From the NCBI RefSeq assembly GCF_000024025.1, contig NC_013131.1:1922001-1986000 (forward strand): a DNA stretch of 64,000 nt. The letters run 5' to 3'. Below the pieces are notes generated by a model. It saw only the letters and a list, made by a program, of their open reading frames with translations, was not told where the DNA came from and searched no databases. Of this stretch, positions 1-64,000 are shown piece by piece. A program made the position numbers and the translations under genes. This DNA is from Catenulispora acidiphila DSM 44928 (GTDB lineage: Bacteria > Actinomycetota > Actinomycetes > Streptomycetales > Catenulisporaceae). The first letter of the stretch is position 1; every line of letters starts with the position of its first letter.

Positions 1-367
1 GCTGCAAGCCGTTCACCGCCGCGAACGCCGCTGTCAGCGCGTAGATCGGCCACAGCAGCGGATGCGGCATCAGCGCGTTCACCAACAGCAGCACCGACAA
101 CAGCGCCGAGGCCGCCTCGGTCGACACCACGAGCTTGCGCCGGTCCATGGCGTCGGCCAGCGCGCCGCCCCACAGCCCGCAGACCACCAGCGGCACCAGC
201 TCGGTCGCGCCGAGCAGACCGACCGCGAGCGCCGAACCGGTGAGGTCCTTGATCTGGAAGGGGACCGCGACATAGGTCAGGAAGGAGCCGAAGCCGGAGA
301 TCACCGAGGACGCGGTCAGGAACCGGTAGTCGCGCGAGACCCTCAGCGGCGTCACGTCGACGCTCAT
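1..367 (-). CDS. MFS transporter, N-terminal part (cut by window edge)
   Basis: The minus strand reads an open frame from an ATG at 367 to the window edge, giving about 122 residues. It opens with a cytosolic stretch (MSVDVTPLRVSRDYRFL), then two or three hydrophobic helices, with the loop G-G-A-L-A-D-A-M-D-R-R-K between helices 2 and 3. That loop is the conserved MFS signature G-x-x-x-D-R-x-x-R/K. The N-terminal layout (short tail, S-x-x-G-F-G-S-F before the first helix) is like EntS/MFS_3 exporters. The substrate cannot be told. The gene is transcribed away from panB, so the roughly 260 bases between them hold divergent promoters. Confidence 0.8.
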   Translation of the reverse strand, partial: MSVDVTPLRVSRDYRFLTASSVISGFGSFLTYVAVPFQIKDLTGSALAVGLLGATELVPLVVCGLWGGALADAMDRRKLVVSTEAASALLSVLLLVNALMPHPLLWPIYALTAAFAAVNGLQ

Positions 368-532
368 ATCGCGCCATCGGCGACGGGGCGGGACGCTTGG
401 CTGCGACGCGTCGCCGGGCGGCGCGGGTTGTGCGGTCACGCGCCGATTGTTCGGGGGCGCGCCCACGGCCCGCAAACGACTTTTGTGCAGTTGTGAGCAG
501 AGTCACGGGTGGTTCGGGCGCCAGACGCGCAC

Positions 533-545
533 CCCTTAACAAGGG
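533..545. promoter_or_regulatory. Short inverted repeat upstream of panB
   Basis: CCCTT-AAC-AAGGG is a perfect 5-base inverted repeat about 80 bases before panB. A second one, GAGACGA (557-563) with TCGTCTC (601-607), would fold a hairpin just before the Shine-Dalgarno. They could be an operator or a leader hairpin; nothing identifies a regulator. Confidence 0.25.
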
Positions 546-624
546 ATGCCGGGCGTGAGACGATCAGCCTCGTCCGGGTACGCCGTTTCGGCGCCTCGAG
601 TCGTCTCTTCAAGGAGAAGCCAGC

Positions 625-1515
625 ATGTCCGCTGAAAGCAGCGCCACGCAGGAGTCCGCAGTATCGTCCTCGGCCGCCCAGCCCAAGCTCTCGCTGTATG
701 GCGGGACCGGGACCGGCCGCCGCGTCACCGTCCGCGACCTGGCCAAGGCCAAGCGCGAGGGGGAGAAGTGGGCGATGCTCACCGCCTATGACGCCCTGAC
801 CGCCGGCGTGTTCGACGAGGCCGGGATCCCGGTCCTGCTCGTCGGGGACTCCGCGGGCAACAACCACCTCGGGTACGAGAACACCGTGCCGGTGACCGTC
901 GACCAGCTGGTCATGCTCTCCGCCGCCGTGGTGCGCGGGACCAAGCGCGCCATGGTGATCGGCGACCTGCCCTTCGGCTCCTACCAGTCCTCGCCGGCCC
1001 AGGCGCTGGAGACCGCGGCGCGGTTCATGAAGGAGGCCGGGGTCGGCGCGGTCAAGCTCGAAGGCGGCCGCCGGGTGCTCCCGCAGGTCGAGGCGCTGGT
1101 GCAGGCCGGCGTGCCGGTGATGGCGCACATCGGGCTCACCCCGCAGTCGGTCAACGTCCTGGGCGGATACCGGATAGCGGGACGGGGCGACGAGGAGGCG
1201 GAGAAGCTGATCTCCGACGCCAAGGCGCTGCAGCACGCCGGCGCGTTCGCGATCGTCCTGGAGCTCGTCCCGGCCGAACTGGCCGCGCGGGTCTCCGCCG
1301 AGATCGACGTCCCCACCGTGGGCATCGGCGCCGGCGCCGGCACCGACGCGCAGGTCCTGGTCTGGACCGACATGGCGGGACTGACACCCGGCGGCGTGCC
1401 GAAGTTCGTGAAGCAGTACGCGGATATGCGCACGCTGCTCGGCGACGCGGCGCGGGCGTTCGCCAGCGACGTGGTGAACGGGGCATACCCGGACGAGTCG
1501 CACTCGTACCACTGA
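625..1515 (+). CDS. panB: 3-methyl-2-oxobutanoate hydroxymethyltransferase (PanB)
   Basis: PanB transfers a hydroxymethyl group from 5,10-methylenetetrahydrofolate to alpha-ketoisovalerate, giving ketopantoate, the first committed step of pantothenate and CoA synthesis; it is a cytosolic, usually decameric TIM-barrel enzyme. The 296-residue protein has the family landmarks: K-W-A-M-L-T-A-Y-D near residue 50, L-L-V-G-D-S-A-G-N, the G-D-L-P-F-G-S-Y metal and substrate segment, V-K-L-E-G-G, M-A-H-I-G-L-T-P-Q-S, and G-I-G-A-G near 235. An AAGGAG Shine-Dalgarno lies 8 bases before the ATG. A polar tail of about 25 residues precedes the core, as in other actinobacterial PanBs. Closeness to glnA2 and glnE matches the mycobacterial and Streptomyces arrangement. 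Confidence 0.97.
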   Translation: MSAESSATQESAVSSSAAQPKLSLYGGTGTGRRVTVRDLAKAKREGEKWAMLTAYDALTAGVFDEAGIPVLLVGDSAGNNHLGYENTVPVTVDQLVMLSAAVVRGTKRAMVIGDLPFGSYQSSPAQALETAARFMKEAGVGAVKLEGGRRVLPQVEALVQAGVPVMAHIGLTPQSVNVLGGYRIAGRGDEEAEKLISDAKALQHAGAFAIVLELVPAELAARVSAEIDVPTVGIGAGAGTDAQVLVWTDMAGLTPGGVPKFVKQYADMRTLLGDAARAFASDVVNGAYPDESHSYH

Positions 1516-1625
1516 GCCCCGGGCTGTATCCCTTCGTCGGAAACACAGTCGGTCCCGACCGATCCACGCCGATCCACACTGAATAACCCCGGTCCGGGTG
1601 TCCTGGCGGCGCCCGGACCGGCAGT

Positions 1626-2261
1626 ATGAATCCCATGGATGCCGAGCAGACCACCTTCCTCCGCGAACTCGTCAGCGGAACCCCGTGGTTCGGCGAATGC
1701 CGAGGCTTCGCCCGCACCCTGCGGCGCGCCCCGCGCAGCCCCGGCGGCCTCCTGCTCGTCGGCACCCCCGAAGAGGAGCCCTGGCACCTCGCCGCGCACC
1801 TGGACACCGAAGCCGGCCTGGCCAACCTCCCGCAGCTGGCGCCGACCCTGATCCGCCACCAGATCCCCGACGGCGCACCGCCGCACCTCGCAGTCCCGCT
1901 GGCCCGCCTGGAGCAGGCGCGCAAAGGCGAAGCAGTCTTCATCGTCGCCCCCGACGACCCCGGCACCCCCCTCCTGGAACGCGTCGACGACGCCCGCCGC
2001 CGCGGAGCAGCGATCCTGACCCTCGCAGAGGACGAAGAAACCTCCAGCGAACTCCTGACCCTCTCCCACGACGCCCTCCTGGTCCCGGAGAACGGAATCG
2101 TCCCCGGCTTCGACGCCGCGCAACACCTCCTCGCCTCCACCGCCGGCGAAGGCGAGGGCCGCAAGGGCGGCCGGGGCAGCGGCCCGCGCCTGGGCTTCCG
2201 CGACCGTCTGACGGCCCTGATCGATCAGGTGTCGGGCGGCTCCGCGGACACGTATCGGTAG
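1626..2261 (+). CDS. Conserved-looking hypothetical protein
   Basis: A 211-residue acidic protein that I do not recognise. It has actinobacterial codon use and no signal peptide or membrane helix. Residues 90-150 alternate beta and alpha segments (A-V-F-I-V-A-P, then R-G-A-A-I-L-T-L, then D-A-L-L-V-P), a Rossmann-like pattern that recalls SIS phosphosugar-binding folds, but no catalytic motif is visible. The C-terminus is basic and glycine-rich (residues 175-195). It begins about 110 bases after panB in the same direction, so it may share its transcript. The ATG at 1626 was chosen; a second in-frame ATG at 1635 is possible. Confidence 0.6.
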   Translation: MNPMDAEQTTFLRELVSGTPWFGECRGFARTLRRAPRSPGGLLLVGTPEEEPWHLAAHLDTEAGLANLPQLAPTLIRHQIPDGAPPHLAVPLARLEQARKGEAVFIVAPDDPGTPLLERVDDARRRGAAILTLAEDEETSSELLTLSHDALLVPENGIVPGFDAAQHLLASTAGEGEGRKGGRGSGPRLGFRDRLTALIDQVSGGSADTYR

Positions 2262-2501
2262 ACGCGGCGCGCCCGACTTGGGGCGCGGGCGGGGCGGGCT
2301 GTGGGGTCTGGTGTGTTGGTGGGTTTCAAGAAGCTCTTTACGGCTTCGCGCGGGTGTTGATGGCCTCGCAGGGGGCGCAGTTCGGTGGTGGGTGTCTGGG
2401 TTGCGCCGGCGGGCGGGTGGCGTTGAACAACCACCCCCCGCACCTTCAATACGAAACGGTTGCGTCTCGATAAGCTGCGGCGTACAGTCGCGGTGGGAAA
2501 T

Positions 2502-2524
2502 CGATACGGTCCTGTTCCGTATCG
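2502..2524. promoter_or_regulatory. Probable TetR operator before the MFS pump gene
   Basis: CGATACGG-N7-CCGTATCG is a perfect 8-base inverted repeat 38 bases before the pump's start codon. Size and spacing suit a TetR dimer, and a TetR gene follows the pump. The rest of the 300-base gap (2262-2561) holds no gene; a related half-site, AATACG, lies near 2448. Confidence 0.55.
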
Positions 2525-2561
2525 GATCAAACCCGCACCGATCGAGGGGATAGAGGGGAAC

Positions 2562-4166
2562 ATGGATCGGGAGACCCTGCAGAGGCGCCGGTGGGCGATT
2601 CTCGGTGTACTCGTCTTCAGCTTGCTCGTGGTCGTCCTGGACAACACGATCCTGAACGTCGCGCTCAAGATCATCTCGCAGCCCGAGAACGATCCGCACC
2701 AGCCCGGTCTGGGTGCCTCCCAGTCTGATCTGGAGTGGGCGATCAACTCCTACACGCTGGTGTTCGCCGGCCTGCTGTTCACCTTCGGGATCGTCGGCGA
2801 CCGGTTCGGGCGCAAGAAGATCCTGATGGCCGGCATGGTCGGGTTCGGGATCGCCTCGGTGCTGTGCGCCTATGCCGGCAGTCCCGGCGCGCTGATCGCC
2901 ACCCGGGCCGTGATGGGCTTCTTCGGCGCCGCGATCATGCCCGCCACGCTGGCCATCATCGCCAACGTCTTCGAGCCCAAGGAGCAGCCCAAGGCGATCG
3001 GCATCTGGGCCGGCGGCGTGGGGCTGGGCGTGGCCATCGGCCCGGTGCTCGGCGGTCTGCTGCTGGACCACTTCTGGTGGGGCTCGGTCTTCCTGATCAA
3101 CGTGCCGATCATCGTCGTCGCGCTGATCGCCATGGCGATCCTGGTGCCGGACTCCAAGAACCCCAAGCCGGGCAAGCTGGACCCGCTGGGCGTGTTCCTG
3201 TCGATGGCCGGGATCGTCGTGTTCGTCTACGGCATCATCCGCGGCGCCGACGTCGGCTGGGGCAACCCGCAGATCTGGGGCTCGCTGGCCGCCGGCATCC
3301 TGCTGTCCGCCGGGTTCGTGTTCTGGGAACTGCGGACCGACCACCCCGCGCTGGACGTGCGGCTGTTCCGCAGCTCGCGGCCCTTCTCGGCCTCGGTCAT
3401 GCTGGTCGGCCTGTCCTTCTTCGCGATGATGGGCGTGCTGTTCTTCCTGTCCTTCTACCTGCAGTCGGTGCTGAACTACAGCCCGCTGAAGGCCGGTCTG
3501 TTCCTGACGCCGTTCGCGCTGGCGCAGCTGATCTTCTCGCCGCTGTCGGCGCGGCTGGTGCAGCGCTTCGGGGCGCGCGCGGTGTCCACCTTCGGCATGG
3601 TGGTCATCGGTGTCACGTTCCTGATGTACCAGTTCGTGAACCAGACCTCGGCGGCCTGGCTGCTGCTGCTGATCTTCTTCCTGCAGGGCATGGGCATGGC
3701 GAACGTGATGCCGCCGGCGACCACGACGATCATGACCTCGCTGCCCCGGGAGAAGGCCGGCGTCGGCTCCTCGGTGAGCAACACCGTCCGGCAGGTCGGC
3801 GGCGCGCTGGGCGTCGCGGTGCTGGGCACGCTGCTCACCACGGCCTACCGCGGCCGGATGGAGGCTCCGCTCAGGACGGTCGTGCCGAACCCCTCGGCGC
3901 TGCACGACATCGACGGCTCGATCCAGGCCACCAAGGGCGCCGGCGAGCACGTCCCGGTGCTGGCGCACTTCTACCCGCAGGCCGACGCCGCGTTCATCCA
4001 CGCGATGCACGTGACCGTGACGGTCTCGGCGATCGTCGCCTTCCTCGCCGCGATCGTGTCGCTGACCTGGCTGCCGCGAAAGTCCGCCGGCGCACCGGCC
4101 GGACCGCCGCAGCGACAGGCCGGCGCTGACGCCTCGGCCGCGGCCGAAGCCGCCGGAGTGGCCTGA
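2562..4166 (+). CDS. DHA2-family MFS drug efflux transporter (EmrB/QacA type)
   Basis: A 534-residue inner-membrane protein with about 14 predicted helices, the size and layout of proton-driven DHA2 multidrug exporters. Visible motifs are the helix-1 motif L-D-N-T-I-L-N-V-A-L, motif A in loop 2-3 (G-D-R-F-G-R-K-K), and motif C-like glycine-rich helix 5 (G-V-G-L-G-V-A-I-G-P-V-L-G-G). The start is the ATG at 2562 behind a GAGGGGAAC stretch; the frame is open further upstream, but that part runs through the operator region and looks non-coding. The C-terminal tail after residue 505 is Ala/Gly-rich and cytosolic. A TetR gene follows, and an inverted repeat precedes it, so repression by that TetR with drug induction is the likely control. 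Substrate unknown. Confidence 0.9.
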   Translation: MDRETLQRRRWAILGVLVFSLLVVVLDNTILNVALKIISQPENDPHQPGLGASQSDLEWAINSYTLVFAGLLFTFGIVGDRFGRKKILMAGMVGFGIASVLCAYAGSPGALIATRAVMGFFGAAIMPATLAIIANVFEPKEQPKAIGIWAGGVGLGVAIGPVLGGLLLDHFWWGSVFLINVPIIVVALIAMAILVPDSKNPKPGKLDPLGVFLSMAGIVVFVYGIIRGADVGWGNPQIWGSLAAGILLSAGFVFWELRTDHPALDVRLFRSSRPFSASVMLVGLSFFAMMGVLFFLSFYLQSVLNYSPLKAGLFLTPFALAQLIFSPLSARLVQRFGARAVSTFGMVVIGVTFLMYQFVNQTSAAWLLLLIFFLQGMGMANVMPPATTTIMTSLPREKAGVGSSVSNTVRQVGGALGVAVLGTLLTTAYRGRMEAPLRTVVPNPSALHDIDGSIQATKGAGEHVPVLAHFYPQADAAFIHAMHVTVTVSAIVAFLAAIVSLTWLPRKSAGAPAGPPQRQAGADASAAAEAAGVA

Positions 4167-4236
4167 GCGGGACACCCGCCGACAGCACGGACCCGCCCGG
4201 CGCGCCGCACGGCTCGCCGGGCGGGACCGGCGGACG

Positions 4237-4351
4237 GGTTCCGGGGCGACAGGTTCGGGAGCAACGGCTTCCGGGGCGACAGGATCGGGGGCGACAGGCT
4301 CGGCAGAGGCGGGTTCGGAAGCGGCGGGCTCCGCGGCGACGGTTTCCCGCC
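4237..4351. repeat. 15-bp tandem repeat, seven units plus a partial one
   Basis: Degenerate 15-base units of the form GGTTCCGGGGCGACA follow each other from 4237 to 4341, and an eighth decays after 4342. Read on the plus strand in the frame starting at 4237 they spell G-S-G-A-T, G-S-G-A-T, A-S-G-A-T, G-S-G-A-T, G-S-A-E-A and so on; on the minus strand, V-A-P-E-P-like units. Neither frame belongs to a plausible gene: the pump has stopped at 4166 and the TetR gene starts at 4410. Confidence 0.85.
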
Positions 4352-4409
4352 GCCGTTTTCCCCCGTGTTGTCCCCCCTCGGCCCGGCATCGAGGAGATGA
4401 TGGAGCGCT

Positions 4410-5108
4410 ATGACGATGATCCATGACGGCCCGCGCCCCGGCGAGCGCCATCCCGGGCACGTGCAGGGCTCCTGCGCCGACCCGGGCTGCGCGGCCGCCG
4501 CCGAGGGCGCCGCCCGCCGCCGGCCCGGCCGGCCGCGCAGCGAGGCCGCCGAACGCGCCATCCTCGAGGCGGTGCTGGGCCTGCTCAGCGAGGGCGTGCC
4601 CTACGGCTCGCTGTCCATGGAGCAGGTCGCGACCCGCGCCGGGGTCGGCAAGGCGACCGTCTACCGGCGCTGGCCGAACAAGGAGAGCCTGGTCGTCGAC
4701 TCGATGGCCACGCTGTGGCAGGAGTGCCCGCCGCCGGACCTGACCGACGAGCGCACCACCCGCGAACGCATCGTGGAGTACCTGAACACCATGGTCGGCC
4801 TCATGCACGAGGACATGGCCGGGCTGGTGTTCGCCTCGGTGATGGCCGCCGCGACGCTGCACCCGGAGCTGGTGCGGCAGTACCAGGCGGTCGCGATCGA
4901 ACCGCGGCGCGAGCAGCTGCGGATGATCCTGCGGCACGGGATCGCCGGCGGCGAGCTGCGCGCCGACCTGGACGTGGAGCTCGCGGTGCGGATGTTCGCC
5001 GGGCCGATCGTGCAGACGATGAAGTCCGAGCACCCGGGCAAGCCGGTGAGCGAGGAGTTCGTCGAGGCGCTGGTCGACACCCTGCTGGAGGGCATCGGGC
5101 CGCGCTGA
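4410..5108 (+). CDS. TetR/AcrR family transcriptional regulator
   Basis: A 232-residue repressor-type protein. After a 40-residue Pro/Gly/Cys-containing tail and a basic patch (R-R-R-P-G-R-P-R-S), residues 48-95 form the TetR helix-turn-helix: S-M-E-Q-V-A-T-R-A-G-V-G-K-A-T-V-Y-R-R-W with the usual N-K-E-S-L-V after it. The C-terminal 130 residues are helical and match the TetR_C_11/C_16-like ligand and dimer domain in length. GGAG sits 5 bases before the ATG at 4410. It lies downstream of the DHA2 pump and most likely represses it through the inverted repeat at 2502-2524; that pairing is inferred. Confidence 0.88.
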   Translation: MTMIHDGPRPGERHPGHVQGSCADPGCAAAAEGAARRRPGRPRSEAAERAILEAVLGLLSEGVPYGSLSMEQVATRAGVGKATVYRRWPNKESLVVDSMATLWQECPPPDLTDERTTRERIVEYLNTMVGLMHEDMAGLVFASVMAAATLHPELVRQYQAVAIEPRREQLRMILRHGIAGGELRADLDVELAVRMFAGPIVQTMKSEHPGKPVSEEFVEALVDTLLEGIGPR

Positions 5109-5205
5109 GACGGCGTTGCCGAGGCAGGGCGCGCGCCGCGCGCGCCCTCAGGCCTCATCGATGTTCGGCGGGTCCCGCCACCAAGCCTCGTCGCTGGGAG
5201 GCCTC

Positions 5206-5985
5206 TCAGGCCTCGTACTCGGCCGCCAGGTACTCGGCCCACGTGGTCTTGCCCAGCCGGTTCTCCGGGCAGGTGTGCACGCCGGCCCGGAACGCCCGCC
5301 CGGACTTCCCCGGTACCCGGAGCGGGACCAGCAGCCGCCGCTTCCCGGTCGCGCGCAGATAAGCCCGCGCGATGTCCCCGGCGTCCAGCACCTCCGGTCC
5401 GCCCATGTCCTCCGCACGGCCCATCGGCTCGCCGGTGGCCAGGTCCGCCATGCGCCCGGCGACCTCGCGGGCGTCCAGCGGCTGGAACGGGATCGAGGGC
5501 ACGGGGACCGCCGGGGACTTAGACGCGATCTTCAAGAACGTGTCGAGCAGCTGGAACCACTGCGTGGTCCGCTGGACGGTGTGCGGGAGCCCGCCGGCCT
5601 CGATCGTCTGCTCGGCTTCGTACTTGGCCTGGTAGTAGCCGCTGGGGTGGCGGTCCACGCCGACGATCGAGATGAAGACCACATGCGGCCGGCGCCCGCC
5701 GCGCTTGGCGGCCTCGATGAGGCGCCACGCGGCGTCCGCGTCGCCCTTGCCCTGCCCGCGCGTATTGGAGGCGGCGTGGACGATCACGTCGATCCCGTCC
5801 ACGGCTTCGTCCAGTCCGGCGCCGCTGCCCAGATCCCCGACGGTCCACGCGAAGGAGCCGCTGCCGCCTGGTCCCGCACCGCCGCGCGGGCGCCGGCTCA
5901 GCGCCCGGACGTCGGAGCCGCGCCGGGTCAGGGCGGGGACGAGCATGCGGCCCAACGTGCCGCTGGCTCCGGTCACCAGGATCAT
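5206..5985 (-). CDS. NmrA-like / atypical SDR NAD(P)-binding oxidoreductase
   Basis: A 259-residue protein opening directly with the dinucleotide-binding motif V-T-G-A-S-G-T-L-G-R (residues 4-13), the T-G-x-x-G-x-x-G form of atypical SDR and NmrA-like proteins. A-L-S-R-R-P after strand 2 (basic residues) favours NADP(H). Further landmarks are V-I-V-H-A-A-S-N-T, H-V-V-F-I-S-I-V-G-V and Y-Y-Q-A-K-Y-E-A-E, so a Y-x-x-x-K pair is present. Such proteins act as small-molecule reductases, quinone reductases or redox sensors; the substrate cannot be assigned. GAGGAGG precedes the ATG at 5985. The gene lies just downstream of the 6C RNA terminator and needs its own promoter or read-through. Confidence 0.85.
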   Translation of the reverse strand: MILVTGASGTLGRMLVPALTRRGSDVRALSRRPRGGAGPGGSGSFAWTVGDLGSGAGLDEAVDGIDVIVHAASNTRGQGKGDADAAWRLIEAAKRGGRRPHVVFISIVGVDRHPSGYYQAKYEAEQTIEAGGLPHTVQRTTQWFQLLDTFLKIASKSPAVPVPSIPFQPLDAREVAGRMADLATGEPMGRAEDMGGPEVLDAGDIARAYLRATGKRRLLVPLRVPGKSGRAFRAGVHTCPENRLGKTTWAEYLAAEYEA

Positions 5986-6044
5986 GGTCGCCTCCTCGCC
6001 GGGACCCCTACCCCGCCGGAGCCCGTCGAGCCTTCCCGGCCCGG

Positions 6045-6131
6045 AAAAAAGTCCGAGGCCTCACCGCACGGGGGGACGGTGAGGCCTCGGGATGGGAGAC
6101 CCCATCGCACGGGGGGACGATGAGGTCTCGT
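6045..6131 (-). ncRNA. 6C small RNA
   Basis: On the minus strand two tandem stem-loops carry the same 10-base loop, TCCCCCCGTG. The first (6129-6096) has 12-base arms with one mismatch; the second (6090-6053) has perfect 14-base arms and is followed by six T residues at 6050-6045, a Rho-independent terminator. Two hairpins, each displaying six cytosines in the loop, is the defining structure of the actinobacterial 6C RNA family (B11 in Mycobacterium tuberculosis). In mycobacteria these C-rich loops pair with G-rich ribosome-binding regions of mRNAs. The 5' end is placed from an AATAAT -10-like box at 6143-6138; no clear -35 was seen. Confidence 0.87.
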
Positions 6132-6236
6132 TGCAGGATTATTCTCCGTTCAACAACGCTTGGCGAGGGGTTCCGGAGAGATTTTCGGCAAAGATCTTCA
6201 GAGTTTCCTCGCGAATACCCGGTGTGACCGTTCGCC

Positions 6237-6253
6237 GTCCGGTTCTGTCCGGA
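6237..6253. repeat. 17-base element repeated at 11566-11582
   Basis: GTCCGGTTCTGTCCGGA, a direct repeat of GTCCGG separated by four bases, lies about 90 bases before the monooxygenase gene. The identical 17-mer occurs 41 bases before the MDMPI-domain gene at 11623. Confidence 0.6.
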
Positions 6254-6339
6254 TCTGTGGCGTTTTGGTCTTGAAGTATCGGAGTACGGCACCAGCCGCC
6301 ATGTCGACGCAGCGTCGGTATGGCGGTGTACTCAACTAC

Positions 6340-7818
6340 ATGACGACCGCCCGGGGGCATCAGGTTGCACATGATGTAGCAATCGTCGGAGCCGGATTTT
6401 CCGGCCTCTGTATGGCGATCCAGTTGAAGCGCGGCGGAGTCGCGGATTTCGTGGTGTTCGACAAGGGCTCGGACGTCGGCGGGGTCTGGCGGGACAACGT
6501 GTATCCCGGATGCGGTTGCGATGTGCCCTCGCACCTGTACTCGTACTCGTTCGCGCGCTACTCGGGCTGGTCGCGGGCGTATCCCAAGCAGGCGGAGATC
6601 CTCGACTACCTCCACCAGTGTGTGCGGCGTTGGAAACTCGGACCACATCTGCGGCTGGAGACCGAGATCGTCGCCGCGGAGTGGCAGCCGCAGGAGCGTC
6701 TGTGGCGGCTCAGGGACGCCGCGGGGTCCGAGCACACCGCGCGGGTGCTCGTGTGCGGCGTGGGACAGCTCAACAGGCCGCGGTACCCCTCTGTGGCGGG
6801 GCGCGAGGAGTTCGCGGGGGCGGCGTTCCACTCCGCGGAGTGGGATGCGCAGTGGCCGCCGGAGGCGTTCGCCGGCAAGGACGTCGCCGTCATCGGGACC
6901 GGTGCGTCGGCGGTGCAGTTCGTCCCTGAGATCGCGCGCTATGCGCAGCGCCTCTATGTGTTCCAGCGCTCCGCGAACTGGGTGATCCCCAAGTACGACT
7001 ACACGTTCGGGCCGCTGGCGCGTTCTGCCTTCCGCCGGGTCCCGGGGTTGCGTCTGGCGATGCGCGGGTTCAACTACGCCGTCCTCGGGGAGGCGCTGCT
7101 GTACTCCGCTATAGCGGGAAGCCCATTGGGACGCGGCCTACAGAAGTTCTCTAAGCGCTACCTCGATAAGCAGATCCCCGACGACCCGGAGCTGCGCGCC
7201 AAGCTCACTCCGGACTTCCCGATCGGCTGCAAGCGCATCCTGATCTCGGACGACTGGTACCCGGCGCTCGCGCGGGACAACGTGGAGGTGGTCACCGAGG
7301 CGGTCACGGAGGTGACCTCGGGCGCAGTGCGCACAGAGGACGGCCGGGAGCGGGACGTGGCGGTGCTCGTCTACGGGACCGGGTTCCGAGCCACAGAGTT
7401 CCTGGCGCCGATCGAGATCGTCGGGCGCGGCGGCGTGCGGCTGCACGACCGGTGGCGGGAAGGCGCCACGGCGTATCTCGGGATGGCCGTCCCGGAGTTC
7501 CCCAACATGTTCCTGCTCTACGGACCGTCCACGAACCTGGGCCACAACTCGGTGGTCTACATGATCGAGTCGCAGGTGCGGTACGTCATGGGCTGGCTCC
7601 AAGCGGCCCGCGACGGCCAGGTCGAGGTGGCCGAGGAGGCGCTGGCGGCGTACGAGGCGACCATCCGGCGGCTGCTGCGGCGCACCGCGTGGGAGGCCGG
7701 TTGTTCGTCCTGGTACAAAACCGCTGACGGGCGGGTTGTCAACAACTGGCCGCTTCGTTCCTTCCGCTACCGCATGGCGACGCGCCGTCCTCGCGCGCGC
7801 GACTTTTTAGCGCCGTAA
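6340..7818 (+). CDS. FAD/NADPH monooxygenase, Baeyer-Villiger type
   Basis: A 492-residue flavoprotein with two dinucleotide folds: G-A-G-F-S-G for FAD at residues 16-21 and G-T-G-A-S-A for NADPH near 187. Between them, at 158-168, is F-A-G-A-A-F-H-S-A-E-W, an exact F-x-G-x-x-x-H-x-x-x-W fingerprint of type I Baeyer-Villiger monooxygenases, which oxidise ketones to esters or lactones with NADPH and oxygen. The N-terminal segment V-G-G-V-W-R-D-N-V-Y-P-G, then D-V-P-S-H-L-Y-S, also fits this class. The ATG at 6340 directly precedes the FAD strand; no convincing Shine-Dalgarno is visible, and an in-frame ATG at 6301 is an alternative. Physiological substrate unknown. Confidence 0.85.
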   Translation: MTTARGHQVAHDVAIVGAGFSGLCMAIQLKRGGVADFVVFDKGSDVGGVWRDNVYPGCGCDVPSHLYSYSFARYSGWSRAYPKQAEILDYLHQCVRRWKLGPHLRLETEIVAAEWQPQERLWRLRDAAGSEHTARVLVCGVGQLNRPRYPSVAGREEFAGAAFHSAEWDAQWPPEAFAGKDVAVIGTGASAVQFVPEIARYAQRLYVFQRSANWVIPKYDYTFGPLARSAFRRVPGLRLAMRGFNYAVLGEALLYSAIAGSPLGRGLQKFSKRYLDKQIPDDPELRAKLTPDFPIGCKRILISDDWYPALARDNVEVVTEAVTEVTSGAVRTEDGRERDVAVLVYGTGFRATEFLAPIEIVGRGGVRLHDRWREGATAYLGMAVPEFPNMFLLYGPSTNLGHNSVVYMIESQVRYVMGWLQAARDGQVEVAEEALAAYEATIRRLLRRTAWEAGCSSWYKTADGRVVNNWPLRSFRYRMATRRPRARDFLAP

Positions 7819-7852
7819 TCACACGGAAACGCACCTCGTTCATACTGTGCTC

Positions 7853-9190
7853 ATGGAACGTCAGCAGGAGTTCGTACTCCGCACCCTCGAAGAGCGGGAC
7901 ATCCGCTTCGTGCGTCTCTGGTTCACCGACGTCCTGGGCTTCCTGAAATCGGTGGCGATCGCCCCGGCGGAGCTGGAACAGGCGTTCAGCGAGGGCATCG
8001 GCTTCGACGGCTCGTCGATCGAGGGCTTCGCCCGGGTGGCCGAGTCGGACATGCTGGCCAAGCCCGACCCCGCGACGTTCCAGATCCTGCCCTGGCGCGC
8101 GGAGTCCCCGGGCACGGCGCGCATGTTCTGCGACATCCTGATGCCCGACGGCGCCCCCAGCTACGCGGACCCCCGCTGGGTGCTCAAGCGCACCCTGGCC
8201 AAGGCCGCCGAGCGCGGGTTCACGTTCTACACGCACCCCGAGATCGAGTTCTACCTGTTCGAGGGCCAGCCCAAGCCGGGCAAGGCACCGGAGCCGGTGG
8301 ACCATTCGGGGTACTTCGACCTCACCCCGCACGGCGTCGGCCACGACTTCCGCCGCCAGGCCATCACCCACCTGGAGTCGATGGGCATCTCGGTGGAGTT
8401 CAGCCACCACGAGGGCGGCCCGGGCCAGCAGGAGATCGACCTGCGCTACGCCGACGCGCTGTCCACCGCGGACAACATCATGACCTTCCGCCACGTCATG
8501 AAGGAGGTGGCGCTCGAGCAGGACGTCTACGCCTCCTTCATGCCCAAGCCGCTGGCCGAGCACCCCGGCAGCGGCATGCACACCCACCTGTCGCTGTTCG
8601 AGGGCGACCGCAACGCCTTCCACGAACCCGGCGCGGAGTACAGCCTGTCCAAGACCGGCCGCAGCTTCATCGCCGGCCTCCTGCACCACGCCAGCGAGTT
8701 CACCGCCGTCACCAACCAGTTCGTGAACAGCTACAAGCGCCTCTTCAGCGGCGGCGAGGCGCCCAGCTACATCAGCTGGGGCCACAACAACCGCTCGGCC
8801 CTGGTCCGCGTCCCGATGTACAAGCCCTCCAAATCCCAGTCCAGCCGCGTCGAAGTCCGCTCCCTGGACTCGGCCTGCAACCCCTACCTCGCCTTCGCCG
8901 TGATGCTGGCCGCAGGCCTGAAGGGCGTCGAGGAAGGCTACGAACTCCCCGCCGGCGCCGAGGACAACATCTGGACCCTGACCGACGGCGAACGCCGCGC
9001 CCTGGGCATCGAGACCCTGCCCTCCTCGCTGTCGGAGGCCATCTCCCGCATGGAGGAAAGCGAGCTGGTCGCCGAGACCCTCGGCGAGCACGTCTTCGAC
9101 TTCTTCCTGCGAAACAAGCGCGCCGAATGGCTGGACTACCGGCACCAGGTGACGCCGTTCGAGCTGAACCGGTACCTGCCGGTGCTGTAG
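7853..9190 (+). CDS. glnA2: Glutamine synthetase-like enzyme, GlnA2 class
   Basis: A 445-residue class I glutamine synthetase homologue. It shows the beta-grasp segment (L-R-T-L-E-E-R-D-I-R-F-V-R-L-W-F), the D-G-S-S-I-E-G-F latch, metal-binding E-I-E-F-Y, M-H-T-H-L-S, and the R-S-A-L-V-R-V-P nucleotide region. The start is the ATG at 7853, matching the conserved opening M-x-R-Q-x-E-F-V-L. The tyrosine loop N-L-Y-x-L-P that GlnE adenylylates in GlnA1 is absent; the equivalent stretch reads D-N-I-W-T-L-T. So this paralogue should escape GlnE control. In Streptomyces, GlnA2-4 paralogues have been linked to gamma-glutamylation of polyamines or amines rather than bulk glutamine synthesis. Its position between panB and glnE matches the mycobacterial order. 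Confidence 0.9.
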   Translation: MERQQEFVLRTLEERDIRFVRLWFTDVLGFLKSVAIAPAELEQAFSEGIGFDGSSIEGFARVAESDMLAKPDPATFQILPWRAESPGTARMFCDILMPDGAPSYADPRWVLKRTLAKAAERGFTFYTHPEIEFYLFEGQPKPGKAPEPVDHSGYFDLTPHGVGHDFRRQAITHLESMGISVEFSHHEGGPGQQEIDLRYADALSTADNIMTFRHVMKEVALEQDVYASFMPKPLAEHPGSGMHTHLSLFEGDRNAFHEPGAEYSLSKTGRSFIAGLLHHASEFTAVTNQFVNSYKRLFSGGEAPSYISWGHNNRSALVRVPMYKPSKSQSSRVEVRSLDSACNPYLAFAVMLAAGLKGVEEGYELPAGAEDNIWTLTDGERRALGIETLPSSLSEAISRMEESELVAETLGEHVFDFFLRNKRAEWLDYRHQVTPFELNRYLPVL

Positions 9191-9236
9191 GGCGGCGCTC
9201 TAGGCGCTCCAGGTGCTCCTGGCGCTCTAGGAGTGG

Positions 9237-9626
9237 CTACTCCTTGGTCCAGTTCCGCAGGACCCAGGAGATAGCCCCCACGTCCAGCTTCCCCTCCGCC
9301 GCGTCCCCTGCCAGCCGCGCCGCCTCGCGCAGGTCGGGCAGGACGCGGAGTCCGCAGGCGGACAGGTACGCCACGGCTGTCGCGGCGGCGAACAGCCGAT
9401 TGGCGTTCTCCAGGGCCGGGACGCGGGCGAGTTGGTGCAGCAGGGCCGCGGCCTGGTGGTGCGGCCGCTCGTAGACGCGGCGGCCGAGGACCACGGCCTC
9501 GGTGCGGGCGAGGGCGGCGAACAGGGCGCCGTAGTCCAGGACGGCGGGGTCGCCGGGGAGGCGCTGCGCGGCGTCGAGGAGCCAGGCGATGTCGATCGGG
9601 TGGTCGGGGGTGGTCTCCGGGCTCAC
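9237..9626 (-). CDS. Doc/Fic-like toxin with degenerate Fic motif
   Basis: A 129-residue protein whose size, all-helical pattern and L-x-x-x-P-A-L-E-N-A-N-R-L-F-A-A-A-T-A segment (about residues 70-90) resemble Doc-type Fic proteins, where the active motif is H-x-F/L-x-x-A/G-N-K/R-R. Here the position of the catalytic histidine is proline and the last basic residue is leucine. Doc toxins phosphorylate elongation factor Tu; without the histidine, transfer chemistry is doubtful, so this may be an inactivated toxin or a divergent member. Its start overlaps the stop of the preceding antitoxin-like gene by four bases (ATGA), the usual antitoxin-first TA layout. Confidence 0.6.
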   Translation of the reverse strand: MSPETTPDHPIDIAWLLDAAQRLPGDPAVLDYGALFAALARTEAVVLGRRVYERPHHQAAALLHQLARVPALENANRLFAAATAVAYLSACGLRVLPDLREAARLAGDAAEGKLDVGAISWVLRNWTKE

Positions 9627-9844
9627 GCGGCCGGCTGCAGGTCGTCGTCGAACGCCCCCGAGGCCTTCGCGTCCTGGACGAACTGGTCGAAGACCGCGTC
9701 GAAGACCGCGCGGCGGCCTCGGGTGTCGGCGTCGATCAGCCGGGCCAGGTACTCGCCGAGGTTCACTCCGGCGTCCGCGGCGGCGGCTCGGGCCGCTTCG
9801 GCGATCACGTCCGGGACGCGCGCGTTCAACTGCTGATTGCCCAT
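9623..9844 (-). CDS. Ribbon-helix-helix type antitoxin
   Basis: A 73-residue protein beginning M-G-N-Q-Q-L-N-A-R-V-P-D, a short beta strand with alternating polar residues like RHH (CopG/Phd-partner) DNA-binding antitoxins, followed by two amphipathic helices (A-A-R-A-A-A-A-D-A-G-V-N-L-G-E-Y-L-A-R-L-I). The last 30 residues are acidic and probably wrap the toxin. It is the first gene of a two-gene operon, overlapping the Doc-like gene by four bases. An inverted repeat eight bases before the start is a good candidate for autoregulation. Confidence 0.7.
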   Translation of the reverse strand: MGNQQLNARVPDVIAEAARAAAADAGVNLGEYLARLIDADTRGRRAVFDAVFDQFVQDAKASGAFDDDLQPAA

Positions 9845-9851
9845 AGCAGCA

Positions 9852-9868
9852 TGCTAGCGCCGCTAGCA
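9852..9868. promoter_or_regulatory. Palindromic operator of the toxin-antitoxin operon
   Basis: TGCTAGC-GCC-GCTAGCA is a perfect 7-base inverted repeat immediately upstream of the antitoxin start at 9844. RHH antitoxins bind such short palindromes and repress their own operon, so this is the likely operator; binding is inferred. Confidence 0.55.
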
Positions 9869-10010
9869 GGTCCTGTCACCAGGCTTAGGACCAAAGTCTT
9901 AGGCAGCTGCCGCCCAGAGCCGGAGGCGACGTGCACGCCTCCCGGGCGAGGATCGAAAAGCGACGAGCCGCCCACGGGCCCGCGCCGAGCCGACGACCTG
10001 GAGGAACGAC

Positions 10011-10967
10011 ATGCGCGCAGTGTGGCTGCGAGACTTCGGCGCCCCGACGGAGCTGCACGCGGAGGACACCCCGGAGCCCGTCCCCCAACCGAACACGGCA
10101 CTGGTCGACGTCGCCTACGCGAACATCACCTTCGTCGAGACCCAAGCCCGCGCCGGCACCGGCCCGTTCCACCCGACGCTGCCGACGATCCCCGGCAACG
10201 GTGTCGGGGGAGTGGTCCGCGCGGTCGGCGACGGCGTGGACCCGGCGCTCATCGGCACCCGCGTGGTCGGCTCGACCGGCGGTTCGGGCGGCTACGCCGA
10301 GGTGGCGCTGGTCCCGATCGACGTCCTGTATCCGGTCCCTGACACGCTCGCCCTCGACGCGGCGGTGGCGGTCCTCGCCGACGGCCGCACCGCCTCCCTG
10401 CTCATCGAGGCCGCGACCATCCGGCCCGGCGACCGCGTCCTGATCGAGGCGGCGGCAGGCGGCGTCGGCACACTGCTGATCCAGCTCGCGAAGACAGCCG
10501 GCGCCACCGTGATCGCCCTGGCCGGCGGTCCCCGCAAGACCGACCTCGCCACCGCCCTCGGCGCGGACCAGGCGATCGACTACCGCGACCCGGCGTGGCC
10601 GCGGCAGCTGGACGAGCCCGTGGACGTGGTCTTCGACGGCGTCGGCGGCGCCACCGGCCGCACCGCCTACGAACAGCTCCGCCCCGGCGGCCGCATCCTC
10701 ACCTACGGCCTGGCCAGCGGGCAGTGGACCGCCGTCCCCGAGGACGAGGCGCGCGAACGCGGCGTCACCGTCGTCCGCCCCACCGCCGGACCCGCGGACC
10801 TCCGCCGGTTGACGGAATCCGCGCTGCGCGCCGCCGCCGACGGGACGCTGCGCCCGGTGATCGGACAGCGGTTCCCGTTGGAGCGCGCCGATGCCGCGCA
10901 CGCTGCCATCGAAGCCCGGTCGACGGTCGGAAAAACCCTGCTCCTGACAGGCAAAACGGTAGAATGA
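10011..10967 (+). CDS. NADPH:quinone oxidoreductase-like, zinc-independent MDR family
   Basis: A 318-residue medium-chain dehydrogenase/reductase. The GroES-like N-terminus (M-R-A-V-W-L-R-D-F-G) lacks the cysteine/histidine set that binds catalytic zinc and has no structural-zinc lobe, as in quinone oxidoreductases. The Rossmann half starts at A-A-A-G-G-V-G-T-L-L-I-Q-L-A-K near residue 150 (G-G-V-G, the A-x-x-G-x-x-G form), with V-D-V-V-F-D-G-V-G-G following. It should reduce quinones or conjugated carbonyls with NADPH in the cytosol. GGAGG lies seven bases before the ATG. The next gene starts three bases after its stop, so the two are cotranscribed. Confidence 0.88.
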   Translation: MRAVWLRDFGAPTELHAEDTPEPVPQPNTALVDVAYANITFVETQARAGTGPFHPTLPTIPGNGVGGVVRAVGDGVDPALIGTRVVGSTGGSGGYAEVALVPIDVLYPVPDTLALDAAVAVLADGRTASLLIEAATIRPGDRVLIEAAAGGVGTLLIQLAKTAGATVIALAGGPRKTDLATALGADQAIDYRDPAWPRQLDEPVDVVFDGVGGATGRTAYEQLRPGGRILTYGLASGQWTAVPEDEARERGVTVVRPTAGPADLRRLTESALRAAADGTLRPVIGQRFPLERADAAHAAIEARSTVGKTLLLTGKTVE

Positions 10968-10970
10968 GGC

Positions 10971-11528
10971 ATGCGTTCCGCAGAGGAAATCCGCGAGCAT
11001 GCGATCGACGGTCTGAACCACGCTCTGAAGCGTCCAGCCATGTACGGCGGCTGGCCCGCGGTGTGGCCCTACCAGGACACCCTCAGCTACATCGACGAAT
11101 CCAGCCACCGGTTCGAGATCGTCGACGGCCACGCCCGCAACCCGATGGGCTTCGTCGACGAGTCGCTGTCAGACCCCGATGAATCCTTCTTCCAAGCGCT
11201 GTTCATCCCGCATTACCACGCGCTCGGCTGGTTCCGGCCCGACGCCGTCCTCGATCCGGTCGCCCACAAGGCTTTCCTCGACGGTCTCGACCTCTGGCTC
11301 GTCGATCCCCACACCCGGGCCGAGGTCCTTGAACTGCTCGGCCCGCCCTCCTGGAAGCACAGCGAGGTGATCGCCTACGTCACGGCGGACCCGGCCGATC
11401 CGGCGCTGGTCCTCGGGTTCCACGACGACATCGTCGCCAGCGCCTGGACCTCCGAGGGCAGATTCCCCGCCGGCCTGCGCCTGACCCCGGCGGGCAAGGA
11501 GCGCCTGGCGAGCCGTTCCACCCCTTGA
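10971..11528 (+). CDS. Hypothetical protein
   Basis: A 185-residue protein that I do not recognise. No signal peptide or membrane segment is visible. It is rich in aromatic residues and histidine (M-Y-G-G-W-P-A-V-W-P-Y near residue 24, I-P-H-Y-H-A-L-G-W-F near 80) and starts with a helical stretch (S-A-E-E-I-R-E-H-A-I-D-G-L-N-H-A-L). It begins three bases after the quinone oxidoreductase stop and therefore shares its transcript, but no functional link is evident. Confidence 0.6.
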   Translation: MRSAEEIREHAIDGLNHALKRPAMYGGWPAVWPYQDTLSYIDESSHRFEIVDGHARNPMGFVDESLSDPDESFFQALFIPHYHALGWFRPDAVLDPVAHKAFLDGLDLWLVDPHTRAEVLELLGPPSWKHSEVIAYVTADPADPALVLGFHDDIVASAWTSEGRFPAGLRLTPAGKERLASRSTP

Positions 11529-11565
11529 CCGCTCTGCTCCTGGCTGCTGTCCTATCAGACGTCCC

Positions 11566-11582
11566 GTCCGGTTCTGTCCGGA
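11566..11582. repeat. Second copy of the 17-base promoter-region element
   Basis: GTCCGGTTCTGTCCGGA is identical to 6237-6253 and sits 41 bases before the gene at 11623. A looser relative (GTCCGG-TTCTTGTC-GTCCGG) is at 59266-59285, in front of the minus-strand gene at 59220. Confidence 0.6.
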
Positions 11583-11622
11583 ACTGGATACAAACACCCT
11601 GACACGCAGCCGGGAGCAGTTG

Positions 11623-12480
11623 ATGCCGCGCACCCGTACCACCCTGGTCGAAGACCTCGCCGCCGCGCGCGTCGCCGTGCCGGCGCTCGCCGAGCGGGCG
11701 GCGCGGGTGGTCGAGGGGATGGGGGATCCGAAGGCGGTGTCGCAGCTGCCGGGGTGGAACGCCGCCGACGTCGCCGTGCACCTGGGGATGGCGTGCACCG
11801 CCTACTCCGCCGCGGCGGCCGGGGTGCTGGACGTCAAGCGCTGGGACAAGGTCGTGCCGGTGCACCCCGACCTCGCGCAGCGTGTCGCGGTGCTGAACGC
11901 CACCACGCTCGCGCAGGCCCATCCCGACGCCTACCTCGCGGTCCCCGGCCAGCTCCGCGACGGCGCCGCCGCCCTGGTCGCGGCGCTGGACGGCCGCGAC
12001 CCCGACGAGCCGTGCGGCATCCCGTGGTTCGGCCTCGACACGCCGCTGTCGCTGGCCGCCGTGGTGGGGCTCTTCCTGAGCGAGACGGCGCTGCACGTGC
12101 TGGACGTGGCCCGCGCCTCCGGGCAGAAGTGGGTGGTCCCGCCGGAGATCGCGCGGCTGATCATCTCGCTGGCCTACCTCGACACCATCCCGCGCACCGT
12201 CGACGCCTCCCGCGCCGCGGCCGTGCACGCGGTGTTCCGCATCCACGTCCGCGGCGGTGTGACCATCGGTGTGGACGTCGACGGCCCGCAGGTCGAGACC
12301 CACCGCGACCCGGCACCGGCCCGCACCGACTGCCACATCTGGGTCGACCCGGTGGCCCTGGTCCTCACCGCCAGCGGCCGCAGCTCCCAAGCCCGCCAGA
12401 TCGCCGCCGGCCGCATGGTCTCCTTCGGCCGCAAACCATGGCTGGGCCCGGTGTTCGGGCGGATCTTCGCTCACCCCTGA
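11623..12480 (+). CDS. Maleylpyruvate isomerase N-terminal (DinB-like) domain protein
   Basis: A 285-residue protein. The N-terminal 180 residues fit the MDMPI/DinB four-helix fold: Q-L-P-G-W-N-A-A-D-V-A-V-H-L-G (near 45), a downstream E-T-A-L-H-V-L-D-V-A-R helix, and histidines placed for a metal site. In actinobacteria this fold occurs in mycothiol-dependent enzymes such as maleylpyruvate isomerase. The C-terminal 90 residues (V-F-R-I-H-V-R-G-G-V-T-I-G-V, then I-W-V-D-P-V-A-L-V-L-T-A-S-G-R) resemble the SCP2-like domain often fused to it. The substrate is not known. The ATG at 11623 follows a GGGAG; a TTG directly before it is unlikely to be used. Confidence 0.8.
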   Translation: MPRTRTTLVEDLAAARVAVPALAERAARVVEGMGDPKAVSQLPGWNAADVAVHLGMACTAYSAAAAGVLDVKRWDKVVPVHPDLAQRVAVLNATTLAQAHPDAYLAVPGQLRDGAAALVAALDGRDPDEPCGIPWFGLDTPLSLAAVVGLFLSETALHVLDVARASGQKWVVPPEIARLIISLAYLDTIPRTVDASRAAAVHAVFRIHVRGGVTIGVDVDGPQVETHRDPAPARTDCHIWVDPVALVLTASGRSSQARQIAAGRMVSFGRKPWLGPVFGRIFAHP

Positions 12481-12854
12481 GAATCACGGCCCGGCACCCG
12501 CAACTCGCAGCGGCCGTCGACGCACTCGCGCCGCACCCTTCCCGCAGAGACGGTCTGGATCAACCCCATGGTCCAGCACATCGGACAACCGCGAAGTGCG
12601 AGCAGACCGACCGGGACCAGGAGCAACGCCGCGATCCCCACGAGCGGGATCAGAGCCAGACCGGCGACGATCGATCCGAAGCCGACAAAGCCGCGCGCCA
12701 GATGCCGCGGCAGGGAGGCGCTCGCGAACTGACCGGGTTCAGGCACAGCAGGCTTATGGTCCTCCGCCGCCACGAGTACCTGCACACCGTCATCCGCGAC
12801 CGGCCGCACGACCCCGCCCCCAGCCACGAGCACCCGCACACCCTCACCACCCAC
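12471..12854 (-). CDS. Small cysteine-containing membrane protein next to an ECF sigma factor
   Basis: A protein of up to 127 residues with one or two membrane segments at about 55-90 (G-S-I-V-A-G-L-A-L-I-P-L-V-G-I-A-A, then L-L-V-P-V-G-L-L-A-L-R). It continues with R-G-C-P-M-C-W-T-M-G-L and ends with R-R-E-C-V-D-G-R-C-E-L, giving two cysteine pairs that could bind metal or form disulphides. Its start overlaps the end of the sigma factor gene by 11 bases, so the two are translationally coupled. A role as a sensor or inhibitor of that sigma factor is only an inference. The N-terminal 45 residues are uncertain, because several GTG starts are possible. The 3' end overlaps the convergent MDMPI gene by 10 bases. 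Confidence 0.6.
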   Translation of the reverse strand: MGGEGVRVLVAGGGVVRPVADDGVQVLVAAEDHKPAVPEPGQFASASLPRHLARGFVGFGSIVAGLALIPLVGIAALLLVPVGLLALRGCPMCWTMGLIQTVSAGRVRRECVDGRCELRVPGRDSQG

Positions 12855-13431
12855 GACCCGCCACCTCCGTTCCCTCCGTTCCGTCCGTCCCCTCCGAAAC
12901 CAGCGCCGCCCGCACCATCGCCCGAGCCCGGTGCAACCGCGACTTCATCGCCGCCACACTCAGCCCCAGCTCCTGCGCGACACCGCGCCCCGACCAGCCC
13001 TGCACGTCCCGCATGATCAGCACCCTGCGCAGGTCCTCCGGCAGCGCCACGATCGCCGCGACGACCGCCTCGGCCTCCAGTCGCGCCAGCACGTCGTCCT
13101 CCACCGCGTCGCAGGCCACGTCGACGCCCCACGGTGTGTCCCGCCGCCGCATCGCGACCCGCGCCCGCCGCAGACACTCGTTCCGCACGATGCGGAACAT
13201 CCACGACCCCAGCGCCGCCGTGGCGCGCAGCATGCCGATCCGGCGGTACAGGATGATCACCGCCTCCTGCGCGGCGTCCTCGGCGTCCTGGGGCGTCGCG
13301 CACAGGGTTCTGGCGAAGCGCAGTACGTGCGGGTAGGACCCCGCCACCAGTGCGCGCACCGCCTCGGCGTCGCCGTCCTGCGCCGCTCGCACCAGGCGCT
13401 CGCCCGGCCATGCCGTCGCCGGTTCACCCAC
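12844..13431 (-). CDS. ECF RNA polymerase sigma factor
   Basis: A 195-residue sigma-70 family protein. Region 2 spans about residues 20-85 (L-V-A-G-S-Y-P-H-V-L-R-F-A-R-T-L, D-A-E-D-A-A-Q-E-A-V-I-I-L-Y-R-R, S-W-M-F-R-I-V-R-N-E-C). Region 4 spans about 125-180 (L-P-E-D-L-R-R-V-L-I-M-R-D-V-Q-G-W, then S-V-A-A-M-K-S-R-L-H-R-A-R). It starts at GTG 13431, inside the stop of a 30-residue membrane peptide gene, and overlaps a second membrane protein gene downstream. Such neighbours commonly sequester ECF factors. The last 17 residues are a low-complexity tail from 9-base repeats at 12863-12898. Target promoters are unknown. Confidence 0.88.
   Translation of the reverse strand: MGEPATAWPGERLVRAAQDGDAEAVRALVAGSYPHVLRFARTLCATPQDAEDAAQEAVIILYRRIGMLRATAALGSWMFRIVRNECLRRARVAMRRRDTPWGVDVACDAVEDDVLARLEAEAVVAAIVALPEDLRRVLIMRDVQGWSGRGVAQELGLSVAAMKSRLHRARAMVRAALVSEGTDGTEGTEVAGRGW
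12863..12898. repeat. 9-bp tandem repeat in the 3' end of the sigma factor gene
   Basis: About four units related to CCCTCCGTT (plus strand) encode the G-T-D-G-T-E-G-T-E tail of the sigma factor on the minus strand. The period keeps the reading frame. It resembles the 9-base repeats in glnE and in the flavohaemoglobin gene. Confidence 0.7.
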
Positions 13432-13516
13432 GCGTCCGACCCCGCTTCCGCATCAGCGACACGGTGCACGCGCATACCAGCACCGCCGCCACGACTGCCA
13501 CTGTCGCCCACATCAT
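13424..13516 (-). CDS. Thirty-residue membrane peptide coupled to the ECF sigma gene
   Basis: A short frame from ATG 13516 encodes M-M-W-A-T-V-A-V-V-A-A-V-L-V, then C-A-C-T-V-S-L-M, then the basic end R-K-R-G-R-T-R-G: one hydrophobic helix followed by a positively charged tail, as in single-pass small membrane proteins. GAGGAGG lies about 8 bases before the ATG, an excellent Shine-Dalgarno. Its TGA overlaps the GTG start of the sigma factor, so translation is probably coupled. It could be a sensor or inhibitor partner of the sigma factor, or a leader peptide; the sequence does not decide. Confidence 0.6.
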   Translation of the reverse strand: MMWATVAVVAAVLVCACTVSLMRKRGRTRG

Positions 13517-13626
13517 CCCGGTGTCCTCCTCGTGTACGCCCCACTCGGCCGTGCGGCCGACTCCCCGATAAGAGACACCGCGCCGCGAGAAGGATTCATC
13601 CGGGTTCCCCGTGCTTTGATGATCAG

Positions 13627-14139
13627 ATGAACCCCGACGAAGAACTCGTCTACGAGGTCGACGAGAACGACCGGATCCTGCGGATCGTGCGCCGTGGCGA
13701 ACTCACCGACAAGAGCCTGCGGCACCGCAGTGTCGACATCCTGTTCCGCGACAGCGCGGGGCGGATCCTGGTGCACCGGCGCGCCGCGGTGAAGCGCGTC
13801 TTTCCGCAGTACTACGACATGTTCGTGGCCGGCATGGTCCCGGCCGGCGAGTCCTACGACCAGGCCGCGCGCCGGGAGGCCGCCGAGGAGGTCGGGCAGC
13901 GCAACGTCGTGCTGCGGCCGGTCGGCAGGTGGCGTTTCGACGACGCCGAGGTGCCGCAGTGGGGCTCGGTCTACACCGCGACCGTCACCGGCCCGGTGGT
14001 CCCGCAGCCCGAGGAGGTCGAGTGGTTCGGCTTCCTCACCGAGGCGGAGCTGGCCGAGAAGATCGAGCAGGACGACTTCTGCCCGGACAGCCTGTTTTTC
14101 TATCGCCAGTACCGCAAGCTGCGCGGCTACGCGGTGTGA
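13627..14139 (+). CDS. NUDIX hydrolase (YfcD-like)
   Basis: A 170-residue cytosolic enzyme with a complete Nudix box (G-x5-E-x7-R-E-x2-E-E-x-G): G-M-V-P-A-G-E then R-E-A-A-E-E-V-G, about residues 75-97, which binds the metal ions. The opening E-E-L-V-Y-E-V-D-E-N-D-R-I and R-H-R-S-V-D-I-L-F-R-D match the YfcD / isopentenyl-diphosphate-isomerase-like subgroup, which hydrolyse nucleoside-diphosphate derivatives. The exact substrate is not predictable. The ATG at 13627 was chosen because the box and the N-terminal strand begin shortly after it; upstream reading in this frame is antisense to the sigma factor gene. Confidence 0.88.
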   Translation: MNPDEELVYEVDENDRILRIVRRGELTDKSLRHRSVDILFRDSAGRILVHRRAAVKRVFPQYYDMFVAGMVPAGESYDQAARREAAEEVGQRNVVLRPVGRWRFDDAEVPQWGSVYTATVTGPVVPQPEEVEWFGFLTEAELAEKIEQDDFCPDSLFFYRQYRKLRGYAV

Positions 14140-14254
14140 TCGGCGGCGTGCCCGCGACCGTGATCGTGCCCTGAACAGCCCCGCCGCGCGCGAGGCGGCC
14201 GGCTCGGCGGACACCAGGCGCCGGTGGCGATCGCCGTCGGCTAGATTGGGCCGG

Positions 14255-17200
14255 GTGGCACAGACGGCGGCACTTGGCCGGGAACCGGAGTCGGCACGCT
14301 CGCGTCTGGTCAGGCTCGGGTTCGCCGATCCCGAATCCGCCCTCCAGACCCTGGCCGAGGCTCCGCTCGGGGAGCTGAGCGGCGACCCGCTGTTCCTGGA
14401 GGCGCTCGGCCGCACCGCCGACCCCGATCTGGCGCTGGCCGCCACCGGACGGCTCCTGGAGGCCGCCGGCGACGCCGAGACGCTGGCCGCCACCCTGGCC
14501 GCCGCCAAGCCCTTCCAGGACCGCCTGCTCGGCGTTCTGGGGGTGAGCGTGGCGCTCGGGGAGCACCTGGAGCGCCATCCCGACGGCTGGCACGGGCTCG
14601 TGGAGTTCGACGTCGAGGACCTCGCCCCGGCCTTCCGGCGGCTGATGCTGGAGGCGGTCGGGGCGGACGCCGCCGCGCCCGATCCGGTGGCCGCCCTCGC
14701 CGGGATCCCCGCGCGCGACGCCCTGCGCGTCGCCTACCGGGACGCCCTGCTGGGCATCGCCGCGCGCGACATCGGCGCCGCTCTGAAGGACGACGCGACC
14801 GCGACGTACGACCAAACGGCCGCCGACTTGTCCGACCTCGCCACCGCCACCCTGGAGGCGGCGCTCGCGGTGGCCCGCGCGGAACTTCCCGAGGATTCCC
14901 CGCCGGCCCGGCTGGCGGTCATCGCCATGGGCAAGTGCGGGGCGCGCGAACTCAACTACGTCAGCGACGTGGACGTGGTGTTCGTCGCCGCCGCCCCCGA
15001 CGGGACCGACCCCGACGAGGAGCACCTGGCGCTGCGCACCGCGACCCAGCTCGCCGCGACGATGATGCGGGTCTGCTCCGACACCACCTCCGAGGGCGCC
15101 ATCTGGCAGGTCGACGCCAACCTGCGCCCCGAGGGCAAGAACGGCCCGCTGGTCCGCTCGCTGGCCAGCCACGTCGCCTACTACGAGCGCTGGGCCAAGA
15201 CCTGGGAGTTCCAGGCGCTGCTCAAGGCGCGGGCCGCCGCCGGCGATCCGGATCTGGGCGCCAAGTACGTCGAGGCCGTCACGCCGATGGTGTGGGCGGC
15301 CTCGCGGCGTGAGGGCTTCGTCGCGGACGTGCAGGCGATGCGGCGGCGTGTCATCGCCCACATCCCGGCCAAGGAAGCCGAGCGCGAACTGAAGCTCGGC
15401 TCCGGCGGTCTGCGCGACATCGAGTTCGCGGTGCAGCTGCTGCAGCTGGTGCACGGACCCACCGATCCGGCGCTCCGCCAGCGCGGAACCCTCGAGTCGC
15501 TCGCGGCTCTTTCCGCAGGTGGATACGTGGGTCGGACCGACGCCGGCGCGTTGGCAGAGGCCTACCGCTTCCTGCGCACGCTGGAGCACCGGCTGCAGAT
15601 CCACCGGCTCCGGCGCACCCACACCCTGCCCGAGGAGAAGGTGGAACGCCGCCGCCTCGGACGGTCGATGGGTTTCCGCAAGGATCCAGTGGATCAGCTG
15701 AACGGTGAATGGAAACGGCACAAGCGGGAAGTAAGGCGCCTGCACGAAAAGCTCTTTTATCGACCGTTGTTAGACGCGGTGGCCCGCTTGACGCCGGGCC
15801 AAGCCGCATTGGGTGGTGCTGTTCACTTGTCGCCGGAGGCTGCACAGTCACGGTTGGAAGCACTCGGGTACACCGATCCCGCGGGAGCGTTGCGTCACCT
15901 GACGGCGCTCACCTCGGGGGTGAGCCGGCGGGCAGCGATCCAGCGGACGCTGCTGCCGGTCATGTTGGACTGGTTCGCGGACGCGGCGGACCCCGACGGC
16001 GGACTCCTGGCGTTCCGCAAGGCGTCCGAAGCATTGGGAGACACGCACTGGTACCTGCGGCTGCTGCGCGATGAAGGCGCAGCCGCCGAGCATCTGGCGC
16101 GCGTCCTGGCCTCCGGCCGCTACGCCCCGGACCTGCTGCTGCGGGCGCCCGAAGCGGTGGCCATCCTCGGCGATCCGGCGAACCTGGTGCCGCGCGCACG
16201 TCCGGTGCTGGAGTCGGAGATCCTCGCGGCGGTCGGCCGTGCCTCCACGCCCGAAGCGGCGGTGGCTGCGGCGCGCGCAGTCCGGCGCCGCGAGCTGTTC
16301 CGCATCGCCGCCGCAGACCTGTTGGGACTGCTGACCGTCGAGCAGATCGGCGACGGTCTCAGCGCCGTCACCGCCGCGACGCTCAGCGGCGCGCTGCAGG
16401 CGGCCACCACCGCGGTCGAGAACCGGCTCGGCACGCCGCTGCCGACCCGCTTCGCGATCATCGCCGCCGGCCGGTTCGGCGGGCGGGAACTCGGTTACGG
16501 CAGCGACGCGGACGTGTTGTTCGTGCACGATCCGCTGCCGGACGAGGGCGGCGAAGGCAGCGAAGGCAGCGAAGGCAGCGAAGGCAGTAGCGGCACAGAC
16601 GGCAGCAGCGCAAACGGCAGCAGCGCAAACGGTGGCGGCGCAAACGGTGGCGGCGAGGCGAACTCCCCCCGCCGCGGCGTCTCCGCCCAGCGCGAACGCG
16701 CCGCGACCGATGCCGCCCACGCCGTCGCCAACGAACTGCGCCGCCTGCTCCAGATCCCGACCCCGGACCCGCCGCTGATCATCGACGCCGACCTGCGCCC
16801 GGAAGGACGCCAGGGACCGCTGGTGCGGACCCTCAGCTCCTACGCGGAGTACTACCGCCGCTGGTCGGAGGTCTGGGAGTCGCAGGCTCTGCTGCGCGCC
16901 GAACCGGTCGCCGGCGACCCCGAACTGGGGCGCGAGTTCATGGAGCTGATCGACCCGCTGCGCCGTCCTTCGTCAGGGCTCGATGAAACCTCGGTGCGCG
17001 AGATCCGGCGTATCAAGGCACGCGTGGAAGCCGAACGCCTTCCGCGCGGCGCGGACAAGGCGCTGCACACCAAACTCGGTCCCGGCGGACTGGCCGACGT
17101 CGAGTGGACCGTGCAGCTGCTCCAGCTCTGCTACGCGCACGAAATCCCCGCCTTGCAGACGACTCGAACCCGCTTGGCGCTGTCCGCTGCTGTGGACGCC

Positions 17201-17473
17201 GGACTGCTGGAAGCCGACGACGCCGAGATCCTCGACGAGGCCTGGATCGAGGCCACGCGCGTCCGCAACGGCATCATGCTGGTGCGCGGCCGGGCCAGCG
17301 ACTCGATCCCGAACGACATCAAGGAACGCGCCGGCATCGCGATGTATCTGGGCTCTGAGAACAGCGAGGAGTTCGTCGAGGAGTACCGGCGCGGCGCCCG
17401 CCGGGCCCGGGCCGTCGTCGAGCGCGTCTTCTACGAATGGAACCACGACGCGGGACGGTCTCACGATTCGTGA
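14255..17473 (+). CDS. glnE: Bifunctional glutamine synthetase adenylyltransferase/deadenylylase (GlnE)
   Basis: A 1072-residue enzyme that adds and removes AMP on the regulatory tyrosine of GlnA1, tuning nitrogen assimilation. The N-terminal adenylyl-removase half has N-Y-V-S-D-V-D-V-V-F near residue 238 and G-S-G-G-L-R-D-I-E-F near 382. The C-terminal transferase half repeats the fold with G-Y-G-S-D-A-D-V-L-F near 748 and G-P-G-G-L-A-D-V-E-W near 943, each with paired catalytic aspartates. Right after the second catalytic strand, about residues 765-802 are a Gly/Ser/Glu/Asn repeat that ordinary GlnEs lack. The GTG at 14255 is preferred over a TTG nine bases earlier; neither has a strong Shine-Dalgarno. 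The neighbouring GlnA2 lacks the target tyrosine, so the real partner lies elsewhere. Confidence 0.95.
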   Translation: MAQTAALGREPESARSRLVRLGFADPESALQTLAEAPLGELSGDPLFLEALGRTADPDLALAATGRLLEAAGDAETLAATLAAAKPFQDRLLGVLGVSVALGEHLERHPDGWHGLVEFDVEDLAPAFRRLMLEAVGADAAAPDPVAALAGIPARDALRVAYRDALLGIAARDIGAALKDDATATYDQTAADLSDLATATLEAALAVARAELPEDSPPARLAVIAMGKCGARELNYVSDVDVVFVAAAPDGTDPDEEHLALRTATQLAATMMRVCSDTTSEGAIWQVDANLRPEGKNGPLVRSLASHVAYYERWAKTWEFQALLKARAAAGDPDLGAKYVEAVTPMVWAASRREGFVADVQAMRRRVIAHIPAKEAERELKLGSGGLRDIEFAVQLLQLVHGPTDPALRQRGTLESLAALSAGGYVGRTDAGALAEAYRFLRTLEHRLQIHRLRRTHTLPEEKVERRRLGRSMGFRKDPVDQLNGEWKRHKREVRRLHEKLFYRPLLDAVARLTPGQAALGGAVHLSPEAAQSRLEALGYTDPAGALRHLTALTSGVSRRAAIQRTLLPVMLDWFADAADPDGGLLAFRKASEALGDTHWYLRLLRDEGAAAEHLARVLASGRYAPDLLLRAPEAVAILGDPANLVPRARPVLESEILAAVGRASTPEAAVAAARAVRRRELFRIAAADLLGLLTVEQIGDGLSAVTAATLSGALQAATTAVENRLGTPLPTRFAIIAAGRFGGRELGYGSDADVLFVHDPLPDEGGEGSEGSEGSEGSSGTDGSSANGSSANGGGANGGGEANSPRRGVSAQRERAATDAAHAVANELRRLLQIPTPDPPLIIDADLRPEGRQGPLVRTLSSYAEYYRRWSEVWESQALLRAEPVAGDPELGREFMELIDPLRRPSSGLDETSVREIRRIKARVEAERLPRGADKALHTKLGPGGLADVEWTVQLLQLCYAHEIPALQTTRTRLALSAAVDAGLLEADDAEILDEAWIEATRVRNGIMLVRGRASDSIPNDIKERAGIAMYLGSENSEEFVEEYRRGARRARAVVERVFYEWNHDAGRSHDS
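16547..16657. repeat. In-frame tandem repeats inside glnE
   Basis: Four GAAGGCAGC units (9 bases) lead into repeats of the 15-base kind GGCAGCAGCGCAAAC and then GGTGGCGGCGCAAAC. They encode E-G-S-E-G-S-E-G-S then S-S-A-N-G-S-S-A-N-G-G-G. The periods are multiples of three, so the frame is kept. Confidence 0.85.
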
Positions 17474-17514
17474 GGCTGTTCCCGCGCCGTGTGCTCTGAG
17501 ACCTGACCTGATCC

Positions 17515-18906
17515 TCAGCCGGCGCGCCCGAACAACCGCCCCGCGATGTCGATCCCGACGATCGCGCCGCTCTCGTCCCGGGCGAACACCCCGCGCTGCC
17601 CCTTCAGCCCGCCCTCGGTGATGATGTAGTCGTCGCCGTCCGCGGCGAGGAAACCCATGGCGGCGGCGGGATAGTCCGGCGGCATGTCGGCGTCGGAGGC
17701 GGCGCGGATCTCCGGCTTGATGCCGACCGCGAGGGTCAGGTGCTCGCCGTCGTCGGCGATGTCGAGGTTCATCGCGTCGATCTCGTAGCGGCCGACCACG
17801 GCGCGGTTGCGGTCGGCGTCATAAGCCACCGGCTCCGGGTCCTGCTCGACCACCGCGAGGAAGTGCTCCAGCGCCCACTTCACAATGTCCTGATTCAGCT
17901 GGTAGCCCTCGGTCGCGTTGCTCAGCACCGCGATCGCGAAGCCGCGCTCGGGGACCGCGAGCAGTTCGGCGAACTGGCCGTTGCCGCTGCCGCCGTGGCC
18001 GAAGGTGCGCACGCCGCCGATCTCGTTGAGGAACCAGCCGAAGCCGAACGCGTCGCCGAGCGTGGAGCCGCGCAGTTCGGACTTCGGCTCCCGCATCGCG
18101 CGGCGCGCCTCGACCGACAGCACCTGCTCGGCGGCGCCGACCTGCTCCCCGAGGTGGAAACGGGCCCAGCGCAGCAGGTCCGCGGCGCAGGAGACGCCGC
18201 CTCCGCCGGGGTTGTTGCCGTGCGTGCCGGCCGGGTAGGACTTCCACGGCGTGGCGGCGTGCAGGACGCCGTCGGCGTCGCGGTTGTGGCCGACCGCGAA
18301 CGTGCGGACCATCACGTCGTCGAGGTCGAAGACGGTGTCAATCAGGCCCAGCGGGGTGAGGACGAGCTCGGCGACAGCCCGCTCGTAGGACTGCCCGGTG
18401 ACCTTCTCGATCACCCGGCCCAGCAGGTTGTACCCGGCCTGGCTGTACGAGGCGCGGACGCCGGGCTCGGCGATCAGCGGGAGCGCGACCAGCTTGGCGA
18501 CGAACGCGGCGAGCGAGCCGTCGCCGTCGGCTGTGCCGGAGTCCGTGCCAGTGCCGGATCCGGTGTCGATCAGGTTCCACTCCAGGCCGCCGGTGTGGTC
18601 CAGCAGGTTGCGGACGGTGATGCGCGCGGCGTGCGTCTCGTCGGCCAGCTTCAATTCCGGCACGTAGGTCCGCACCGGTGCCTCCAGGTCGATTCGTCCC
18701 TCGGCGGCCAGGCGCATCAGCGCGGTGGCGGTAAAGGATTTCGTCACCGAGGCGATGTGGAACAGGGTCCGCTCGTCCACGTCGACCGAGGTGAAGTACT
18801 CGCGTCCGTCGAGCAGCACGCCGACGCTGACGCCGGGCACGTCGTACGCCTTCGCCGCCTCGGCGACGAACGCGGCCAGTTCCTGAGCGGTGCCCTGCGA
18901 AGCCAT
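17515..18906 (-). CDS. Serine beta-lactamase-fold hydrolase (class C / esterase type)
   Basis: A 463-residue protein of the beta-lactamase-related (family VIII esterase / D-aminopeptidase) group. The nucleophile motif S-V-T-K is at residues 53-56. The second motif region reads Y-S-Q-A-G-Y-N-L-L-G, where Y-S-N is usual. The third appears as H-G-G within R-T-F-G-H-G-G-S-G-N-G. No signal peptide is visible, so it is probably cytosolic. The C-terminal 130 residues form a beta-rich DUF3471-like domain with an acidic end. It is divergent from the TetR gene at 18993, with a double inverted-repeat operator between, so that TetR probably represses it. Possible roles are ester or peptide hydrolysis. 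Confidence 0.85.
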   Translation of the reverse strand: MASQGTAQELAAFVAEAAKAYDVPGVSVGVLLDGREYFTSVDVDERTLFHIASVTKSFTATALMRLAAEGRIDLEAPVRTYVPELKLADETHAARITVRNLLDHTGGLEWNLIDTGSGTGTDSGTADGDGSLAAFVAKLVALPLIAEPGVRASYSQAGYNLLGRVIEKVTGQSYERAVAELVLTPLGLIDTVFDLDDVMVRTFAVGHNRDADGVLHAATPWKSYPAGTHGNNPGGGGVSCAADLLRWARFHLGEQVGAAEQVLSVEARRAMREPKSELRGSTLGDAFGFGWFLNEIGGVRTFGHGGSGNGQFAELLAVPERGFAIAVLSNATEGYQLNQDIVKWALEHFLAVVEQDPEPVAYDADRNRAVVGRYEIDAMNLDIADDGEHLTLAVGIKPEIRAASDADMPPDYPAAAMGFLAADGDDYIITEGGLKGQRGVFARDESGAIVGIDIAGRLFGRAG

Positions 18907-18934
18907 GTCGATCTCCCCTGTCGCCTCTACTTTT

Positions 18935-18975
18935 ACTTAGTTCAAGTGGAACCGTAGCCCGGACTTGAACTAAGT
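18935..18975. promoter_or_regulatory. Two TetR operator sites between divergent genes
   Basis: ACTTAGTTCAAGT (18935-18947) and ACTTGAACTAAGT (18963-18975) are perfect reverse complements 15 bases apart. Each is itself an ACTT-N5-AAGT dyad, so each can bind one dimer. They lie in the 86-base gap between the hydrolase and the TetR gene and probably repress both. Confidence 0.7.
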
Positions 18976-18992
18976 GCAAGTACACTGGCGCC

Positions 18993-19673
18993 ATGCCCCG
19001 GAACACCCTCACCGCGGACCAGATCCTCCAGGCGGCCATCGCCCAGCTCGACGAGGAAGGGCTGGACGGCCTGAACATGCGCGCCCTCGGCAAGCGCCTG
19101 GACGTCGCCGCGACCGCCGTCTACTGGCACATCAAGACCAAGGACGAGCTGGTCCGGCGGGCCACCGACGCGGCCTGGGCCGAGGTCGGGCTGCCGGACC
19201 CGGCGCTGGTCGGCTGGCGCGAGGCGGCGGTGCGCACCGCGACCGGCGCGCACGCGATGTTCACCCGCCATCCCTGGATGGGGCAGGCGTTCGGCGGCTA
19301 CCTGCTCTACGGTCCCGGCAAGTCCCGCCACGACGACCACCTGCTCGCGGTCTACGAAGCCGCGGGCTTCGCGCCGGCGGACGCCGACCGGGCCGCGGCG
19401 GCCGTGTTCACCTACGTGCTGGGCAACGCGCTGGCTCCGGCCGCGACGGTCGCCCTGAACCGGCGGCTGGCGCTCGGTGGGGACGATGCGGCGCGCGCGT
19501 TCACCGAGGCGAAGGAGAACTCGGTGGCGATCGCGCGGACTTTCCCCAAGCTGCGCGAGCGCGTCGACAGCCCGGCCGCCTCCTACGCCGGGACGCCGGA
19601 GGAGAGCTTCGCCTTCGGGCTCACGGCGATGCTGGACGGCTTCGAGGCGCGGCTGGCGGCGCTCGGGCGGTGA
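18993..19673 (+). CDS. TetR family transcriptional regulator
   Basis: A 226-residue regulator. Residues 8-55 contain the helix-turn-helix (I-L-Q-A-A-I-A-Q-L-D-E-E-G-L, then M-R-A-L-G-K-R-L-D-V-A-A-T-A-V-Y-W-H-I-K-T-K-D in pieces). The V-Y-W-H recognition end and following K-D-E-L-V are those of the classical TetR class. The C-terminal domain (A-H-A-M-F-T-R-H-P-W and later helices) matches TetR_C in length. It is divergent from the beta-lactamase-fold gene and likely represses both through the paired ACTT-N5-AAGT sites, one of which overlaps its own promoter region. The ligand is unknown. Confidence 0.88.
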   Translation: MPRNTLTADQILQAAIAQLDEEGLDGLNMRALGKRLDVAATAVYWHIKTKDELVRRATDAAWAEVGLPDPALVGWREAAVRTATGAHAMFTRHPWMGQAFGGYLLYGPGKSRHDDHLLAVYEAAGFAPADADRAAAAVFTYVLGNALAPAATVALNRRLALGGDDAARAFTEAKENSVAIARTFPKLRERVDSPAASYAGTPEESFAFGLTAMLDGFEARLAALGR

Positions 19674-19735
19674 GGGCTGCGGGCGGCGCTGAGGGAGCCG
19701 CGCGAGCTGCGGACGGCTGCGGAGGGCTGAGGCGC

Positions 19736-19767
19736 CAAAAGAAAACGGGCCCCGTGAAGGGCCCGTT
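19736..19767 (-). terminator. Rho-independent terminator of the PAP2 gene
   Basis: AACGGGCCC-N6-GGGCCCGTT (19744-19767) is a perfect 9-base stem. On the minus strand it is followed by TTTTCTTTT, so it ends transcription of the PAP2 gene; as a plain hairpin it may also slow the convergent TetR transcript. Confidence 0.85.
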
Positions 19768-19802
19768 CGATCTGTCGCTTCTGCCGGTCGTCCGGCGGCT
19801 GG

Positions 19803-20777
19803 CTACGTCCGGGTGTGGATCGGCGGCCGTACCAGCTCCGCCGACACCCCGTCGTCCGGTTCGGGCGCCGTCGCCGAACCGTCGGGCTGGCGCGGCAGCG
19901 GGGCTTCTCCGGCGGGCTTCGGCACCGGCGCGAACACCGGCCGGCCCTGGATGATCCGCTGGACGAGGAAGCCCAGACCCAGGGTCACCAGGCCGCCCAC
20001 CGCGTCCAGGACGTAGTGGTTGGCGGTGCCGATGATCACGGCGAAGGTGCAGAACGGGTAGGCGATGCCGAGCACCTTGACCCACCTGCGCTGCGCCAGG
20101 TGCGCGATGACGAGCGCGCACCACGTCGACCAGCCGATGTGCAGCGAGGGCATGGCCGCGAACTCGTTCGTCGACTTGCCCAGCCCCGCGACGCCGTCGG
20201 AGGTCGCCGACGTCTGACCCCAGGGGTTCAGCAGCTTGAAGGTGTCGACGAAGTTGCCGTTCTCCAGCAGGCGCGGCGGCGCCAGGGAGTAGAAGTAGAA
20301 GCCGAACAACGCGATCAGCGTCATCGAGATCATCACGGTCCGGATCGCGCGGTACCGGTCCGGGAACTTGAAGTACACCCACACCAGCACCGCGATCGGC
20401 ACGATGAAGTGCAGCGTGGCGTAGTAGACGTTCATCGAGAACGCCAGCCAGCGCACGCTGTAGACCCAGTGGTTGAAGCTGCGCTCGAAGTTCAGGCCGA
20501 GGAAGTGCTCGACGCGCAGGATGTCGTGGCCGCGGTCCTGGGCCGCCGACTCGTGCGCCGGCGCGGCCAGGCGGGTCAGGGTGTAGAGGTAGTAGCCGAG
20601 CGCGATCAGCGCGATCTCCAGCCACAGCTTCGGCCGGTTGGTCGGCCGGAACTTCTGCGGCAGGACCGGGCCCGGGATCCAGCTCCGGCGCCGGGCGCCG
20701 GCCTGCGGCGCCGCCTCGACGTCTCCGTCGCGCGCCGTGGTCTCGGTGCTGTTTTCCAGCGGCTGTGTCGTCGTCAC
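19803..20777 (-). CDS. PAP2-superfamily membrane phosphatase / inositol phosphotransferase-like
   Basis: A 324-residue integral membrane protein with about six helices after a 45-residue cytosolic tail. The acid-phosphatase core is visible as M-P-S-L-H-I-G-W-S (C2) and N-H-Y-V-L-D-A-V-G-G (C3), giving the two catalytic histidines and the aspartate; the C1 lysine motif is not obvious. This arrangement, with H-I-G-W and a C-terminal N-H-Y-x-L-D, is typical of actinobacterial PAP2 proteins close to AUR1/IPC-synthase-like enzymes. They dephosphorylate lipid phosphates or transfer phosphoinositol headgroups. GTG at 20777 follows a GGGGGTG ribosome-binding site, and a strong terminator lies downstream. 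Confidence 0.85.
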   Translation of the reverse strand: MTTTQPLENSTETTARDGDVEAAPQAGARRRSWIPGPVLPQKFRPTNRPKLWLEIALIALGYYLYTLTRLAAPAHESAAQDRGHDILRVEHFLGLNFERSFNHWVYSVRWLAFSMNVYYATLHFIVPIAVLVWVYFKFPDRYRAIRTVMISMTLIALFGFYFYSLAPPRLLENGNFVDTFKLLNPWGQTSATSDGVAGLGKSTNEFAAMPSLHIGWSTWCALVIAHLAQRRWVKVLGIAYPFCTFAVIIGTANHYVLDAVGGLVTLGLGFLVQRIIQGRPVFAPVPKPAGEAPLPRQPDGSATAPEPDDGVSAELVRPPIHTRT

Positions 20778-21060
20778 GAGTTCACCCCCATGACAGGCAA
20801 GTCTGCCAGGGTAGGCGTCGCACGTGCGTCATACCCCGGGTCCACATTCCGCATCACTCCATGGTAGGGCTTTGGCGTGCTCCGCGGCGGTCCCGCCGGG
20901 AAGGTCGTACCGGCGGGGGTAATCGAGCTTATCGCCGATCCGCTGTTTCCCGCGCGTCCCATGGCAGGTCATCTCCAGCCGCTACGCTCCGCGCCAACCG
21001 TCTGTGCGCCCCGTGACATCGGACGCGACGTGACGAATCAGACACGCGAGGAGCCACCTC

Positions 21061-21363
21061 ATGCCCATCCCCGTGTACGTCCCCGCGAACGGCGGGCGCT
21101 GCGCCCACCTGGACCAGCTCCGCGACGCCGAACCGGACTCCGCGGACGAGTGCCGGGAGTGCCGTGCGACCGGCAGCCGCTGGCTGCACCTGCGCGAGTG
21201 CCTCATCTGCGGCCATGTGGGTTGCTGCGACAACTCGCAGAACCGGCACGCCACCGCGCACTGGCGGGCCACGGGACATTCGGTGATCCGCTCGCTGGAG
21301 CCCGGGGAGGTCTGGGCCTGGTGTTATCCGGACGAGGCGATGCTGCTGCGGGCGGATTGCTGA
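21061..21363 (+). CDS. UBP-type zinc finger protein
   Basis: A 100-residue protein that is essentially one ZnF-UBP domain. C-A-H-L-D, C-R-E-C, L-R-E-C-L-I-C-G-H-V-G-C-C, H-A-T-A-H and H-S-V together supply the cysteine and histidine ligands for the zinc sites. In eukaryotes the domain binds the ubiquitin C-terminus; bacterial single-domain versions are common in actinobacteria, and their partners are unknown. GAGGAG precedes the ATG. The 280-base gap upstream (20778-21060), shared with the divergent PAP2 gene, shows no further gene. Confidence 0.88.
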   Translation: MPIPVYVPANGGRCAHLDQLRDAEPDSADECRECRATGSRWLHLRECLICGHVGCCDNSQNRHATAHWRATGHSVIRSLEPGEVWAWCYPDEAMLLRADC

Positions 21364-21523
21364 GGCGCGGGGCTTCGCGGCTGCTGTATTGCTGCTGCGT
21401 TGGCGGTGAATCGCTGCTGGTTCGCCGCTAGGCGCTCCAGTGGCCCGTCACCGTGCTCCGGCTTAGCGTGAGGTCACGGACGCCGCCGTCCCGCGGCTCC
21501 GGCAGGCAAGGAGTTGAAAGCGC

Positions 21524-21706
21524 ATGGCCAAGAACAGCCCGGCCAAGGGACACCACGGACTCGGCGCGCGCGGGCAGGGGAAGCTCCTCTACTTCCACAC
21601 CCGTGTCACCTACGCGATCCGCCACTCCAAGGAACAGATGCTTCGCAAGTACCGCAAACCACCGGAGTACCGGCAGGCGAACGGCCACTGGGCTGGTCTT
21701 CGGTAG
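21524..21706 (+). CDS. Small basic protein of unknown function
   Basis: A 60-residue protein with AAGGAG at 8-10 bases before its ATG. It is strongly basic and rich in Gly, Lys, Arg and His: M-A-K-N-S-P-A-K-G-H-H-G at the start, then a core of K-L-L-Y-F-H-T-R-V-T-Y-A-I and E-Q-M-L-R-K-Y-R-K-P-P-E-Y. The charge suggests nucleic-acid or ribosome association. I do not recognise a family. It ends only 35 bases from the convergent mannosidase stop. Confidence 0.5.
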   Translation: MAKNSPAKGHHGLGARGQGKLLYFHTRVTYAIRHSKEQMLRKYRKPPEYRQANGHWAGLR

Positions 21707-21740
21707 CTGATATTTCGTCATTCGTAGTTCGGTGTTCGCA

Positions 21741-24700
21741 TCAGCCTGACGCGCCCCTGGCGACGGTCGTGGAGACCTGCCAGGGGCGCATCGTCACCTG
21801 GTGGTGGTCGTGCGCGGTGCGGATCGTCGCCGTAGTCGGTTCCGGCGTGAGAGCGACCACGCGTACTTCGGGGTCCTCGCCGCCGACGTCGCGGCAACTA
21901 CTCAGAACCACTCCGCGTCCGCCGATCTCGACGCCTCCCTTCGGGACCGCGGGGACGCTCGCCGGGTCCTGGCTGCGTCCGGCGAGGGTCGTGAACGGGT
22001 GGCGGTAGCGCTCTGCGGCGTCGAGGAGCCCTGATGTGTGCCACTCGCCGGCGTAGAGGAACAGGCCCAGCTCCACGGTGCGGACTCCACGGCATTGCGC
22101 GCCCGGTGTTGCCAACTGTGGTCCGGCGGGCTCCTCGCGCCAGGCGTTGTCGTTGCGCGAGAGCAGGCCGACGGAGCGCAGGAGGGTGAGCGCGAGGGTG
22201 CAGCCGTCGTCGACGAGTTCGTATTCGCTGACGTGGTCCAGCAGGACGGCCAAACCTCCGGCGGCGACCCAGCCGTACGCCGGGAACGTCGGCACGGGGC
22301 GCTCGCCGAAGCCGCCCTCGGCGGTCAGCGGCCGGTCCACGACGGCGAACTGCCCCTCGGCGTGCGAGTGCGTCGCCTGGCGGGGGAGCGGGAGGTGGAG
22401 GCGGACGCGGTGGTCGTCGCTGCGGTTGTCGAAGGCGATGCTGAGGCGCACGAACGGTTCGCCGAGCCGGAGCTCGAGGCGCGTGGTGATCTCGGTGGTG
22501 TGGGCGGTGTCGGCGCGGGAGCCGGCGGCGGCGTCGGCGTGGGTCGGCCAGTTGTACCAGCGCACTGATTCCAGCGACCCGGTGAGCGGACCGCTCCAGC
22601 GCACCCGGTTCCAGATCTCGTCGGGCGAATCGACGAGCCGGTCGTGCGCCGGCGGGGCGTAGTTGTACTCGTCGCCGAGGTCGCCGCCGTCCACGACCAC
22701 GCCGAGGCCCGCGGCGTGCGTGCCGTCGGCGGCGAGGACGTCCAGGAGCCCGTCGGAGCGCAGGGCGACGTGCACCAAGCCGTTGTCGAGGTCGGACAAC
22801 GCACGCCGGCCGGCAGCGATGTTCTTCATCGGCGAAGCCGGGACACTGCCGGCGGGCACCGCGGTGAGCGCGCCGAGCGCGAGCGGCCCGACATCGACGA
22901 GCGCGGCGACCGTGGCCCGCGGCTGAACGCGAACCTCGACACACCACGCCTCGACCGTCGCGCCGGCCGCGGCGGCACGCACGGAGGCGACATCGAAGAC
23001 CAGATCGGACGTCGTCGCCAGCTCGAAGTCGATGGTCGCGGCATCCGGATCGACATGCCACGCGGCGATCTGCCGACCATAAAGCTCGCGACCATGAATC
23101 TTCCGCAGAAACCGGTCGAGATCACCAGGCGCCACCACCTCGTCGGCAAAGGACTCCTCGACCGTGTCCAGCACCTGATGCAGCACCTTCTCACCAGAAG
23201 CACCCCGCAAGGCCCGCCCCGCCGGCAGCTCCAGCGTCACCACCTCAGCCCGCCGCCACGGCGACGGATTGAACAGCACCTGCCCACCATCAGGCACAGA
23301 CTCCGCAACCGCCCCCAACACCAGATCAACCACCCCGAGCCCCAGATCCCCAGCCTCAGCAATCCGCACCGCGACCTGATCAGCAGTGGCATCAACCCCG
23401 CAGCCCGTCACACTGTCATGACACGAAGAATCAACCAGCCGCCGCCACGCCAAATCCAAAAAAGGCCGACACACCGCCCCCGCCCCATAAAGCGCCGCAA
23501 CCGGCTCCGCATACCGCTCAACCACCCGCTCAGCCCGACTCAACGCCTGCTTGAGCCCCACCCGCGACGACAACACGCCAGGCAGGATGTTGGCTCGCGC
23601 ATGGGAACGCAGCTCGCCCCGGACGGTGATGGGACCACCGGAACCGGCGCCATCGATATCAGATTCAGCACCAACACCAGATCCAGCATCCGCGCCGCTG
23701 CTGCCGTGACGTTCGGCGCTACCAGCACCAGCACTGGATCCAGCACCAGCTCCAGCACCAGCACCAGCACCAGCACCAGATTCAGCATCCGCGCCGCGGG
23801 CTGCTCCACTGTCGCTGCCAAGTCCTTCGGCATTACCGGTGCCAGATCCATTTTCTGTTCTGATGTTGTTGCTGAGGCTCTCGGCTCGAGATCCAGCATC
23901 CGCGCCGCCGGCTGCCCCGATGCCGTCGCCGAGTCCTTCGCCTGCTTCGGCCGTGCCGGTGTGTGCGCCGGAACCGTTATCGGTCGCCGTATCGAAGAAC
24001 CCTGCGAGGGTGTCGAGCCGGATGCGGACCGACTCCGCGTTGCCAGAGGCGCCCGCCACCAAGTCCGCCAGCCCCTCCACCGGTGCCGAGTGGTCCGTGC
24101 CGTACATTGCCAGGAGCGGGCCCTTCGGCTGCCAGTGTCGCAGGGCCCGTGCATGCTCCTCGGCGCGCTGGCGCACCACTGCTGGGTCGGGCTCTGTGAA
24201 CACGCCTGCTGCGCCGCCGTAGCCGCCCTCGGGCAGGTAGCGCGTGCGCACTGCTGTGCCGTCCGGCGCTTGCCACCAGAACTCCGTCGTGTGCACCGCC
24301 TCCGGTACGCCGCGCCAGACGCATGCCTGCTCGATGCCCGCCAGCTGCAGGATTTGCGGTAGCTGCGCCGTGTGGCCGAACTGGTCCGGCAGGTAGCCGA
24401 TCCGCATTGCGCCGCCGAGTTCGTTCGCGCGGCGCAGGCCGATCTCCAGGTTGCGGATCAGGTTCTCGCCGGAGCACAGGAACGAGTCCGCCAACACGCG
24501 CCACGGGCCCAGCGCGAGCTGCCCGCGTGCGACCAGCTCGCGGATCAGTGCCTCTTGCTCCGGGCGGATCTCCAGGTAGTCGTCGATGGCGGCGGTCTGG
24601 CCGTCGAGGGTGAAGCGGGTGCGGGGGTCGGCGGCGAGTTGGGCCAGCAGGCGGTCCAGGACGGTCACCAGGCGGAGGCGGAAGCGCTGGAAGGGCTGGT

Positions 24701-24749
24701 ACCACTCGCGGTCCCAGTGCGTGTGGGGGACGACGACGAGTTCGTTCAT
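21741..24749 (-). CDS. Glycoside hydrolase family 38 alpha-mannosidase with a repetitive insert
   Basis: A 1002-residue retaining alpha-mannosidase with no signal peptide, so cytosolic. The zinc motif H-T-H-W-D is at residues 9-13 and the nucleophile segment P-D-Q-F-G-H-T at 121-127 (Asp122). The helical-bundle motif G-E-L-R-S-H-A-R is at 378-385, and L-P-G-V-L-S-S-R and the beta-sandwich follow. Between catalytic domain and bundle, where bacterial GH38 enzymes normally run straight into G-E-L-R, residues 256-371 are a Gly/Ala/Ser/Asp-rich repeat. It is the last gene of a nine-gene uptake operon and overlaps the dehydrogenase gene by four bases, so it probably cleaves an imported mannoside intracellularly. 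Confidence 0.9.
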   Translation of the reverse strand: MNELVVVPHTHWDREWYQPFQRFRLRLVTVLDRLLAQLAADPRTRFTLDGQTAAIDDYLEIRPEQEALIRELVARGQLALGPWRVLADSFLCSGENLIRNLEIGLRRANELGGAMRIGYLPDQFGHTAQLPQILQLAGIEQACVWRGVPEAVHTTEFWWQAPDGTAVRTRYLPEGGYGGAAGVFTEPDPAVVRQRAEEHARALRHWQPKGPLLAMYGTDHSAPVEGLADLVAGASGNAESVRIRLDTLAGFFDTATDNGSGAHTGTAEAGEGLGDGIGAAGGADAGSRAESLSNNIRTENGSGTGNAEGLGSDSGAARGADAESGAGAGAGAGAGAGSSAGAGSAERHGSSGADAGSGVGAESDIDGAGSGGPITVRGELRSHARANILPGVLSSRVGLKQALSRAERVVERYAEPVAALYGAGAVCRPFLDLAWRRLVDSSCHDSVTGCGVDATADQVAVRIAEAGDLGLGVVDLVLGAVAESVPDGGQVLFNPSPWRRAEVVTLELPAGRALRGASGEKVLHQVLDTVEESFADEVVAPGDLDRFLRKIHGRELYGRQIAAWHVDPDAATIDFELATTSDLVFDVASVRAAAAGATVEAWCVEVRVQPRATVAALVDVGPLALGALTAVPAGSVPASPMKNIAAGRRALSDLDNGLVHVALRSDGLLDVLAADGTHAAGLGVVVDGGDLGDEYNYAPPAHDRLVDSPDEIWNRVRWSGPLTGSLESVRWYNWPTHADAAAGSRADTAHTTEITTRLELRLGEPFVRLSIAFDNRSDDHRVRLHLPLPRQATHSHAEGQFAVVDRPLTAEGGFGERPVPTFPAYGWVAAGGLAVLLDHVSEYELVDDGCTLALTLLRSVGLLSRNDNAWREEPAGPQLATPGAQCRGVRTVELGLFLYAGEWHTSGLLDAAERYRHPFTTLAGRSQDPASVPAVPKGGVEIGGRGVVLSSCRDVGGEDPEVRVVALTPEPTTATIRTAHDHHQVTMRPWQVSTTVARGASG
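23637..23984. repeat. In-frame repeats inside the GH38 gene
   Basis: On the plus strand ACCAGC hexamers run together near 23720-23775. A 20-base element close to AGATCCAGCATCCGCGCCGC recurs at 23679, 23778 and 23889, spaced 99 and 111 bases, both multiples of three. The minus strand encodes repeated G-A-D-A-G-S and G-A-G-A-G-A stretches. Confidence 0.8.
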
Positions 24750-25765
24750 GCGCTCTTGCCCAGCGCGTGCAGGACTTTCAGCGCTGTGCGGACGTCGGCT
24801 GCGCCCTCGGCGGCGCCGCTCAGGGGCGGGGTGCCGGTGGTGGCGAGGGCGTGGAAGGCGAGGAGTTCGCGTTCGAAGCCGGAGTCGGCGCCGAAGAAGT
24901 AGGGGTTGGTGAAGGACAGGTCGTGGGTGCCGGCTTCGGTGTGCACGCGGACGCGTTCCTCGTATTCGGGATAGTCGGGCAGGAAGTGCCAGCGCACCGT
25001 GTAGCGGCCGTGGGGGAGCGGGCCGGAGAACTCCAGCGAGCCCGCCTCGCCGTCGCGCGCGCCCCAGGACGCCGCCGCGTCGACGTCGAGTTCGGCGACG
25101 CCCGCCAGCAGCCGGATCAGCGCCACGTCGTGGCACGCGCTGTCGAGCACCGCGCGGTACTCCCAGTGCTCGCGCGCCCCGGTGTGCTTCGGCGGCGGCG
25201 CGGCGGCCGGGGTCCAGTCCGTCGCCGGGAACCGCTCCGGGGGATGCAGGACGCTGACATCGATGTGCCGGATCGCCGCCGCGTCGAGGGCACCCAGCGC
25301 CTTGGTCACCGCCGGGTCGTACTGCTTCATGTAGCCGAGCATCAGGCGCTCGCCGGCGCCCGCCACCAGCGCCGCCTCGTCGGCGGTGTGCGCGAGCGGC
25401 TTCTCGCAGAAGACCGGATACCCGCGCTTGAGCGCCTCGACCGCCAACGACGCGTGCGACCCGGACGTCAGCAGCAGCACCGCGTCGAACTCGCCGCACC
25501 CGAACAGGCTGCGGGTGTCGGCGAAGACGCCGGAGCCGGGAACGCCGACCTGGCGCGCCACCTCGGCGGCGTACCCGGGCTGGGAATCGCAGACCGCTGT
25601 GATGCGGAAGTACTGCCCGAGTCCGGTCAGCAGCGGCAGGTGCACATGGCGCGCCACATGTCCCAGCCCGACGACCGCGACCCGCACCACAGAACCCTGA
25701 TCAGCGTCAGAGACTGGACCCGTACCAGAACCCCGACCGCCGCCAGGAAAACCGAAGCCCGCCAT
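24746..25765 (-). CDS. Gfo/Idh/MocA family NAD(P)-dependent sugar dehydrogenase
   Basis: A 339-residue oxidoreductase. After 25 poorly conserved residues comes V-A-V-V-G-L-G-H-V-A, a G-x-G-x-x-A nucleotide motif, then the conserved F-C-E-K-P-L-A-H near residue 125 and D-S-A-C-H-D-V-A-L-I near 215. Inositol 2-dehydrogenase (IolG) is a member of this family, and the family reaction is oxidation of a sugar or cyclitol hydroxyl with NAD(P). Its ATG overlaps the TIM-barrel gene's TGA by one base, and its stop overlaps the GH38 start by four, so it belongs to the mannosidase operon. Whether the substrate is inositol, mannose or an intermediate cannot be seen. Confidence 0.88.
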   Translation of the reverse strand: MAGFGFPGGGRGSGTGPVSDADQGSVVRVAVVGLGHVARHVHLPLLTGLGQYFRITAVCDSQPGYAAEVARQVGVPGSGVFADTRSLFGCGEFDAVLLLTSGSHASLAVEALKRGYPVFCEKPLAHTADEAALVAGAGERLMLGYMKQYDPAVTKALGALDAAAIRHIDVSVLHPPERFPATDWTPAAAPPPKHTGAREHWEYRAVLDSACHDVALIRLLAGVAELDVDAAASWGARDGEAGSLEFSGPLPHGRYTVRWHFLPDYPEYEERVRVHTEAGTHDLSFTNPYFFGADSGFERELLAFHALATTGTPPLSGAAEGAADVRTALKVLHALGKSA

Positions 25766-26586
25766 CAGACCCCCAACCCCGCCAGCACCGCCCGGTTGTG
25801 CCGCATGTCCGCGATGATCTGCCCCAGATCCTGCCCACGGTCCGGCACGTCCTGCTCGACCACGATCCACCCTTCGTACGCCAGCTCCCGCAACGCGTCC
25901 AAGAACGCCGCCACATCCAGCGACCCCTCGCCGAGCCGGCAGAACGTCCCGTCCGCCAGCGCGTCCTTCACGTGCACGTGCCGCACCCGGTCCCCCCACC
26001 GCTCCAGCATCGCCAGCGGATCGCCCCCGGCCGCCAGCAGATGCCCGGTGTCCAGGCACAGCTCCAGCTCCGTCAGCTCCAGCAGCCGGTCGATGTCGTC
26101 CGGGGTCTCGATGCTGGTGTCCAGATGGTGGTGGAACACCGGCTCCAGACCGTGCTCGCGGCAGCGCGAGGCGGCCCGGTACGCCTGCCGGACCAGCAGT
26201 CCCCACCCGGCGGCGTCCAACGGCCCGGACGGCGGGCAGGCCAGCGTCGGCTTCGGCGCGAAGCTGCTCATGTCCGGGTAGTGGTTGCGCGCGTGCAGCA
26301 GTCGGGCGGTGTCTTCGAGGGCTGCCAGGTCCGCGGCGAACCCGTCGTTCTGCCCGAACCTCAGGTCGTGCCAACCGCCCGCCAGCGGCAGATCGGAGTC
26401 GTCGGCGGCCAGCACCTCGTCCAGGTAGCCGTGCGGCCCGAGATCAGTACCCTCATATCCGCAGTCCACGGCGATCCGCGCGTATTCCGAGGCGCTGATG
26501 AAGGGATTCGCGGTCGAGTAGATCCCGAAGTTGACCGGGGCAGTCGCGACCTTGACCGGCCATACCGGCGCCGGCGGCTCCGTCAC
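25765..26586 (-). CDS. Sugar phosphate isomerase/epimerase (xylose isomerase-like TIM barrel)
   Basis: A 273-residue AP-endonuclease-2 / xylose-isomerase-like barrel, the fold shared by IolE (inosose dehydratase), IolI, IolH and hydroxypyruvate isomerase. Metal ligands and barrel strands are visible in G-Y-E-G-T-D-L-G, L-E-P-V-F-H-H-H-L-D, L-C-L-D-T-G-H and H-V-H-V-K-D, with a final I-V-V-E-Q-D-V. The H-H-H-L-D-T and G-T-F-C-R-L-G-E-G segments are like IolE. The GTG at 26586 overlaps the TGA of the PHP gene by four bases. With iolB divergent from the operon, an inosose or sugar-acid step is plausible. Confidence 0.85.
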   Translation of the reverse strand: MTEPPAPVWPVKVATAPVNFGIYSTANPFISASEYARIAVDCGYEGTDLGPHGYLDEVLAADDSDLPLAGGWHDLRFGQNDGFAADLAALEDTARLLHARNHYPDMSSFAPKPTLACPPSGPLDAAGWGLLVRQAYRAASRCREHGLEPVFHHHLDTSIETPDDIDRLLELTELELCLDTGHLLAAGGDPLAMLERWGDRVRHVHVKDALADGTFCRLGEGSLDVAAFLDALRELAYEGWIVVEQDVPDRGQDLGQIIADMRHNRAVLAGLGV

Positions 26587-27806
26587 GCGCACAGTGCCAC
26601 CACCTCGTTGCGCCACGTCTCCAACCGGTACATGCCCGATTGCGTCGCCGGGAACGACTGCCGTCCGGCGCCGTCCGCGCGCACCACGACCCGCGTCTCG
26701 TCCGGGCGCACCAGGATCAGCCCGTCGGCGTCCACCGCCGCGATCTCGTCGCCGCAGCGCAGCACGAGCGGTCCGGTCCGGTCGGCGGAGACCGCCGTGC
26801 GCCCCGCCGCGATGCCCGCGAGGATCGCAGAGGTCATACACTCCTCGGCCAGCACCCAGGTGATCGGCGCGCCGAGCGAGGCCGGGGTGCCGCCGGGCTC
26901 GTGGAAATCGCTGCCGCCGACCGGGATGATCGCCGCCGGATGCCGCTTCATCCAGGCCAGCGGCCAGCCCCAGGTGCGGTCGAACCAGGACCAGTGCCAG
27001 ATCTCCGCGATCGAGGGCTGCGTGGTCAGTTGGTGCCGCCAGGCGCAGTCCCCGGCCAGCGGATGGTTCACCGAGAACAGCGCGCCGGCCTTCTCCGCCT
27101 GCTTCATCCACTGCGAAGCCGGGCGCCGGAAGTCGATCCACTCCTTGGCGCCCCACACGTTCGCGTGGCCGAGGTCGGTCGTGACCTCCTGCCCCGGGAT
27201 CAGCGTGACGCCGGACGTCGCGGAATGCTTCTCCAGCAACGGGTAGTGGCTGATCGTGTTGTGGTCGGTGACGGCCAGGAAGTCCAGACCGGTCTCGGCC
27301 GCGAGCTCGGCCAGGGCGCCGACGCTCAGCGTGCCGTCGCTGTGGTCGGTGTGCGCGTGCAGGTCTCCGGCGTACCAGCGCATACCCTCGACGCCCGGCA
27401 GCTCGCGGGCCGGCGGGCGTTGCAGGGCCCTGACGCTGTGGCTGCGGTACTCCAGAGTGCGTGCCGCCCGCTTGTCGCTGAACGTGATCTCCAGCGAGTA
27501 CCGGACGCCCTCCGGCGGGACCCGGTGCAGCCCCAGCCAGACATGCCACACCCCCGGCAGGATCTCCCCGGGCAGATACCCCGGCGTCGAACGCTGGGCG
27601 CCGACCGCGAACTCCTGCCGCGCTCCGCCCGACCACCCGCGGAAGCCCTCGGGACCGGCGCAGCCGAGATCCAGGACGGCGCCGGCGGACCGGTCGTAGT
27701 CCAGCCGGACCTCGATCAGCGAGACGCCGGCCGGCACCTCGAACGGGACCGGGCGCAGCTGCTGCCGCAACCGGTCCTCCAGCCACCACACGCCGTCCAG
27801 CCGCAT
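26583..27806 (-). CDS. PHP-domain metallohydrolase, CehA/McbA type
   Basis: A 407-residue protein. The N-terminal 135 residues form a beta-rich domain that often precedes the hydrolase in this group. The PHP domain starts at W-Y-A-G-D-L-H-A-H-T-D-H-S-D-G (near 148). It continues with F-L-A-V-T-D-H-N-T, L-I-P-G-Q-E-V-T-T, F-S-V-N-H-P-L and G-G-S-D-F-H, which supply the histidines, aspartates and glutamate of a multinuclear metal centre. PHP enzymes cleave phosphoesters, and CehA/McbA relatives include carbaryl hydrolases. Inside this operon a phosphodiester or phosphomonoester bond of the imported compound is the likely target. ATG 27806 overlaps the ATPase stop by one base. Confidence 0.82.
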   Translation of the reverse strand: MRLDGVWWLEDRLRQQLRPVPFEVPAGVSLIEVRLDYDRSAGAVLDLGCAGPEGFRGWSGGARQEFAVGAQRSTPGYLPGEILPGVWHVWLGLHRVPPEGVRYSLEITFSDKRAARTLEYRSHSVRALQRPPARELPGVEGMRWYAGDLHAHTDHSDGTLSVGALAELAAETGLDFLAVTDHNTISHYPLLEKHSATSGVTLIPGQEVTTDLGHANVWGAKEWIDFRRPASQWMKQAEKAGALFSVNHPLAGDCAWRHQLTTQPSIAEIWHWSWFDRTWGWPLAWMKRHPAAIIPVGGSDFHEPGGTPASLGAPITWVLAEECMTSAILAGIAAGRTAVSADRTGPLVLRCGDEIAAVDADGLILVRPDETRVVVRADGAGRQSFPATQSGMYRLETWRNEVVALCA

Positions 27807-28900
27807 CAGCCCACCAACTCCCCATCCGCGTACAGCAGGGTCCGGTCTCTGCGGGGCAACGCCCACAGGGTGGCGCCGGGTTCCGGCTCGTCCTCCTCGG
27901 CCACCACGACCTGCACCGCGGTCCCGGCGACGTCCAGGGTGAGCAGCAGCGAGCTGCCGAGGTTCTCGGCGACCTCTACCGTGCCCCGAAACGCCCCGTC
28001 GCGCGGATCCGGCGATACGCGGAAGTACTCCGGGCGCGCGCCAAGGACCACCGCGGTGCGTTCGGCCAGTCGCTCCCCGGTCCCGTCAGGCATCGCGATC
28101 GCGGAATCTGCGACCAGAACGCGTCCGTCACGGACTACCCCCTCCAGCAGGTTCATCGGCGTGGAGCCGATGAAAGACGCCACAAACGTGTTCGCCGGCC
28201 TGCGGTACACCTGGCGCGGTGTGCCGAGCTGGCGGATCCGGCCGGACTGCATGACCGCGATGCGGTCCGCGAGCGCCAGCGCCTCGGCCTGGTCGTGCGT
28301 GACGAAGACCGTGGTGGTGGCGAGCTCGCGCTGCAGCCGCTTGAGGAACGTCCGCGCCTCCAGCCTGAGACGAGCATCAAGGTTCGACAGGGGTTCGTCA
28401 AAGAGAAAAACGGACGGCTCGGCCGCCGTGGCGCGCGCGAGCGCCACGCGCTGCTGTTGCCCGCCGGACAAAGCGCCCGGCCGCCGGTCCAGCAAGCCCG
28501 CGGTGGACTCGGTTCCGGTGAGCCCGAGTTCCGAGGCCGCGGCCAGAACCGCTTCCCGCTGCCGGGCTTTCGACACCCCGCGTACGCGCAGCGGATACGC
28601 GATGTTCTCCGAGATGGTCATGTGCGGGAAGAGCGCGTAATCCTGGAACACCATCGCCACGCCGCGCTTGCCCGGCGGCGTGCGGGTCATGTCCGCCTCG
28701 CCGATGTGGACCGCGCCGCTGTTCGGCGTCTCCAGCCCGGCCAGCGTCCGCAGCAACGTGGTCTTCCCGCAGCCGGACGGACCCAACAGCGCGAAGAACT
28801 CCCCGTCCTCGATCGTCAGGTTCAAGGCGTCTAGCGCGGTGACGCTGCCGCCGGCGTCGGCGAAGGTCTTGGTCAGATCTACGGTTCTGATTTCGGCCAC
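27806..28900 (-). CDS. Carbohydrate ABC transporter ATP-binding protein (UgpC/MsmK type)
   Basis: A 364-residue ATPase. Walker A is G-P-S-G-C-G-K-T-T (about residues 39-47), the signature is L-S-G-G-Q-Q-Q-R, Walker B is V-F-L-F-D-E-P-L-S-N-L-D, and the H-loop is V-T-H-D-Q. The 120-residue C-terminal TOBE/OB region is typical of CUT1 sugar importers and Ugp systems. It energises the two permeases encoded just upstream. GTG at 28900 follows a GGAGGAGGAG ribosome-binding site, 14 bases after the permease stop. Unlike many actinobacterial sugar operons that rely on a shared MsiK, this one carries its own ATPase. Confidence 0.93.
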   Translation of the reverse strand: MAEIRTVDLTKTFADAGGSVTALDALNLTIEDGEFFALLGPSGCGKTTLLRTLAGLETPNSGAVHIGEADMTRTPPGKRGVAMVFQDYALFPHMTISENIAYPLRVRGVSKARQREAVLAAASELGLTGTESTAGLLDRRPGALSGGQQQRVALARATAAEPSVFLFDEPLSNLDARLRLEARTFLKRLQRELATTTVFVTHDQAEALALADRIAVMQSGRIRQLGTPRQVYRRPANTFVASFIGSTPMNLLEGVVRDGRVLVADSAIAMPDGTGERLAERTAVVLGARPEYFRVSPDPRDGAFRGTVEVAENLGSSLLLTLDVAGTAVQVVVAEEDEPEPGATLWALPRRDRTLLYADGELVG

Positions 28901-28914
28901 AAGGACTCCTCCTC

Positions 28915-29745
28915 CTACCGCTTGATCCCGCCGTGGAACCGGAAACCGTAGCGATGGCTGACGAACAGGTAGAGAACGACCACCGGGATCGAGTACAACA
29001 GCGAGAAGGCCGAGATCAGCGCGAGGTTCGGCTGGCCGCCCTCGGTGTAGAAGGTGTAGAGCACCACCGACGCCGGGTACTTGTCCGGGTTCCGGACCAG
29101 AATGTACGGGATCAGGAAGTTGCTCCAGACGTTCACCACAGCCCAGACCGTCACGGTCGCCAGTCCGGGGCGGATCATCGGCAGCACGATGTGCCGCATG
29201 ATCTGGAACGGCGAGGCGCCGAACACCCGCGCCGACTCCTCGTAGGACTTCGGCGTGCCGTCGGTGAAGTCCTTGAGGATGAAGATCGCCGCCGGGATCA
29301 GGCCGCCGGTGAAGACCAGGATCACCCCGACCCGGGAGTCGATCAGGTGCAGCTTGAAGGCCAGCTGGAACAGGGGCACCATCGCCGCCGTCCCGGTCAC
29401 GATCGAGGACAGCAGGAGCAGCGTGTACAGGATGCCGTCGCGTCCCGGGACCCGCACCCGGCTCAGCGCGTACGCCGCCGCCGCTGCGAACCCCACTGTC
29501 AGCAGAGCCGTACCCCCTGCCAGCAGTAGAGAGTTCCACAGCGACGGCAGCGCATACGGATCCTTCAGCAGGACTGAGAAGTTGTGAAGAGTAAACGAGC
29601 TGATGCTCACGTCCAAGGTCGGGTGCGCGTTGAACGGCGCCGAGGCCAGCCACAGCATCGGCAGCGCGAAGAAGCCCAGCAGGACCGACAAGAACGTGTA
29701 GCGGCCGATCTTCGCCACGACCGCGCGCGGGGACGGATCCGTCAT
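28915..29745 (-). CDS. Carbohydrate ABC transporter permease (MalG/UgpE type)
   Basis: A 276-residue inner-membrane permease with six predicted helices. The EAA loop that contacts the ATPase is E-E-S-A-R-V-F-G-A-S-P-F-Q-I-M, then L-P-M-I-R-P-G-L, around residues 180-205. The N-terminal helix and the first periplasmic loop (N-S-L-L-L-A-G-G-T) match the MalG side of CUT1 systems. It pairs with the upstream permease; the genes overlap by four bases. Confidence 0.92.
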   Translation of the reverse strand: MTDPSPRAVVAKIGRYTFLSVLLGFFALPMLWLASAPFNAHPTLDVSISSFTLHNFSVLLKDPYALPSLWNSLLLAGGTALLTVGFAAAAAYALSRVRVPGRDGILYTLLLLSSIVTGTAAMVPLFQLAFKLHLIDSRVGVILVFTGGLIPAAIFILKDFTDGTPKSYEESARVFGASPFQIMRHIVLPMIRPGLATVTVWAVVNVWSNFLIPYILVRNPDKYPASVVLYTFYTEGGQPNLALISAFSLLYSIPVVVLYLFVSHRYGFRFHGGIKR

Positions 29746-30656
29746 GCCGCCACCGGCTCTCGGCGCCGTTCGCGCAGCAGCCGCAGGTACACCAGCGCCA
29801 CGATCAGGTTGATGAGCAGCATCAGCAAGGAGATCGCGGCGCCCAGGCCCATCTGCCCGTCGAACAGGGCGGTCTGGTAGATGTACACCGGCAGGATCTG
29901 CGACTTGCCGTTCGGTCCGCCGGCGGTGATCTGGTAGGGCGTGAAATCGTTGAACGTCCACAGCGAGATCAGCAGCAGGTTGGTCAGGATGTGGCCGCGG
30001 ATGTGCGGGAACACCACATCGCGCAGCTGCTGCCAGGAGTTCGCGCCGAACATCCGCGCCGTCGCCAGCTGCGAGGGCGGCACGCTGGTGAGCGCCGCGC
30101 TGTAGAGCAGCATCGAGAACGCCGTGCCGCGCCAGATGTTGAACACGATGATGACCGCCATCGGGTGCTCGATCGCCCACGCCGTGCCCGGGGTGTGCAG
30201 CAGGGCGTTCAGCGTGCCGGAGTCGCGGTCCAGCATCGCCACCCACAAGAACGCCACCACCGAACTCGGCAGGATCCAGGCCAGCAGCACCAGCGCCTCG
30301 ATGAGCCGTTTGAGCCAGCCGGTGGCGTCGCGCAGCATCCAGGCGATCGCGAAGCCCAGCGCCGCCTGGCCGACCACCGCCGAGAGCAGCACGTACTCCA
30401 GCGTCAGCCACAGCGAGTGGTGGAAGCCGGGGTCCTGGACGACGTTGGTGTAGTTCTGCAGTCCCACGCCGTGCGGATGGCGCGCGGCGAAGCCGGTCAG
30501 CCGGTAGTTGGTCGTGCCCAGATACAGGGTCCACAGCGCGGGGAAGACGAGGAACGCGGCGACGACGAGCAGGGCGGGCGCGGTGATCGCCGCCGCGCCT
30601 GCCCTGCCCAGCCCCGCCGGATCCTCAGCTGCCCGCGGCGATGCTGTCCGCGCCAA
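29742..30656 (-). CDS. Carbohydrate ABC transporter permease (MalF/UgpA type)
   Basis: A 304-residue permease with six helices and the EAA-type loop L-A-T-A-R-M-F-G-A-N-S-W-Q-Q-L near residue 215. F-N-D-F and T-A-G-G-P in the penultimate region are typical of the MalF/UgpA subunit. Start choice: TTG at 30656 has GGAGGGG six bases upstream and gives a complete N-terminus, although it overlaps the end of the binding-protein gene by 32 bases; no better in-frame start follows before the first helix. Confidence 0.9.
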   Translation of the reverse strand: MARTASPRAAEDPAGLGRAGAAAITAPALLVVAAFLVFPALWTLYLGTTNYRLTGFAARHPHGVGLQNYTNVVQDPGFHHSLWLTLEYVLLSAVVGQAALGFAIAWMLRDATGWLKRLIEALVLLAWILPSSVVAFLWVAMLDRDSGTLNALLHTPGTAWAIEHPMAVIIVFNIWRGTAFSMLLYSAALTSVPPSQLATARMFGANSWQQLRDVVFPHIRGHILTNLLLISLWTFNDFTPYQITAGGPNGKSQILPVYIYQTALFDGQMGLGAAISLLMLLINLIVALVYLRLLRERRREPVAA

Positions 30657-32055
30657 CGAGCCCCTCCAACGCCTTCTCGTAGGCCGCCGCGGCCTGCTCC
30701 GGGCTCTTGCCGCCGACCACGTCCGCGACCGCCTTCTGGACCAGGCTCGACACGTCGTTGTACGCCGCCTGCGACGGCCGGAACGCGGTGATCGGCAGCA
30801 CCTTGTCGGTGGCGAACTTCAGCATCGGGTCGTTGCCGAGCACCTGCTGGTTCACGTCGGTCCGGGCGGTGAGCAGCGGCGCGCCGCTGATCCGGGACTC
30901 GGTCTCGGTCTTGGAGTTCAGGAACGCCAGGAAGTCCCACGCCGCCTGCGGATACTTGGTCTTGGGATTGATGGACCAGTCCGAACCGCCCGAGTAGGAC
31001 ACGAAGCCCTGGCCCTTCACACCCGAGCTCGGGGTCTGCGACGGGATCAGCGCGTAGCCGACATCGGTGTCGCGGTCGGCCATCGGCGCGGTGCCGCCGG
31101 TGGGATTCAGGACCGAGCGCCACATGTAGTCGGACTCGGCGTAGATGCCGATCTTGTTCGCCGCGAACTCGGTGAAGGACTTGTCGCGGCCCTTGGCGTC
31201 CTCCTGCAACACCGGATCGCCGTAACCGCCGCCGTAGATCTTCTGGTAGAAGCCGAGCGCCGAGGTGAACGCCGTGCCGGCCTTCATCCACTTGCCGTTC
31301 GCCCACAACGAGCCGCCCGCGCCGGACAGCAGCGGCAGGAAGCCCTGCATCGTCGTGGCCTCGCCCATCGGGACGCCGCCGTCCCACTGGACCGGGGTGA
31401 CCCCTGGCAGGGTCTTGAGTTTGGCGGCCGCGTCGTAGAGGTCCTGCCAACTCGTCGGCTGCCAGTCGGCGGGCAGCCCGGCCTGCGCGAACAGCTTCTT
31501 GTTGAAGAAGATGACGCGGGCGTCGGTGCCGTTCGGGACGCCGAAACGCTTGCCCTGGTACTCGCCGAGGGCTTGGACGGCTTGGGTGATCTGCGACCAG
31601 CCGTCCCAGCTGTCGACCTGGGCTCCGGCCACCTGATTCAGCGGCTTGACATAGCCGGCGTCGGCGAACTCGCCGACCCAGATGCCGTCCAGGGAGAAGA
31701 CGTCGTCGCCGGTGCCGGACTGCAGGTCCAGGGCGAGCTTGGACTTGTAGGCGTTGTCGTCCACGCCGTTGGGCCGGAAGGTGACGTGGGCGGTGATCCC
31801 CTTGGCCGCCTCGGCTTTCACGAAGTCCGGGATCAGCGTCTTCTGGATCCAGTTCGCCTCGTTGCTGTTCTTCCCGCCCGCGATGTCGTTGGCGGTGATC
31901 ACCAGCGTGGGGTTCTTCGGCTGGTCGGCGGAGTTCACGGCGGCCGGCTTGGAACCGGAGGAGGAACTGGAGCAGCCGGCGACGAGGGCGGCGACGGCCG
32001 CGCCGACCGCTATCAGGGTTCGAAGGTTTCCGGACCGTGCGGAATGTGCTCCCAT
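30625..32055 (-). CDS. Extracellular sugar-binding lipoprotein of an ABC importer
   Basis: A 476-residue family 1 solute-binding protein. The signal peptide ends in the lipobox V-A-G-C at about residues 25-28, so it is tethered to the outer face of the membrane, followed by a Ser-rich linker. The two-lobed body (T-L-V-I-T-A-N-D, then G-V-P-N-G-T-D-A-R-V-I-F-F-N-K-K-L-F and S-G-G-S-D-W-S-I) is typical of oligosaccharide- and glycerophosphodiester-binding proteins. Many tryptophans and tyrosines suit a glycoside ligand. It heads the transport part of the operon, 37 bases after the GntR gene. Confidence 0.92.
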   Translation of the reverse strand: MGAHSARSGNLRTLIAVGAAVAALVAGCSSSSSGSKPAAVNSADQPKNPTLVITANDIAGGKNSNEANWIQKTLIPDFVKAEAAKGITAHVTFRPNGVDDNAYKSKLALDLQSGTGDDVFSLDGIWVGEFADAGYVKPLNQVAGAQVDSWDGWSQITQAVQALGEYQGKRFGVPNGTDARVIFFNKKLFAQAGLPADWQPTSWQDLYDAAAKLKTLPGVTPVQWDGGVPMGEATTMQGFLPLLSGAGGSLWANGKWMKAGTAFTSALGFYQKIYGGGYGDPVLQEDAKGRDKSFTEFAANKIGIYAESDYMWRSVLNPTGGTAPMADRDTDVGYALIPSQTPSSGVKGQGFVSYSGGSDWSINPKTKYPQAAWDFLAFLNSKTETESRISGAPLLTARTDVNQQVLGNDPMLKFATDKVLPITAFRPSQAAYNDVSSLVQKAVADVVGGKSPEQAAAAYEKALEGLVGADSIAAGS

Positions 32056-32092
32056 CGGTGCCTCCGCGGGTGTCAGTGCTACCCAGTGCTTG

Positions 32093-32833
32093 TCAGTGCT
32101 CTGTGACGGTGACTTCCAGGCTGTACCGGGACGCGCGGTAGATGTGGCTGCCGAACTCCACCGCCCGCCCGCTGTCGTCGAAGGCCGTGCGCTCCATGGT
32201 CAGCAGGGCCGCGCCGCGCCGTTCCTCCAGCAGCGCCGCCTGTTCGGCGTCGGCGGTGCACGCGCCGATCCGCTGCCGGGCCACGCAGATGCGGATCCCC
32301 GCCTTGCGCAGCACCTCGTACAGTCCCCGGGTCTCCAGCAGCTCCGCGCTCAGCGCCGGCACCGGCTCGGGCAGCCAGTTGCGCATCACCGCCAGCGGTT
32401 CGCCCTGCGAGCGGCGCAGCCGCACCACCTTGGTCACCGGCGTACCGGCCGGCAGCCCGAGCGCCGTGGCGGCCTCCGGCTCGGCCGGGACGCGCGCCAG
32501 CAGCAGCACGTCGGTGGCCGGCGCGCGCCCGCTGCGGGCCAGGTCGTCGTGCAGGCTGGTGAGCTCCATCTCCCGGCGCACCGGCATCGGCAGGATCTGC
32601 GTGCCCACGCCGCGCCGGCGCACGATCATGCCGCGGTCCACCAGATGCCCGATCGCCTGCCGCACGGTCGGCCGGGACAGCCCGAGCGACTCGGCGATCT
32701 GCACCTCGGAGTCCAGCTGGTCGCCGGGCTGGAGCGCGCCGGTGCGGATCGCCTCGGCGATCTGCTCGGCGACCTGGAAGTAGAGCGGGATCGGGGAGGA
32801 GCGGTCCACCTCGATCCGCGGTCGGATCCCCAT
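32093..32833 (-). CDS. GntR-family regulator (HutC subfamily), first gene of the uptake operon
   Basis: A 246-residue repressor. The winged helix occupies about residues 8-75 (I-P-L-Y-F-Q-V-A-E-Q-I, L-D-S-E-V-Q-I-A-E-S-L-G-L-S-R-P-T-V-R). The C-terminal UTRA ligand domain ends G-S-H-I-Y-R-A-S-R-Y, the usual HutC signature. ATG 32833 lies only seven bases after a -10 box, implying a leaderless message. A perfect palindrome sits between this promoter and that of iolB, so the protein probably controls both directions, with a sugar or cyclitol derivative as inducer. Confidence 0.88.
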   Translation of the reverse strand: MGIRPRIEVDRSSPIPLYFQVAEQIAEAIRTGALQPGDQLDSEVQIAESLGLSRPTVRQAIGHLVDRGMIVRRRGVGTQILPMPVRREMELTSLHDDLARSGRAPATDVLLLARVPAEPEAATALGLPAGTPVTKVVRLRRSQGEPLAVMRNWLPEPVPALSAELLETRGLYEVLRKAGIRICVARQRIGACTADAEQAALLEERRGAALLTMERTAFDDSGRAVEFGSHIYRASRYSLEVTVTEH

Positions 32834-32840
32834 GGGGGTC

Positions 32841-32869
32841 AGTATGCTGCGGTCACTATGTCCGGACAA
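32841..32869 (-). promoter_or_regulatory. Promoter of the GntR-ABC-mannosidase operon
   Basis: On the minus strand TTGTCC (32869-32864), 17 bases and CATACT (32846-32841) form a good vegetative promoter. A start site about seven bases further falls on the GntR ATG itself. Confidence 0.6.
32859..32868. promoter_or_regulatory. Palindrome between the divergent promoters, likely GntR operator
   Basis: TGTCCGGACA is a perfect 10-base palindrome that overlaps the -35 box of the GntR promoter and lies just upstream of the iolB promoter, a natural place for one repressor to control both directions. Confidence 0.5.
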
Positions 32870-32873
32870 CAGG

Positions 32874-32902
32874 TTGACCGGGGAACCCCGTACTGCTATG
32901 CA
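32874..32902 (+). promoter_or_regulatory. Promoter of iolB
   Basis: TTGACC (32874-32879), a 17-base spacer and TATGCA (32897-32902) precede the iolB ribosome-binding site by about ten bases. Confidence 0.5.
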
Positions 32903-32918
32903 GCAATCGGGAGGCGGT

Positions 32919-33689
32919 ATGACACAGGTCGACATCACGCCCGAATCGGCAGGCTGGCGCTTTGCGGGACTGAAGACCGCGGAGTTCGCCGGTTCATATC
33001 AGTTCTTTACCGCAGGAGATGAGGCTTTAGTCCTGCCGTTGTCCGGTTCGTGCCGAGTCCGGTGCGGCGCCGAGGAGTTCCAGTTGGCGGGGCGCAAGGA
33101 CGTCTTCGCAGGTCCCAGCGACTTCGCCTACATCCCGCGGGGCAGCGCCGTCCGGCTGACCGCGACCGACGGCCCGTGCCGGGTGGCGATCCCGACCGCG
33201 CGGGCGGAAACCGATCTGCCGTTCCGGTACGGCGCGCGCGAGGCGGTTCCGGTGGAGCAGCGCGGCGCCGGATCCTCCGCGCGGACGCTGCACAACTTCT
33301 GCGCCCCGGAAGCCTTCGAGACCGACCGGCTGCTGGCGGTGGAGGTGATCACGCCGGGCGGGAACTGGTCGTCCTGGCCGCCGCACAAGCACGACGAGGA
33401 CGTCGAAGGCGGCGAGCGTGCCAAGGAGGAGATCTACTACTACGAAGGCGGACCGGGCTACCAGCGCGTCTACTCTTCGGCAGCCGGGGAGATCGACGTG
33501 CTGCGCGAGGTCAACGCCGGGGACGTGGTGCTGATCCCGTACGGCTACCACGGTCCGTCGATGGCGATGCCGGGCTACGACCTGTACTACCTGAATGTGC
33601 TGGCCGGCGGGGACCGCGGAGCGGGACGCTCCATGGCGTTCAGCGACGATCCGCGGCACGCATGGGTACGGCAGACCTGGAGCGCCTGA
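32919..33689 (+). CDS. iolB: 5-deoxy-glucuronate isomerase (IolB)
   Basis: A 256-residue bicupin that converts 5-deoxy-D-glucuronate to 5-dehydro-2-deoxy-D-gluconate in myo-inositol catabolism. Hallmarks are N-W-S-S-W-P-P-H-K-H-D (near residue 150), E-E-I-Y-Y-Y, and V-V-L-I-P-Y-G-Y-H-G-P-S, carrying the metal-binding histidines and glutamate, then G-Y-D-L-Y-Y-L-N-V-L-A-G. It is slightly shorter than typical IolB (about 270). ATG 32919 follows GGGAGG by five bases. No other iol gene of the standard set is next to it; the divergent operon carries IolE- and IolG-like folds instead. Confidence 0.95.
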   Translation: MTQVDITPESAGWRFAGLKTAEFAGSYQFFTAGDEALVLPLSGSCRVRCGAEEFQLAGRKDVFAGPSDFAYIPRGSAVRLTATDGPCRVAIPTARAETDLPFRYGAREAVPVEQRGAGSSARTLHNFCAPEAFETDRLLAVEVITPGGNWSSWPPHKHDEDVEGGERAKEEIYYYEGGPGYQRVYSSAAGEIDVLREVNAGDVVLIPYGYHGPSMAMPGYDLYYLNVLAGGDRGAGRSMAFSDDPRHAWVRQTWSA

Positions 33690-33732
33690 GGGGGACGGCG
33701 CGTCCGGGTCCGCCGTGAGGCCGCCCCGAGGC

Positions 33733-34086
33733 TCAGATGATGCGGATCTCGTCGTTCGAGTGGTCGTGGCCGCAGTTGTCGCCCTCGTAGTGGTAGTCGC
33801 GGCGGTTCAGCTGCACCACCCGGAAGGACTTCTGCTCCACGATGCGCTGCAGGTGCCGGACGCCGCTGGCGCCGGCGGCCACCACCGCGACGATCGCGGC
33901 GAGCACGGTGATGCCGATCACGGCGAAACCGCCGGTCACGTTCCCGAACACGATCATGAACAGCGCGACCAGGATCGAGATCGGCACCGCTACCAGGAGC
34001 AGTACCGCGATCGTGGTGAGCAGGATCAGCGGCTTCGCCGACGGTGCGCGGTCACCGTCGTGGCGGATCGTCGTTCTCATGGCCAT
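33733..34086 (-). CDS. Small membrane protein with cytosolic His/Asp-rich tail
   Basis: A 117-residue protein with two hydrophobic helices (P-L-I-L-L-T-T-I-A-V-L-L-L-V-A-V and F-A-V-I-G-I-T-V-L-A-A-I-V-A-V) after a basic N-terminus, then a soluble end containing Y-H-Y-E-G-D-N-C-G-H-D-H-S-N-D-E. The Cys/His/Asp cluster could bind metal. I do not recognise a family. It starts at 34086 behind a GAGAGGGA and is divergent from the methyltransferase gene. Confidence 0.6.
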   Translation of the reverse strand: MAMRTTIRHDGDRAPSAKPLILLTTIAVLLLVAVPISILVALFMIVFGNVTGGFAVIGITVLAAIVAVVAAGASGVRHLQRIVEQKSFRVVQLNRRDYHYEGDNCGHDHSNDEIRII

Positions 34087-34205
34087 GGGCTAGTCCCTCT
34101 CGGCTGCGGCCTCAAAGACGCGTTGTATCGCGTTTAAAGAGTATCAACAAGGAGGGCGCCTCCGCTTGTTCCTTTTCCCAGTGCCGAATCCGTCACACTG
34201 GTGAG

Positions 34206-35027
34206 GTGATCTCCGAAGTCGTCAACTGGTTGTCCTGCCCGCATTGTGCCACTGCGTTGATCGTCGAGGCTTCTTCCGGGCTGCGGTTGTTGTGTGAGGA
34301 AGGGCACGCTTTCGACGTGGCGCGGTATGGCTACGTCTCATTGCTCCCTGGCGCGGGAGCAGCGGATACGGCCGATACCGCGGCGATGGTCGCTGAGCGT
34401 GACGCGTTCCTGGGAGCAGGTCACTATGCCGGGATTGCCGATCTCGTTACGGAACTCGCCGCCGATGCTGTGGCCGATGACGGCGTCGTTCTGGATCTCG
34501 GCGCGGGCACCGGCTACTACCTCGCGCAGGTTCTGGAAGCCGTGGACCGCCCCGGCATCGCACTGGACATCTCCAAGCACGCCGCACGCCTCGCCGCCCG
34601 AGCGCACCCGCGCATCGGCGCCGTCGTCGCCGACGCCTGGTCCGGGCTGCCGGTGCGCGGCCGGGCCGCCTCGGTGCTGCTGAACGTCTTCGCGCCGCGC
34701 AATCCGCGGGAGATGCGGCGCGTGCTACACCCTGACGGTCGGGCGATCGTCGTGGTGCCGGAGCCGGACCATTTCAGGGAGCTGATCGCCGAGTACGGCC
34801 TGATGGCCGTGGACGACCGCAAGCCGGAGCGGTTGCGCGAGCAGTTCGGGGACCGGTTCCGGGTCGAGTCCGAGCATCCCTACGAAACGACGCTCGCTTT
34901 GTCCGCTCCTGAGGTTTCGCAAATTATCGGCATGGGACCGAACGCCTGGCACGAGCGCGCGGGGGAGGTCCGATCGGGCGGCGCGGTGACGGTCGCCGTC
35001 CGCGCCTACGTTCTGTCCCAGATGTGA
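34206..35027 (+). CDS. 23S rRNA (guanine-N1)-methyltransferase, RlmA family
   Basis: A 273-residue SAM-dependent methyltransferase. The N-terminal zinc ribbon is C-P-H-C (residues 11-14) with L-L-C-E-E-G-H-A-F-D (about 28-37). The SAM fold follows with L-D-L-G-A-G-T-G-Y-Y near 100 and A-L-D-I-S-K-H-A-A. This matches RlmA(I)/RlmA(II), which methylate G745 or G748 in helix 35 of 23S rRNA; the latter (TlrB) gives tylosin resistance. Which base is modified here cannot be told. GTG 34206 has no upstream Shine-Dalgarno and may be leaderless. Confidence 0.85.
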   Translation: MISEVVNWLSCPHCATALIVEASSGLRLLCEEGHAFDVARYGYVSLLPGAGAADTADTAAMVAERDAFLGAGHYAGIADLVTELAADAVADDGVVLDLGAGTGYYLAQVLEAVDRPGIALDISKHAARLAARAHPRIGAVVADAWSGLPVRGRAASVLLNVFAPRNPREMRRVLHPDGRAIVVVPEPDHFRELIAEYGLMAVDDRKPERLREQFGDRFRVESEHPYETTLALSAPEVSQIIGMGPNAWHERAGEVRSGGAVTVAVRAYVLSQM

Positions 35028-35037
35028 GCGTGCCACT

Positions 35038-35802
35038 ATGTGCGGCATGCAGATCGCGATGACGAACGGCATCCAGGCCGGGACGGTCCACTACCCCGCG
35101 GCCGACGGTGCCGAGACCGAGGCCTACCTGGCGGTGCCGCAGGACGACGCGCCGCGCGGCGGCGTGGTGCTCATCCACCACCTGCCCGGGTACGACGAGG
35201 CGACGCGGGAGTTCGCGCGCACCTTCGCCGTCCACGGCTACAACGCGGTCGTCCCCAACCTGTACAGCCGCGAGGGCGGTCCGGGCATCTCGCCCGAGGA
35301 CGCCGCGGCGGCGGTCCGCGCCGACGGCGGCGTGCCCGACGAGCGGCTGCTCGCCGACCTCGGGACGGCGGCGGAGTACCTGCGCGCGCTGGAGACCTCC
35401 AACGGCAGGATCGGCGTGATCGGCCACTGCTCCGGCGGACGCCAGGCGCTGCTCGCCGCGTGCGCGCTGGACCTGCAGGCGGCGGTCGACAACTACGGCG
35501 CGTTCGTGATGTCGGACAGCCCCGCCTCGGTCGGGCTGCGCGCCACGTCGGTGGAGGAGCGGCTGCCGGAGCTGTCCTGCCCGCTGCTCGGCAACTTCGG
35601 CGCGGACGACTCGCACCCCTCCCCGGAGGAGACGGCGCGGCTGGCGGCGGCCCTGGACAAGCTGGGGAAGACCTACGACTTCAAGACCTACGAGGGCGCC
35701 GGGCACGCGTTCTTCAACGTGAACCGGGTCGCCTACCGGGCTGATGCGGCAATGGACGCCTGGGACCGGATCTTCGACTTCTACGGGCAGCACTTGTCCT
35801 AG
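35038..35802 (+). CDS. Dienelactone hydrolase family protein
   Basis: A 254-residue alpha/beta hydrolase. The nucleophile elbow is G-H-C-S-G-G near residue 127, with cysteine in place of serine as in dienelactone hydrolases; the acid and histidine appear in F-G-A-D-D-S-H-P and G-A-G-H-A-F-F-N. R-G-G-V-V-L-I-H-H-L-P-G-Y forms the first strands and oxyanion region. It hydrolyses small esters or lactones; no aromatic-degradation partner is adjacent. The ATG at 35038 is used; the in-frame ATG at 35047 is equally possible. Confidence 0.88.
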   Translation: MCGMQIAMTNGIQAGTVHYPAADGAETEAYLAVPQDDAPRGGVVLIHHLPGYDEATREFARTFAVHGYNAVVPNLYSREGGPGISPEDAAAAVRADGGVPDERLLADLGTAAEYLRALETSNGRIGVIGHCSGGRQALLAACALDLQAAVDNYGAFVMSDSPASVGLRATSVEERLPELSCPLLGNFGADDSHPSPEETARLAAALDKLGKTYDFKTYEGAGHAFFNVNRVAYRADAAMDAWDRIFDFYGQHLS

Positions 35803-35840
35803 AGCTTGGACGCCTCAGTGAGCTTGGAGGCCTCAGTCTT

Positions 35841-35873
35841 GGAAGCGCCGGCGAGGAGTTCGCCGGCGCTTCC
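35841..35873. terminator. Strong hairpin between convergent genes
   Basis: GGAAGCGCCGGCGA (35841-35854) pairs perfectly with TCGCCGGCGCTTCC (35860-35873) across a 5-base loop. There is no T-tract on either side, so it is an I-shaped actinobacterial-type terminator serving both convergent genes. An imperfect direct repeat (GAGCTTGGA...GCCTCAGT, twice) fills 35804-35837. Confidence 0.7.
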
Positions 35874-35888
35874 GTGCGCCCGGCACGC

Positions 35889-36467
35889 TCAGGGGTGCAG
35901 CGTCGGCCGGTAGATCAGCTCCTGCGTCCGGCCGTCGAAGGTCCGGCTCTCGATCAGCTCCAGGTCGAAGTCCTCGGCGCCCTGGAAGATCGGCGCCGCG
36001 CCGGTCCGTCCGGTGAGCACCGGGAAGATGGTCACCTGGACCCGGTCGACCAGCCCGGCGGCCATCAGCGCGCGGTTCATCGCGAGGCTGCCGTGCGAGC
36101 GCAACGGCACGGCGGATTCCTTCTTCAGCCGCGCGACGACGTCCACGGCGTCCCCGGCGGCGACGGTCGCGTCCGGCCAGTCCAGCGGTTCGCTCAGGGT
36201 GGAGGAGACCACCGTGGCGGGGAGGCTGACCATCCGGGCGACCCACGGGTCCCGCACGTCGGAGTCCTCGCCGGCCTCGGCCAGCATCCCGACGAAGTCC
36301 CGGTACGTGGTGGCGCCGAAGACCATGCGCTGGTCTCCGCGGTACACGTCCAGGCGGTGCGCGAGCAGCTCCGGGCCCTGCTTGCCCCAGTAGCCGCCCC
36401 AGTCGCCGGTGCTCCCGCCGAAGCCGTCGAGGCTGGAGAAGACGTCGAAGGTGTAGGTGGCGCTCAT
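35889..36467 (-). CDS. Dihydrofolate reductase-like (RibD C-terminal domain) protein
   Basis: A 192-residue NADPH-binding reductase of the RibD_C/YwjB type common in actinobacteria. It opens with Y-T-F-D-V-F-S-S-L-D-G-F and has M-V-F-G-A-T-T-Y-R-D, then L-R-S-H-G-S-L-A-M-N-R-A-L (cofactor loop) and V-Q-V-T-I-F-P-V-L-T-G-R-T-G. These proteins are not the housekeeping DHFR, and the substrate is usually unknown. AGGAGG sits ideally before ATG 36467. Confidence 0.87.
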   Translation of the reverse strand: MSATYTFDVFSSLDGFGGSTGDWGGYWGKQGPELLAHRLDVYRGDQRMVFGATTYRDFVGMLAEAGEDSDVRDPWVARMVSLPATVVSSTLSEPLDWPDATVAAGDAVDVVARLKKESAVPLRSHGSLAMNRALMAAGLVDRVQVTIFPVLTGRTGAAPIFQGAEDFDLELIESRTFDGRTQELIYRPTLHP

Positions 36468-36603
36468 GGTGTCCTCCTGGATTCGGTGGATCGGTCCTTC
36501 GCCGATCTCTTGCCTAGTCCACGAACGGGCTCGCCGCGATCCGACATCGGGACGCGAGGCGAATTCCTGTCAGCACCGCCGCTGCCACCGAATTCCGAAT
36601 CCG

Positions 36604-37554
36604 CTAGAGCCCTTCGAACAGCGCGCTGACCGACTCCCCGTTGTGGATCCGGCGCATCGCCTCGGCCAGCGCCGGGGCGATCGAGAGCACCGTGAGCTTG
36701 TCGGTGTCGGTCTGCTCGGTCGAGGGGATCGGCACGGTGTTGGTGCACACGATCTCCTCGACATCGGGATGGTCGGCCAGCCGCTTGAGGGCGCCGGCGG
36801 CGAACAGGCCGTGTGTGCACGCCACGCGCACGCTGCGGGCGCCGAGTTCGCGCAGCCGCTCCAGCAGCTCCATGACGGTGCTGCCCTTGGCGATCTCGTC
36901 GTCCAGGACGATCACGTCGCGTCCCGCCACGTCGCCGATCACCGAGCTGATCGCCACGGTGTCGCCGGCGAAGCGCTGCTTGGCGCCGGCCGCGACCGGT
37001 ACGCCGAGAAGGCGCGCGAACGCCGCGGCCTCCTTGGCGTTGCCGAGGTCCGGGGAGACCACGGTGGTGTGCGACAGGTCGTAGTCACGGAAGTGCAGGG
37101 CCAGCTCGCGCAAGGCGTTGAGGTGGTCCACCGGGACCGAGAAGAACCCGTGCACCTGCGGGGAGTGCAGCGTCATCGCCAGCACCCGGTTGGCGCCGGC
37201 GGCCACCATCAGGTCCGCGACCAGGCGGCCGCCGATGGAGATGCGCGGCGCGTCCTTCTTGTCGCTGCGGGCGTAGGAGTAGTGCGGCACCACGGCGGTG
37301 ATCCTGGCCGCCGAGGCGCCGCGGGCCGCGTCGCACATGAGCAGGAGCTCGACCAGATGCTCCTGGACCGGCGCGACCAGCGGCTGGACCAGGAACACGT
37401 CGCGCTCGCGGCAGTTGGCCTGGAGCTGGACCTCCAGGCAGTCGTTGGCGAAGCGGCTGACGCGCACCGGGCTCAGCGGCGTCTCCAGGTGCGCGCAGAT
37501 CTCCGCGGCCAGGGTCGGATGGGCGCTTCCGCTGAACACTGCGATGTCGCGCAT
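36604..37554 (-). CDS. Ribose-phosphate pyrophosphokinase (PRPP synthetase) paralogue
   Basis: A 316-residue protein with two phosphoribosyltransferase-fold halves. It has F-S-G-S-A-H-P near residue 8, P-H-Y-S-Y-A-R-S-D-K-K (ATP/flexible loop) near 95, and the PRPP loop V-I-V-L-D-D-E-I-A-K-G-S-T near 218. It should make PRPP from ATP and ribose 5-phosphate for nucleotide, histidine and tryptophan synthesis. The PRPP loop (K-G-S-T) and loop region (D-A-P-R-I-S-I-G-G-R) differ from housekeeping Prs (typically T-G-G-T and R-E-P-I), and no glmU-like neighbour is present. So this is probably a second PRPP synthetase. Confidence 0.85.
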   Translation of the reverse strand: MRDIAVFSGSAHPTLAAEICAHLETPLSPVRVSRFANDCLEVQLQANCRERDVFLVQPLVAPVQEHLVELLLMCDAARGASAARITAVVPHYSYARSDKKDAPRISIGGRLVADLMVAAGANRVLAMTLHSPQVHGFFSVPVDHLNALRELALHFRDYDLSHTTVVSPDLGNAKEAAAFARLLGVPVAAGAKQRFAGDTVAISSVIGDVAGRDVIVLDDEIAKGSTVMELLERLRELGARSVRVACTHGLFAAGALKRLADHPDVEEIVCTNTVPIPSTEQTDTDKLTVLSIAPALAEAMRRIHNGESVSALFEGL

Positions 37555-37587
37555 GCCTGCATGGTAGCGATCAACCACCCGGGGCGA

Positions 37588-38220
37588 TCAACCCCCTTGC
37601 GGCCGTCCATCCCCCGTTCCGCCGGAGGCGCCACCGGTCTGCGGGCGGTTCTGGGCCTGCGGGGCGGCCGGGTTCTCCATGCCGGGCGTGCCGGGCGCGC
37701 CGGCCGCCGCGGTCTGCGGGAGCTGCCCGTCAGGCGTCATCGCGTCGACGACCTGCGGAAGCGTCGTGGCCATGGTGCGCGCCGCCTGCTCGTTGGTCAT
37801 GCCGAGGGTGTTGGCGAACTGCGAGATCTGCTCGGTGCCCAGCGCCTGGGTGAGCTGCTCGCCGCTGACCGGCTGGTTCGGCTGCTCGGTGCTGACCCAG
37901 GACTTCGCTTGAGAACCGAGTCCGCCGCCCTTGAGCTGTTCCATGAGCTTGGCCAGACCGCCGCCGGCGACCAGGCTGCCGAGCATCGGCGCCAGCTTCT
38001 GGACCATGCCGCTGCTGAGCAGGCCGCCGAGCCCGCCGGCGCCGCCGCTGCTGGGCGCCGCGCTCATCGCCTGGCCCGGCTGTTGCATCCCCGGCTGCTG
38101 CATCTGCTGCGTCTGCTGCTCGCCGGGCTGGCCCTCTTGGCCGGGCTGGGGCTGCTGCTGTTGCTGCTGCTGTTTGCCCATCAGCTGGTTGAGCAGCGAA
38201 GAGATGTCGAAACCGGCCAT
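37588..38220 (-). CDS. DUF937 / YidB-like protein with Gln-rich linker
   Basis: A 210-residue soluble protein. It starts F-D-I-S-S-L-L-N-Q-L-M-G followed by a poly-glutamine and Pro/Gly/Gln linker (residues 16-52). The helical YidB-like body comes next, with G-G-L-G-S-Q-A-K-S-W-V-S-T (about 100-112) and V-S-G-E-Q-L-T-Q-A-L-G then M-T-N-E-Q-A-A-R-T-M-A-T-T-L-P-Q-V-V-D. The C-terminal 40 residues are a low-complexity Ala/Pro/Gly tail. Biological role unknown. It lies 33 bases downstream of the direction-matched gene gap and is transcribed towards the PRPP synthetase paralogue, possibly as one unit. Confidence 0.82.
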   Translation of the reverse strand: MAGFDISSLLNQLMGKQQQQQQQPQPGQEGQPGEQQTQQMQQPGMQQPGQAMSAAPSSGGAGGLGGLLSSGMVQKLAPMLGSLVAGGGLAKLMEQLKGGGLGSQAKSWVSTEQPNQPVSGEQLTQALGTEQISQFANTLGMTNEQAARTMATTLPQVVDAMTPDGQLPQTAAAGAPGTPGMENPAAPQAQNRPQTGGASGGTGDGRPQGG

Positions 38221-38380
38221 GACGCGTGCTCCTGACGTTCGGACCGCGCCCCACCCGACGGCTACGCGCCGCCGCGTCCCTCGACCCAGCCTCGGGCAGC
38301 GGCGGTGGGCTCGCCAGTCGGGAGGCGCGACGTGCGGTCGAGAGAGGCGGCGCGCGAATCAGCGTGGCCGCCAGGCTGTC

Positions 38381-38419
38381 CGCTAGCGCTAGCGCTAGCG
38401 CTGGCGTTAGCGCTTGCGA
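38381..38419. repeat. CGCTAG hexamer repeat at the end of the GMC oxidoreductase gene
   Basis: Three perfect and several degenerate copies of a self-complementary hexamer (CGCTAG / GCTAGC) begin right after the oxidoreductase stop (TAA at 38409-38407 on the minus strand) and can fold back in many registers. It might act as the transcript end; no T-tract follows. Confidence 0.7.
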
Positions 38420-39999
38420 GCCGCGCGTTCGGCGTCCTTCACCAGCTCGGCGGCCTTCTCGCCGATCACGATGCTCGGCGCGTTCGTGTGACCCCGGATG
38501 ATCGTCGGCATCACCGACGCGTCGGCCACGCGCAGCCCTTCGATGCCGCGTACCCGCAGCTCCGGGTCCACCACCGAGGCAGCGTCGGTGCCCATGCGAC
38601 ACGTGCCGACCGGGTGGTACAGCGTCTGCGCGTACCGGCGGATCGAGGCTTCGTACAGCTCCGCGCCGGACAGTCCGGGGAGCAGCATGTAGCCGTCGCT
38701 GTACGGCGCGAGCTGTGGGGCGGCGGCGATCTTCTCGCACAGCGCGACGCCGCGTGTCAGGGTCGCGTAGTCCAGACCGTCGGGGTCGCTCAGGTACGCG
38801 GGGTCGATGGTCGGCGCGGCGGTGGGATCGAGCGTGGAGAGCGTGATCGTGCCCTGCGAACGCGGCTTCTGCAGGACCGCGCTGATCGTGTAGCCGTGCT
38901 CCTTCGGGCGCGTCAGTCCCTCGTCGAGGAACGCCACCGGTGCGAACACGATCTCGATGTCCGGCTGCTCGAGGCCGTCTTCGCTGGTGGTGTACAGGTA
39001 CGCCTCGCCGACGTTCGACGACAGCGGTCCATGCCGCTTGGCCAGGTAGCGCGCGAAGCCCGCCGGGGTGCGGCCGCTGATCAGGGTCTTGACGTTCTTG
39101 GCCTTCACCACGATGCCGGCGGCGAGGTGGTCGCGCAGATTGCGGCCGACCTCGGGGACGTCGGCGACGATTTTGACGCCCCGCTGCTTCAGGTGGTCGG
39201 CCGGACCGACGCCGGAGAGCATGAGCAGCTGCGGGGTGTTCACCGTGCCGCCGCACAGGATCACCTCGCGGCGCGCCGCCACCGAGCCGACGCGGCGGCC
39301 GTCGAGGTAGCGCACGCCGGTGGCGCGCTGGTCGTGGAACAGGATCCGGGTCGCCAGCGCGCCGGTGAGCACGACCAGGTTGGGCCGGGACCGCGCGGGC
39401 TTCAGATAGGCGTCGGCGGCCGACCAGCGGCGGCCCTCGTGCTGTGTCACGGCGGTCTGCGTGCCGGGGACGCCCAGGTCGCCGCACGCCTGGAGGAAGC
39501 GCGCGGTCAGCGGATGCGGCGAGCGCAGGTCCTGCACGCGCACCGGTCCGGTCGCGCCGTGCTCGATGCCGTCCGGGGCGGCGCTGAACGCCTCGACGCG
39601 CCGCAGTGCCGCGCTGATCTCCTCCGGTCCCCAGGTGGGACCTGCGGCCGCGGCCCACTCCTCGTAGTCCGCCGGGTAGCCGGTCACCCACATCATGGCG
39701 TTGATCGAGGAGGAGCCGCCGAGCATCCGGCCGCGCGGCCAGTAGATCCGGCGTCCGCCGAGCTGGGGCTGGTTGACGGTGCGGTAGGCCCAGTCGAGCT
39801 TGGTCTCGAAGAGCTCTGAGAAGGCGGCCGGGATGTGGATCAGCGGATTGCGATCCGCCGGTCCCGCCTCCAGCAGTGCCACCCGGCAGCCGGGGTCCTG
39901 CGACAAGCGCGCGGCCACCGCGGATCCGGCTGAGCCGGCTCCGACGACGACATAGTCGTAGACATTGCCGGTATCGGTCCGCGCGTCGTCGATCGCCAT
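38407..39999 (-). CDS. GMC-family FAD oxidoreductase (choline dehydrogenase-like)
   Basis: A 530-residue flavoenzyme. The FAD motif is V-V-V-G-A-G-S-A-G-S (about residues 17-26). GMC signature 1 (P-R-G-R-M-L-G-G-S-S-S-I-N) is near 88 and signature 2 (L-C-G-G-T-V-N-T-P-Q-L-L-M-L-S-G) is near 250. The C-terminal catalytic part has H-P-V-G-T-C-R-M-G and the final R-G-H-T-N-A-P. It oxidises alcohols such as choline or polyethylene glycol; no betaine aldehyde dehydrogenase is adjacent, so the substrate is open. ATG 39999 was chosen; upstream codons in frame look non-coding. It lies seven bases after the DUF6295 gene and is likely cotranscribed. Confidence 0.9.
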   Translation of the reverse strand: MAIDDARTDTGNVYDYVVVGAGSAGSAVAARLSQDPGCRVALLEAGPADRNPLIHIPAAFSELFETKLDWAYRTVNQPQLGGRRIYWPRGRMLGGSSSINAMMWVTGYPADYEEWAAAAGPTWGPEEISAALRRVEAFSAAPDGIEHGATGPVRVQDLRSPHPLTARFLQACGDLGVPGTQTAVTQHEGRRWSAADAYLKPARSRPNLVVLTGALATRILFHDQRATGVRYLDGRRVGSVAARREVILCGGTVNTPQLLMLSGVGPADHLKQRGVKIVADVPEVGRNLRDHLAAGIVVKAKNVKTLISGRTPAGFARYLAKRHGPLSSNVGEAYLYTTSEDGLEQPDIEIVFAPVAFLDEGLTRPKEHGYTISAVLQKPRSQGTITLSTLDPTAAPTIDPAYLSDPDGLDYATLTRGVALCEKIAAAPQLAPYSDGYMLLPGLSGAELYEASIRRYAQTLYHPVGTCRMGTDAASVVDPELRVRGIEGLRVADASVMPTIIRGHTNAPSIVIGEKAAELVKDAERAARKR

Positions 40000-40009
40000 G
40001 TCTATGACG

Positions 40010-40303
40010 TTAGACCTGGGATGTGCCGATGAGTAGCCCCGGCGGGAGCATGCCCTCCGGCACGCTCTCAAGCGCTGTGAGAATGGCTTGCGCCAGGTCG
40101 TAGGCGGCTCGCGCGGTCAGTTCCAGCGCGATGCGCGCCGACGGTCCGCGCTCGGGATTGCGCAGGTCGATGTTCAGGGTGTGCTCGTCGGTGGCGTGCA
40201 CCGGATGGTCGTAGTAGACGCTGGCCTCGGTGACGCGGATCCAGGTCGCGGTGCCCTTGGCGCTGCCGGCGACGGCGAGCTTGAAGGTCTGGTAGGTGCA
40301 CAT
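40010..40303 (-). CDS. DUF6295-like small protein
   Basis: A 97-residue protein starting M-C-T-Y-Q-T-F-K-L-A-V-A-G-S-A-K-G. It has V-Y-Y-D-H-P-V-H-A and H-T-L-N-I-D-L-R-N-P in the middle and a helical end (A-A-Y-D-L-A-Q-A-I-L). I believe this is the DUF6295 family found in actinobacteria; its function is unknown. An in-frame ATG 48 bases earlier (40351) would extend it, but the family opens at M-C-T-Y-Q and the extension looks random. It is the first gene before the GMC oxidoreductase and divergent from the nitric oxide synthase. Confidence 0.75.
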   Translation of the reverse strand: MCTYQTFKLAVAGSAKGTATWIRVTEASVYYDHPVHATDEHTLNIDLRNPERGPSARIALELTARAAYDLAQAILTALESVPEGMLPPGLLIGTSQV

Positions 40304-40396
40304 CGGGACCGGATCCTCACAATCGGTAGTACGAACACCAGTTGTAGACATACGATGACGCTCTGCATTCGCCCGTCGAGCGTAGGGGGGATACCC

Positions 40397-41563
40397 GTGT
40401 TCCGTAACGCGATACGCCAGAAGCGCCCTGCCGAACGATTATCGAGCCTGGCCAGCTTATCCAGTGCCGAAGGACTGTCCGAGGAAGCCGACCGCTTCCT
40501 GCACGAGTGCTACACCGAGCTCGACCGCACCGCCGAACTCCCCGCCCGCCGCCGCGCCGTGGCCGCCGCGATCCACACCAGCGGCACGTACGACCACACC
40601 TTCGCCGAACTCGAATACGGCGCCCGCGTCGCCTGGCGCAACTCCTCCCGCTGCATAGGCCGCCTCTACTGGCAGTCGCTGAAACTGCGCGACCACCGCG
40701 ACACCGACCGGCCGCTGCGCATCGCCGCGGAGTGTGTCAGCCATCTGCGCGAAGCCACCAACGGCGGCCGCATCCGCCCGACCATCACCGTCTTCGCCCC
40801 GGACCGCCCCGGCCGCCCCGGCCCGCGCATCCGCAACGAACAGCTCATCCGCTACGCCGGCTACAAAGTCGAAGACGGCGGCGTCGTGGGCGACCCGCGC
40901 AATATCGAGCTCACGGACACCGTCCGCACCCTCGGCTGGTACGGCCACGGCACCGCCTTCGACGTCCTCCCCCTGGTGATCGAGGCGCCCGGCTACCGCC
41001 CCTACATCCACGTCATCCCGCAGGACAGCGTCCTGGAAGTCCCCTTGTCCCACCCCCGCCACCCCTGGTTCGCCGACCTCGGCGTCCGCTGGCACGCGGT
41101 CCCGGTGATCAGCGACATGTGCCTGGAAATCGGCGGCCTCCACTACCCCTGCGCCCCCTTCAACGGCTGGTACATGGGCACCGAGATCGGCTCCCGCAAC
41201 CTCGCCGACACCGACCGCTACGACCTCCTCCCGACCATCGCCGCCAACCTCGGCCTGGACACCACCACCGACCGCACCCTCTGGCGCGACCGAGCACTGG
41301 TCGAGCTGAACGTCGCAGTCCTGCACTCCTACGAGGCCGCCGGCGTCACCATCGCCGACCACCACACCGAGGCCCACAGGTTCCTGAAACACGTGGCCAA
41401 GGAGGAGCGCGCCGGCAGAGTGTGCCCCGCGGAGTGGTCATGGATCGTGCCACCGCTGTCGGGCAGCGCCACGGCAGTGTTCCACCGGTATTACGACGAG
41501 GTGGACGTGCGGCCGAACTTCGTGCGGCATGAGGGCCCGCCAGCCCCAACGCGTGCGCAGTGA
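40397..41563 (+). CDS. nos: Bacterial nitric oxide synthase, oxygenase domain only
   Basis: A 388-residue haem enzyme that oxidises L-arginine to citrulline and nitric oxide. The haem-thiolate cysteine lies in W-R-N-S-S-R-C-I-G-R (near residue 80); the substrate site shows N-G-W-Y-M-G-T-E-I-G-S-R-N (near 260), with the glutamate that holds the arginine guanidinium. There is no reductase domain or calmodulin site, so electrons must come from a separate flavoprotein, as in Bacillus. GTG 40397 has AGGGGGG upstream; an in-frame ATG at 40355 is an alternative. Unlike the thaxtomin enzyme TxtD, no nitrating P450 is adjacent. Confidence 0.95.
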   Translation: MFRNAIRQKRPAERLSSLASLSSAEGLSEEADRFLHECYTELDRTAELPARRRAVAAAIHTSGTYDHTFAELEYGARVAWRNSSRCIGRLYWQSLKLRDHRDTDRPLRIAAECVSHLREATNGGRIRPTITVFAPDRPGRPGPRIRNEQLIRYAGYKVEDGGVVGDPRNIELTDTVRTLGWYGHGTAFDVLPLVIEAPGYRPYIHVIPQDSVLEVPLSHPRHPWFADLGVRWHAVPVISDMCLEIGGLHYPCAPFNGWYMGTEIGSRNLADTDRYDLLPTIAANLGLDTTTDRTLWRDRALVELNVAVLHSYEAAGVTIADHHTEAHRFLKHVAKEERAGRVCPAEWSWIVPPLSGSATAVFHRYYDEVDVRPNFVRHEGPPAPTRAQ

Positions 41564-41747
41564 CTCGGACCACGCGCGGTGGTGTCCCTCCACAACCGCC
41601 GGCCGCCAACGCGACCCATCACCCCCCCACCGCTCCACAACCCGTCAGCACCGGAAAATGGTGGGCAACCTCCCCGCCGCCCTGCCGCGTTAGGAGGGAT
41701 GGCGCCCGGTCGGGTGCCGCTCGGCCTTGGTGGCGACGGGGGAAACC

Positions 41748-42287
41748 GTGCGAGAACCGGATGGATTCCGGGAGTTCCTGGCAGCGCGCCAGGCCCATCT
41801 GCTGCGCGCGGCGTGGGTTCTGACCGGTGATGTGCAGTTGGCGGAGGATCTGCTGCAGACGGCGCTGGTCAAGGTGTTGCCGCGGTGGGAGCGGTTGGCG
41901 CGGGACGGTGCGCTGGAGCCGTATCTGCGCAAGACGATGATCAACACTGCGACGTCGTGGTGGCGGCGGAGGTGGCACGGGGAGGTGCCCTCGGGGCATG
42001 TGCCCAGCCTCACGGCGCGGCGCGGCGCCGGGTGGGAGCCGGTCGGCGGGGGAGCGGAGTTCGAGGCGATCGACGACCGGTCGGTGCTGGGCGCGGCGCT
42101 GCGGGCGCTGCCGGCGCGGCAGCGTGCCGTGGTGCTGCTGCGCTACTACCTCGACATGTCCGAGGCCGAGACCGCGGTGATGCTCGGCTGCAGCCAGGGA
42201 ACCGTGAAGAGCCAGAGTTCGAAGGCGCTCGCTGCGCTGCGTGGTCGGCTCGCCCCCGCCCAGCGAGCCCAGGAGGTCTCGGTATGA
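41748..42287 (+). CDS. SigE-family ECF sigma factor
   Basis: A 179-residue sigma factor of the actinobacterial SigE/SACE type. Region 2 runs from F-R-E-F-L-A-A-R-Q-A-H-L-L-R-A-A through A-E-D-L-L-Q-T-A-L-V-K-V-L-P-R-W; region 4 contains L-P-A-R-Q-R-A-V-V-L-L-R-Y-Y and S-Q-G-T-V-K-S-Q-S-S-K-A-L. GTG 41748 has GGGGGA five bases upstream, which favours it over the earlier GTG at 41730. The gene overlaps the next one by four bases (ATGA), pairing it with a membrane protein. Confidence 0.88.
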   Translation: MREPDGFREFLAARQAHLLRAAWVLTGDVQLAEDLLQTALVKVLPRWERLARDGALEPYLRKTMINTATSWWRRRWHGEVPSGHVPSLTARRGAGWEPVGGGAEFEAIDDRSVLGAALRALPARQRAVVLLRYYLDMSEAETAVMLGCSQGTVKSQSSKALAALRGRLAPAQRAQEVSV

Positions 42288-43282
42288 CGTACGAGCACGG
42301 CTTCGAAGAGCACGAAGAAGATCTGCGCCGGGACTCCCTGCGCGGCGGCGCACCGCGCGCGGGCGAACCACGCGAAGGCGCGACTGACGAACCCGAAGAA
42401 GACGAATTGCTCCGCGTCCTCCTCACCGAGGCGGCGCCGGAGTTCGACGTCACCACCGCGCTCGGCGACCGCGTCCTGGCCGGCGCCACCCGCCGTCGGG
42501 CGCGCACCCGGACGTTCGGCGGCGTCGGCGCGTTCGCGGCGCTGGCCGTCGGCGTACTCGCGGTCGCGCCGCTGGCCGGCTGGGGCGGCCACGGATCCGG
42601 CACGGCCCGCGCCACGCCCGCTCCGGGAGCGCTCGCCGCGTCCTCCTCCGCCGCGCCGACGTCCGCGCCGTCAGCCTCGCCCTCGCCGTCATCATCGGTG
42701 CCGGCGACGCCGTCGGGGTCCGCGACGCCGACGACGCCGCCGGGCTCCACCTCGCGGCTCACCGCGCTGCCGAGCGCCTCCTTCACCGTCACCTTCACCC
42801 CGCCGGCCTACCTCCCGGACTGGAACTCGCCGAAGATGAAGGCCGTGGACCGAGTGGCCGCCGCCTTGGGGTCCGGCCACGACAACTCCTACATGGGAGT
42901 CGGCCTGACCGGCCAGGACTTCGCCACCGGCGACTACAAACCCGGAGCCGGCACCGACGCGAGCCCGATCGTCGTCTTCCGCAAGCCGGTCTCCGACCCG
43001 ACGCTGGTCCACGCCGCGGTCAAGGCCGCCGCGCCCTACAGCGTGGTGTTCCAGGACACCGTCCTCAACGCCTCCGAGCAGTGGTTCCTCGGCCACCGGC
43101 TCGAGCAGGACAAGGACTACTGGAAGGCCCAGGGCGTGACGTTCCTCACCGGGCTGCAGCTGAACGGCACCATCACCATCTCCACGGCCGACCCGGCCAA
43201 GGTCGTGCCGCTGCTGGAACAGCACTACGGCTACGACGGCCGCGTCTTCGTGGGACAGGTGTGGCCGCCGACGGGATCGTAG
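42284..43282 (+). CDS. Single-pass membrane partner of the SigE-family factor
   Basis: A 332-residue protein. Residues 1-75 are acidic and cytosolic, with D-E-L-L-R-V-L-L-T-E-A-A and a helical R-V-L-A-G-A-T-R-R-R-A-R. One membrane helix lies at about 80-100 (A-A-L-A-V-G-V-L-A-V-A-P-L). An outer Ser/Ala/Pro/Thr spacer follows (110-155), then a 175-residue extracytoplasmic domain that I do not recognise. Such layouts are common for proteins cotranscribed with SigE-family factors and may act as anti-sigma or sensor; no zinc-binding HxxxCxxC motif is seen. AGGAGG precedes its ATG, which overlaps the sigma stop. Confidence 0.75.
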   Translation: MTYEHGFEEHEEDLRRDSLRGGAPRAGEPREGATDEPEEDELLRVLLTEAAPEFDVTTALGDRVLAGATRRRARTRTFGGVGAFAALAVGVLAVAPLAGWGGHGSGTARATPAPGALAASSSAAPTSAPSASPSPSSSVPATPSGSATPTTPPGSTSRLTALPSASFTVTFTPPAYLPDWNSPKMKAVDRVAAALGSGHDNSYMGVGLTGQDFATGDYKPGAGTDASPIVVFRKPVSDPTLVHAAVKAAAPYSVVFQDTVLNASEQWFLGHRLEQDKDYWKAQGVTFLTGLQLNGTITISTADPAKVVPLLEQHYGYDGRVFVGQVWPPTGS

Positions 43283-43309
43283 AACCCGCCGGCGGCCTGA
43301 GAGCCCGCT

Positions 43310-44587
43310 CTACAGATACAACCCCGTCCCGGTGTCGTCGCCCGCCGAGGCGACCGGCTCGCTCCCGTCCCGCGCCGCGATCAGCTCGGCCAGCGTCACC
43401 CCGCCGATCGGTCCGCCGGAGCCCGTGGCGCCGCGCCCCAGGCGCGCCGCCGCGACCCGCGCCGGATCCGCGCCCTCGCGGTCCAGCCAGGCCAGCGCCT
43501 CGGCGCGGGGCAGCGGGCCGACCTCGATCTGCGCCAGGCAGCGCCCGGGCCTTATGACCGCCGGGTGCAGGCTGGCCAGGTTCTCGTTGGTGGTGATCGC
43601 GACCAGCACGTCGCGACCCTGGCCGAGCAGCCCGTCGGTGAGGTTCAGCAGCCGGGACAGCGCCTGGCCGCTGGTCGCCTTGGCCTCCCCGCGGATCAGC
43701 TCGTCGCAGTCCTCGAGCAGCAGCAGGCGCCAGCGCCGGCGGTTCTCCTCGTCCTCGCCGTGGCCGTGGTACTCCACGCCCATCGCGACCTCCATGAGGT
43801 AGCCGGGGGAGGAGAACAGCGCGTCGGGGTCCAGGACGTAGTCCACCTGGCACCACTCGCGCCACTCGCGCGCCAGGGTGCGCAGCGCCGTGGTCTTGCC
43901 GGTGCCGGGGGCGCCGTGCAGCAGGATCATGCGGCCGGTGGCCTCGGTGCGGCGCACCGCCATCAGCTTGTCGATGGCGGCCGAGGCGCTCGCGGAGTAG
44001 TTCTGGCGGACGGCCTCCCACGGCTCGGCCGTGATGGTGCGGACCGTGCGGTACGGGCCGCGCTGCGGCGCGGCGTACCAGAAGCCGACGGAGACCTTCT
44101 CCTCTTCCGGCTCCTCCTCGGCCGCCACGCCGTCGGTGGCCTGCTCCAGGATCTTGGCCGCCAGCTCCGGGGTCTCGGCGACCACCGTGACCTCGCCGCC
44201 GCCGCTGGACCAGCGCACCGAGCGCGCCGTCCAGCCCGGTCCCGCGGTCAGGCACGACTCCCGCTTGTCCTCCACCACCGAGCGCAGGACCTCGCCCTCG
44301 GCCGGGACCAGCGTCGCGTCCTCGCGCAGCGCGTCCAGCCGGGCGTGCCGGGCGTGCGGCTGCAGGCCGGTGGTGAACGGCGTCAGCAGCAGCGCGTCCA
44401 CCACGTCGTAGGGGGTGTCGGAGTCGTCGATGGTCACCCGGAAGGGCAGCCGGGCTCCGGGGTCGCTGGCGGGGTCGCTCGCCGGGTCGCTCGCAGTGCG
44501 CCTTTCCGGAGCCCGCGGAGTGTCTCCGCCGGAGTCGGGCGCCGGTCGCGTGGCAGGCCCCTGAGGGCGCTGGCGGGGCAGCGTCAT
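43310..44587 (-). CDS. AAA ATPase with N-terminal DUF5925 domain
   Basis: A 425-residue cytosolic ATPase. Residues 45-165 match the DUF5925 domain found next to AAA modules in actinobacteria. The AAA core has Walker A G-A-P-G-T-G-K-T-T near 223, Walker B L-L-L-L-E-D-C-D-E near 285, a sensor-1 asparagine in A-I-T-T-N-E-N, and an arginine in V-I-R-P-G-R-C near 345. The first 40 residues contain a D-P-A-S repeat. Its targets are unknown; it is likely a remodelling ATPase. It converges on the sigma-partner gene with 27 bases between them. Confidence 0.85.
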   Translation of the reverse strand: MTLPRQRPQGPATRPAPDSGGDTPRAPERRTASDPASDPASDPGARLPFRVTIDDSDTPYDVVDALLLTPFTTGLQPHARHARLDALREDATLVPAEGEVLRSVVEDKRESCLTAGPGWTARSVRWSSGGGEVTVVAETPELAAKILEQATDGVAAEEEPEEEKVSVGFWYAAPQRGPYRTVRTITAEPWEAVRQNYSASASAAIDKLMAVRRTEATGRMILLHGAPGTGKTTALRTLAREWREWCQVDYVLDPDALFSSPGYLMEVAMGVEYHGHGEDEENRRRWRLLLLEDCDELIRGEAKATSGQALSRLLNLTDGLLGQGRDVLVAITTNENLASLHPAVIRPGRCLAQIEVGPLPRAEALAWLDREGADPARVAAARLGRGATGSGGPIGGVTLAELIAARDGSEPVASAGDDTGTGLYL

Positions 44588-44733
44588 GTCCTCGATGATC
44601 CCGCCCGGGGGCGTCCGGCCACAACACGTTTGTCGAGGTTCATGCGTACTCGGCGCGCCGCGAGGGTTGTTTTACCCGCACTTTGCCGAGCCGGGGACCG
44701 GGCCCTCGGCGGTCGAAGATACGATGACCGACC

Positions 44734-45756
44734 ATGAGCTCGCCCGACAGCACCCCGCCCTGGGGGACGCCCCAGTCACCGTCCGGTGCCGCCAATCCTG
44801 CTCCGCCGCCGATGATGTCCCCTTACGGCATGCCGCTGTCCGACGGCGGCCCTGAGGGAACCGGCGGCTCCGGAAACCAGGGCGGTCAGGGCGGCTACGG
44901 CGGTTACGGCGGCCACGGCCCGGGCGACGGAGACCCCGGCGACTCCGGCCGCCGCCGCAAGACCCTGATCGCCTCGGCGCTCGCCGTGGTGGCCGTGGTC
45001 GGCATCGGAGGCGCGGTGGCCTCCATGAACAGCGGCTCGCACAAGCCCGACACGGCGTCCCTGGCCGGCGCCGGAGCCTCCGAATCCAGCAGTTCCACGC
45101 CGGGCGACGGCTCGGCGGTGATCGCCAACGGCGGCGGCAAGCCCGACGGCGACGACATGGCGGCCGCCTCGACCAACGGCGCGCAGGGCGCGAACGTGCC
45201 CGGCAACCCGACCTCCACCGGTACTCCGACCGGCGGACACACCGGCCCGAGCACGAGCCCCGGCAGCCCGAGCACGAGCCACCCGGCCACCTCGACCCAC
45301 CCGGGCAGCACGGCGTCCTCGCACCCCGGCACCCCGGTCGTCTCGAACCCGCCGCCCAGCGCGGCCAAGCCCAGCGCCCCGGCCACCACCGTCACCGTGT
45401 CCGTGCCCTCCACCGACTGCACGTACATGGACCTCCCGGCCTCGAAGATGCCGCAGATCAAGCAAGGCTCGACCAACGTCAACGCGGTCAAGCAGGTCCA
45501 GTGCCTGCTGAAGAAGTCGGAACTGGGCATCAAGCCGCTGGCGATCGACGGCCAGTGGGGTTCGGACACGCAATCCGCGATGACCGCCTTCCAGAAGTGC
45601 AACAACGCCCCGACCGTGCACTCGCCCGGCGGCACCCCTCCGTACCCGAAGCTCTCCGTGGACGGCGTCGCCGGTCCCCAGACGTGGGCGGACCTTTACT
45701 TCTGGGACAACCAGTACTTCAACGGGACCTCGTACTACTGCAACGGAACTCGCTGA
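44734..45756 (+). CDS. Membrane-anchored peptidoglycan-binding domain protein
   Basis: A 340-residue cell-envelope protein. An 75-residue cytosolic Pro/Gly/Ser-rich tail precedes R-R-R-K-T-L-I and one membrane helix (A-S-A-L-A-V-V-A-V-V-G-I-G-G). A long Ser/Thr/Pro/His spacer follows (about 100-225), then a PG_binding_1-like domain: V-N-A-V-K-Q-V-Q-C-L-L, L-A-I-D-G-Q-W-G-S-D-T, L-S-V-D-G-V-A-G-P-Q-T-W-A. Cysteines at about 229, 251 and 288 may form disulphides outside. It probably anchors to cell-wall peptidoglycan; no enzymatic domain is fused. Confidence 0.85.
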   Translation: MSSPDSTPPWGTPQSPSGAANPAPPPMMSPYGMPLSDGGPEGTGGSGNQGGQGGYGGYGGHGPGDGDPGDSGRRRKTLIASALAVVAVVGIGGAVASMNSGSHKPDTASLAGAGASESSSSTPGDGSAVIANGGGKPDGDDMAAASTNGAQGANVPGNPTSTGTPTGGHTGPSTSPGSPSTSHPATSTHPGSTASSHPGTPVVSNPPPSAAKPSAPATTVTVSVPSTDCTYMDLPASKMPQIKQGSTNVNAVKQVQCLLKKSELGIKPLAIDGQWGSDTQSAMTAFQKCNNAPTVHSPGGTPPYPKLSVDGVAGPQTWADLYFWDNQYFNGTSYYCNGTR

Positions 45757-45783
45757 CGGCGCCGTGATGGTAGGCATGGTCCC

Positions 45784-46506
45784 GTGGCCGCAGTCCTCCT
45801 GATCTTCTTCGGGTTCATCGTCGCCCTCGGGGTGGCTGGAGCCGTCGCCAACTCCCGCCGCAAGCGGGCCCTGGCCGCCATGGCCTCCGCCAAGCAGTGG
45901 CAGCTGACGAAGAAAGACCGCCGGCTGCCCGACACCTTCGGCGGCCGGCCGTTCGCCACCGGGCACGACCGCATCGCGCGCATCGTGCTGAACGGCTGGC
46001 ACAACGGCCACGCCATCCTCGTGATCGACTATGAATACAAGACGCCGGCCAGTACCAGCCACCAGGTGATGCCGGGCAGCGACAGCCCATATATGACGCC
46101 GGGCAACAACAGCGACGACACCCACAACTACTGGGCCGCCTGCGTCGTCGACCTCCCGGTTCCGCTGCCCGCCGTGGAAGTAGTGCCGCGCAAGAGGCAC
46201 GCCTCCCACGCCGCCGGGCCGGGCATCCTGGCCGGCGCACCGGAGTTCGTCCGCGGCGATCCCGGATTCGACCAGCGCTATCTGGTCACCACTTTGAACC
46301 AGCAGCTCGCCGCCGACATCCTCGACCCGAAAGTGCTGTGGCTGATCGCCTCCTGGCCCGACTTCGCCTGGCGGATCGAGGGAACCAGGCTTCTGACCTG
46401 GGGCAAGGGAAAGGTCAAGCCGGTGTGGGTGGAAACCAGTCTCAACATGCTGGTGGCGCTCGCCGAGGCGTTCCCCGCCGAGGTGTGGCGCACGGCGCGC
46501 GGCTGA
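45784..46506 (+). CDS. Hypothetical membrane-anchored protein
   Basis: A 240-residue protein with an N-terminal membrane helix (V-L-L-I-F-F-G-F-I-V-A-L-G-V-A-G-A-V), then a basic R-R-K-R and a soluble cytosolic domain. The soluble part has T-F-G-G-R-P-F-A-T-G, V-I-D-Y-E-Y, and a helical L-N-M-L-V-A-L-A-E-A-F-P end. I do not recognise a named family; similar one-helix proteins of this size are common in actinobacteria. GTG 45784 starts it, 27 bases after the peptidoglycan-binding gene, so they may share a transcript. Confidence 0.65.
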   Translation: MAAVLLIFFGFIVALGVAGAVANSRRKRALAAMASAKQWQLTKKDRRLPDTFGGRPFATGHDRIARIVLNGWHNGHAILVIDYEYKTPASTSHQVMPGSDSPYMTPGNNSDDTHNYWAACVVDLPVPLPAVEVVPRKRHASHAAGPGILAGAPEFVRGDPGFDQRYLVTTLNQQLAADILDPKVLWLIASWPDFAWRIEGTRLLTWGKGKVKPVWVETSLNMLVALAEAFPAEVWRTARG

Positions 46507-46559
46507 TCCGTCCCGGGAGCGCGCCGTTCGACCCATCTGTCATGGGATGATCAGGTGGC

Positions 46560-48170
46560 ATGACGGCGCAACACCTCCTTTTCCTGCTGGGCGTCCCGTT
46601 CTTCTCCGTGGTGGTCTCCGCCCTCGCGCGGCGGTTCGACGTCAACGGACCGCTCGTGCTGGTGGGCATCGGCCTGCTGGTGTCGATCACGCCGTTCATC
46701 CCCGACTACGACCTCGAGCCCGAGTTCGTGCTCATGATCCTGCTGCCGCCGCTGCTGTATCAGGCGGCGGTGGAGACCTCGGTCCCCTCGCTGCGGGAGA
46801 ACTGGTCGGCGGTCCTGATCCTGTCGGTGGCGATGGTCCTGGTCACCACGCTGCTCACCGGATTCGCGATGCACTGGCTGATCCCGGGGATGCCGCTGTC
46901 GGTGGCGTTCGTCCTCGGCGCGGTGCTCGGACCACCGGATACGGTCGCGGCGATCTCCATCGCCAAACGCTTGGGACTGCCGCGCCGGACCGTCGACGTG
47001 CTGGTCGGCGAAGGGCTGTTCAACGACGCCACCGCGCTGACCGCGTTCCGGATCGCGCTGGCCGCCGCGGTGGGGGAGACCGTCACGGTCTTCGACGCGG
47101 TCGGGCGGTTCGTGCTCTCGGCGGCCGGCGGCATCCTGATCGGCGCGGTGGTCGCGATGGTCTGGGACCCGATCCGCTTCCGGATGAGCGACCCGCGCGC
47201 CGAGAGCGCGATCTCGCTGACGCTGCCGTTCGTCGTCTACATCACCGCCGAAGCGGTGCACGTCTCCGGCGTGATGGGCGTCGTCATCCTCGGGCTCTAC
47301 CTCGGCCATCGCCGGGTGCGCGCCGGATATGCCACGCGGATGCTGGACACCGCGCTGTGGGACGTGATCGTGGAGATCCTGGAAGCCACGGTCTTCGCGC
47401 TGATCGGCCTGCAGCTGATCCCGATCCTGCGGGACGTCGACAGCTGGGGCGCCTGGCAGCTGATCGGCTACGGCCTGGCCGCGTTCGCGATAGTGGTGCT
47501 GGCGCGGTTCGGCGGGGTCTACACGTTCGGCTACGTCGGACGCTTCCTGCTGCACCACGTGCGACGCACCGCGCCGCTGGCTCCTCCACCGGAACAAACC
47601 CAGCGGCCGCGGATCCTGTTCGTGGTCGGCTGGGCCGGCATGCGCGGCGTGGTCTCGCTGGCCGCCGCGGCGGCGATCCCGTTGACCGACAACCACGGCG
47701 CGCCGCTGCCGGACCGCGAACTCGTCCAGTTCCTGACCCTGTTCGTGGTGCTGACCACCCTCATCGTCCAAGGCCTGACGCTGCCGCCGTTGATCCGCCG
47801 GCTCGGCGTCGAGGCGAAGGACGAGGAGAAGGAAGACGCGTTCTCCTATTGCAGCGCCATGGGAACCGCCGCGAACGCAGGGCTCGCGCGCCTGGACGAG
47901 TTGGAGGCGTCGCTGCCGGACCCGGCCGTGGACCGCATGCGCGATCAGGCGCGGTGGCGCGGCGACAAGGCGAAGAAGTACGCGATGCAGGTCGCGTCCG
48001 GCGGACCGAGCGCCAGGGCGTCGGCGGTCGAGGACGCGCGGCGCTCGATGCTGGACGCCGAACGCGCCGCGATCGAGCACCTGCGGGACATGCGGGAGAT
48101 CAACGACGACGTCTACCGGCGGGTGCTGCATGAGCTGGACCTGGAAGAGGCGTATATGGAGCGACGCTAG
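46560..48170 (+). CDS. CPA1-family sodium/proton antiporter (NhaP type)
   Basis: A 536-residue membrane protein with about 12 helices over the first 420 residues. It carries the family's V-L-G-P-P-D-T-V-A-A (helix 4), the ion-binding N-D pair in G-E-G-L-F-N-D-A-T-A-L (helix 5) and the arginine helix (G-W-A-G-M-R-G-V-V-S-L). The final 110 residues form a soluble, highly charged helical domain, as in actinobacterial NhaP/YjcE-like exchangers. It exports Na+ or K+ in exchange for protons and supports pH and salt balance. Confidence 0.92.
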   Translation: MTAQHLLFLLGVPFFSVVVSALARRFDVNGPLVLVGIGLLVSITPFIPDYDLEPEFVLMILLPPLLYQAAVETSVPSLRENWSAVLILSVAMVLVTTLLTGFAMHWLIPGMPLSVAFVLGAVLGPPDTVAAISIAKRLGLPRRTVDVLVGEGLFNDATALTAFRIALAAAVGETVTVFDAVGRFVLSAAGGILIGAVVAMVWDPIRFRMSDPRAESAISLTLPFVVYITAEAVHVSGVMGVVILGLYLGHRRVRAGYATRMLDTALWDVIVEILEATVFALIGLQLIPILRDVDSWGAWQLIGYGLAAFAIVVLARFGGVYTFGYVGRFLLHHVRRTAPLAPPPEQTQRPRILFVVGWAGMRGVVSLAAAAAIPLTDNHGAPLPDRELVQFLTLFVVLTTLIVQGLTLPPLIRRLGVEAKDEEKEDAFSYCSAMGTAANAGLARLDELEASLPDPAVDRMRDQARWRGDKAKKYAMQVASGGPSARASAVEDARRSMLDAERAAIEHLRDMREINDDVYRRVLHELDLEEAYMERR

Positions 48171-48217
48171 GCGGGCGCCGCTCCACGTCCGCTGGGTGGA
48201 CGCGAGCGACGCCCGCC

Positions 48218-48273
48218 GGTCGAGGGGTCCCGGTCGAAGGGCTCCGGTCGGGGTGCGCCGGTCGAGGGCAGGG
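48218..48273. repeat. Four 14-bp tandem repeats
   Basis: Units GGTCGAGGGGTCCC, GGTCGAAGGGCTCC, GGTCGGGGTGCGCC and GGTCGAGGGCAGGG lie head to tail in the 108-base gap between the convergent antiporter and NRAMP genes. Confidence 0.75.
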
Positions 48274-48278
48274 GTGTA

Positions 48279-49952
48279 TCAGTGCCCGAGCATCATCGAG
48301 ACCAGCTTGACCACGACCAGCACCGTCGCCACCGCGAGGTAGGTGCGCAGCACGGCGAGGCCGACGCGGGTCCCGGTGGAGAACCGGACCTGGCCCAGCT
48401 GTGCCAGCGGCGGCGTCCGCCACTCGTCCCGGCCGGAGCGGTCGATGGTCTCGGCGACGTAGCCCGGCGCGCGGCGGGCTCGCAGAGCCTTGACACCCAG
48501 CCAGGCGCCGAAGGCCAGCGCGACGACCGCGCAGCCGGCGAGGATCGCCTCGATCTGCCCGGCGGTGATGTTCTGGTCCAGCACCGAGCCGGTCAGCACC
48601 AGCGACAGCGCCACCAGGACCGCGATCACGCCGCCGGTGAACACCGTGGTCCGGCGGTTGTTGACCCAGGGCCCGAGGACATGCTTGTCCACGCACAGCA
48701 GCAGCAGATACACCGAGGCCGAGGGCAGCAGCACGCCGGCCAGCGCCTGCACGCCGACGGTGAGCACGCCCTGCACGTGGTCGCTGGCCACCAGCACGAT
48801 CGTCGCGGCGAAGGCGATGATCCCGGCGTAGACCGCGTAGAAACCCTTGGCCTGCTTCACTCCGCGGTGCAGCGAGTGGTTGATCTTGAAGCAGTCGCCC
48901 ATCGCGTAGGCGGTGGACAGCGATACCGCGAACGCGCCGATGATCGAGGCGTCCAGCAGTGCGACGGCGAACATGTCGCCCAGGACCCGGCCGCCATAGA
49001 CGGTCAGCCCGCGCGCCACGTCGGCGGCGTCGGTGAAGGACCCTGACAGGTGCGCCGCGGCCACCGCGCCCAGACCGATCGTCGCCGCCGCGCCGACCAC
49101 GACCACCACGATGCCGATGCCCAGATCGGCCTTCTCGTACTTCATGAAGCGCGGCGTGATGCGCTTGTCGATCACATAGCTCTGCTGGAAGAACAGCTGC
49201 CACGGCGCGACCGTCGTGCCCACGATGCCGATCACGACCAGCATCACCGTGGCCATGTGGCCCGAACCGCCGGGCAGGGCCGGGGTGACGAAGCCGTGCG
49301 CCATGGTCCCCGCGCTGGGGTGCGCCATGATCGAGATCGGGATCAGCAGCAGCGACCCCACGCACAGCGTCAGCGCGATCCGCTCGAACCGCTGGAACGA
49401 GCCGCTCATCGCCGCCGCCACGATCACCAGCGCGGCCATCAACACCGAGGGCACCTTCGGCAGCCCCAGATAGCTGGTCGCCAACGTGATGCCGATGAAC
49501 TCGGTGACCAGCGTCAGAGCATTGAGAAGGAAGAGGTCGATGACGCTGAACGCGCCCCAGAACGTACCGAAGCGCTCGAAGATGAGCCGGGCGTGCCCGA
49601 CGCCGGTGACCGCGCCGAGGCGCAACACCATCTCCTGGTTCACATACAACACCGGGACCAGCAGCAGAAGCGTCCACAACAGCTTGGTGCCGAAGTCGTG
49701 CCCGGCCTGCCCGTAGGTGGCGAACGCGCCGGCGTCGTTGTCGCCGACCATCACGATCAGCCCGGGCCCGACGATCGCCAGCAGGGTCTTGAGCTTGGCC
49801 GACAGTCCGCGGCGCGCGCCGTCGTCGTCGAGCTTGATGGTGCCGAACGCGCCTTTGATGTCGCCGACGTGTGCTTCATCGAGTACCGCGCACTGATGTG
49901 CGCCGTGGTGCGTCGTCTCGCGGACTTCGCTGTTGAGCGTGGCCGTGGTCAT
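48279..49952 (-). CDS. NRAMP-superfamily transporter, probable Mg2+ importer
   Basis: A 557-residue membrane protein with 11-12 helices after a 50-residue tail. It is recognisably NRAMP, but helix 1 reads G-D-N-D-A-G-A-F-A-T-Y in place of D-P-G-N, and helix 6 reads V-G-T-T-V-A-P-W-Q instead of the methionine-containing M-P-H motif that selects Mn2+ and Fe2+. Loss of that methionine is what separates NRAMP-related magnesium transporters from the manganese/iron group. An M-box magnesium riboswitch in its leader supports Mg2+ as substrate. ATG 49952 follows AGGGGG. A C-terminal cytosolic segment (about 490-525) precedes the last helix. Confidence 0.88.
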   Translation of the reverse strand: MTTATLNSEVRETTHHGAHQCAVLDEAHVGDIKGAFGTIKLDDDGARRGLSAKLKTLLAIVGPGLIVMVGDNDAGAFATYGQAGHDFGTKLLWTLLLLVPVLYVNQEMVLRLGAVTGVGHARLIFERFGTFWGAFSVIDLFLLNALTLVTEFIGITLATSYLGLPKVPSVLMAALVIVAAAMSGSFQRFERIALTLCVGSLLLIPISIMAHPSAGTMAHGFVTPALPGGSGHMATVMLVVIGIVGTTVAPWQLFFQQSYVIDKRITPRFMKYEKADLGIGIVVVVVGAAATIGLGAVAAAHLSGSFTDAADVARGLTVYGGRVLGDMFAVALLDASIIGAFAVSLSTAYAMGDCFKINHSLHRGVKQAKGFYAVYAGIIAFAATIVLVASDHVQGVLTVGVQALAGVLLPSASVYLLLLCVDKHVLGPWVNNRRTTVFTGGVIAVLVALSLVLTGSVLDQNITAGQIEAILAGCAVVALAFGAWLGVKALRARRAPGYVAETIDRSGRDEWRTPPLAQLGQVRFSTGTRVGLAVLRTYLAVATVLVVVKLVSMMLGH

Positions 49953-50074
49953 GGGAACACCCCCTGCTGCCGGGTAGGAGCGGCTGGTCGGGTGGCACGC
50001 GTCCACCCCTCCGGCCGCGGTGGGACCTGCGGGAGGTCCCGGTGCGGCCGGGTGGTGGCAGAGTTCTGATGCGG

Positions 50075-50158
50075 TTAACGCGCGCCGGGGGAGGGACGGT
50101 GGGCTGGGTCGTTCGCGATGAAGGGCCGACTGTGGCCCGACCTACTACCGGATTTCAT
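50075..50158 (-). CDS. Short upstream ORF in the transporter leader
   Basis: GGGAGG lies ten bases before an ATG at 50158, which opens a 27-codon frame ending in TAA at 50075. The peptide is M-K-S-G-S-R-S-G-H-S then R-P-F-I-A-N-D-P-A-H then R-P-S-P-G-A-R. It lies between the riboswitch and the transporter start. Proline-containing leader peptides regulate some magnesium transporter genes in enterobacteria, so a regulatory role is possible; chance occurrence cannot be excluded. Confidence 0.4.
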   Translation of the reverse strand: MKSGSRSGHSRPFIANDPAHRPSPGAR

Positions 50159-50315
50159 CGCTACCACCTCCCTGACCGCCGTGGCGCCGCGGCGCCTGTG
50201 TCTCGCGGATCCGCCCATGCGGCACGGACCGGTCCTGCTAGACACCCCTGGGAGGATCACCCGGAAAGGTCCGCACAGCCCGCCGTCGCACGGCGAAGCC
50301 AAGACGCGTCCCGGC

Positions 50316-50478
50316 CACCTCTCTCGTCAGAGCTTCGGCACTTCACGGCGTAGCGTCAGCTGCGCAGCCACTTGGGATCACCCCTTAAGCCGAGGAGATC
50401 TGTCCTGATCCGGAGGGTCTCTCGACCGATGGGATCAGTGGCCTTTGTCCGTGAAGACGCCTCACCGAACGAGGTGTC
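50316..50478 (-). ncRNA. M-box (ykoK leader) magnesium riboswitch
   Basis: On the minus strand the leader carries M-box landmarks in order: CCTCGTTCGGTGAGGC at the 5' side (50474-50459); GGATCAGGACAGAT (related to GGTCAACAGAAAT); AAGGGGTGATCCC; GCGCAGCTGACGC (related to TGCAGCTGGATGC); and AGTGCCGAAGCTCTGACGA near the 3' end. The closing P1 arms are CACCTCGT and ACGAGAGAGGTG. Order, spacing and the length of about 160 bases fit the family, which folds around several Mg2+ ions and shuts off magnesium transporter genes when Mg2+ is plentiful. No obvious intrinsic terminator was picked out downstream, so the expression platform is unclear. Confidence 0.88.
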
Positions 50479-50515
50479 CTAACGGAGATAGAGGATCCTC
50501 TCGCCATGCAGCGCG

Positions 50516-50521
50516 TGTCAA
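50516..50521 (-). promoter_or_regulatory. Probable -35 box of the riboswitch transcript
   Basis: TTGACA on the minus strand, about 40 bases before the M-box; GAGGAT 15 bases downstream is the best -10 candidate. The plus strand from 50522 to 50662 shows no gene. Confidence 0.4.
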
Positions 50522-50662
50522 CTCACCTCGTCACAGGTGGGTAACGATATGGCGACGGTGGCAACTTAATCGGAGTAATCGCACGTACGCGGGTATCAAG
50601 GCCCGACTCGTTGTGTCCCGCGCCGTACCGGCGTCATCAGCCGCCCCGCATAGCATGCAAGG

Positions 50663-51217
50663 ATGTTTAGAGAGCCGACGACCACGGCGCGTTTGGTGCT
50701 GAATTCCGTGACGGAAGCCGACGCCCGGGAGATGGCGGAAGTCCTGGCCGACCCGGAGCTCTACACCTTCATCGGCGGGGAGCCGCCGACCCCGGAGGGT
50801 CTGCGCGCGCGGTATGCCCGGCTCGCTGTGGGGCGTTCCCCCGACGGTTTGCAAGAATGGGTCAACTGGATCGCCCGGCGCGCGCAGGACGGCGCCGCGG
50901 TCGGCACCGTGCAGGCGACGGTGGTCGACGGCGGCCGGCGCGCGGACGTGGCGTGGGTCGTCGGCACGGCGTGGCAGGGCCGCGGGTACGCGGTCGAGGC
51001 GGCGTCGGCGCTCGTGGCGTGGCTGCGGGAACGGGGTGTGGCGGAGATCCGCGCGAACATCCATCCCCGGCACGCGGCCTCGGCGAAGGTGGCCGAGCGC
51101 ATCGGCCTGGCGCCGACCGGCGAGACGGACGGCGAGGGCGAACAGATCTGGCGCGCGCAGGGTGCGCCGGAGCACGTGCTGGACGAGGATCCCGAACGGA
51201 CGGAGAAGACCCGGTGA
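50663..51217 (+). CDS. GNAT acetyltransferase (RimJ/RimL-like)
   Basis: A 184-residue N-acetyltransferase. It opens T-T-T-A-R-L-V-L-N-S-V-T-E-A-D-A, typical of the RimJ/L group that acetylates protein N-termini or small amines. The acetyl-CoA loop is T-A-W-Q-G-R-G-Y-A-V-E-A-A near residue 110, followed by E-I-R-A-N-I-H-P-R-H-A-A-S and L-A-P-T-G-E. Its stop overlaps the GTG of the methionine aminopeptidase gene by four bases, so the two proteins are translationally coupled; both act on N-terminal residues, which makes a link reasonable but unproven. Confidence 0.88.
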   Translation: MFREPTTTARLVLNSVTEADAREMAEVLADPELYTFIGGEPPTPEGLRARYARLAVGRSPDGLQEWVNWIARRAQDGAAVGTVQATVVDGGRRADVAWVVGTAWQGRGYAVEAASALVAWLRERGVAEIRANIHPRHAASAKVAERIGLAPTGETDGEGEQIWRAQGAPEHVLDEDPERTEKTR

Positions 51218-51981
51218 TCGAGCTCAAGACGCCGCAGGAGATCGACAAGATGGCGGTCACCGGCCGATTCGTCGGCGAGACCCTGCTCGAACTGGCCGAG
51301 CTGGCGCGCCCCGGCGTGAACCTGATGGACCTGGAGCAGCGCGCCCGCCGCCGCATCAAGGAGCGCGGCGCGGTGTCCTGCTATTGGGACTACGCCCCCT
51401 CCTTCGGCCGCGGCCCGTTCGCCAACGTCATCTGCCTGTCGGTGAACGACGCCGTCCTGCACGGCCTCCCCCACAAGTACACCCTGCGCGACGGCGACGT
51501 CCTGACCCTGGACTTCGCGGTCTCCATCGACGGCTGGGTCGCGGACTCGGCCCGCACAGTGATCGTCGGCACCCCCCGCCCGGAAGACGTCCGCCTGGTG
51601 GAGTCCACCGCCGTCGCCCTGGAAGCCGCCATCGCCGCCGCACTCCCCGGCAACAAGCTCGGCGACATCAGCGCCGCCATCGAAGCCGTCGCCACCGACT
51701 ACGGCTACCCGGTCAACCTCCAGTTCGGCGGCCACGGCCTAGGCCACACCATGCACGAGGACCCCCACGTCGCCAACGCCGGCCGCGCCGGCCGCGGCCT
51801 GGTCCTGCGCCCCGGCCTGACCCTCGCCCTCGAACCCTGGTGGTCCGCCACCTCCAGCGAGATCTTCACCGACCCCGACGGCTGGACCCTCCGCTTCCAG
51901 GACGGCTCCCGCGGCTCCCACTCCGAGCACACCATCGCCGTGACGGAGGACGGGGCGCGGGTGCTGACGCGGGTGGACTGA
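51214..51981 (+). CDS. map: Type I methionine aminopeptidase
   Basis: A 255-residue metalloprotease that removes N-terminal methionine from new proteins. The pita-bread fold ligands are visible: D-F-A-V (near residue 108), D-S-A-R (near 119), H in G-H-G-L-G-H-T-M-H-E-D (near 180), E in L-A-L-E-P-W-W, and E in S-E-H-T-I-A-V. The substrate-binding histidine is in N-D-A-V-L-H-G-L-P. There is no zinc-finger or proline-rich extension. It is probably a second Map paralogue, since the housekeeping gene in actinobacteria usually lies in the secY-adk region. Confidence 0.92.
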   Translation: MIELKTPQEIDKMAVTGRFVGETLLELAELARPGVNLMDLEQRARRRIKERGAVSCYWDYAPSFGRGPFANVICLSVNDAVLHGLPHKYTLRDGDVLTLDFAVSIDGWVADSARTVIVGTPRPEDVRLVESTAVALEAAIAAALPGNKLGDISAAIEAVATDYGYPVNLQFGGHGLGHTMHEDPHVANAGRAGRGLVLRPGLTLALEPWWSATSSEIFTDPDGWTLRFQDGSRGSHSEHTIAVTEDGARVLTRVD

Positions 51982-52058
51982 GGGCGACGCGGGTGGACTG
52001 ACCGCACCGCACAGGGGTCCCACTCTCGACGGCGGCTCTGGATGAGACCATCGGCTCC

Positions 52059-52853
52059 ATGATCACTTGGGGCTCGCTGACCTTCGCCGAGCAGACGTTG
52101 ATGCGCCATGCCATCGGGGGAAGGCGCCTGGCCGGTTCCGTGCAGGTTTACGGCATCGGTCTCCGATGGGCTGGAGCCGCCGATGCGCCACCGCTGCGTT
52201 CCTATACCGACGCGGAGCAGCGCAAGCTGATCCCGATGCTCGCTGCCACGGTTCTGGACCTGATCGACGGCGGCTACCTCGTGGTCCAGGAATCGCACCA
52301 TGCGTTCCTTCGCCCTTCCGACCCCATCCTGGCCGGTTCGCAGGTGCGAGACGTTCTCGCGGATGCCGACAACTGGATCTGGGACCACGAACGCTCGCGC
52401 CATTTCTATCTTGGTGCCCCGGCGGCAGTGCGCGAGCAATGGACCGAGGACGCCTGGCCGGCAGCGGACGCCACTGGCCTGCCGACCTGGAACGAGCTCA
52501 CCGAGACGGAACAAGACATCCTGATCTGCGCCCAGGAATCCAGCGGAATGCTCACAGGAGACTTCGGCGATTGGCCGGACCCGCCCGCCGACTCGAGCCC
52601 TGCCGAACGGCTGGCATTCGTCGAGGAGCAGCTCAGCCCACTCCTCCCGTTCGTCCGCAAGGGCTGGATCGAGGTCCGCCACATGCCCGACGCCACGAGC
52701 GACGCGTTCACCGTGATCCCGTTCGAGGAACTCCACTCCGCGTTCGCGGACCCCGCCATGCGCTACCAGGGCGAAGAGTGGGGCATCGGCCTCTCCTGCG
52801 TCTTCACCTATGCCGGGCTGGCCGTTCGGCGCGGCGGCGCGTGGCGGTTGTGA
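52059..52853 (+). CDS. Hypothetical protein with two related halves
   Basis: A 264-residue soluble protein that I do not recognise. The two halves look like copies of one domain: residues 3-20 (T-W-G-S-L-T-F-A-E-Q-T-L) and about 143-160 (T-W-N-E-L-T-E-T-E-Q-D-I-L) align. Each continues to a hydrophobic helix and a strand (D-L-I-D-G-G-Y-L-V-V and F-V-R-K-G-W-I-E-V), then an aromatic stretch. The pattern of helices ending in a glycine-bounded strand is winged-helix-like. It lies between map and the paa operon without sharing their start or stop. Confidence 0.6.
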   Translation: MITWGSLTFAEQTLMRHAIGGRRLAGSVQVYGIGLRWAGAADAPPLRSYTDAEQRKLIPMLAATVLDLIDGGYLVVQESHHAFLRPSDPILAGSQVRDVLADADNWIWDHERSRHFYLGAPAAVREQWTEDAWPAADATGLPTWNELTETEQDILICAQESSGMLTGDFGDWPDPPADSSPAERLAFVEEQLSPLLPFVRKGWIEVRHMPDATSDAFTVIPFEELHSAFADPAMRYQGEEWGIGLSCVFTYAGLAVRRGGAWRL

Positions 52854-52863
52854 CTGCCCGCTG

Positions 52864-52909
52864 TTGACACCGCCGCAGCCCGGCGGGACCATAGAACCGA
52901 ACGTTCGGT
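52864..52909 (+). promoter_or_regulatory. paa promoter with PaaR-type operator
   Basis: TTGACA (52864-52869) and CATAGA (52890-52895) form the promoter. ACCGAACGTTCGGT (52896-52909), a perfect palindrome fitting ACCG-N2-CG-N2-CGGT, overlaps the expected start site. That pattern is the core of the site bound by the TetR-family PaaR of corynebacteria, released by phenylacetyl-CoA. The regulator gene itself is not in this window. Confidence 0.75.
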
Positions 52910-52928
52910 CGGTTGAGAGGTGGGTGCC

Positions 52929-54002
52929 GTGACGGCGCAGGCCAGGACGCATGACGCGGCGGCAGCCGTGCGGGAGCTGCCGGAGGTTGCCGGGCTGCAG
53001 GAGCGCTTCGATGGGCTGATCGCGGCCGATGAGCGGATCGAGCCGCGGGACTGGATGCCGGAGGCGTACCGGAAGACGTTGGTGCGGCAGATCGCGCAGC
53101 ATGCGCACTCCGAGATCATCGGGATGCAGCCGGAGGGCAACTGGATCACGCGTGCTCCGTCGCTGCGGCGTAAGGCGATCCTGCTGGCGAAGGTGCAGGA
53201 CGAGGCGGGGCATGGGCTCTACCTCTACGCGGCTGCCGAGACGCTTGGTGTGGACCGCGCGGATCTGCTCGACGCGCTGCACAACGGTCGGCAGAAGTAC
53301 TCCTCGATCTTCAACTACCCGACGCTGACCTGGGCTGACATCGGTGCGGTCGGGTGGCTGGTGGACGGCGCGGCGATCATCAACCAGATCCCGCTCCAGC
53401 GCTGCTCTTATGGTCCCTATGCGCGGGCCATGGTGCGGATCTGCAAGGAGGAGTCCTTCCATCAGCGCCAGGGCTTCGAGCTGCTCCACGACCTCGCGCA
53501 CGGCACCGCTGAGCAGCACGCGATGGCGCAGGACGCGCTGGACCGCTGGTGGTGGCCCTCGCTGATGATGTTCGGCCCGCCGGACGCGGAGTCCTCGCAC
53601 TCCGCGCAGTCCATGGCGTGGCGCATCAAGCGGCATTCCAACGACGAGCTGCGCCAGCGCTTCGTCGACATCAGCGTCCCGCAGGCCGAGGCGCTGGGCC
53701 TGACCATCCCGGACCCGGACCTGCGGTGGAACGAGGAGCGCGGGCATTACGACTTCGGCGTGATCGACTGGACGGAGTTCCAGGAGATCCTCGCCGGCAA
53801 CGGGCCGTGCAACCGGCAGCGCGTCGCGGCGCGGGTGCAGGCGCATGAGGACGGCGAATGGGTGCGGCAGGCGGCGTTGGCTTATGCGGCCAAGCACAGT
53901 GGTGACGGCGGCAGTGGTAGCGGTAGTGCCAGCGGCAGTGCCAGTAGCAATGGCAACGACAGCGGTAGTGGCAGTGGCGAGAGGGATGTGGCGGCGGGAT
54001 GA
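52929..54002 (+). CDS. paaA: Phenylacetyl-CoA epoxidase catalytic subunit PaaA
   Basis: A 357-residue di-iron monooxygenase subunit of the PaaABC(E) complex that epoxidises the ring of phenylacetyl-CoA. The diiron ligands are in [10 protein letters not shown] (near residue 95) and [10 protein letters not shown] (near 178); substrate-binding C-terminal elements [17 protein letters not shown] are intact. GTG 52929 gives sensible spacing from AGAGG, whereas GTG 52920 is too close. The last 35 residues are a Gly/Ser/Asn repeat absent from typical PaaA. The ATGA overlap couples it to paaB. Confidence 0.96.
53899..53985. repeat. Gly/Ser-coding hexamer repeats at the 3' end of paaA
   Basis: Imperfect repeats of the GGCAGTGGTAGC type (6- and 12-base periods) encode the G-S-G-S-A-S-G-S tail of PaaA in frame. 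Confidence 0.75.
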
Positions 54003-54283
54003 GTAGCGGTCTGCCTCTGTGGGAGGTCTTCATCCGCGGGCGGCGTGGGCTCTCGCATCAGCACGTCGGGAGTGTGCACGCCTCAGACGCGGAGATGGCG
54101 CTGCGCAATGCGCGGGATCTCTATACGCGGCGCGGCGAGGGAGTCTCCATATGGGTTGTCCCTGCGGCGTCTGTCTCCGCGTCTTCTCCGGATGAGAAGG
54201 AGCCGTTCTTCGACCCGGCTGGGGACAAGGTGTACCGGCATCCGACGTTCTATAACGTTCCGGAAGGCGTGAAGAACCTGTGA
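53999..54283 (+). CDS. paaB: Phenylacetyl-CoA epoxidase subunit PaaB
   Basis: A 94-residue structural subunit needed to assemble the PaaABCE complex. The family opening [21 protein letters not shown] is present, as are [15 protein letters not shown] and the ending [10 protein letters not shown]. Its start overlaps paaA and its stop overlaps paaC, each by four bases. Confidence 0.96.
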
Positions 54284-55050
54284 CCGCTACTACGGAATCC
54301 ACTCCGTTGGTCGCGCAGTACGCGCTCCAGCTGGGTGACGATGCGCTGATCCTGTCGCACCGTCTGTCGGAGTGGTGCGCGCATTCCCCGGAGCTGGAGG
54401 AGGACGTCGCACTGGCGAACCTCGCCCTGGACCTCCTAGGGCAGGCGCGGACTCTGCTCACATATGCGGGTTCGCTAGAGGGCGCTGGGCGTTCCGAGGA
54501 CGACTTGGCGTTCCTGCGCACGGAGCGGGAGTTCCGCAACGTGCTGCTGGTGGAGCAGCCCAACGGCGACTTCGCGGCGACGATCGCGCGCCAGCTGTAC
54601 TTCGCGACGTACCAGAGTGAGCTGTACGCGGCACTGTGCGACTCGACGGACCCGGAACTGTCCGCGCTCGCCGCCAAGGCGGTGAAGGAAGTCGCCTACC
54701 ACCGCGACCACGCGGTGCAGTGGACGCTGCGCCTCGGCGACGGTACCGAGGAGAGCCACCGCCGCATGCAGGCCGGGCTGGAGCAGCTGTGGCCGTACAC
54801 GGCGGAGCTGTTCGCCGCCGACGCGGTGGCCACGGAGCTGGTCGCGGCGGGTGTCGCGGTGGACCCGCGGACGCTGCGGCCCGCGTGGGAGGCGTCGGTG
54901 GCGGGCGTGGTCGAGGCCGCGACGCTGACGATGCCCGCGGACGGCTGGCAGCCGCGCGGCGGGCGCGCCGGGCGGCACGGCGAGGGTTTCGGGCTGCTGC
55001 TGGGGGAGATGCAGGCGCTGCACCGGCAGCATCCCGGGGCGAAGTGGTAG
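54280..55050 (+). CDS. paaC: Phenylacetyl-CoA epoxidase subunit PaaC
   Basis: A 256-residue ferritin-like subunit that partners PaaA but lacks a working metal site. Conserved segments are Y-A-L-Q-L-G-D-D-A-L-I-L-S-H-R-L-S-E-W, E-D-V-A-L-A-N-L-A-L-D-L-L-G-Q-A-R, and K-E-V-A-Y-H-R-D-H-A. The start is a GTG overlapping paaB's stop (GTGA). Length and helical pattern match the family. Confidence 0.96.
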   Translation: MTATTESTPLVAQYALQLGDDALILSHRLSEWCAHSPELEEDVALANLALDLLGQARTLLTYAGSLEGAGRSEDDLAFLRTEREFRNVLLVEQPNGDFAATIARQLYFATYQSELYAALCDSTDPELSALAAKAVKEVAYHRDHAVQWTLRLGDGTEESHRRMQAGLEQLWPYTAELFAADAVATELVAAGVAVDPRTLRPAWEASVAGVVEAATLTMPADGWQPRGGRAGRHGEGFGLLLGEMQALHRQHPGAKW

Positions 55051-55097
55051 CGGGCTGAGATCGAGTTGGCGGCTGGGACGACGCGGAGGTGATGACG

Positions 55098-56075
55098 ATG
55101 GCGACTGACGAGTTGGTGGCGCTCGATCCGGTGACGCTCGACCTGGCGGCGCTCGAAGCTGCCGCATCGGCGGTCCCGGATCCGGAGCTGCCGGTGGTGA
55201 CCCTCGGCGACCTGGGCATCATCCGCGGCGTGTCGCTGACGGACGACGGCGCGATCGAGGTGCGCATCACCCCGACCTTCGTGGGCTGCCCGGCGACCGA
55301 GGCCATCGCGGCGGACGTGCGCGTGGCAGTCGCCGCCTGCCTGCGCGAATCCGGCGCGCCGCAGACCGAGGTGCGCACGCGCACGGCGATGTCGCCGGCG
55401 TGGAGCACCGACTGGATCAGCGAGGACGGCCGCCGCAAGCTTGCCGAGCACGGCATCGCGCCGCCCAGCGGCGGTGCGCGACACCGCGGCGGGCCGGTCG
55501 CGGTGACGATCGGGCGCGGCGGCGTGGGCGATGGGGGCGCGGACGCGGGTGCGGGCGTGGTGTCGGCGGGCAGCGCGCAGTCGGCGGGCGGCGTGGTGTC
55601 GGCGGGCGGCGCACAGTCGGCGGGCAGCGCGGCGCTGGCGGGCAGCGCAGAGTCAGCCGGCGGCGCGGGCGATGGTGGCGCAGGCGCAGGCGCGGTGGTG
55701 GGCGTGGTGTCGGCGGGCAGCGCGCAGTCGGCCGGCGGCGCGGTGGAGGCGGGCAGCGCGCAGTCAGCCGGCGGCGTGGGCGATGATGGCGCGGGCGCGG
55801 GCGCGGGCGTGGGTGCGGTGGTGGGCGTGGCGTCGGCGGGCAGCGCGCAGTCGGCCGGCGGCGTGGTGTCGGCGGTGAGTGGCTCCTCTTCCTCTCCTTT
55901 CCCCTCCCCCCACCCACCCACCCAACATCGCGCAGCACAGCGTGCAGCGCAGAGCTGTCCCCGGTGCGGCAGTGGCGATACGCGCGAGCTCAGCGCGTTC
56001 GGCAGTACGCCGTGCCAGTCCCTGCGTGCCTGTCGGGCGTGCGGGGAGCCGTTCGGGGCTATCAAGTCCCTGTGA
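55098..56075 (+). CDS. paaD: PaaD, Fe-S maturation factor, with a 145-residue repetitive insert
   Basis: PaaD is a MIP18/SufT-like protein needed for an active epoxidase complex, probably for cofactor maturation. The MIP18 domain is intact at residues 10-105 (S-A-V-P-D-P-E-L-P-V-V-T-L-G-D-L-G-I, then F-V-G-C-P-A-T-E). The C-terminal zinc ribbon C-P-R-C-G-S-G-D-T then C-R-A-C-G-E-P-F ends the protein as usual. Between them, residues about 140-285 are Gly/Ala/Ser/Val/Gln repeats (S-A-G-S-A-Q-S-A-G-G), doubling the usual size of roughly 160-170. ATG 55098 is placed eight bases after GGAGG; GTG 55089 and ATG 55092 are too close to it. Confidence 0.93.
   Translation: MATDELVALDPVTLDLAALEAAASAVPDPELPVVTLGDLGIIRGVSLTDDGAIEVRITPTFVGCPATEAIAADVRVAVAACLRESGAPQTEVRTRTAMSPAWSTDWISEDGRRKLAEHGIAPPSGGARHRGGPVAVTIGRGGVGDGGADAGAGVVSAGSAQSAGGVVSAGGAQSAGSAALAGSAESAGGAGDGGAGAGAVVGVVSAGSAQSAGGAVEAGSAQSAGGVGDDGAGAGAGVGAVVGVASAGSAQSAGGVVSAVSGSSSSPFPSPHPPTQHRAAQRAAQSCPRCGSGDTRELSAFGSTPCQSLRACRACGEPFGAIKSL
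55519..55910. repeat. Long in-frame repeat inside paaD
   Basis: The plus strand repeats units such as GTGTCGGCGGGCAGCGCGCA with GTCGGCGGGCGG, interspersed with GGCGATGGTGGCGCGGGCGC. The segment recurs at least six times with base changes, keeping the frame and encoding repeats around S-A-G-S-A-Q-S-A-G-G and G-D-G-G-A-G-A-G. Confidence 0.85.
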
Positions 56076-56115
56076 TTGTGTCGCTGATCGTGATCGAGTC
56101 CTTTGTGAGAGTGCT

Positions 56116-57171
56116 GTGACCTTGCTTCCTGTCGTCGGGGTGGACCGGCTCACTGATGACGCCGTGCGTGTCGTGTTCGAGGTGCCGTCGGGGGAGCGGG
56201 ATGTGTTCCGCTTTGTGCCGGGGCAGCACGTCACGGTGCGGATGGAGCTGGGTGGGATTGAGGCTCGGCGTGCTTATTCGCTGTGTGCCGCGCCTTCGGG
56301 GGAGGGTGGGGCTGCGCGGCTGAGTATCGCGGTCAAGGAGCTGGGACCGGGTGGGTTCGGGGAGATCGCGGCGAGCAGGTTGGGGGTCGGGGATCTCGTC
56401 GATGTGCTGGCGCCTGCGGGGCGGTTCGTCTTGCAGGGGGGCGCCGAGCATGTCGGTATCGTCGCCGGGAGCGGGGTGACGCCGGTCTTGGCCATGGCCG
56501 AGGTCGCGTTGGCTCGCGGGGATCGCTTCACTCTGATTTACGGCAATCGGACTGCTGCCTCTGTCATGTTCCTGGAGGAGCTGGCCGATCTCAAGGATCG
56601 TTACGCCGAACGGCTGATGGTGCTGCACGTGCTGTCGCGGGAGCCGCGGGAGGCGCCGCTGCTTACCGGGCGGATCGACGCCGAGCGGCTGCCGGAGCTG
56701 CTCGCCGCCGCGTCGCCGGGTCCTGACGCGCACTATTACGTCTGCGGGCCGATGGCGATGGTCGACATGGCGAAGGACGTGCTGGCCGAGCGCGGTGTGT
56801 CGCGCGCGCACGTCCACTTCGAGCTCTTCCACGCCGAGGACGCGCCGCCTCCGGCCGCCTACGCCGAGACCGCCAAGGTCCTGGCCGACGGCGACGTCGC
56901 GGTGACCGTGACGCTCGGCGGCCGCCGCACGGAGCTGGCCATGTCCAAGGACGACGACTCGGTCCTCGCCGCCGTCCTCAAGGCCCGCCCCGACACCCCC
57001 TACTCCTGCACCGGCGGCGTCTGCGGCACCTGCCGCGCGAAGCTCGTCGAGGGCGACGTCGCGATGGCCCACGACTACGCCCTGGAGCCGGAGGAGAAGG
57101 CGGAGGGCTTCGTCCTGGCGTGCCAGTCCCGCCCTCTCACCCCCGCGGTGGAGCTGGATTTCGACGCCTAA
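56116..57171 (+). CDS. paaE: Phenylacetyl-CoA epoxidase reductase PaaE
   Basis: A 351-residue reductase that passes electrons from NADPH through FAD and a 2Fe-2S centre to PaaA. The FAD domain has R-A-Y-S-L-C (near residue 54), the NADP region has G-I-V-A-G-S-G-V-T-P-V and Y-V-C-G-P-M-A-M, and the plant-type ferredoxin end has S-C-T-G-G-V-C-G-T-C with a later C in L-A-C-Q-S. Start GTG 56116 lacks a clear ribosome-binding site; it begins 40 bases after paaD. The operon is complete for the epoxidase, but paaG, paaZ, paaJ, paaH and paaK are not in the window. Confidence 0.95.
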   Translation: MTLLPVVGVDRLTDDAVRVVFEVPSGERDVFRFVPGQHVTVRMELGGIEARRAYSLCAAPSGEGGAARLSIAVKELGPGGFGEIAASRLGVGDLVDVLAPAGRFVLQGGAEHVGIVAGSGVTPVLAMAEVALARGDRFTLIYGNRTAASVMFLEELADLKDRYAERLMVLHVLSREPREAPLLTGRIDAERLPELLAAASPGPDAHYYVCGPMAMVDMAKDVLAERGVSRAHVHFELFHAEDAPPPAAYAETAKVLADGDVAVTVTLGGRRTELAMSKDDDSVLAAVLKARPDTPYSCTGGVCGTCRAKLVEGDVAMAHDYALEPEEKAEGFVLACQSRPLTPAVELDFDA

Positions 57172-57206
57172 GCAGTTCGACGCCTAGCCAGCGGACGAGA
57201 CAATGG

Positions 57207-57222
57207 GCGCCCAAGCGGGCGC
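57207..57222. terminator. Short hairpin between convergent paaE and flavohaemoglobin genes
   Basis: GCGCCC-AAGC-GGGCGC forms a 6-base stem in the 50-base gap. No T-tract on either side; a weak bidirectional terminator is possible. Confidence 0.4.
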
Positions 57223-58670
57223 TAAGAGGTCTGCGAAACCAGCCACTCGTCCAGCGTCCGCGCGGCTCCCACCTGCCCGGCCACCCCGGCCCGCCATCCG
57301 TTGTCCCGCCGCCAAGCGCCCTGCGCGGCCCACGAACCGGCCGTGGAGACACCCGCGCCGTTGGCGTGCCCGACACCCTCCGTTCGCCCCTCCCCGGCCG
57401 TCCCCGGCCCTGCCGGAGCCGACGGGGGCATCGGCACGCCCTGCCCCGCCCCCGGCTGCCACAGCCCGTCCATCCCGCCGTACGCGTCGAACCTGATGCT
57501 CGCCAGCGGGATGTTCAGCTCCTGCAGCCGCGCGATCGTCGCACGGACCATCGCCACGGAGCCCGACACGTACACGTCGTGCCCGGCCCAGTGCTCGAAG
57601 AACTCCCCGTGCCGCGCCACGACGTCCGGCAGCATCCCGCGCTCGCCGGGGAAGTGCGGATCGTGCGACACCGCCGAGACCACCGACAGCCAGCGGCGCC
57701 GGTACGCCAGGTGTTCCAGGGCCGCCAGATCGTAGAGCTCGTCGTCATGGCGTGCGCCATAGAACAGCCGCACCTGCCGGGTGGTGTTCCACTTCGCCAT
57801 GTCCTCGACCATCGCCTTGATCGGCGCCAGTCCGGTGCCGCCGGCGATGCACAGCAGGTCGCGCATCGAGGTCGTGGTGCACAGCATCGTGCCGGACGGC
57901 GGGCCTAATCGGACGACGTCCCCGACCCTGGTGTGGTTCACCAGTGCCGTCGACACCCAGCCCGCGGGGATGGCGCGCACGTGCAGCGTCAGGGTGTTGT
58001 CGGAGCGAGGCGCGTTGGCGATCGAGAAGTGCCGCCAGACACGAGGCCAGCGCTGCGTCTCCAAGGACAGGTACTGCCCTGCGCGGAACTCATAAGGGGA
58101 ATCCGGCTGCAGGGTCAGTACTGCGATGTCCGGAGTGCGCAGCTCATGGCGGACCACTCGTGCGGTCCACCATGCCGGCGCCAATTGGGCGTCCTGTTCG
58201 GCCGCCTCCATCATCGTCCCGGCGATGAGTTGGTACGCCGCCAGCCAGGCGGCGTCCATGTCGGGAGTCCATGCGGCGCCCGCATAGTGTTTCAACGCTG
58301 ATATGAGACACCGCCAGACCACGTCGTAGTGTTCCGGCTGAGCGCCGTACTTGCGGTGGTCGCGGCCCAGTTCCCTGAGATAGGCGACCAGGCTGTCAGG
58401 GTGCTCTGCCTGGCCCACTATGCGCACCAGGGCTTGGAACAGCCGGTCGCGCTGGGCGTCCATCATCGGCGGGAACATGTCCCGCAGCGCCGGGCATTCG
58501 GTGAAGACCAGCGCGTAGAAGTAGGACACGATCTTGTCGGGCTTGTCAGAGTTATCGGAGTTACCGGAGCTGCCGGATTCGCCGCCGACCAGCGCGAAGC
58601 TCTCGCGGATCAGCGCCGGGACCCTGGCCGGGTCCAGGTCGGTGCTGCCCATCGCTGCTTGCCGCACCAT
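57222..58670 (-). CDS. Flavohaemoglobin-like protein (globin plus FAD/NAD reductase)
   Basis: A 482-residue protein. The globin domain covers about residues 10-150: F-Y-A-L-V-F-T-E-C-P-A-L-R-D-M-F-P, and R-D-H-R-K-Y-G-A-Q-P-E-H-Y with the likely proximal histidine. The FAD domain has W-R-H-F-S-I-A-N-A-P (near 210) and the NAD domain has C-I-A-G-G-T-G-L-A-P-I. Flavohaemoglobins turn nitric oxide and oxygen into nitrate. A 70-residue Gly/Ala-rich tail follows the reductase, and a 9-base repeat inserts G-N-S-D-N-S-D near residue 35. ATG 58670 is the chosen start (TTG 58685 and ATG 58652 are alternatives). A 9-base inverted repeat precedes it. Confidence 0.87.
   Translation of the reverse strand: MVRQAAMGSTDLDPARVPALIRESFALVGGESGSSGNSDNSDKPDKIVSYFYALVFTECPALRDMFPPMMDAQRDRLFQALVRIVGQAEHPDSLVAYLRELGRDHRKYGAQPEHYDVVWRCLISALKHYAGAAWTPDMDAAWLAAYQLIAGTMMEAAEQDAQLAPAWWTARVVRHELRTPDIAVLTLQPDSPYEFRAGQYLSLETQRWPRVWRHFSIANAPRSDNTLTLHVRAIPAGWVSTALVNHTRVGDVVRLGPPSGTMLCTTTSMRDLLCIAGGTGLAPIKAMVEDMAKWNTTRQVRLFYGARHDDELYDLAALEHLAYRRRWLSVVSAVSHDPHFPGERGMLPDVVARHGEFFEHWAGHDVYVSGSVAMVRATIARLQELNIPLASIRFDAYGGMDGLWQPGAGQGVPMPPSAPAGPGTAGEGRTEGVGHANGAGVSTAGSWAAQGAWRRDNGWRAGVAGQVGAARTLDEWLVSQTS
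58533..58586. repeat. 9-bp repeats inside the globin domain
   Basis: Six units related to TTATCGGAG run from 58533, encoding S-G-S-S-G-N-S-D-N-S-D-K-P-D-K on the minus strand near the start of the globin domain. Confidence 0.7.
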
Positions 58671-58699
58671 CTCTCGCGCCCCCAAAGCCTTCCGCCGGG

Positions 58700-58723
58700 C
58701 TCCGTGACCCCTGCGTCACGGAG
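58700..58723. promoter_or_regulatory. Inverted repeat upstream of the flavohaemoglobin gene
   Basis: CTCCGTGAC-N6-GTCACGGAG is a perfect 9-base inverted repeat 30 bases before the start. It looks like a dimeric regulator's operator; it matches neither a CRP site (GTGA-N6-TCAC) nor the NsrR pattern that I know. The 225 bases between the globin gene and 58897 hold nothing else recognisable. Confidence 0.5.
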
Positions 58724-58896
58724 TGAATACCCAGCGCAAGCGATTACCTTAGGCGCCGGAGGCGTCGCGGAACGTTGAAGTCCGGTGGAAGTCCGGTGTG
58801 GTTGGGGAGGGATTGTCCGCTATGGCGCGGGAGAAAGTCCTGGAAGTCCCCCAGGAGTCCGGGCCTGCGGAGTCCGGCCGCGACACGGCCGCCGCG

Positions 58897-59220
58897 CTAT
58901 CGCGAGGGTTCTTGGCGCATCAGGGTCACGCGGCGGCTCAAGATGGCCTCCGCGGTGGCGCGTCCGTCCGGCCAGCGGCGGACGGCGATCCAGTCTTCGG
59001 TGAGGGGTCGTCGGAGAGGGTCTGCCGCCATGGAGAGCAGCAGATTGGGGCCGTAGGTGGCTCTGAGCGCGCCGGTGGCGGATTCGGCCGTACACCCGCC
59101 GTCGCCGGCTTCCGTGACCAGCGCCGGTATGAGGTCGGCGCCGGCGGCTTCCTGCAGGACCGCGAAGGCCTTCTCGTGGCCTTCCGTCCAGCCCAGCGCC
59201 CGGAGCCGCTGTGAGCCCAT
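58897..59220 (-). CDS. Orphan RsgA-like N-terminal OB-fold domain
   Basis: A 107-residue protein that resembles the N-terminal OB-fold of the ribosome-assembly GTPase RsgA: L-R-A-L-G-W-T-E-G-H-E-K-A-F, L-I-P-A-L-V-T-E-A, then the domain end D-W-I-A-V-R-R-W-P-D-G-R-A-T-A-E-A-I-L and R-R-V-T-L-M-R. The circularly permuted GTPase domain and zinc domain that should follow are absent; the frame stops directly after the OB domain. It may be a stand-alone ribosome-binding protein or the remnant of a truncated gene. ATG 59220 is used; an in-frame GTG at 59238 is possible. Confidence 0.6.
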   Translation of the reverse strand: MGSQRLRALGWTEGHEKAFAVLQEAAGADLIPALVTEAGDGGCTAESATGALRATYGPNLLLSMAADPLRRPLTEDWIAVRRWPDGRATAEAILSRRVTLMRQEPSR

Positions 59221-59386
59221 CGGAGCTGCGGTTGACACGTATGCTGTCCCAGCTTTCACTGTTCTGTCCGGTTCTTGTCGTCCGGGTGCCAGGTCCATCG
59301 CCTGTCCCGGTATCCACCGAAATCCCGGAAGATCGCTTCATGGTACGTACGCCTCCGACGCGTTGTCGCCGGAGTTTTCTGCCAGC

Positions 59387-60454
59387 TCAGTCGTCCGTGG
59401 GAAACCCTTCCGGAACCGGGACGGTGGCGTCCCGCTGAGCCGCTACCCGCTGGCGCAGTGCCAGCCTCGCAAGCCACAACCTTCGCGAGGGCCACACTTG
59501 TTCCACGGCCGCGTTCAGCGCCGCGCCCAGGAGCACCGCCAGCGCGGTGACGTACAGCCAGACCAGGATCGCCACGGCCGCGGCGAGTCCTCCGTACAGC
59601 GAGTTGGTCGACTTGGTGTCCGAGAAGGTGGTGGACACGTAGTCCCGCAGCAGCGCCGATCCGCCGAGCCACAGCAGCAGCGCCAGGACCGTGCCCGGCA
59701 GGTCCTGCGACCAGGGCGTGCGCACTGGCACGGCCAGGTGGTACAGGGTGTTCAGGAACGCCGCCAGCACCGTGAGCATCAGCGGCCAGTACACCGCGTG
59801 GATCAGGTCGGTGATCGGCGGGAGCGCGCTGACCAGCAGGTCCGGCCCGATCACCAGCAGCGGGAGCGCCACCGAGCCCAGCAGCAGCCCCAGCATGTAC
59901 ATGCCGAACGCCAGCAGGCGCGTGCGCACTATGCCGCGGCGCCCCGACAGCCCGTAGGCGATCGTGATGGTGTCGACGTAGACGTTCATCGCGCGCGATC
60001 CCGCCCACAGCGCCAGCAAAAAGCCGATCGAGATCAGCTCCGGATGCCCGTTGGCCAGCAGGTTCGTCAGCAGCCCGTCGATCTTCTGCACGCCGGGCCC
60101 GGACAGCATCGTGCCGGCCGCGCCCTCGATGTGGTGCTTGATCTCGACGATCCGCGCCGCGCCGATCCAGCCGTTCAGGTAGCCCAGCGTCCCGGCCAGC
60201 CCGATCGCCAGCGGCGGCAGCGAGAGCAGGGCGAAGAACGCCGCCTCGGCCGCCAGCCCGGTGATCCGGTAGCGCATGCAGATCGCGAAGGTGATCCTGG
60301 TGACAGACCACCAGTTGCGTGCCTGCGCGCGGAAGCGCTCGCGCAGCCCCAGATGGTTGTGCTGCTCGGCGTACTCCGGCTGCTCCCGCTGTCCCGGCAC
60401 AACCGTGTCGGGGTCGGGGCCGGAGCCGGCGGGCAGGTCGAGCACTGGGCGCAT
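59387..60454 (-). CDS. YihY/BrkB-family inner membrane protein
   Basis: A 355-residue protein with six membrane helices after a 55-residue tail. It has the family's A-F-F-A-L-L-S-L-P-P (first helix), W-A-G-S-R-A-M-N-V-Y, and Y-G-G-L-A-A-A-V-A-I-L-V-W-L-Y-V-T-A (last helices). Despite the old name ribonuclease BN, this family is a membrane transporter-like group of uncertain function. ATG 60454 follows GAGGA. It is divergent from aidB with a 143-base shared control region. Confidence 0.88.
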   Translation of the reverse strand: MRPVLDLPAGSGPDPDTVVPGQREQPEYAEQHNHLGLRERFRAQARNWWSVTRITFAICMRYRITGLAAEAAFFALLSLPPLAIGLAGTLGYLNGWIGAARIVEIKHHIEGAAGTMLSGPGVQKIDGLLTNLLANGHPELISIGFLLALWAGSRAMNVYVDTITIAYGLSGRRGIVRTRLLAFGMYMLGLLLGSVALPLLVIGPDLLVSALPPITDLIHAVYWPLMLTVLAAFLNTLYHLAVPVRTPWSQDLPGTVLALLLWLGGSALLRDYVSTTFSDTKSTNSLYGGLAAAVAILVWLYVTALAVLLGAALNAAVEQVWPSRRLWLARLALRQRVAAQRDATVPVPEGFPTDD

Positions 60455-60597
60455 GCGCGGGTCCTCGGGTCCGACGGGGAGTTTCAAGTGGCGGCTTCGG
60501 TTTGTTACTAGCTGGTAGCGAAGACAAGGATCGGGTACTACGTTAACGGCAGCACGACGCAGCACCAGCATCACGCTGAAACGGAGATGACCGGCCC

Positions 60598-62250
60598 ATG
60601 CCTGAAGGCACCCTTGTCGGCCCCGCCGACGAGCCTTTGAACCAGGTTCCGCCGTTGGCCGGGTACAACGCCTATACCGCCGACCCCTCCCTGGTGGCGG
60701 CCGTCCACCGGCTGTTCGGGTCCGGTTCGGCGACGGACACCGAGCTGACCGGGCTTGGCGCGCTCGCCGGGTCTTTCGAGGCCCGGGAGTGGGGACGACT
60801 CGCCGAGGCGAATCACCCGATCCTTCGAACCCACGATCGCTACGGCCGCCGTATCGACGAAGTCGAGTTCCACCCGGCGTGGCACGAGCTGATGACCGTC
60901 GCCGTCAGCCACGGCATCGCCGCCGCCCCCTGGCTGGAGGACGCCGGCACGCTGCGGCACACCGCCCGCGCCGCCAAGATGCTGGTCTGGGGACAGACCG
61001 AGGGCGGCCACCTGTGCCCGGTCTCGATGACCTACGCGGCCGTCCCGGCGCTCGCCGCCGACCCGATGCTGGCCGCGGAGTGGACGCCGCGCCTGGCGTC
61101 CACGAGCTATGACTTCGGCCTGCGCGACCCCGCCACCAAGGCGGGCTGCCTGGCCGGCATGGGCATGACCGAGAAGCAGGGCGGCTCCGACGTCCGCGCC
61201 AACACCACCAAGGCGACGCCGGCTGCCGGCTCGGACCGCGAGTACACGCTGATCGGCCACAAGTGGTTCACCTCCGCGCCGATGTGCGACGTGTTCCTGG
61301 TGCTGGCCCAGGCGCCCGGCGGCTTGACCTGCTTCGTGATCCCGCGCGTGCTGCCCGACGGGAGCCGTAACTCCTTCCGCCTTCAGCGGCTGAAGGACAA
61401 GCTGGGCAACCGGGCCAACGCCTCCTCGGAGGTCGAGTTCCACAACACCCGCGCCTGGCGGCTCGGCGACGAGGGCCGCGGCGTGGCCACCATCATCGAG
61501 ATGGTCGCCATGACCCGTCTGGACTGCGTCACCGGCTCCGCCTCGCTGATGCGCGCGGCGCTCGCCGAGGCGGTGCACCACACGCGGCACCGCATGGCGT
61601 TCGGCAAGCTGCTCGCCGACCAGCCCTTGATGCGCAACGTGCTCGCCGACCTCGCGCTGGAGTCCGAGGCGGCGACGCTCACCTCACTGCACCTCGCCGC
61701 GGCCACGGACGCCGGCTCGGACCCGGCCGCGCGCAAGTTCCGCCGCATCGGTCTGGCGGTGGCGAAGTACTGGGTCACCAAGCGCTGCGCGCCGTTCGCG
61801 GCCGAGGCGCTGGAATGCCTGGGCGGGAACGGCTACGTCGAGGAATCCGGGATGCCGCGCCTGTACCGGGAAGCGCCGCTGAACTCCATCTGGGAGGGCT
61901 CGGGGAACGTCAACGCGCTGGACGTGCTGCGTGCCCTCGGCCGGGAAGACGGTGTGTGGGACGCGTTCTGCGCGGAGGTCGGCACGGCGTGCGGCGCCGA
62001 CGCGCGGTTCGACGCCGCGTTCAAGGAGCTGAAGGACGAGGTGGCCTCGGTGGACGAAGCGGGCGCGCGTCGGTTCGTGGAGCGGATGGCGTTGCTGATG
62101 CAGGGTTCGCTGATGCTGCGTTACGCGCCGACCGAGAGCGGGGACGCCTTCGTCGCCTCGCGGCTCGCCGGCGACTGGGGTCGGACCTTCGGGACGCTGC
62201 CGCGCGGGCTGGCGATCGAGGCGATCGCCGGGCGCGCGCTGGCGGTGTGA
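60598..62250 (+). CDS. aidB: AidB-like acyl-CoA dehydrogenase family protein
   Basis: A 550-residue flavoprotein of the AidB group, part of the adaptive response to DNA alkylation in E. coli. Landmarks are N-Q-V-P-P-L-A-G-Y-N, the insertion N-H-P-I-L-R-T-H-D-R-Y-G-R-R-I-D-E-V-E-F, G-M-T-E-K-Q-G-G-S-D-V-R-A-N-T (near residue 195) and E-C-L-G-G-N-G-Y-V-E-E-S (near 410). AidB binds FAD and DNA and may destroy alkylating agents. Length equals E. coli AidB (about 541). GGAG lies 11 bases before the ATG. Confidence 0.92.
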   Translation: MPEGTLVGPADEPLNQVPPLAGYNAYTADPSLVAAVHRLFGSGSATDTELTGLGALAGSFEAREWGRLAEANHPILRTHDRYGRRIDEVEFHPAWHELMTVAVSHGIAAAPWLEDAGTLRHTARAAKMLVWGQTEGGHLCPVSMTYAAVPALAADPMLAAEWTPRLASTSYDFGLRDPATKAGCLAGMGMTEKQGGSDVRANTTKATPAAGSDREYTLIGHKWFTSAPMCDVFLVLAQAPGGLTCFVIPRVLPDGSRNSFRLQRLKDKLGNRANASSEVEFHNTRAWRLGDEGRGVATIIEMVAMTRLDCVTGSASLMRAALAEAVHHTRHRMAFGKLLADQPLMRNVLADLALESEAATLTSLHLAAATDAGSDPAARKFRRIGLAVAKYWVTKRCAPFAAEALECLGGNGYVEESGMPRLYREAPLNSIWEGSGNVNALDVLRALGREDGVWDAFCAEVGTACGADARFDAAFKELKDEVASVDEAGARRFVERMALLMQGSLMLRYAPTESGDAFVASRLAGDWGRTFGTLPRGLAIEAIAGRALAV

Positions 62251-62257
62251 GAGGGCC

Positions 62258-62560
62258 TCAGTCGGCGACGACCAGGTCCGCGTACTCGGGATTCTTCTCG
62301 ATGTAGGCGGCGATGAACGGACACCACGGCGCAACCTTCAGATCCTGCGCCCGGGCGTCGTCCAGCGCGGCCTTGGCCAGCCGGCCGCCGATGCCGCGGC
62401 CCTCGTACCTCGGCTGTACGCCGGTGTGCGGCAGGACCGCCACGCCGTCCCTGACGGTGTAGGTGAGGACGCCCGCCAGCGCTCCGTCCAGGTGCGCCTC
62501 GTACTGGTGGCGCTCCTTGTTGTCGACCACCGTGACCTCGCCGCTCGCCACGTCGCTCAC
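62258..62560 (-). CDS. YjdJ-type small GNAT acetyltransferase
   Basis: A 100-residue protein of the NATD1/YjdJ family. It has the acetyl-CoA-binding G-R-G-I-G-G-R-L-A-K near residue 55 and the conserved end A-P-W-C-P-F-I-A-A-Y-I-E-K-N-P-E-Y. The core V-T-V-V-D-N-K-E-R-H-Q-Y-E-A is also typical. The substrate is not known. It converges on aidB with seven bases between stops. Confidence 0.9.
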   Translation of the reverse strand: MSDVASGEVTVVDNKERHQYEAHLDGALAGVLTYTVRDGVAVLPHTGVQPRYEGRGIGGRLAKAALDDARAQDLKVAPWCPFIAAYIEKNPEYADLVVAD

Positions 62561-62670
62561 AACCCGCCTCCTGCTCGTTCTACGATCTTCAGTAGTGTTC
62601 GCATCAGCGTAACCGGGACGGGTTTTTATGCCCGTCTCTCTCGTGCCCGTCGGGCTTGCAGGAGGCAGAA

Positions 62671-63612
62671 GTGACAGTGGACGGCGTAGGGCTCCGGATC
62701 CACCCCGAGGTCATCGAGGCGCTGGAGTCGGACACCCCGGTGGTGGCGCTGGAGTCCACGATCATCAGCCACGGGCTGCCGCGGCCGGACAACCTGCGGG
62801 TGGCGCGCGAGATCGAGCAGACCGTGCGCGACCACGGCGGCGTGCCGGCCACCATCGCGGTGATCGAGGGCAAGCCGTGCGTCGGATTGTCCGACGAGGA
62901 GCTGCGGCTGATCGCCGAGTCCGATGACGTGGTCAAGCTCGGCGTGCGCGACCTGGGCGTGGCGGCGGCCAAGGGGCTGCACGGCGCGACGACCGTGGCG
63001 GCCACCGCCTCGCTGGCGGCGCAGGCCGACATCGACGTCTTCGCCACCGGCGGGCTCGGCGGCGTGCACCGGCACGCGCGCGACTCCTGGGACGAGTCGG
63101 CGGACCTGACCGCGCTGTCGCGCATCCCGATGGCGGTGGTGTGCGCCGGGGTGAAGTCGATCCTGGACGTGCCGGCGACGCTGGAGCGGCTGGAGACGCT
63201 GAACGTCCCGGTCTTCGGCTACCGGACGACCCAGTTCCCCGGCTTCTACCTCGCCGACTCGGGCCACGCGCTGGAGTGGAGCTTCGACTTCGCCGAGGAG
63301 ATTGCCGACGCGGTGCTGCAGCACTGGCAGCTGGCGTGGCCGGCGGTGTCCAGCGGCGTGCTGATCGCCAACCCGATCCCGGTCGAGGACCAGCTGGACC
63401 CGGTGCTGCACGACCGGATCCTGAACGAGGCCCTGGCCGCCGCGGACAAGGAAGGGATCGCGGGCAAGGACGTCACGCCGTTCCTGCTGGAGTTCTTCCA
63501 CCGCGAGACCGGCGGGGAGTCGCTGCGCGCGAACGTGCTGCTGGTCAAGCGCAACGCCGAGCTCGCCACCCGCATCGCGGCGGAGATCATCGACGCCGCG
63601 CCGAACCAGTAA
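62671..63612 (+). CDS. psuG: Pseudouridine-5'-phosphate glycosidase (PsuG)
   Basis: A 313-residue enzyme that breaks the carbon-carbon glycosidic bond of pseudouridine 5'-phosphate to uracil and ribose 5-phosphate. The family motifs are [12 protein letters not shown] (near residue 28), the catalytic lysine region V-K-L-G-V-R-D-L-G (near 90), [11 protein letters not shown] and [11 protein letters not shown]. The start is GTG 62671 behind GGAGG. A PfkB kinase gene follows 48 bases later, giving the usual psuG-psuK pair. Confidence 0.95.
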
Positions 63613-63660
63613 CCAGTAACCAGTTATCCAGTCGCGGAATACGGAAGACGGAAGACCCCA

Positions 63661-64000
63661 GTGCCCATGGCCGACGCGGCAGCGCCGATCCTGGTGGTCG
63701 GCGACCTGATGGTGGACGTCGTGGCGCGGCTGGACGGCCCGCTGGTGACGGCCTCCGACAGCCCGGGGCGCATCGCGATGCGCGGCGGCGGCTCGGCGGC
63801 CAACACGGCCTGCTGGCTGGCCGCCGGCGGCGCCGACGCGCTGTTCGTGGGCTGCGTCGGCGACGACCTCCCGGGCCGCGAGGCCGCTGAAGCGCTCCAC
63901 GCCACCGGCGTCCGCACCGCGCTGAAGATCGACCCCTCCCGTCCCACCGGCACGGTCGTGGTCCTGGTCGACCCCACCGGCGAGCGCACGATGGTCCCGG
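63661..64000 (+). CDS. PfkB-family sugar kinase, probable pseudouridine kinase (cut by window edge)
   Basis: The first 113 residues of a ribokinase-family enzyme. L-V-V-G-D-L-M-V-D-V-V opens the Rossmann part, M-R-G-G-G-S-A-A-N-T-A is PfkB signature 1, and F-V-G-C-V-G-D-D follows. Position after psuG suggests it phosphorylates pseudouridine to supply PsuG. GTG 63661 follows GGAAGAC; an ATG at 63667 is possible. The ATP-binding half lies outside the window. Confidence 0.85.
   Translation, partial: MPMADAAAPILVVGDLMVDVVARLDGPLVTASDSPGRIAMRGGGSAANTACWLAAGGADALFVGCVGDDLPGREAAEALHATGVRTALKIDPSRPTGTVVVLVDPTGERTMVP

Follow-up and report, generated by a model that had tools for sequence, protein, structure and literature searches.

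A candidate operon for import and breakdown of an inositol glycoside, divergent from the sole iolB gene of Catenulispora acidiphila

INTRODUCTION

Inositol catabolism is usually framed as the use of free inositol for growth, a large part of it derived from phytate. The closest described relatives of the locus reported here are the myo-inositol (iol) clusters; the Ugp system for glycerophosphodiester uptake, which consists of UgpABCE with a phosphodiesterase; the MngB mannosylglycerate hydrolase system, which uses a PTS; and the CehA/McbA metallohydrolases, whose named members cut carbamate pesticides.

The locus shares with iol clusters an iolB gene and, inside the operon, IolE-like and IolG-like proteins, and in relatives iolC, Cgl0159, iolB, and iolD directly adjoin the operon. 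It differs in that an oligosaccharide-type transporter, a PHP hydrolase, and a GH38 protein form part of the unit. In the parts of the open-licence PMC literature covered here, a published description of such a pathway was not found, and the term "mannosid" does not occur in the main text of the IolCatGC survey of myo-inositol clusters (PMC9430895). Phosphatidylinositol (PI) and PI mannosides are given in PMC3035231 as being among the dominant polar lipids of C. acidiphila.

RESULTS

Nine-gene operon and divergent iolB. The window analyzed is a 64,000-nucleotide stretch of the genome of the soil bacterium C. acidiphila DSM 44928. Nine unbroken open reading frames (ORFs) occupy positions 21741 to 32833 of its minus strand, with the GH38 gene last, and an unbroken iolB ORF diverges from them on the plus strand (Table 1). 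ORFs and profile matches confirmed the nine genes and the families named for them in an earlier sequence-only reading, whose span (21741 to 33689) and 85-base GntR-iolB control region were both exact. Its description of the genes as tightly overlapping was nearly right: it holds for six of the eight junctions (overlaps of 1, 1, 4, 4, 4, and 32 bases, the last only with a TTG start for permease 1) and fails for two, which are gaps of 37 bases (GntR-binding protein) and 14 bases (permease 2-ATPase).

Table 1. Features of the operon and its divergent neighbor (window coordinates)
Feature	Position	Strand	Basis
GH38 alpha-mannosidase, 1002 aa	21741..24749	-	ATG start 24749; Pfam Glyco_hydro_38N, PRK09819, solved GH38 relatives
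Gfo/Idh dehydrogenase, 339 aa	24746..25765	-	PF01408; IolG model; later start possible
IolE-like TIM barrel, 273 aa	25765..26586	-	GTG start; TIGR04379; solved matches
PHP hydrolase, CehA/McbA kind, 407 aa	26583..27806	-	NF038032; invariant motif residues
ABC transporter ATPase, UgpC/MalK-like	27806..28900	-	Profile matches
ABC permease 2	28915..29745	-	BPD_transp_1
ABC permease 1	29742..30656	-	BPD_transp_1; TTG start uncertain
Sugar-type SBP_bac_1 binding protein	30625..32055	-	Profile match (SBP_bac_1)
GntR/UTRA regulator, IolR-like by neighborhood	32093..32833	-	Profile; comparison with other GntRs
Divergent control region, 85 bases	32834..32918	.	GntR-iolB gap
Composite control element ATGTCCGGACAACAGGTTGACCGG, containing palindrome TGTCCGGACA	32858..32881	+	Shared-site searches
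iolB, 5-deoxy-glucuronate isomerase, 256 aa	32919..33689	+	TIGR04378

The only iolB of the genome lies beside the operon. The divergent gene is a true iolB, as had been proposed, scoring 261.8 bits with TIGR04378 (equivalog cutoff, 205), and a genome-wide search found it to be the sole iolB of C. acidiphila. The iol cluster of this genome, at 5.11 Mb and 3.16 Mb from the operon, holds iolD, iolG (281 bits with the IolG model; cutoff, 355), an iolE-like gene (153 bits with TIGR04379, failing the cutoff of 290), and an iolC-like frame recognized by eye and unscored; it has no iolB. The copy beside the operon is the only one, and the distant cluster requires it, whatever the operon does. The single match also led us to reject the idea of a spare iolB serving the operon, and chance adjacency is not favored, since the same pairing is seen repeatedly alongside entire iol operons and shared sites. 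The binding protein of the distant cluster is of the rhizopine type, unlike the oligosaccharide/Ugp-type transporter of the operon. A complete myo-inositol cluster (iolB, iolC, iolD, and iolE) is absent from the window locus, where only iolB and the IolE-like gene are found; many Nonomuraea and Micromonospora genomes have one next to the operon.

A control element shared with the iol genes. Allowing up to two mismatches, the composite element of the divergent region occurs at only two places in the C. acidiphila genome (reversed control, 0). As this own-genome match was only moderate by itself (about 0.02 expected), the test was extended to the genus. Among 10 Catenulispora genomes there were 18 exact matches, 9 before iolB/GntR and 9 before iolG, with none elsewhere and none for the reversed control. 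The sequence before the iolG of C. acidiphila itself, TGTCATAACA, departs from the strict palindrome. Scanning of positions 32780 to 32960 for promoters and terminators found neither.

Of the 27 iol-linked loci, L096, L133, and L148 were left out of the operator count; each of the 24 examined has TGTCNNGACA between the operons, with 39 sites in 33.9 kb against 7 in 462 kb. Among the 53 nonlinked loci, 14 have no binding-protein match and 2 have a cut start; the operator precedes the binding protein in only 9 of the 37 that were readable. The window GntR shares 64 to 66% identity with the GntRs of six copies from Micromonospora and 47 to 63% with GntRs adjoining iolG/iolE elsewhere. Operon and iol cluster have a control site in common, as members of an inositol regulon would, and the operon GntR is predicted to act at the shared element. 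These predicted sites, and the recurrence of the operon next to entire iol clusters in other genera, support the earlier proposals of a tie to inositol catabolism and of shared control of iolB.

Distribution of the operon and the question of its substrate. Using the PHP protein as a query, we surveyed the best 80 of at least 532 confirmed candidate loci. Counts are based on tblastn bit thresholds and contig contents, with some contigs ending near the operon; on this basis, iol genes lie within 10 kb at 27 of these best 80 loci. Linkage was seen in Nonomuraea, Micromonospora, Bailinhaonella, and Catenulispora. GH38 was present in all 27 iol-linked loci and in 66 of the best 80 overall. The TIM barrel was found in 34 and the dehydrogenase in 47 of the same best 80, so that many copies lack one.

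Profile searches assigned the transporter an SBP_bac_1 binding protein, two BPD_transp_1 permeases, and a UgpC/MalK-like ATPase, of which permease 1 and the ATPase reach high scores against Ugp models that nevertheless stay below cutoff. As in Ugp uptake, a hydrolase of possible phosphoester activity comes after the transporter; the operon departs from Ugp in that a PHP fold takes the place of the GDPD phosphodiesterase and in that GH38 and inositol enzymes are added. The main substrate might accordingly be glycerophosphoinositol (deacylated PI), imported in a Ugp-like manner and cut at the phosphodiester by the PHP protein, with GH38 only broadening the range to mannosylated forms. Two Streptomyces-type genomes fit this idea in pairing transporter and PHP with GntR and iol genes, with no GH38 in 40 kb at each copy, as does locus L158, where PHP is followed by an additional ABC system and a phosphatase of the Inositol_P family. 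That phosphatase, however, scores better as a histidinol-phosphatase (128.7 bits) than as an inositol monophosphatase (107.7 bits), both under cutoff. The constancy of GH38 at iol-linked loci also speaks against glycerophosphoinositol as the main substrate, and CehA/McbA enzymes need not be phosphoesterases. We consider this explanation unlikely.

GH38 and PHP proteins. The GH38 protein, which carries a low-complexity insert, belongs to its family by Pfam (Glyco_hydro_38N, 128.6 bits; cutoff, 25). Its closest curated model is PRK09819 (MngB), at 338.8 bits. MngB is likewise a cytosolic GH38 enzyme inside a catabolic operon; here, in contrast, an ABC transporter replaces the PTS and inositol genes adjoin. 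We rejected MngB identity because the score is far under the equivalog cutoff of 1138. Degradation of a different alpha-mannoside (mannosylglycerate, or fragments of N-glycans or mannan), with iol adjacency arising from regulation or history and not from the substrate, would agree with MngB being the nearest model, with the 39 of 66 GH38-bearing loci at which the fetched stretch is without iol genes (some contigs being cut short; best 80 of at least 532), and with the operator being found in 0 of 12 readable Actinomadura loci. Against it stand the control element common to 10 Catenulispora genomes, the iol linkage in four genera, the IolE-like enzyme within the operon, and the distance from the MngB cutoff, and we regard it as quite improbable.

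The PHP protein is a member of the CehA/McbA group (NF038032, 136 bits; domain cutoff, 80), and its motif residues H150, H152, D157, H182, E207, H248, D300, and H302 are invariant in 36 sequences. It differs from described members in that its branch sits in sugar and inositol operons. For a deep PHP branch without the transporter, Pfam searches of the neighbors (four genes of L151) found no sugar or inositol genes. A phosphate step by the operon's PHP protein is plausible.

TIM barrel and dehydrogenase. The TIM barrel is nearest to IolE: it scores 113 bits with TIGR04379, below the equivalog cutoff of 290, its best solved-structure matches are two IolE proteins, and it retains the shared IolE motifs. 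This cutoff tells little for these lineages, because the C. acidiphila iol-cluster gene and all IolE matches of 10 further genomes fail it as well. For the dehydrogenase, Pfam matches the Rossmann domain only (PF01408), and the match to the IolG model TIGR04380 is 63 bits over the N-terminal half, far from the equivalog cutoff of 355. Its best solved match is DgpA (58 bits), which would suit a DgpA-like 3-keto-glycoside system, formed by the dehydrogenase and the TIM barrel, that cleaves without GH38 and for which inositol is only one possible leaving group. Such a system appears very improbable given that IolE is the top match for the TIM barrel in both libraries, that the barrel retains the IolE motifs, and that GH38 is present to cleave a glycoside. 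The operon TIM barrel is, for 4 of the 10 genomes tested, the sole match to IolE that exceeds 50 bits, and 3 of these 4 genomes also lack any IolG match reaching 100 bits; both enzymes therefore probably act on inositol itself, as more than extras.

DISCUSSION

Gene content, a sole iolB, shared sites, and repeated iol linkage are direct features of these genomes, and import of an inositol glycoside into the iol route is a well-supported prediction from them. Our favored reading, to which we give a probability of roughly 60%, is that the operon serves to take up an inositol glycoside, most likely alpha-mannosyl-myo-inositol, and feeds the iol pathway under shared IolR-like control. The PI and PI mannosides among the dominant polar lipids of the species speak for it. 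Against it weigh the GH38-bearing loci with no iol gene nearby, the scarcity of the operator at nonlinked loci, the many copies that lack the TIM barrel or the dehydrogenase, the two Streptomyces-type copies adjoining iol genes with no GH38, and the imperfect palindrome before the iolG of C. acidiphila. The sequence-only reading had proposed import and breakdown of a mannosyl-inositol, optionally phosphorylated; its inositol tie and shared iolB control stand, and the mannose, for which the evidence is GH38 family membership alone, is likely.

The substrate would most likely be alpha-mannosyl-myo-inositol, perhaps with phosphate; examples are the headgroups found in phosphatidylinositol mannosides and in fungal mannosyl-inositol lipids. 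In the order of steps that we infer, the sugar-type ABC transporter would take up the glycoside, the PHP hydrolase may remove a phosphate or another ester, and GH38 would release mannose in the cytosol. The freed inositol would then pass to the dehydrogenase and the IolE-like enzyme, alone or alongside ordinary IolG and IolE, with IolD, IolB, and IolC completing the route. An IolR-like GntR presumed to bind TGTCNNGACA-type sites would set the operon and iolB in concert with the distant iol cluster.

A more specific and tentative proposal is dedicated salvage of PI-mannoside (PIM) headgroups (deacylated PIMs and glycerophospho-inositol mannosides) in mycelial actinobacteria, with a new PHP inositol phosphodiesterase, a GH38 Man-inositol hydrolase, and an IolR-type GntR tie. 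If true, a membrane lipid of the organism itself, its kin, or other soil actinobacteria would become a source of carbon and phosphate.

A conserved glycosidase and transporter arm under the same control as the iol genes would turn glyco-inositol compounds into an independent carbon source. The operon would suggest a function for one CehA/McbA-type PHP branch and one GH38 branch, and it yields a sharp prediction of a single regulator, a single operator, and a single ligand class. It may also offer a simple route to ask how PI-mannoside headgroups in soil are recycled.

A nine-gene operon divergent from iolB

Gene and family searches confirmed the layout proposed in the sequence-only reading: nine minus-strand genes (GntR regulator, binding protein, two permeases, ATPase, PHP hydrolase, IolE-like TIM barrel, Gfo/Idh dehydrogenase, and GH38) share an 85-base gap with plus-strand iolB. 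The tight overlap that it described applies to 6 of the 8 operon junctions; at the other two, 37 and 14 bases separate the genes. An RlmA/ChrB-like 23S rRNA methyltransferase gene, scoring below curated cutoffs, adjoins iolB, a position kept across the genus.

Features at the operon locus and at related loci
Feature	Location	Strand	Remark
Nine-gene operon	window 21741-32833	minus	
TGTCATGACA palindrome	window 23414-23423		
GH38 insert	window 23628-23975		about 116 residues
TIM barrel	window 25765-26586	minus	
Control region	window 32834-32918		
Composite element	window 32858-32881		
iolB	window 32919-33689	plus	
Methyltransferase gene	window 34044-35027		
iolG	iol cluster, 5.11 Mb		281 bits
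iolE-like gene	iol cluster, 5.11 Mb		153 bits
Cgl0159-family gene	iol cluster, 5.11 Mb		
iolD	iol cluster, 5.11 Mb		941 bits
Binding protein gene	iol cluster, 5.11 Mb		closest to rhizopine model
iolC-like frame	iol cluster, 5.11 Mb		judged by eye
Further GH38 genes	G000:C1 (own genome) 1806410, 2563325, 1530109, 5755670		
Pseudonocardiales MAG locus	L158:2114-12906		

Linkage to inositol genes in related loci

The best 80 of 532 candidates from a PHP profile search were taken as named loci. In 27 of these 80, the retrieved sequence included iolB, iolD, or Cgl0159; 18 of the 27 are from Nonomuraea, 6 from Micromonospora, and 1 from Bailinhaonella, and 2 are Catenulispora-type loci. iolB itself was present in 25 of the 80. 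GH38 was present in all 27 linked loci. Loci within one genus are not independent, and iol linkage requires at least nine changes on a quickly built tree of PHP proteins (86 rows).

In the usual Nonomuraea/Micromonospora plan, iolD-iolB-Cgl0159-iolC run leftward (iolC was scored in one locus only, at 367 bits), and the genes for the binding protein, two permeases, ABC, PHP, TIM barrel, dehydrogenase, and GH38 run rightward, starting with GntR in Micromonospora. Catenulispora has only iolB of the leftward genes, and its arrangement appears to be what remains of this plan. Two Streptomyces-type genomes from the same taxonomic order combine the transporter and PHP with GntR, iolG-like, iolE-like, Cgl0159, iolB, and iolD genes; no GH38 was found within the 40 kb covered in each genome, and in one about 10 kb separates PHP from the ATPase.

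Among the same best 80 of 532, 39 of the 66 GH38-bearing loci lacked iol genes within the sequence retrieved; some of the contigs are short. Reduced loci held transporter, PHP, and GH38 only (17 of 80) or these plus the dehydrogenase, without the TIM barrel (10 of 80). None of the 14 Actinomadura copies has an adjacent iol gene; in one Actinomadura genome, iolG with the palindrome (see below) lies away from the operon copy. On a deep PHP branch, eight MAG loci (L151, L153, L157, L162, L163, L164, L166, and L168) have neither a transporter nor a GH38 match adjoining PHP, and these proteins possibly have another function. On these counts, loci of the Catenulispora, Nonomuraea, and Micromonospora types have a strong link to inositol, and those of the other types a possible one. 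In a Pseudonocardiales MAG, the transporter and PHP genes precede a second ABC system, its ATPase closest to an aminoethylphosphonate model, and an Inositol_P-family phosphatase.

Control elements and the GntR regulator

Each of the 24 linked loci examined has the palindrome TGTCNNGACA in its divergent region; the count is 39 sites in 33.9 kb versus 7 in 462 kb. Of the 17 Nonomuraea loci examined, 15 have two sites there. Among non-linked loci that could be read, the palindrome precedes the binding protein gene in 9 of 37, with 10 sites in 15.2 kb versus 5 in 738 kb elsewhere, and in 0 of 12 from Actinomadura. Among 17 other stretches with iol genes, 10 have it and 7 do not; the latter include the C. 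acidiphila iol cluster, whose site is TGTCATAACA. The only other operator-form match in the window is TGTCATGACA, within the coding sequence of GH38.

The 85-base region and the iolG promoter have ATGTCnnnACAnnnnGTTGACCGG in common, and at up to two mismatches these are its only two places in the genome, where the reversed pattern has none. Because the pattern was derived from these two sites, it was tested in two further ways. Some part of the 85 bases is matched equally well (17/24) at 40 of 238,818 genomic positions, about 0.02 matches being expected by chance in the iolG stretch. The shorter form TGTCnnnACAnnnnGTTGACC gave 18 exact matches across 10 Catenulispora genomes, 9 in the GntR-iolB gap and 9 a short way upstream of iolG, versus 0 for its reversed control; two genomes have only one of the sites, and the conservation partly reflects shared descent, since these genomes are close kin. 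Taken alone, the own-genome match provides moderate evidence for a putative shared control element.

The window GntR is 64 to 66% identical to those of six Micromonospora loci and 47 to 63% identical to GntRs of other genomes, in sequence retrieved around iolB, iolG, or iolE. GntRs of 53 to 56% identity adjoin the transporter operon without iol genes at three loci (L112, L147, and L169).

Predicted functions and substrate

An IolE model was searched in 10 genomes, with operon TIM barrels recognized by coordinates; no match in any of them reached the family cutoff. In N. maritima, M. globbae, Micromonospora sp. U21, and Hamadaea sp., the operon TIM barrel was the best match (137.5 to 142.8 bits) and no other match exceeded 50 bits; it was also the best in N. 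jabiensis (139.3 bits, the second at 118), and other genomes had matches elsewhere. No IolG match of at least 100 bits was found in M. globbae, Micromonospora sp. U21, or Hamadaea; in N. maritima, an IolG match of 250 bits lies outside the operon. These results argue that the operon provides IolE, and perhaps the dehydrogenase, in some hosts. A loop of about 18 residues, present in IolE and in the TIM barrels of other genera, is absent from the window protein and its Catenulispora kin L093; with a separate IolE retained, its role there may have drifted.

The PHP hydrolase belongs with CehA/McbA-type enzymes. Its motif residues are invariant across 36 sequences, and it is therefore probably active; its closest solved relative is the predicted phosphoesterase 3e38 (50 bits). 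By family, the GH38 substrate would be an alpha-mannoside; the protein scores below the MngB model cutoff. A Gly/Ala/Ser-rich insert separates the two conserved GH38 halves; its length differs between Catenulispora species, and copies examined from Nonomuraea, Micromonospora, Actinomadura, and Hamadaea have almost none. The genome has four more GH38 genes. The operon encodes an oligosaccharide/Ugp-type transporter, which differs from the rhizopine-type binding protein of the iol cluster. The dominant polar lipids of C. acidiphila include PI and PI mannosides (PMC3035231). The simplest reading that would account for all genes is an alpha-mannosyl-inositol substrate, perhaps phosphorylated. As had been supposed, no description of this gene set was found in the open PMC literature, and "mannosid" is absent from the main text of a large iol survey (PMC9430895).

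The IolB model matches one place in the genome (a single contig of 10,467,782 bases, of which the window covers 1,922,001-1,986,000), the window iolB; the 19-kb stretch of the iol cluster, 3.16 Mb from the operon, has neither IolB nor a GntR of the operon kind. Inositol catabolism in C. acidiphila therefore probably depends on the window iolB, regardless of the function of the operon.
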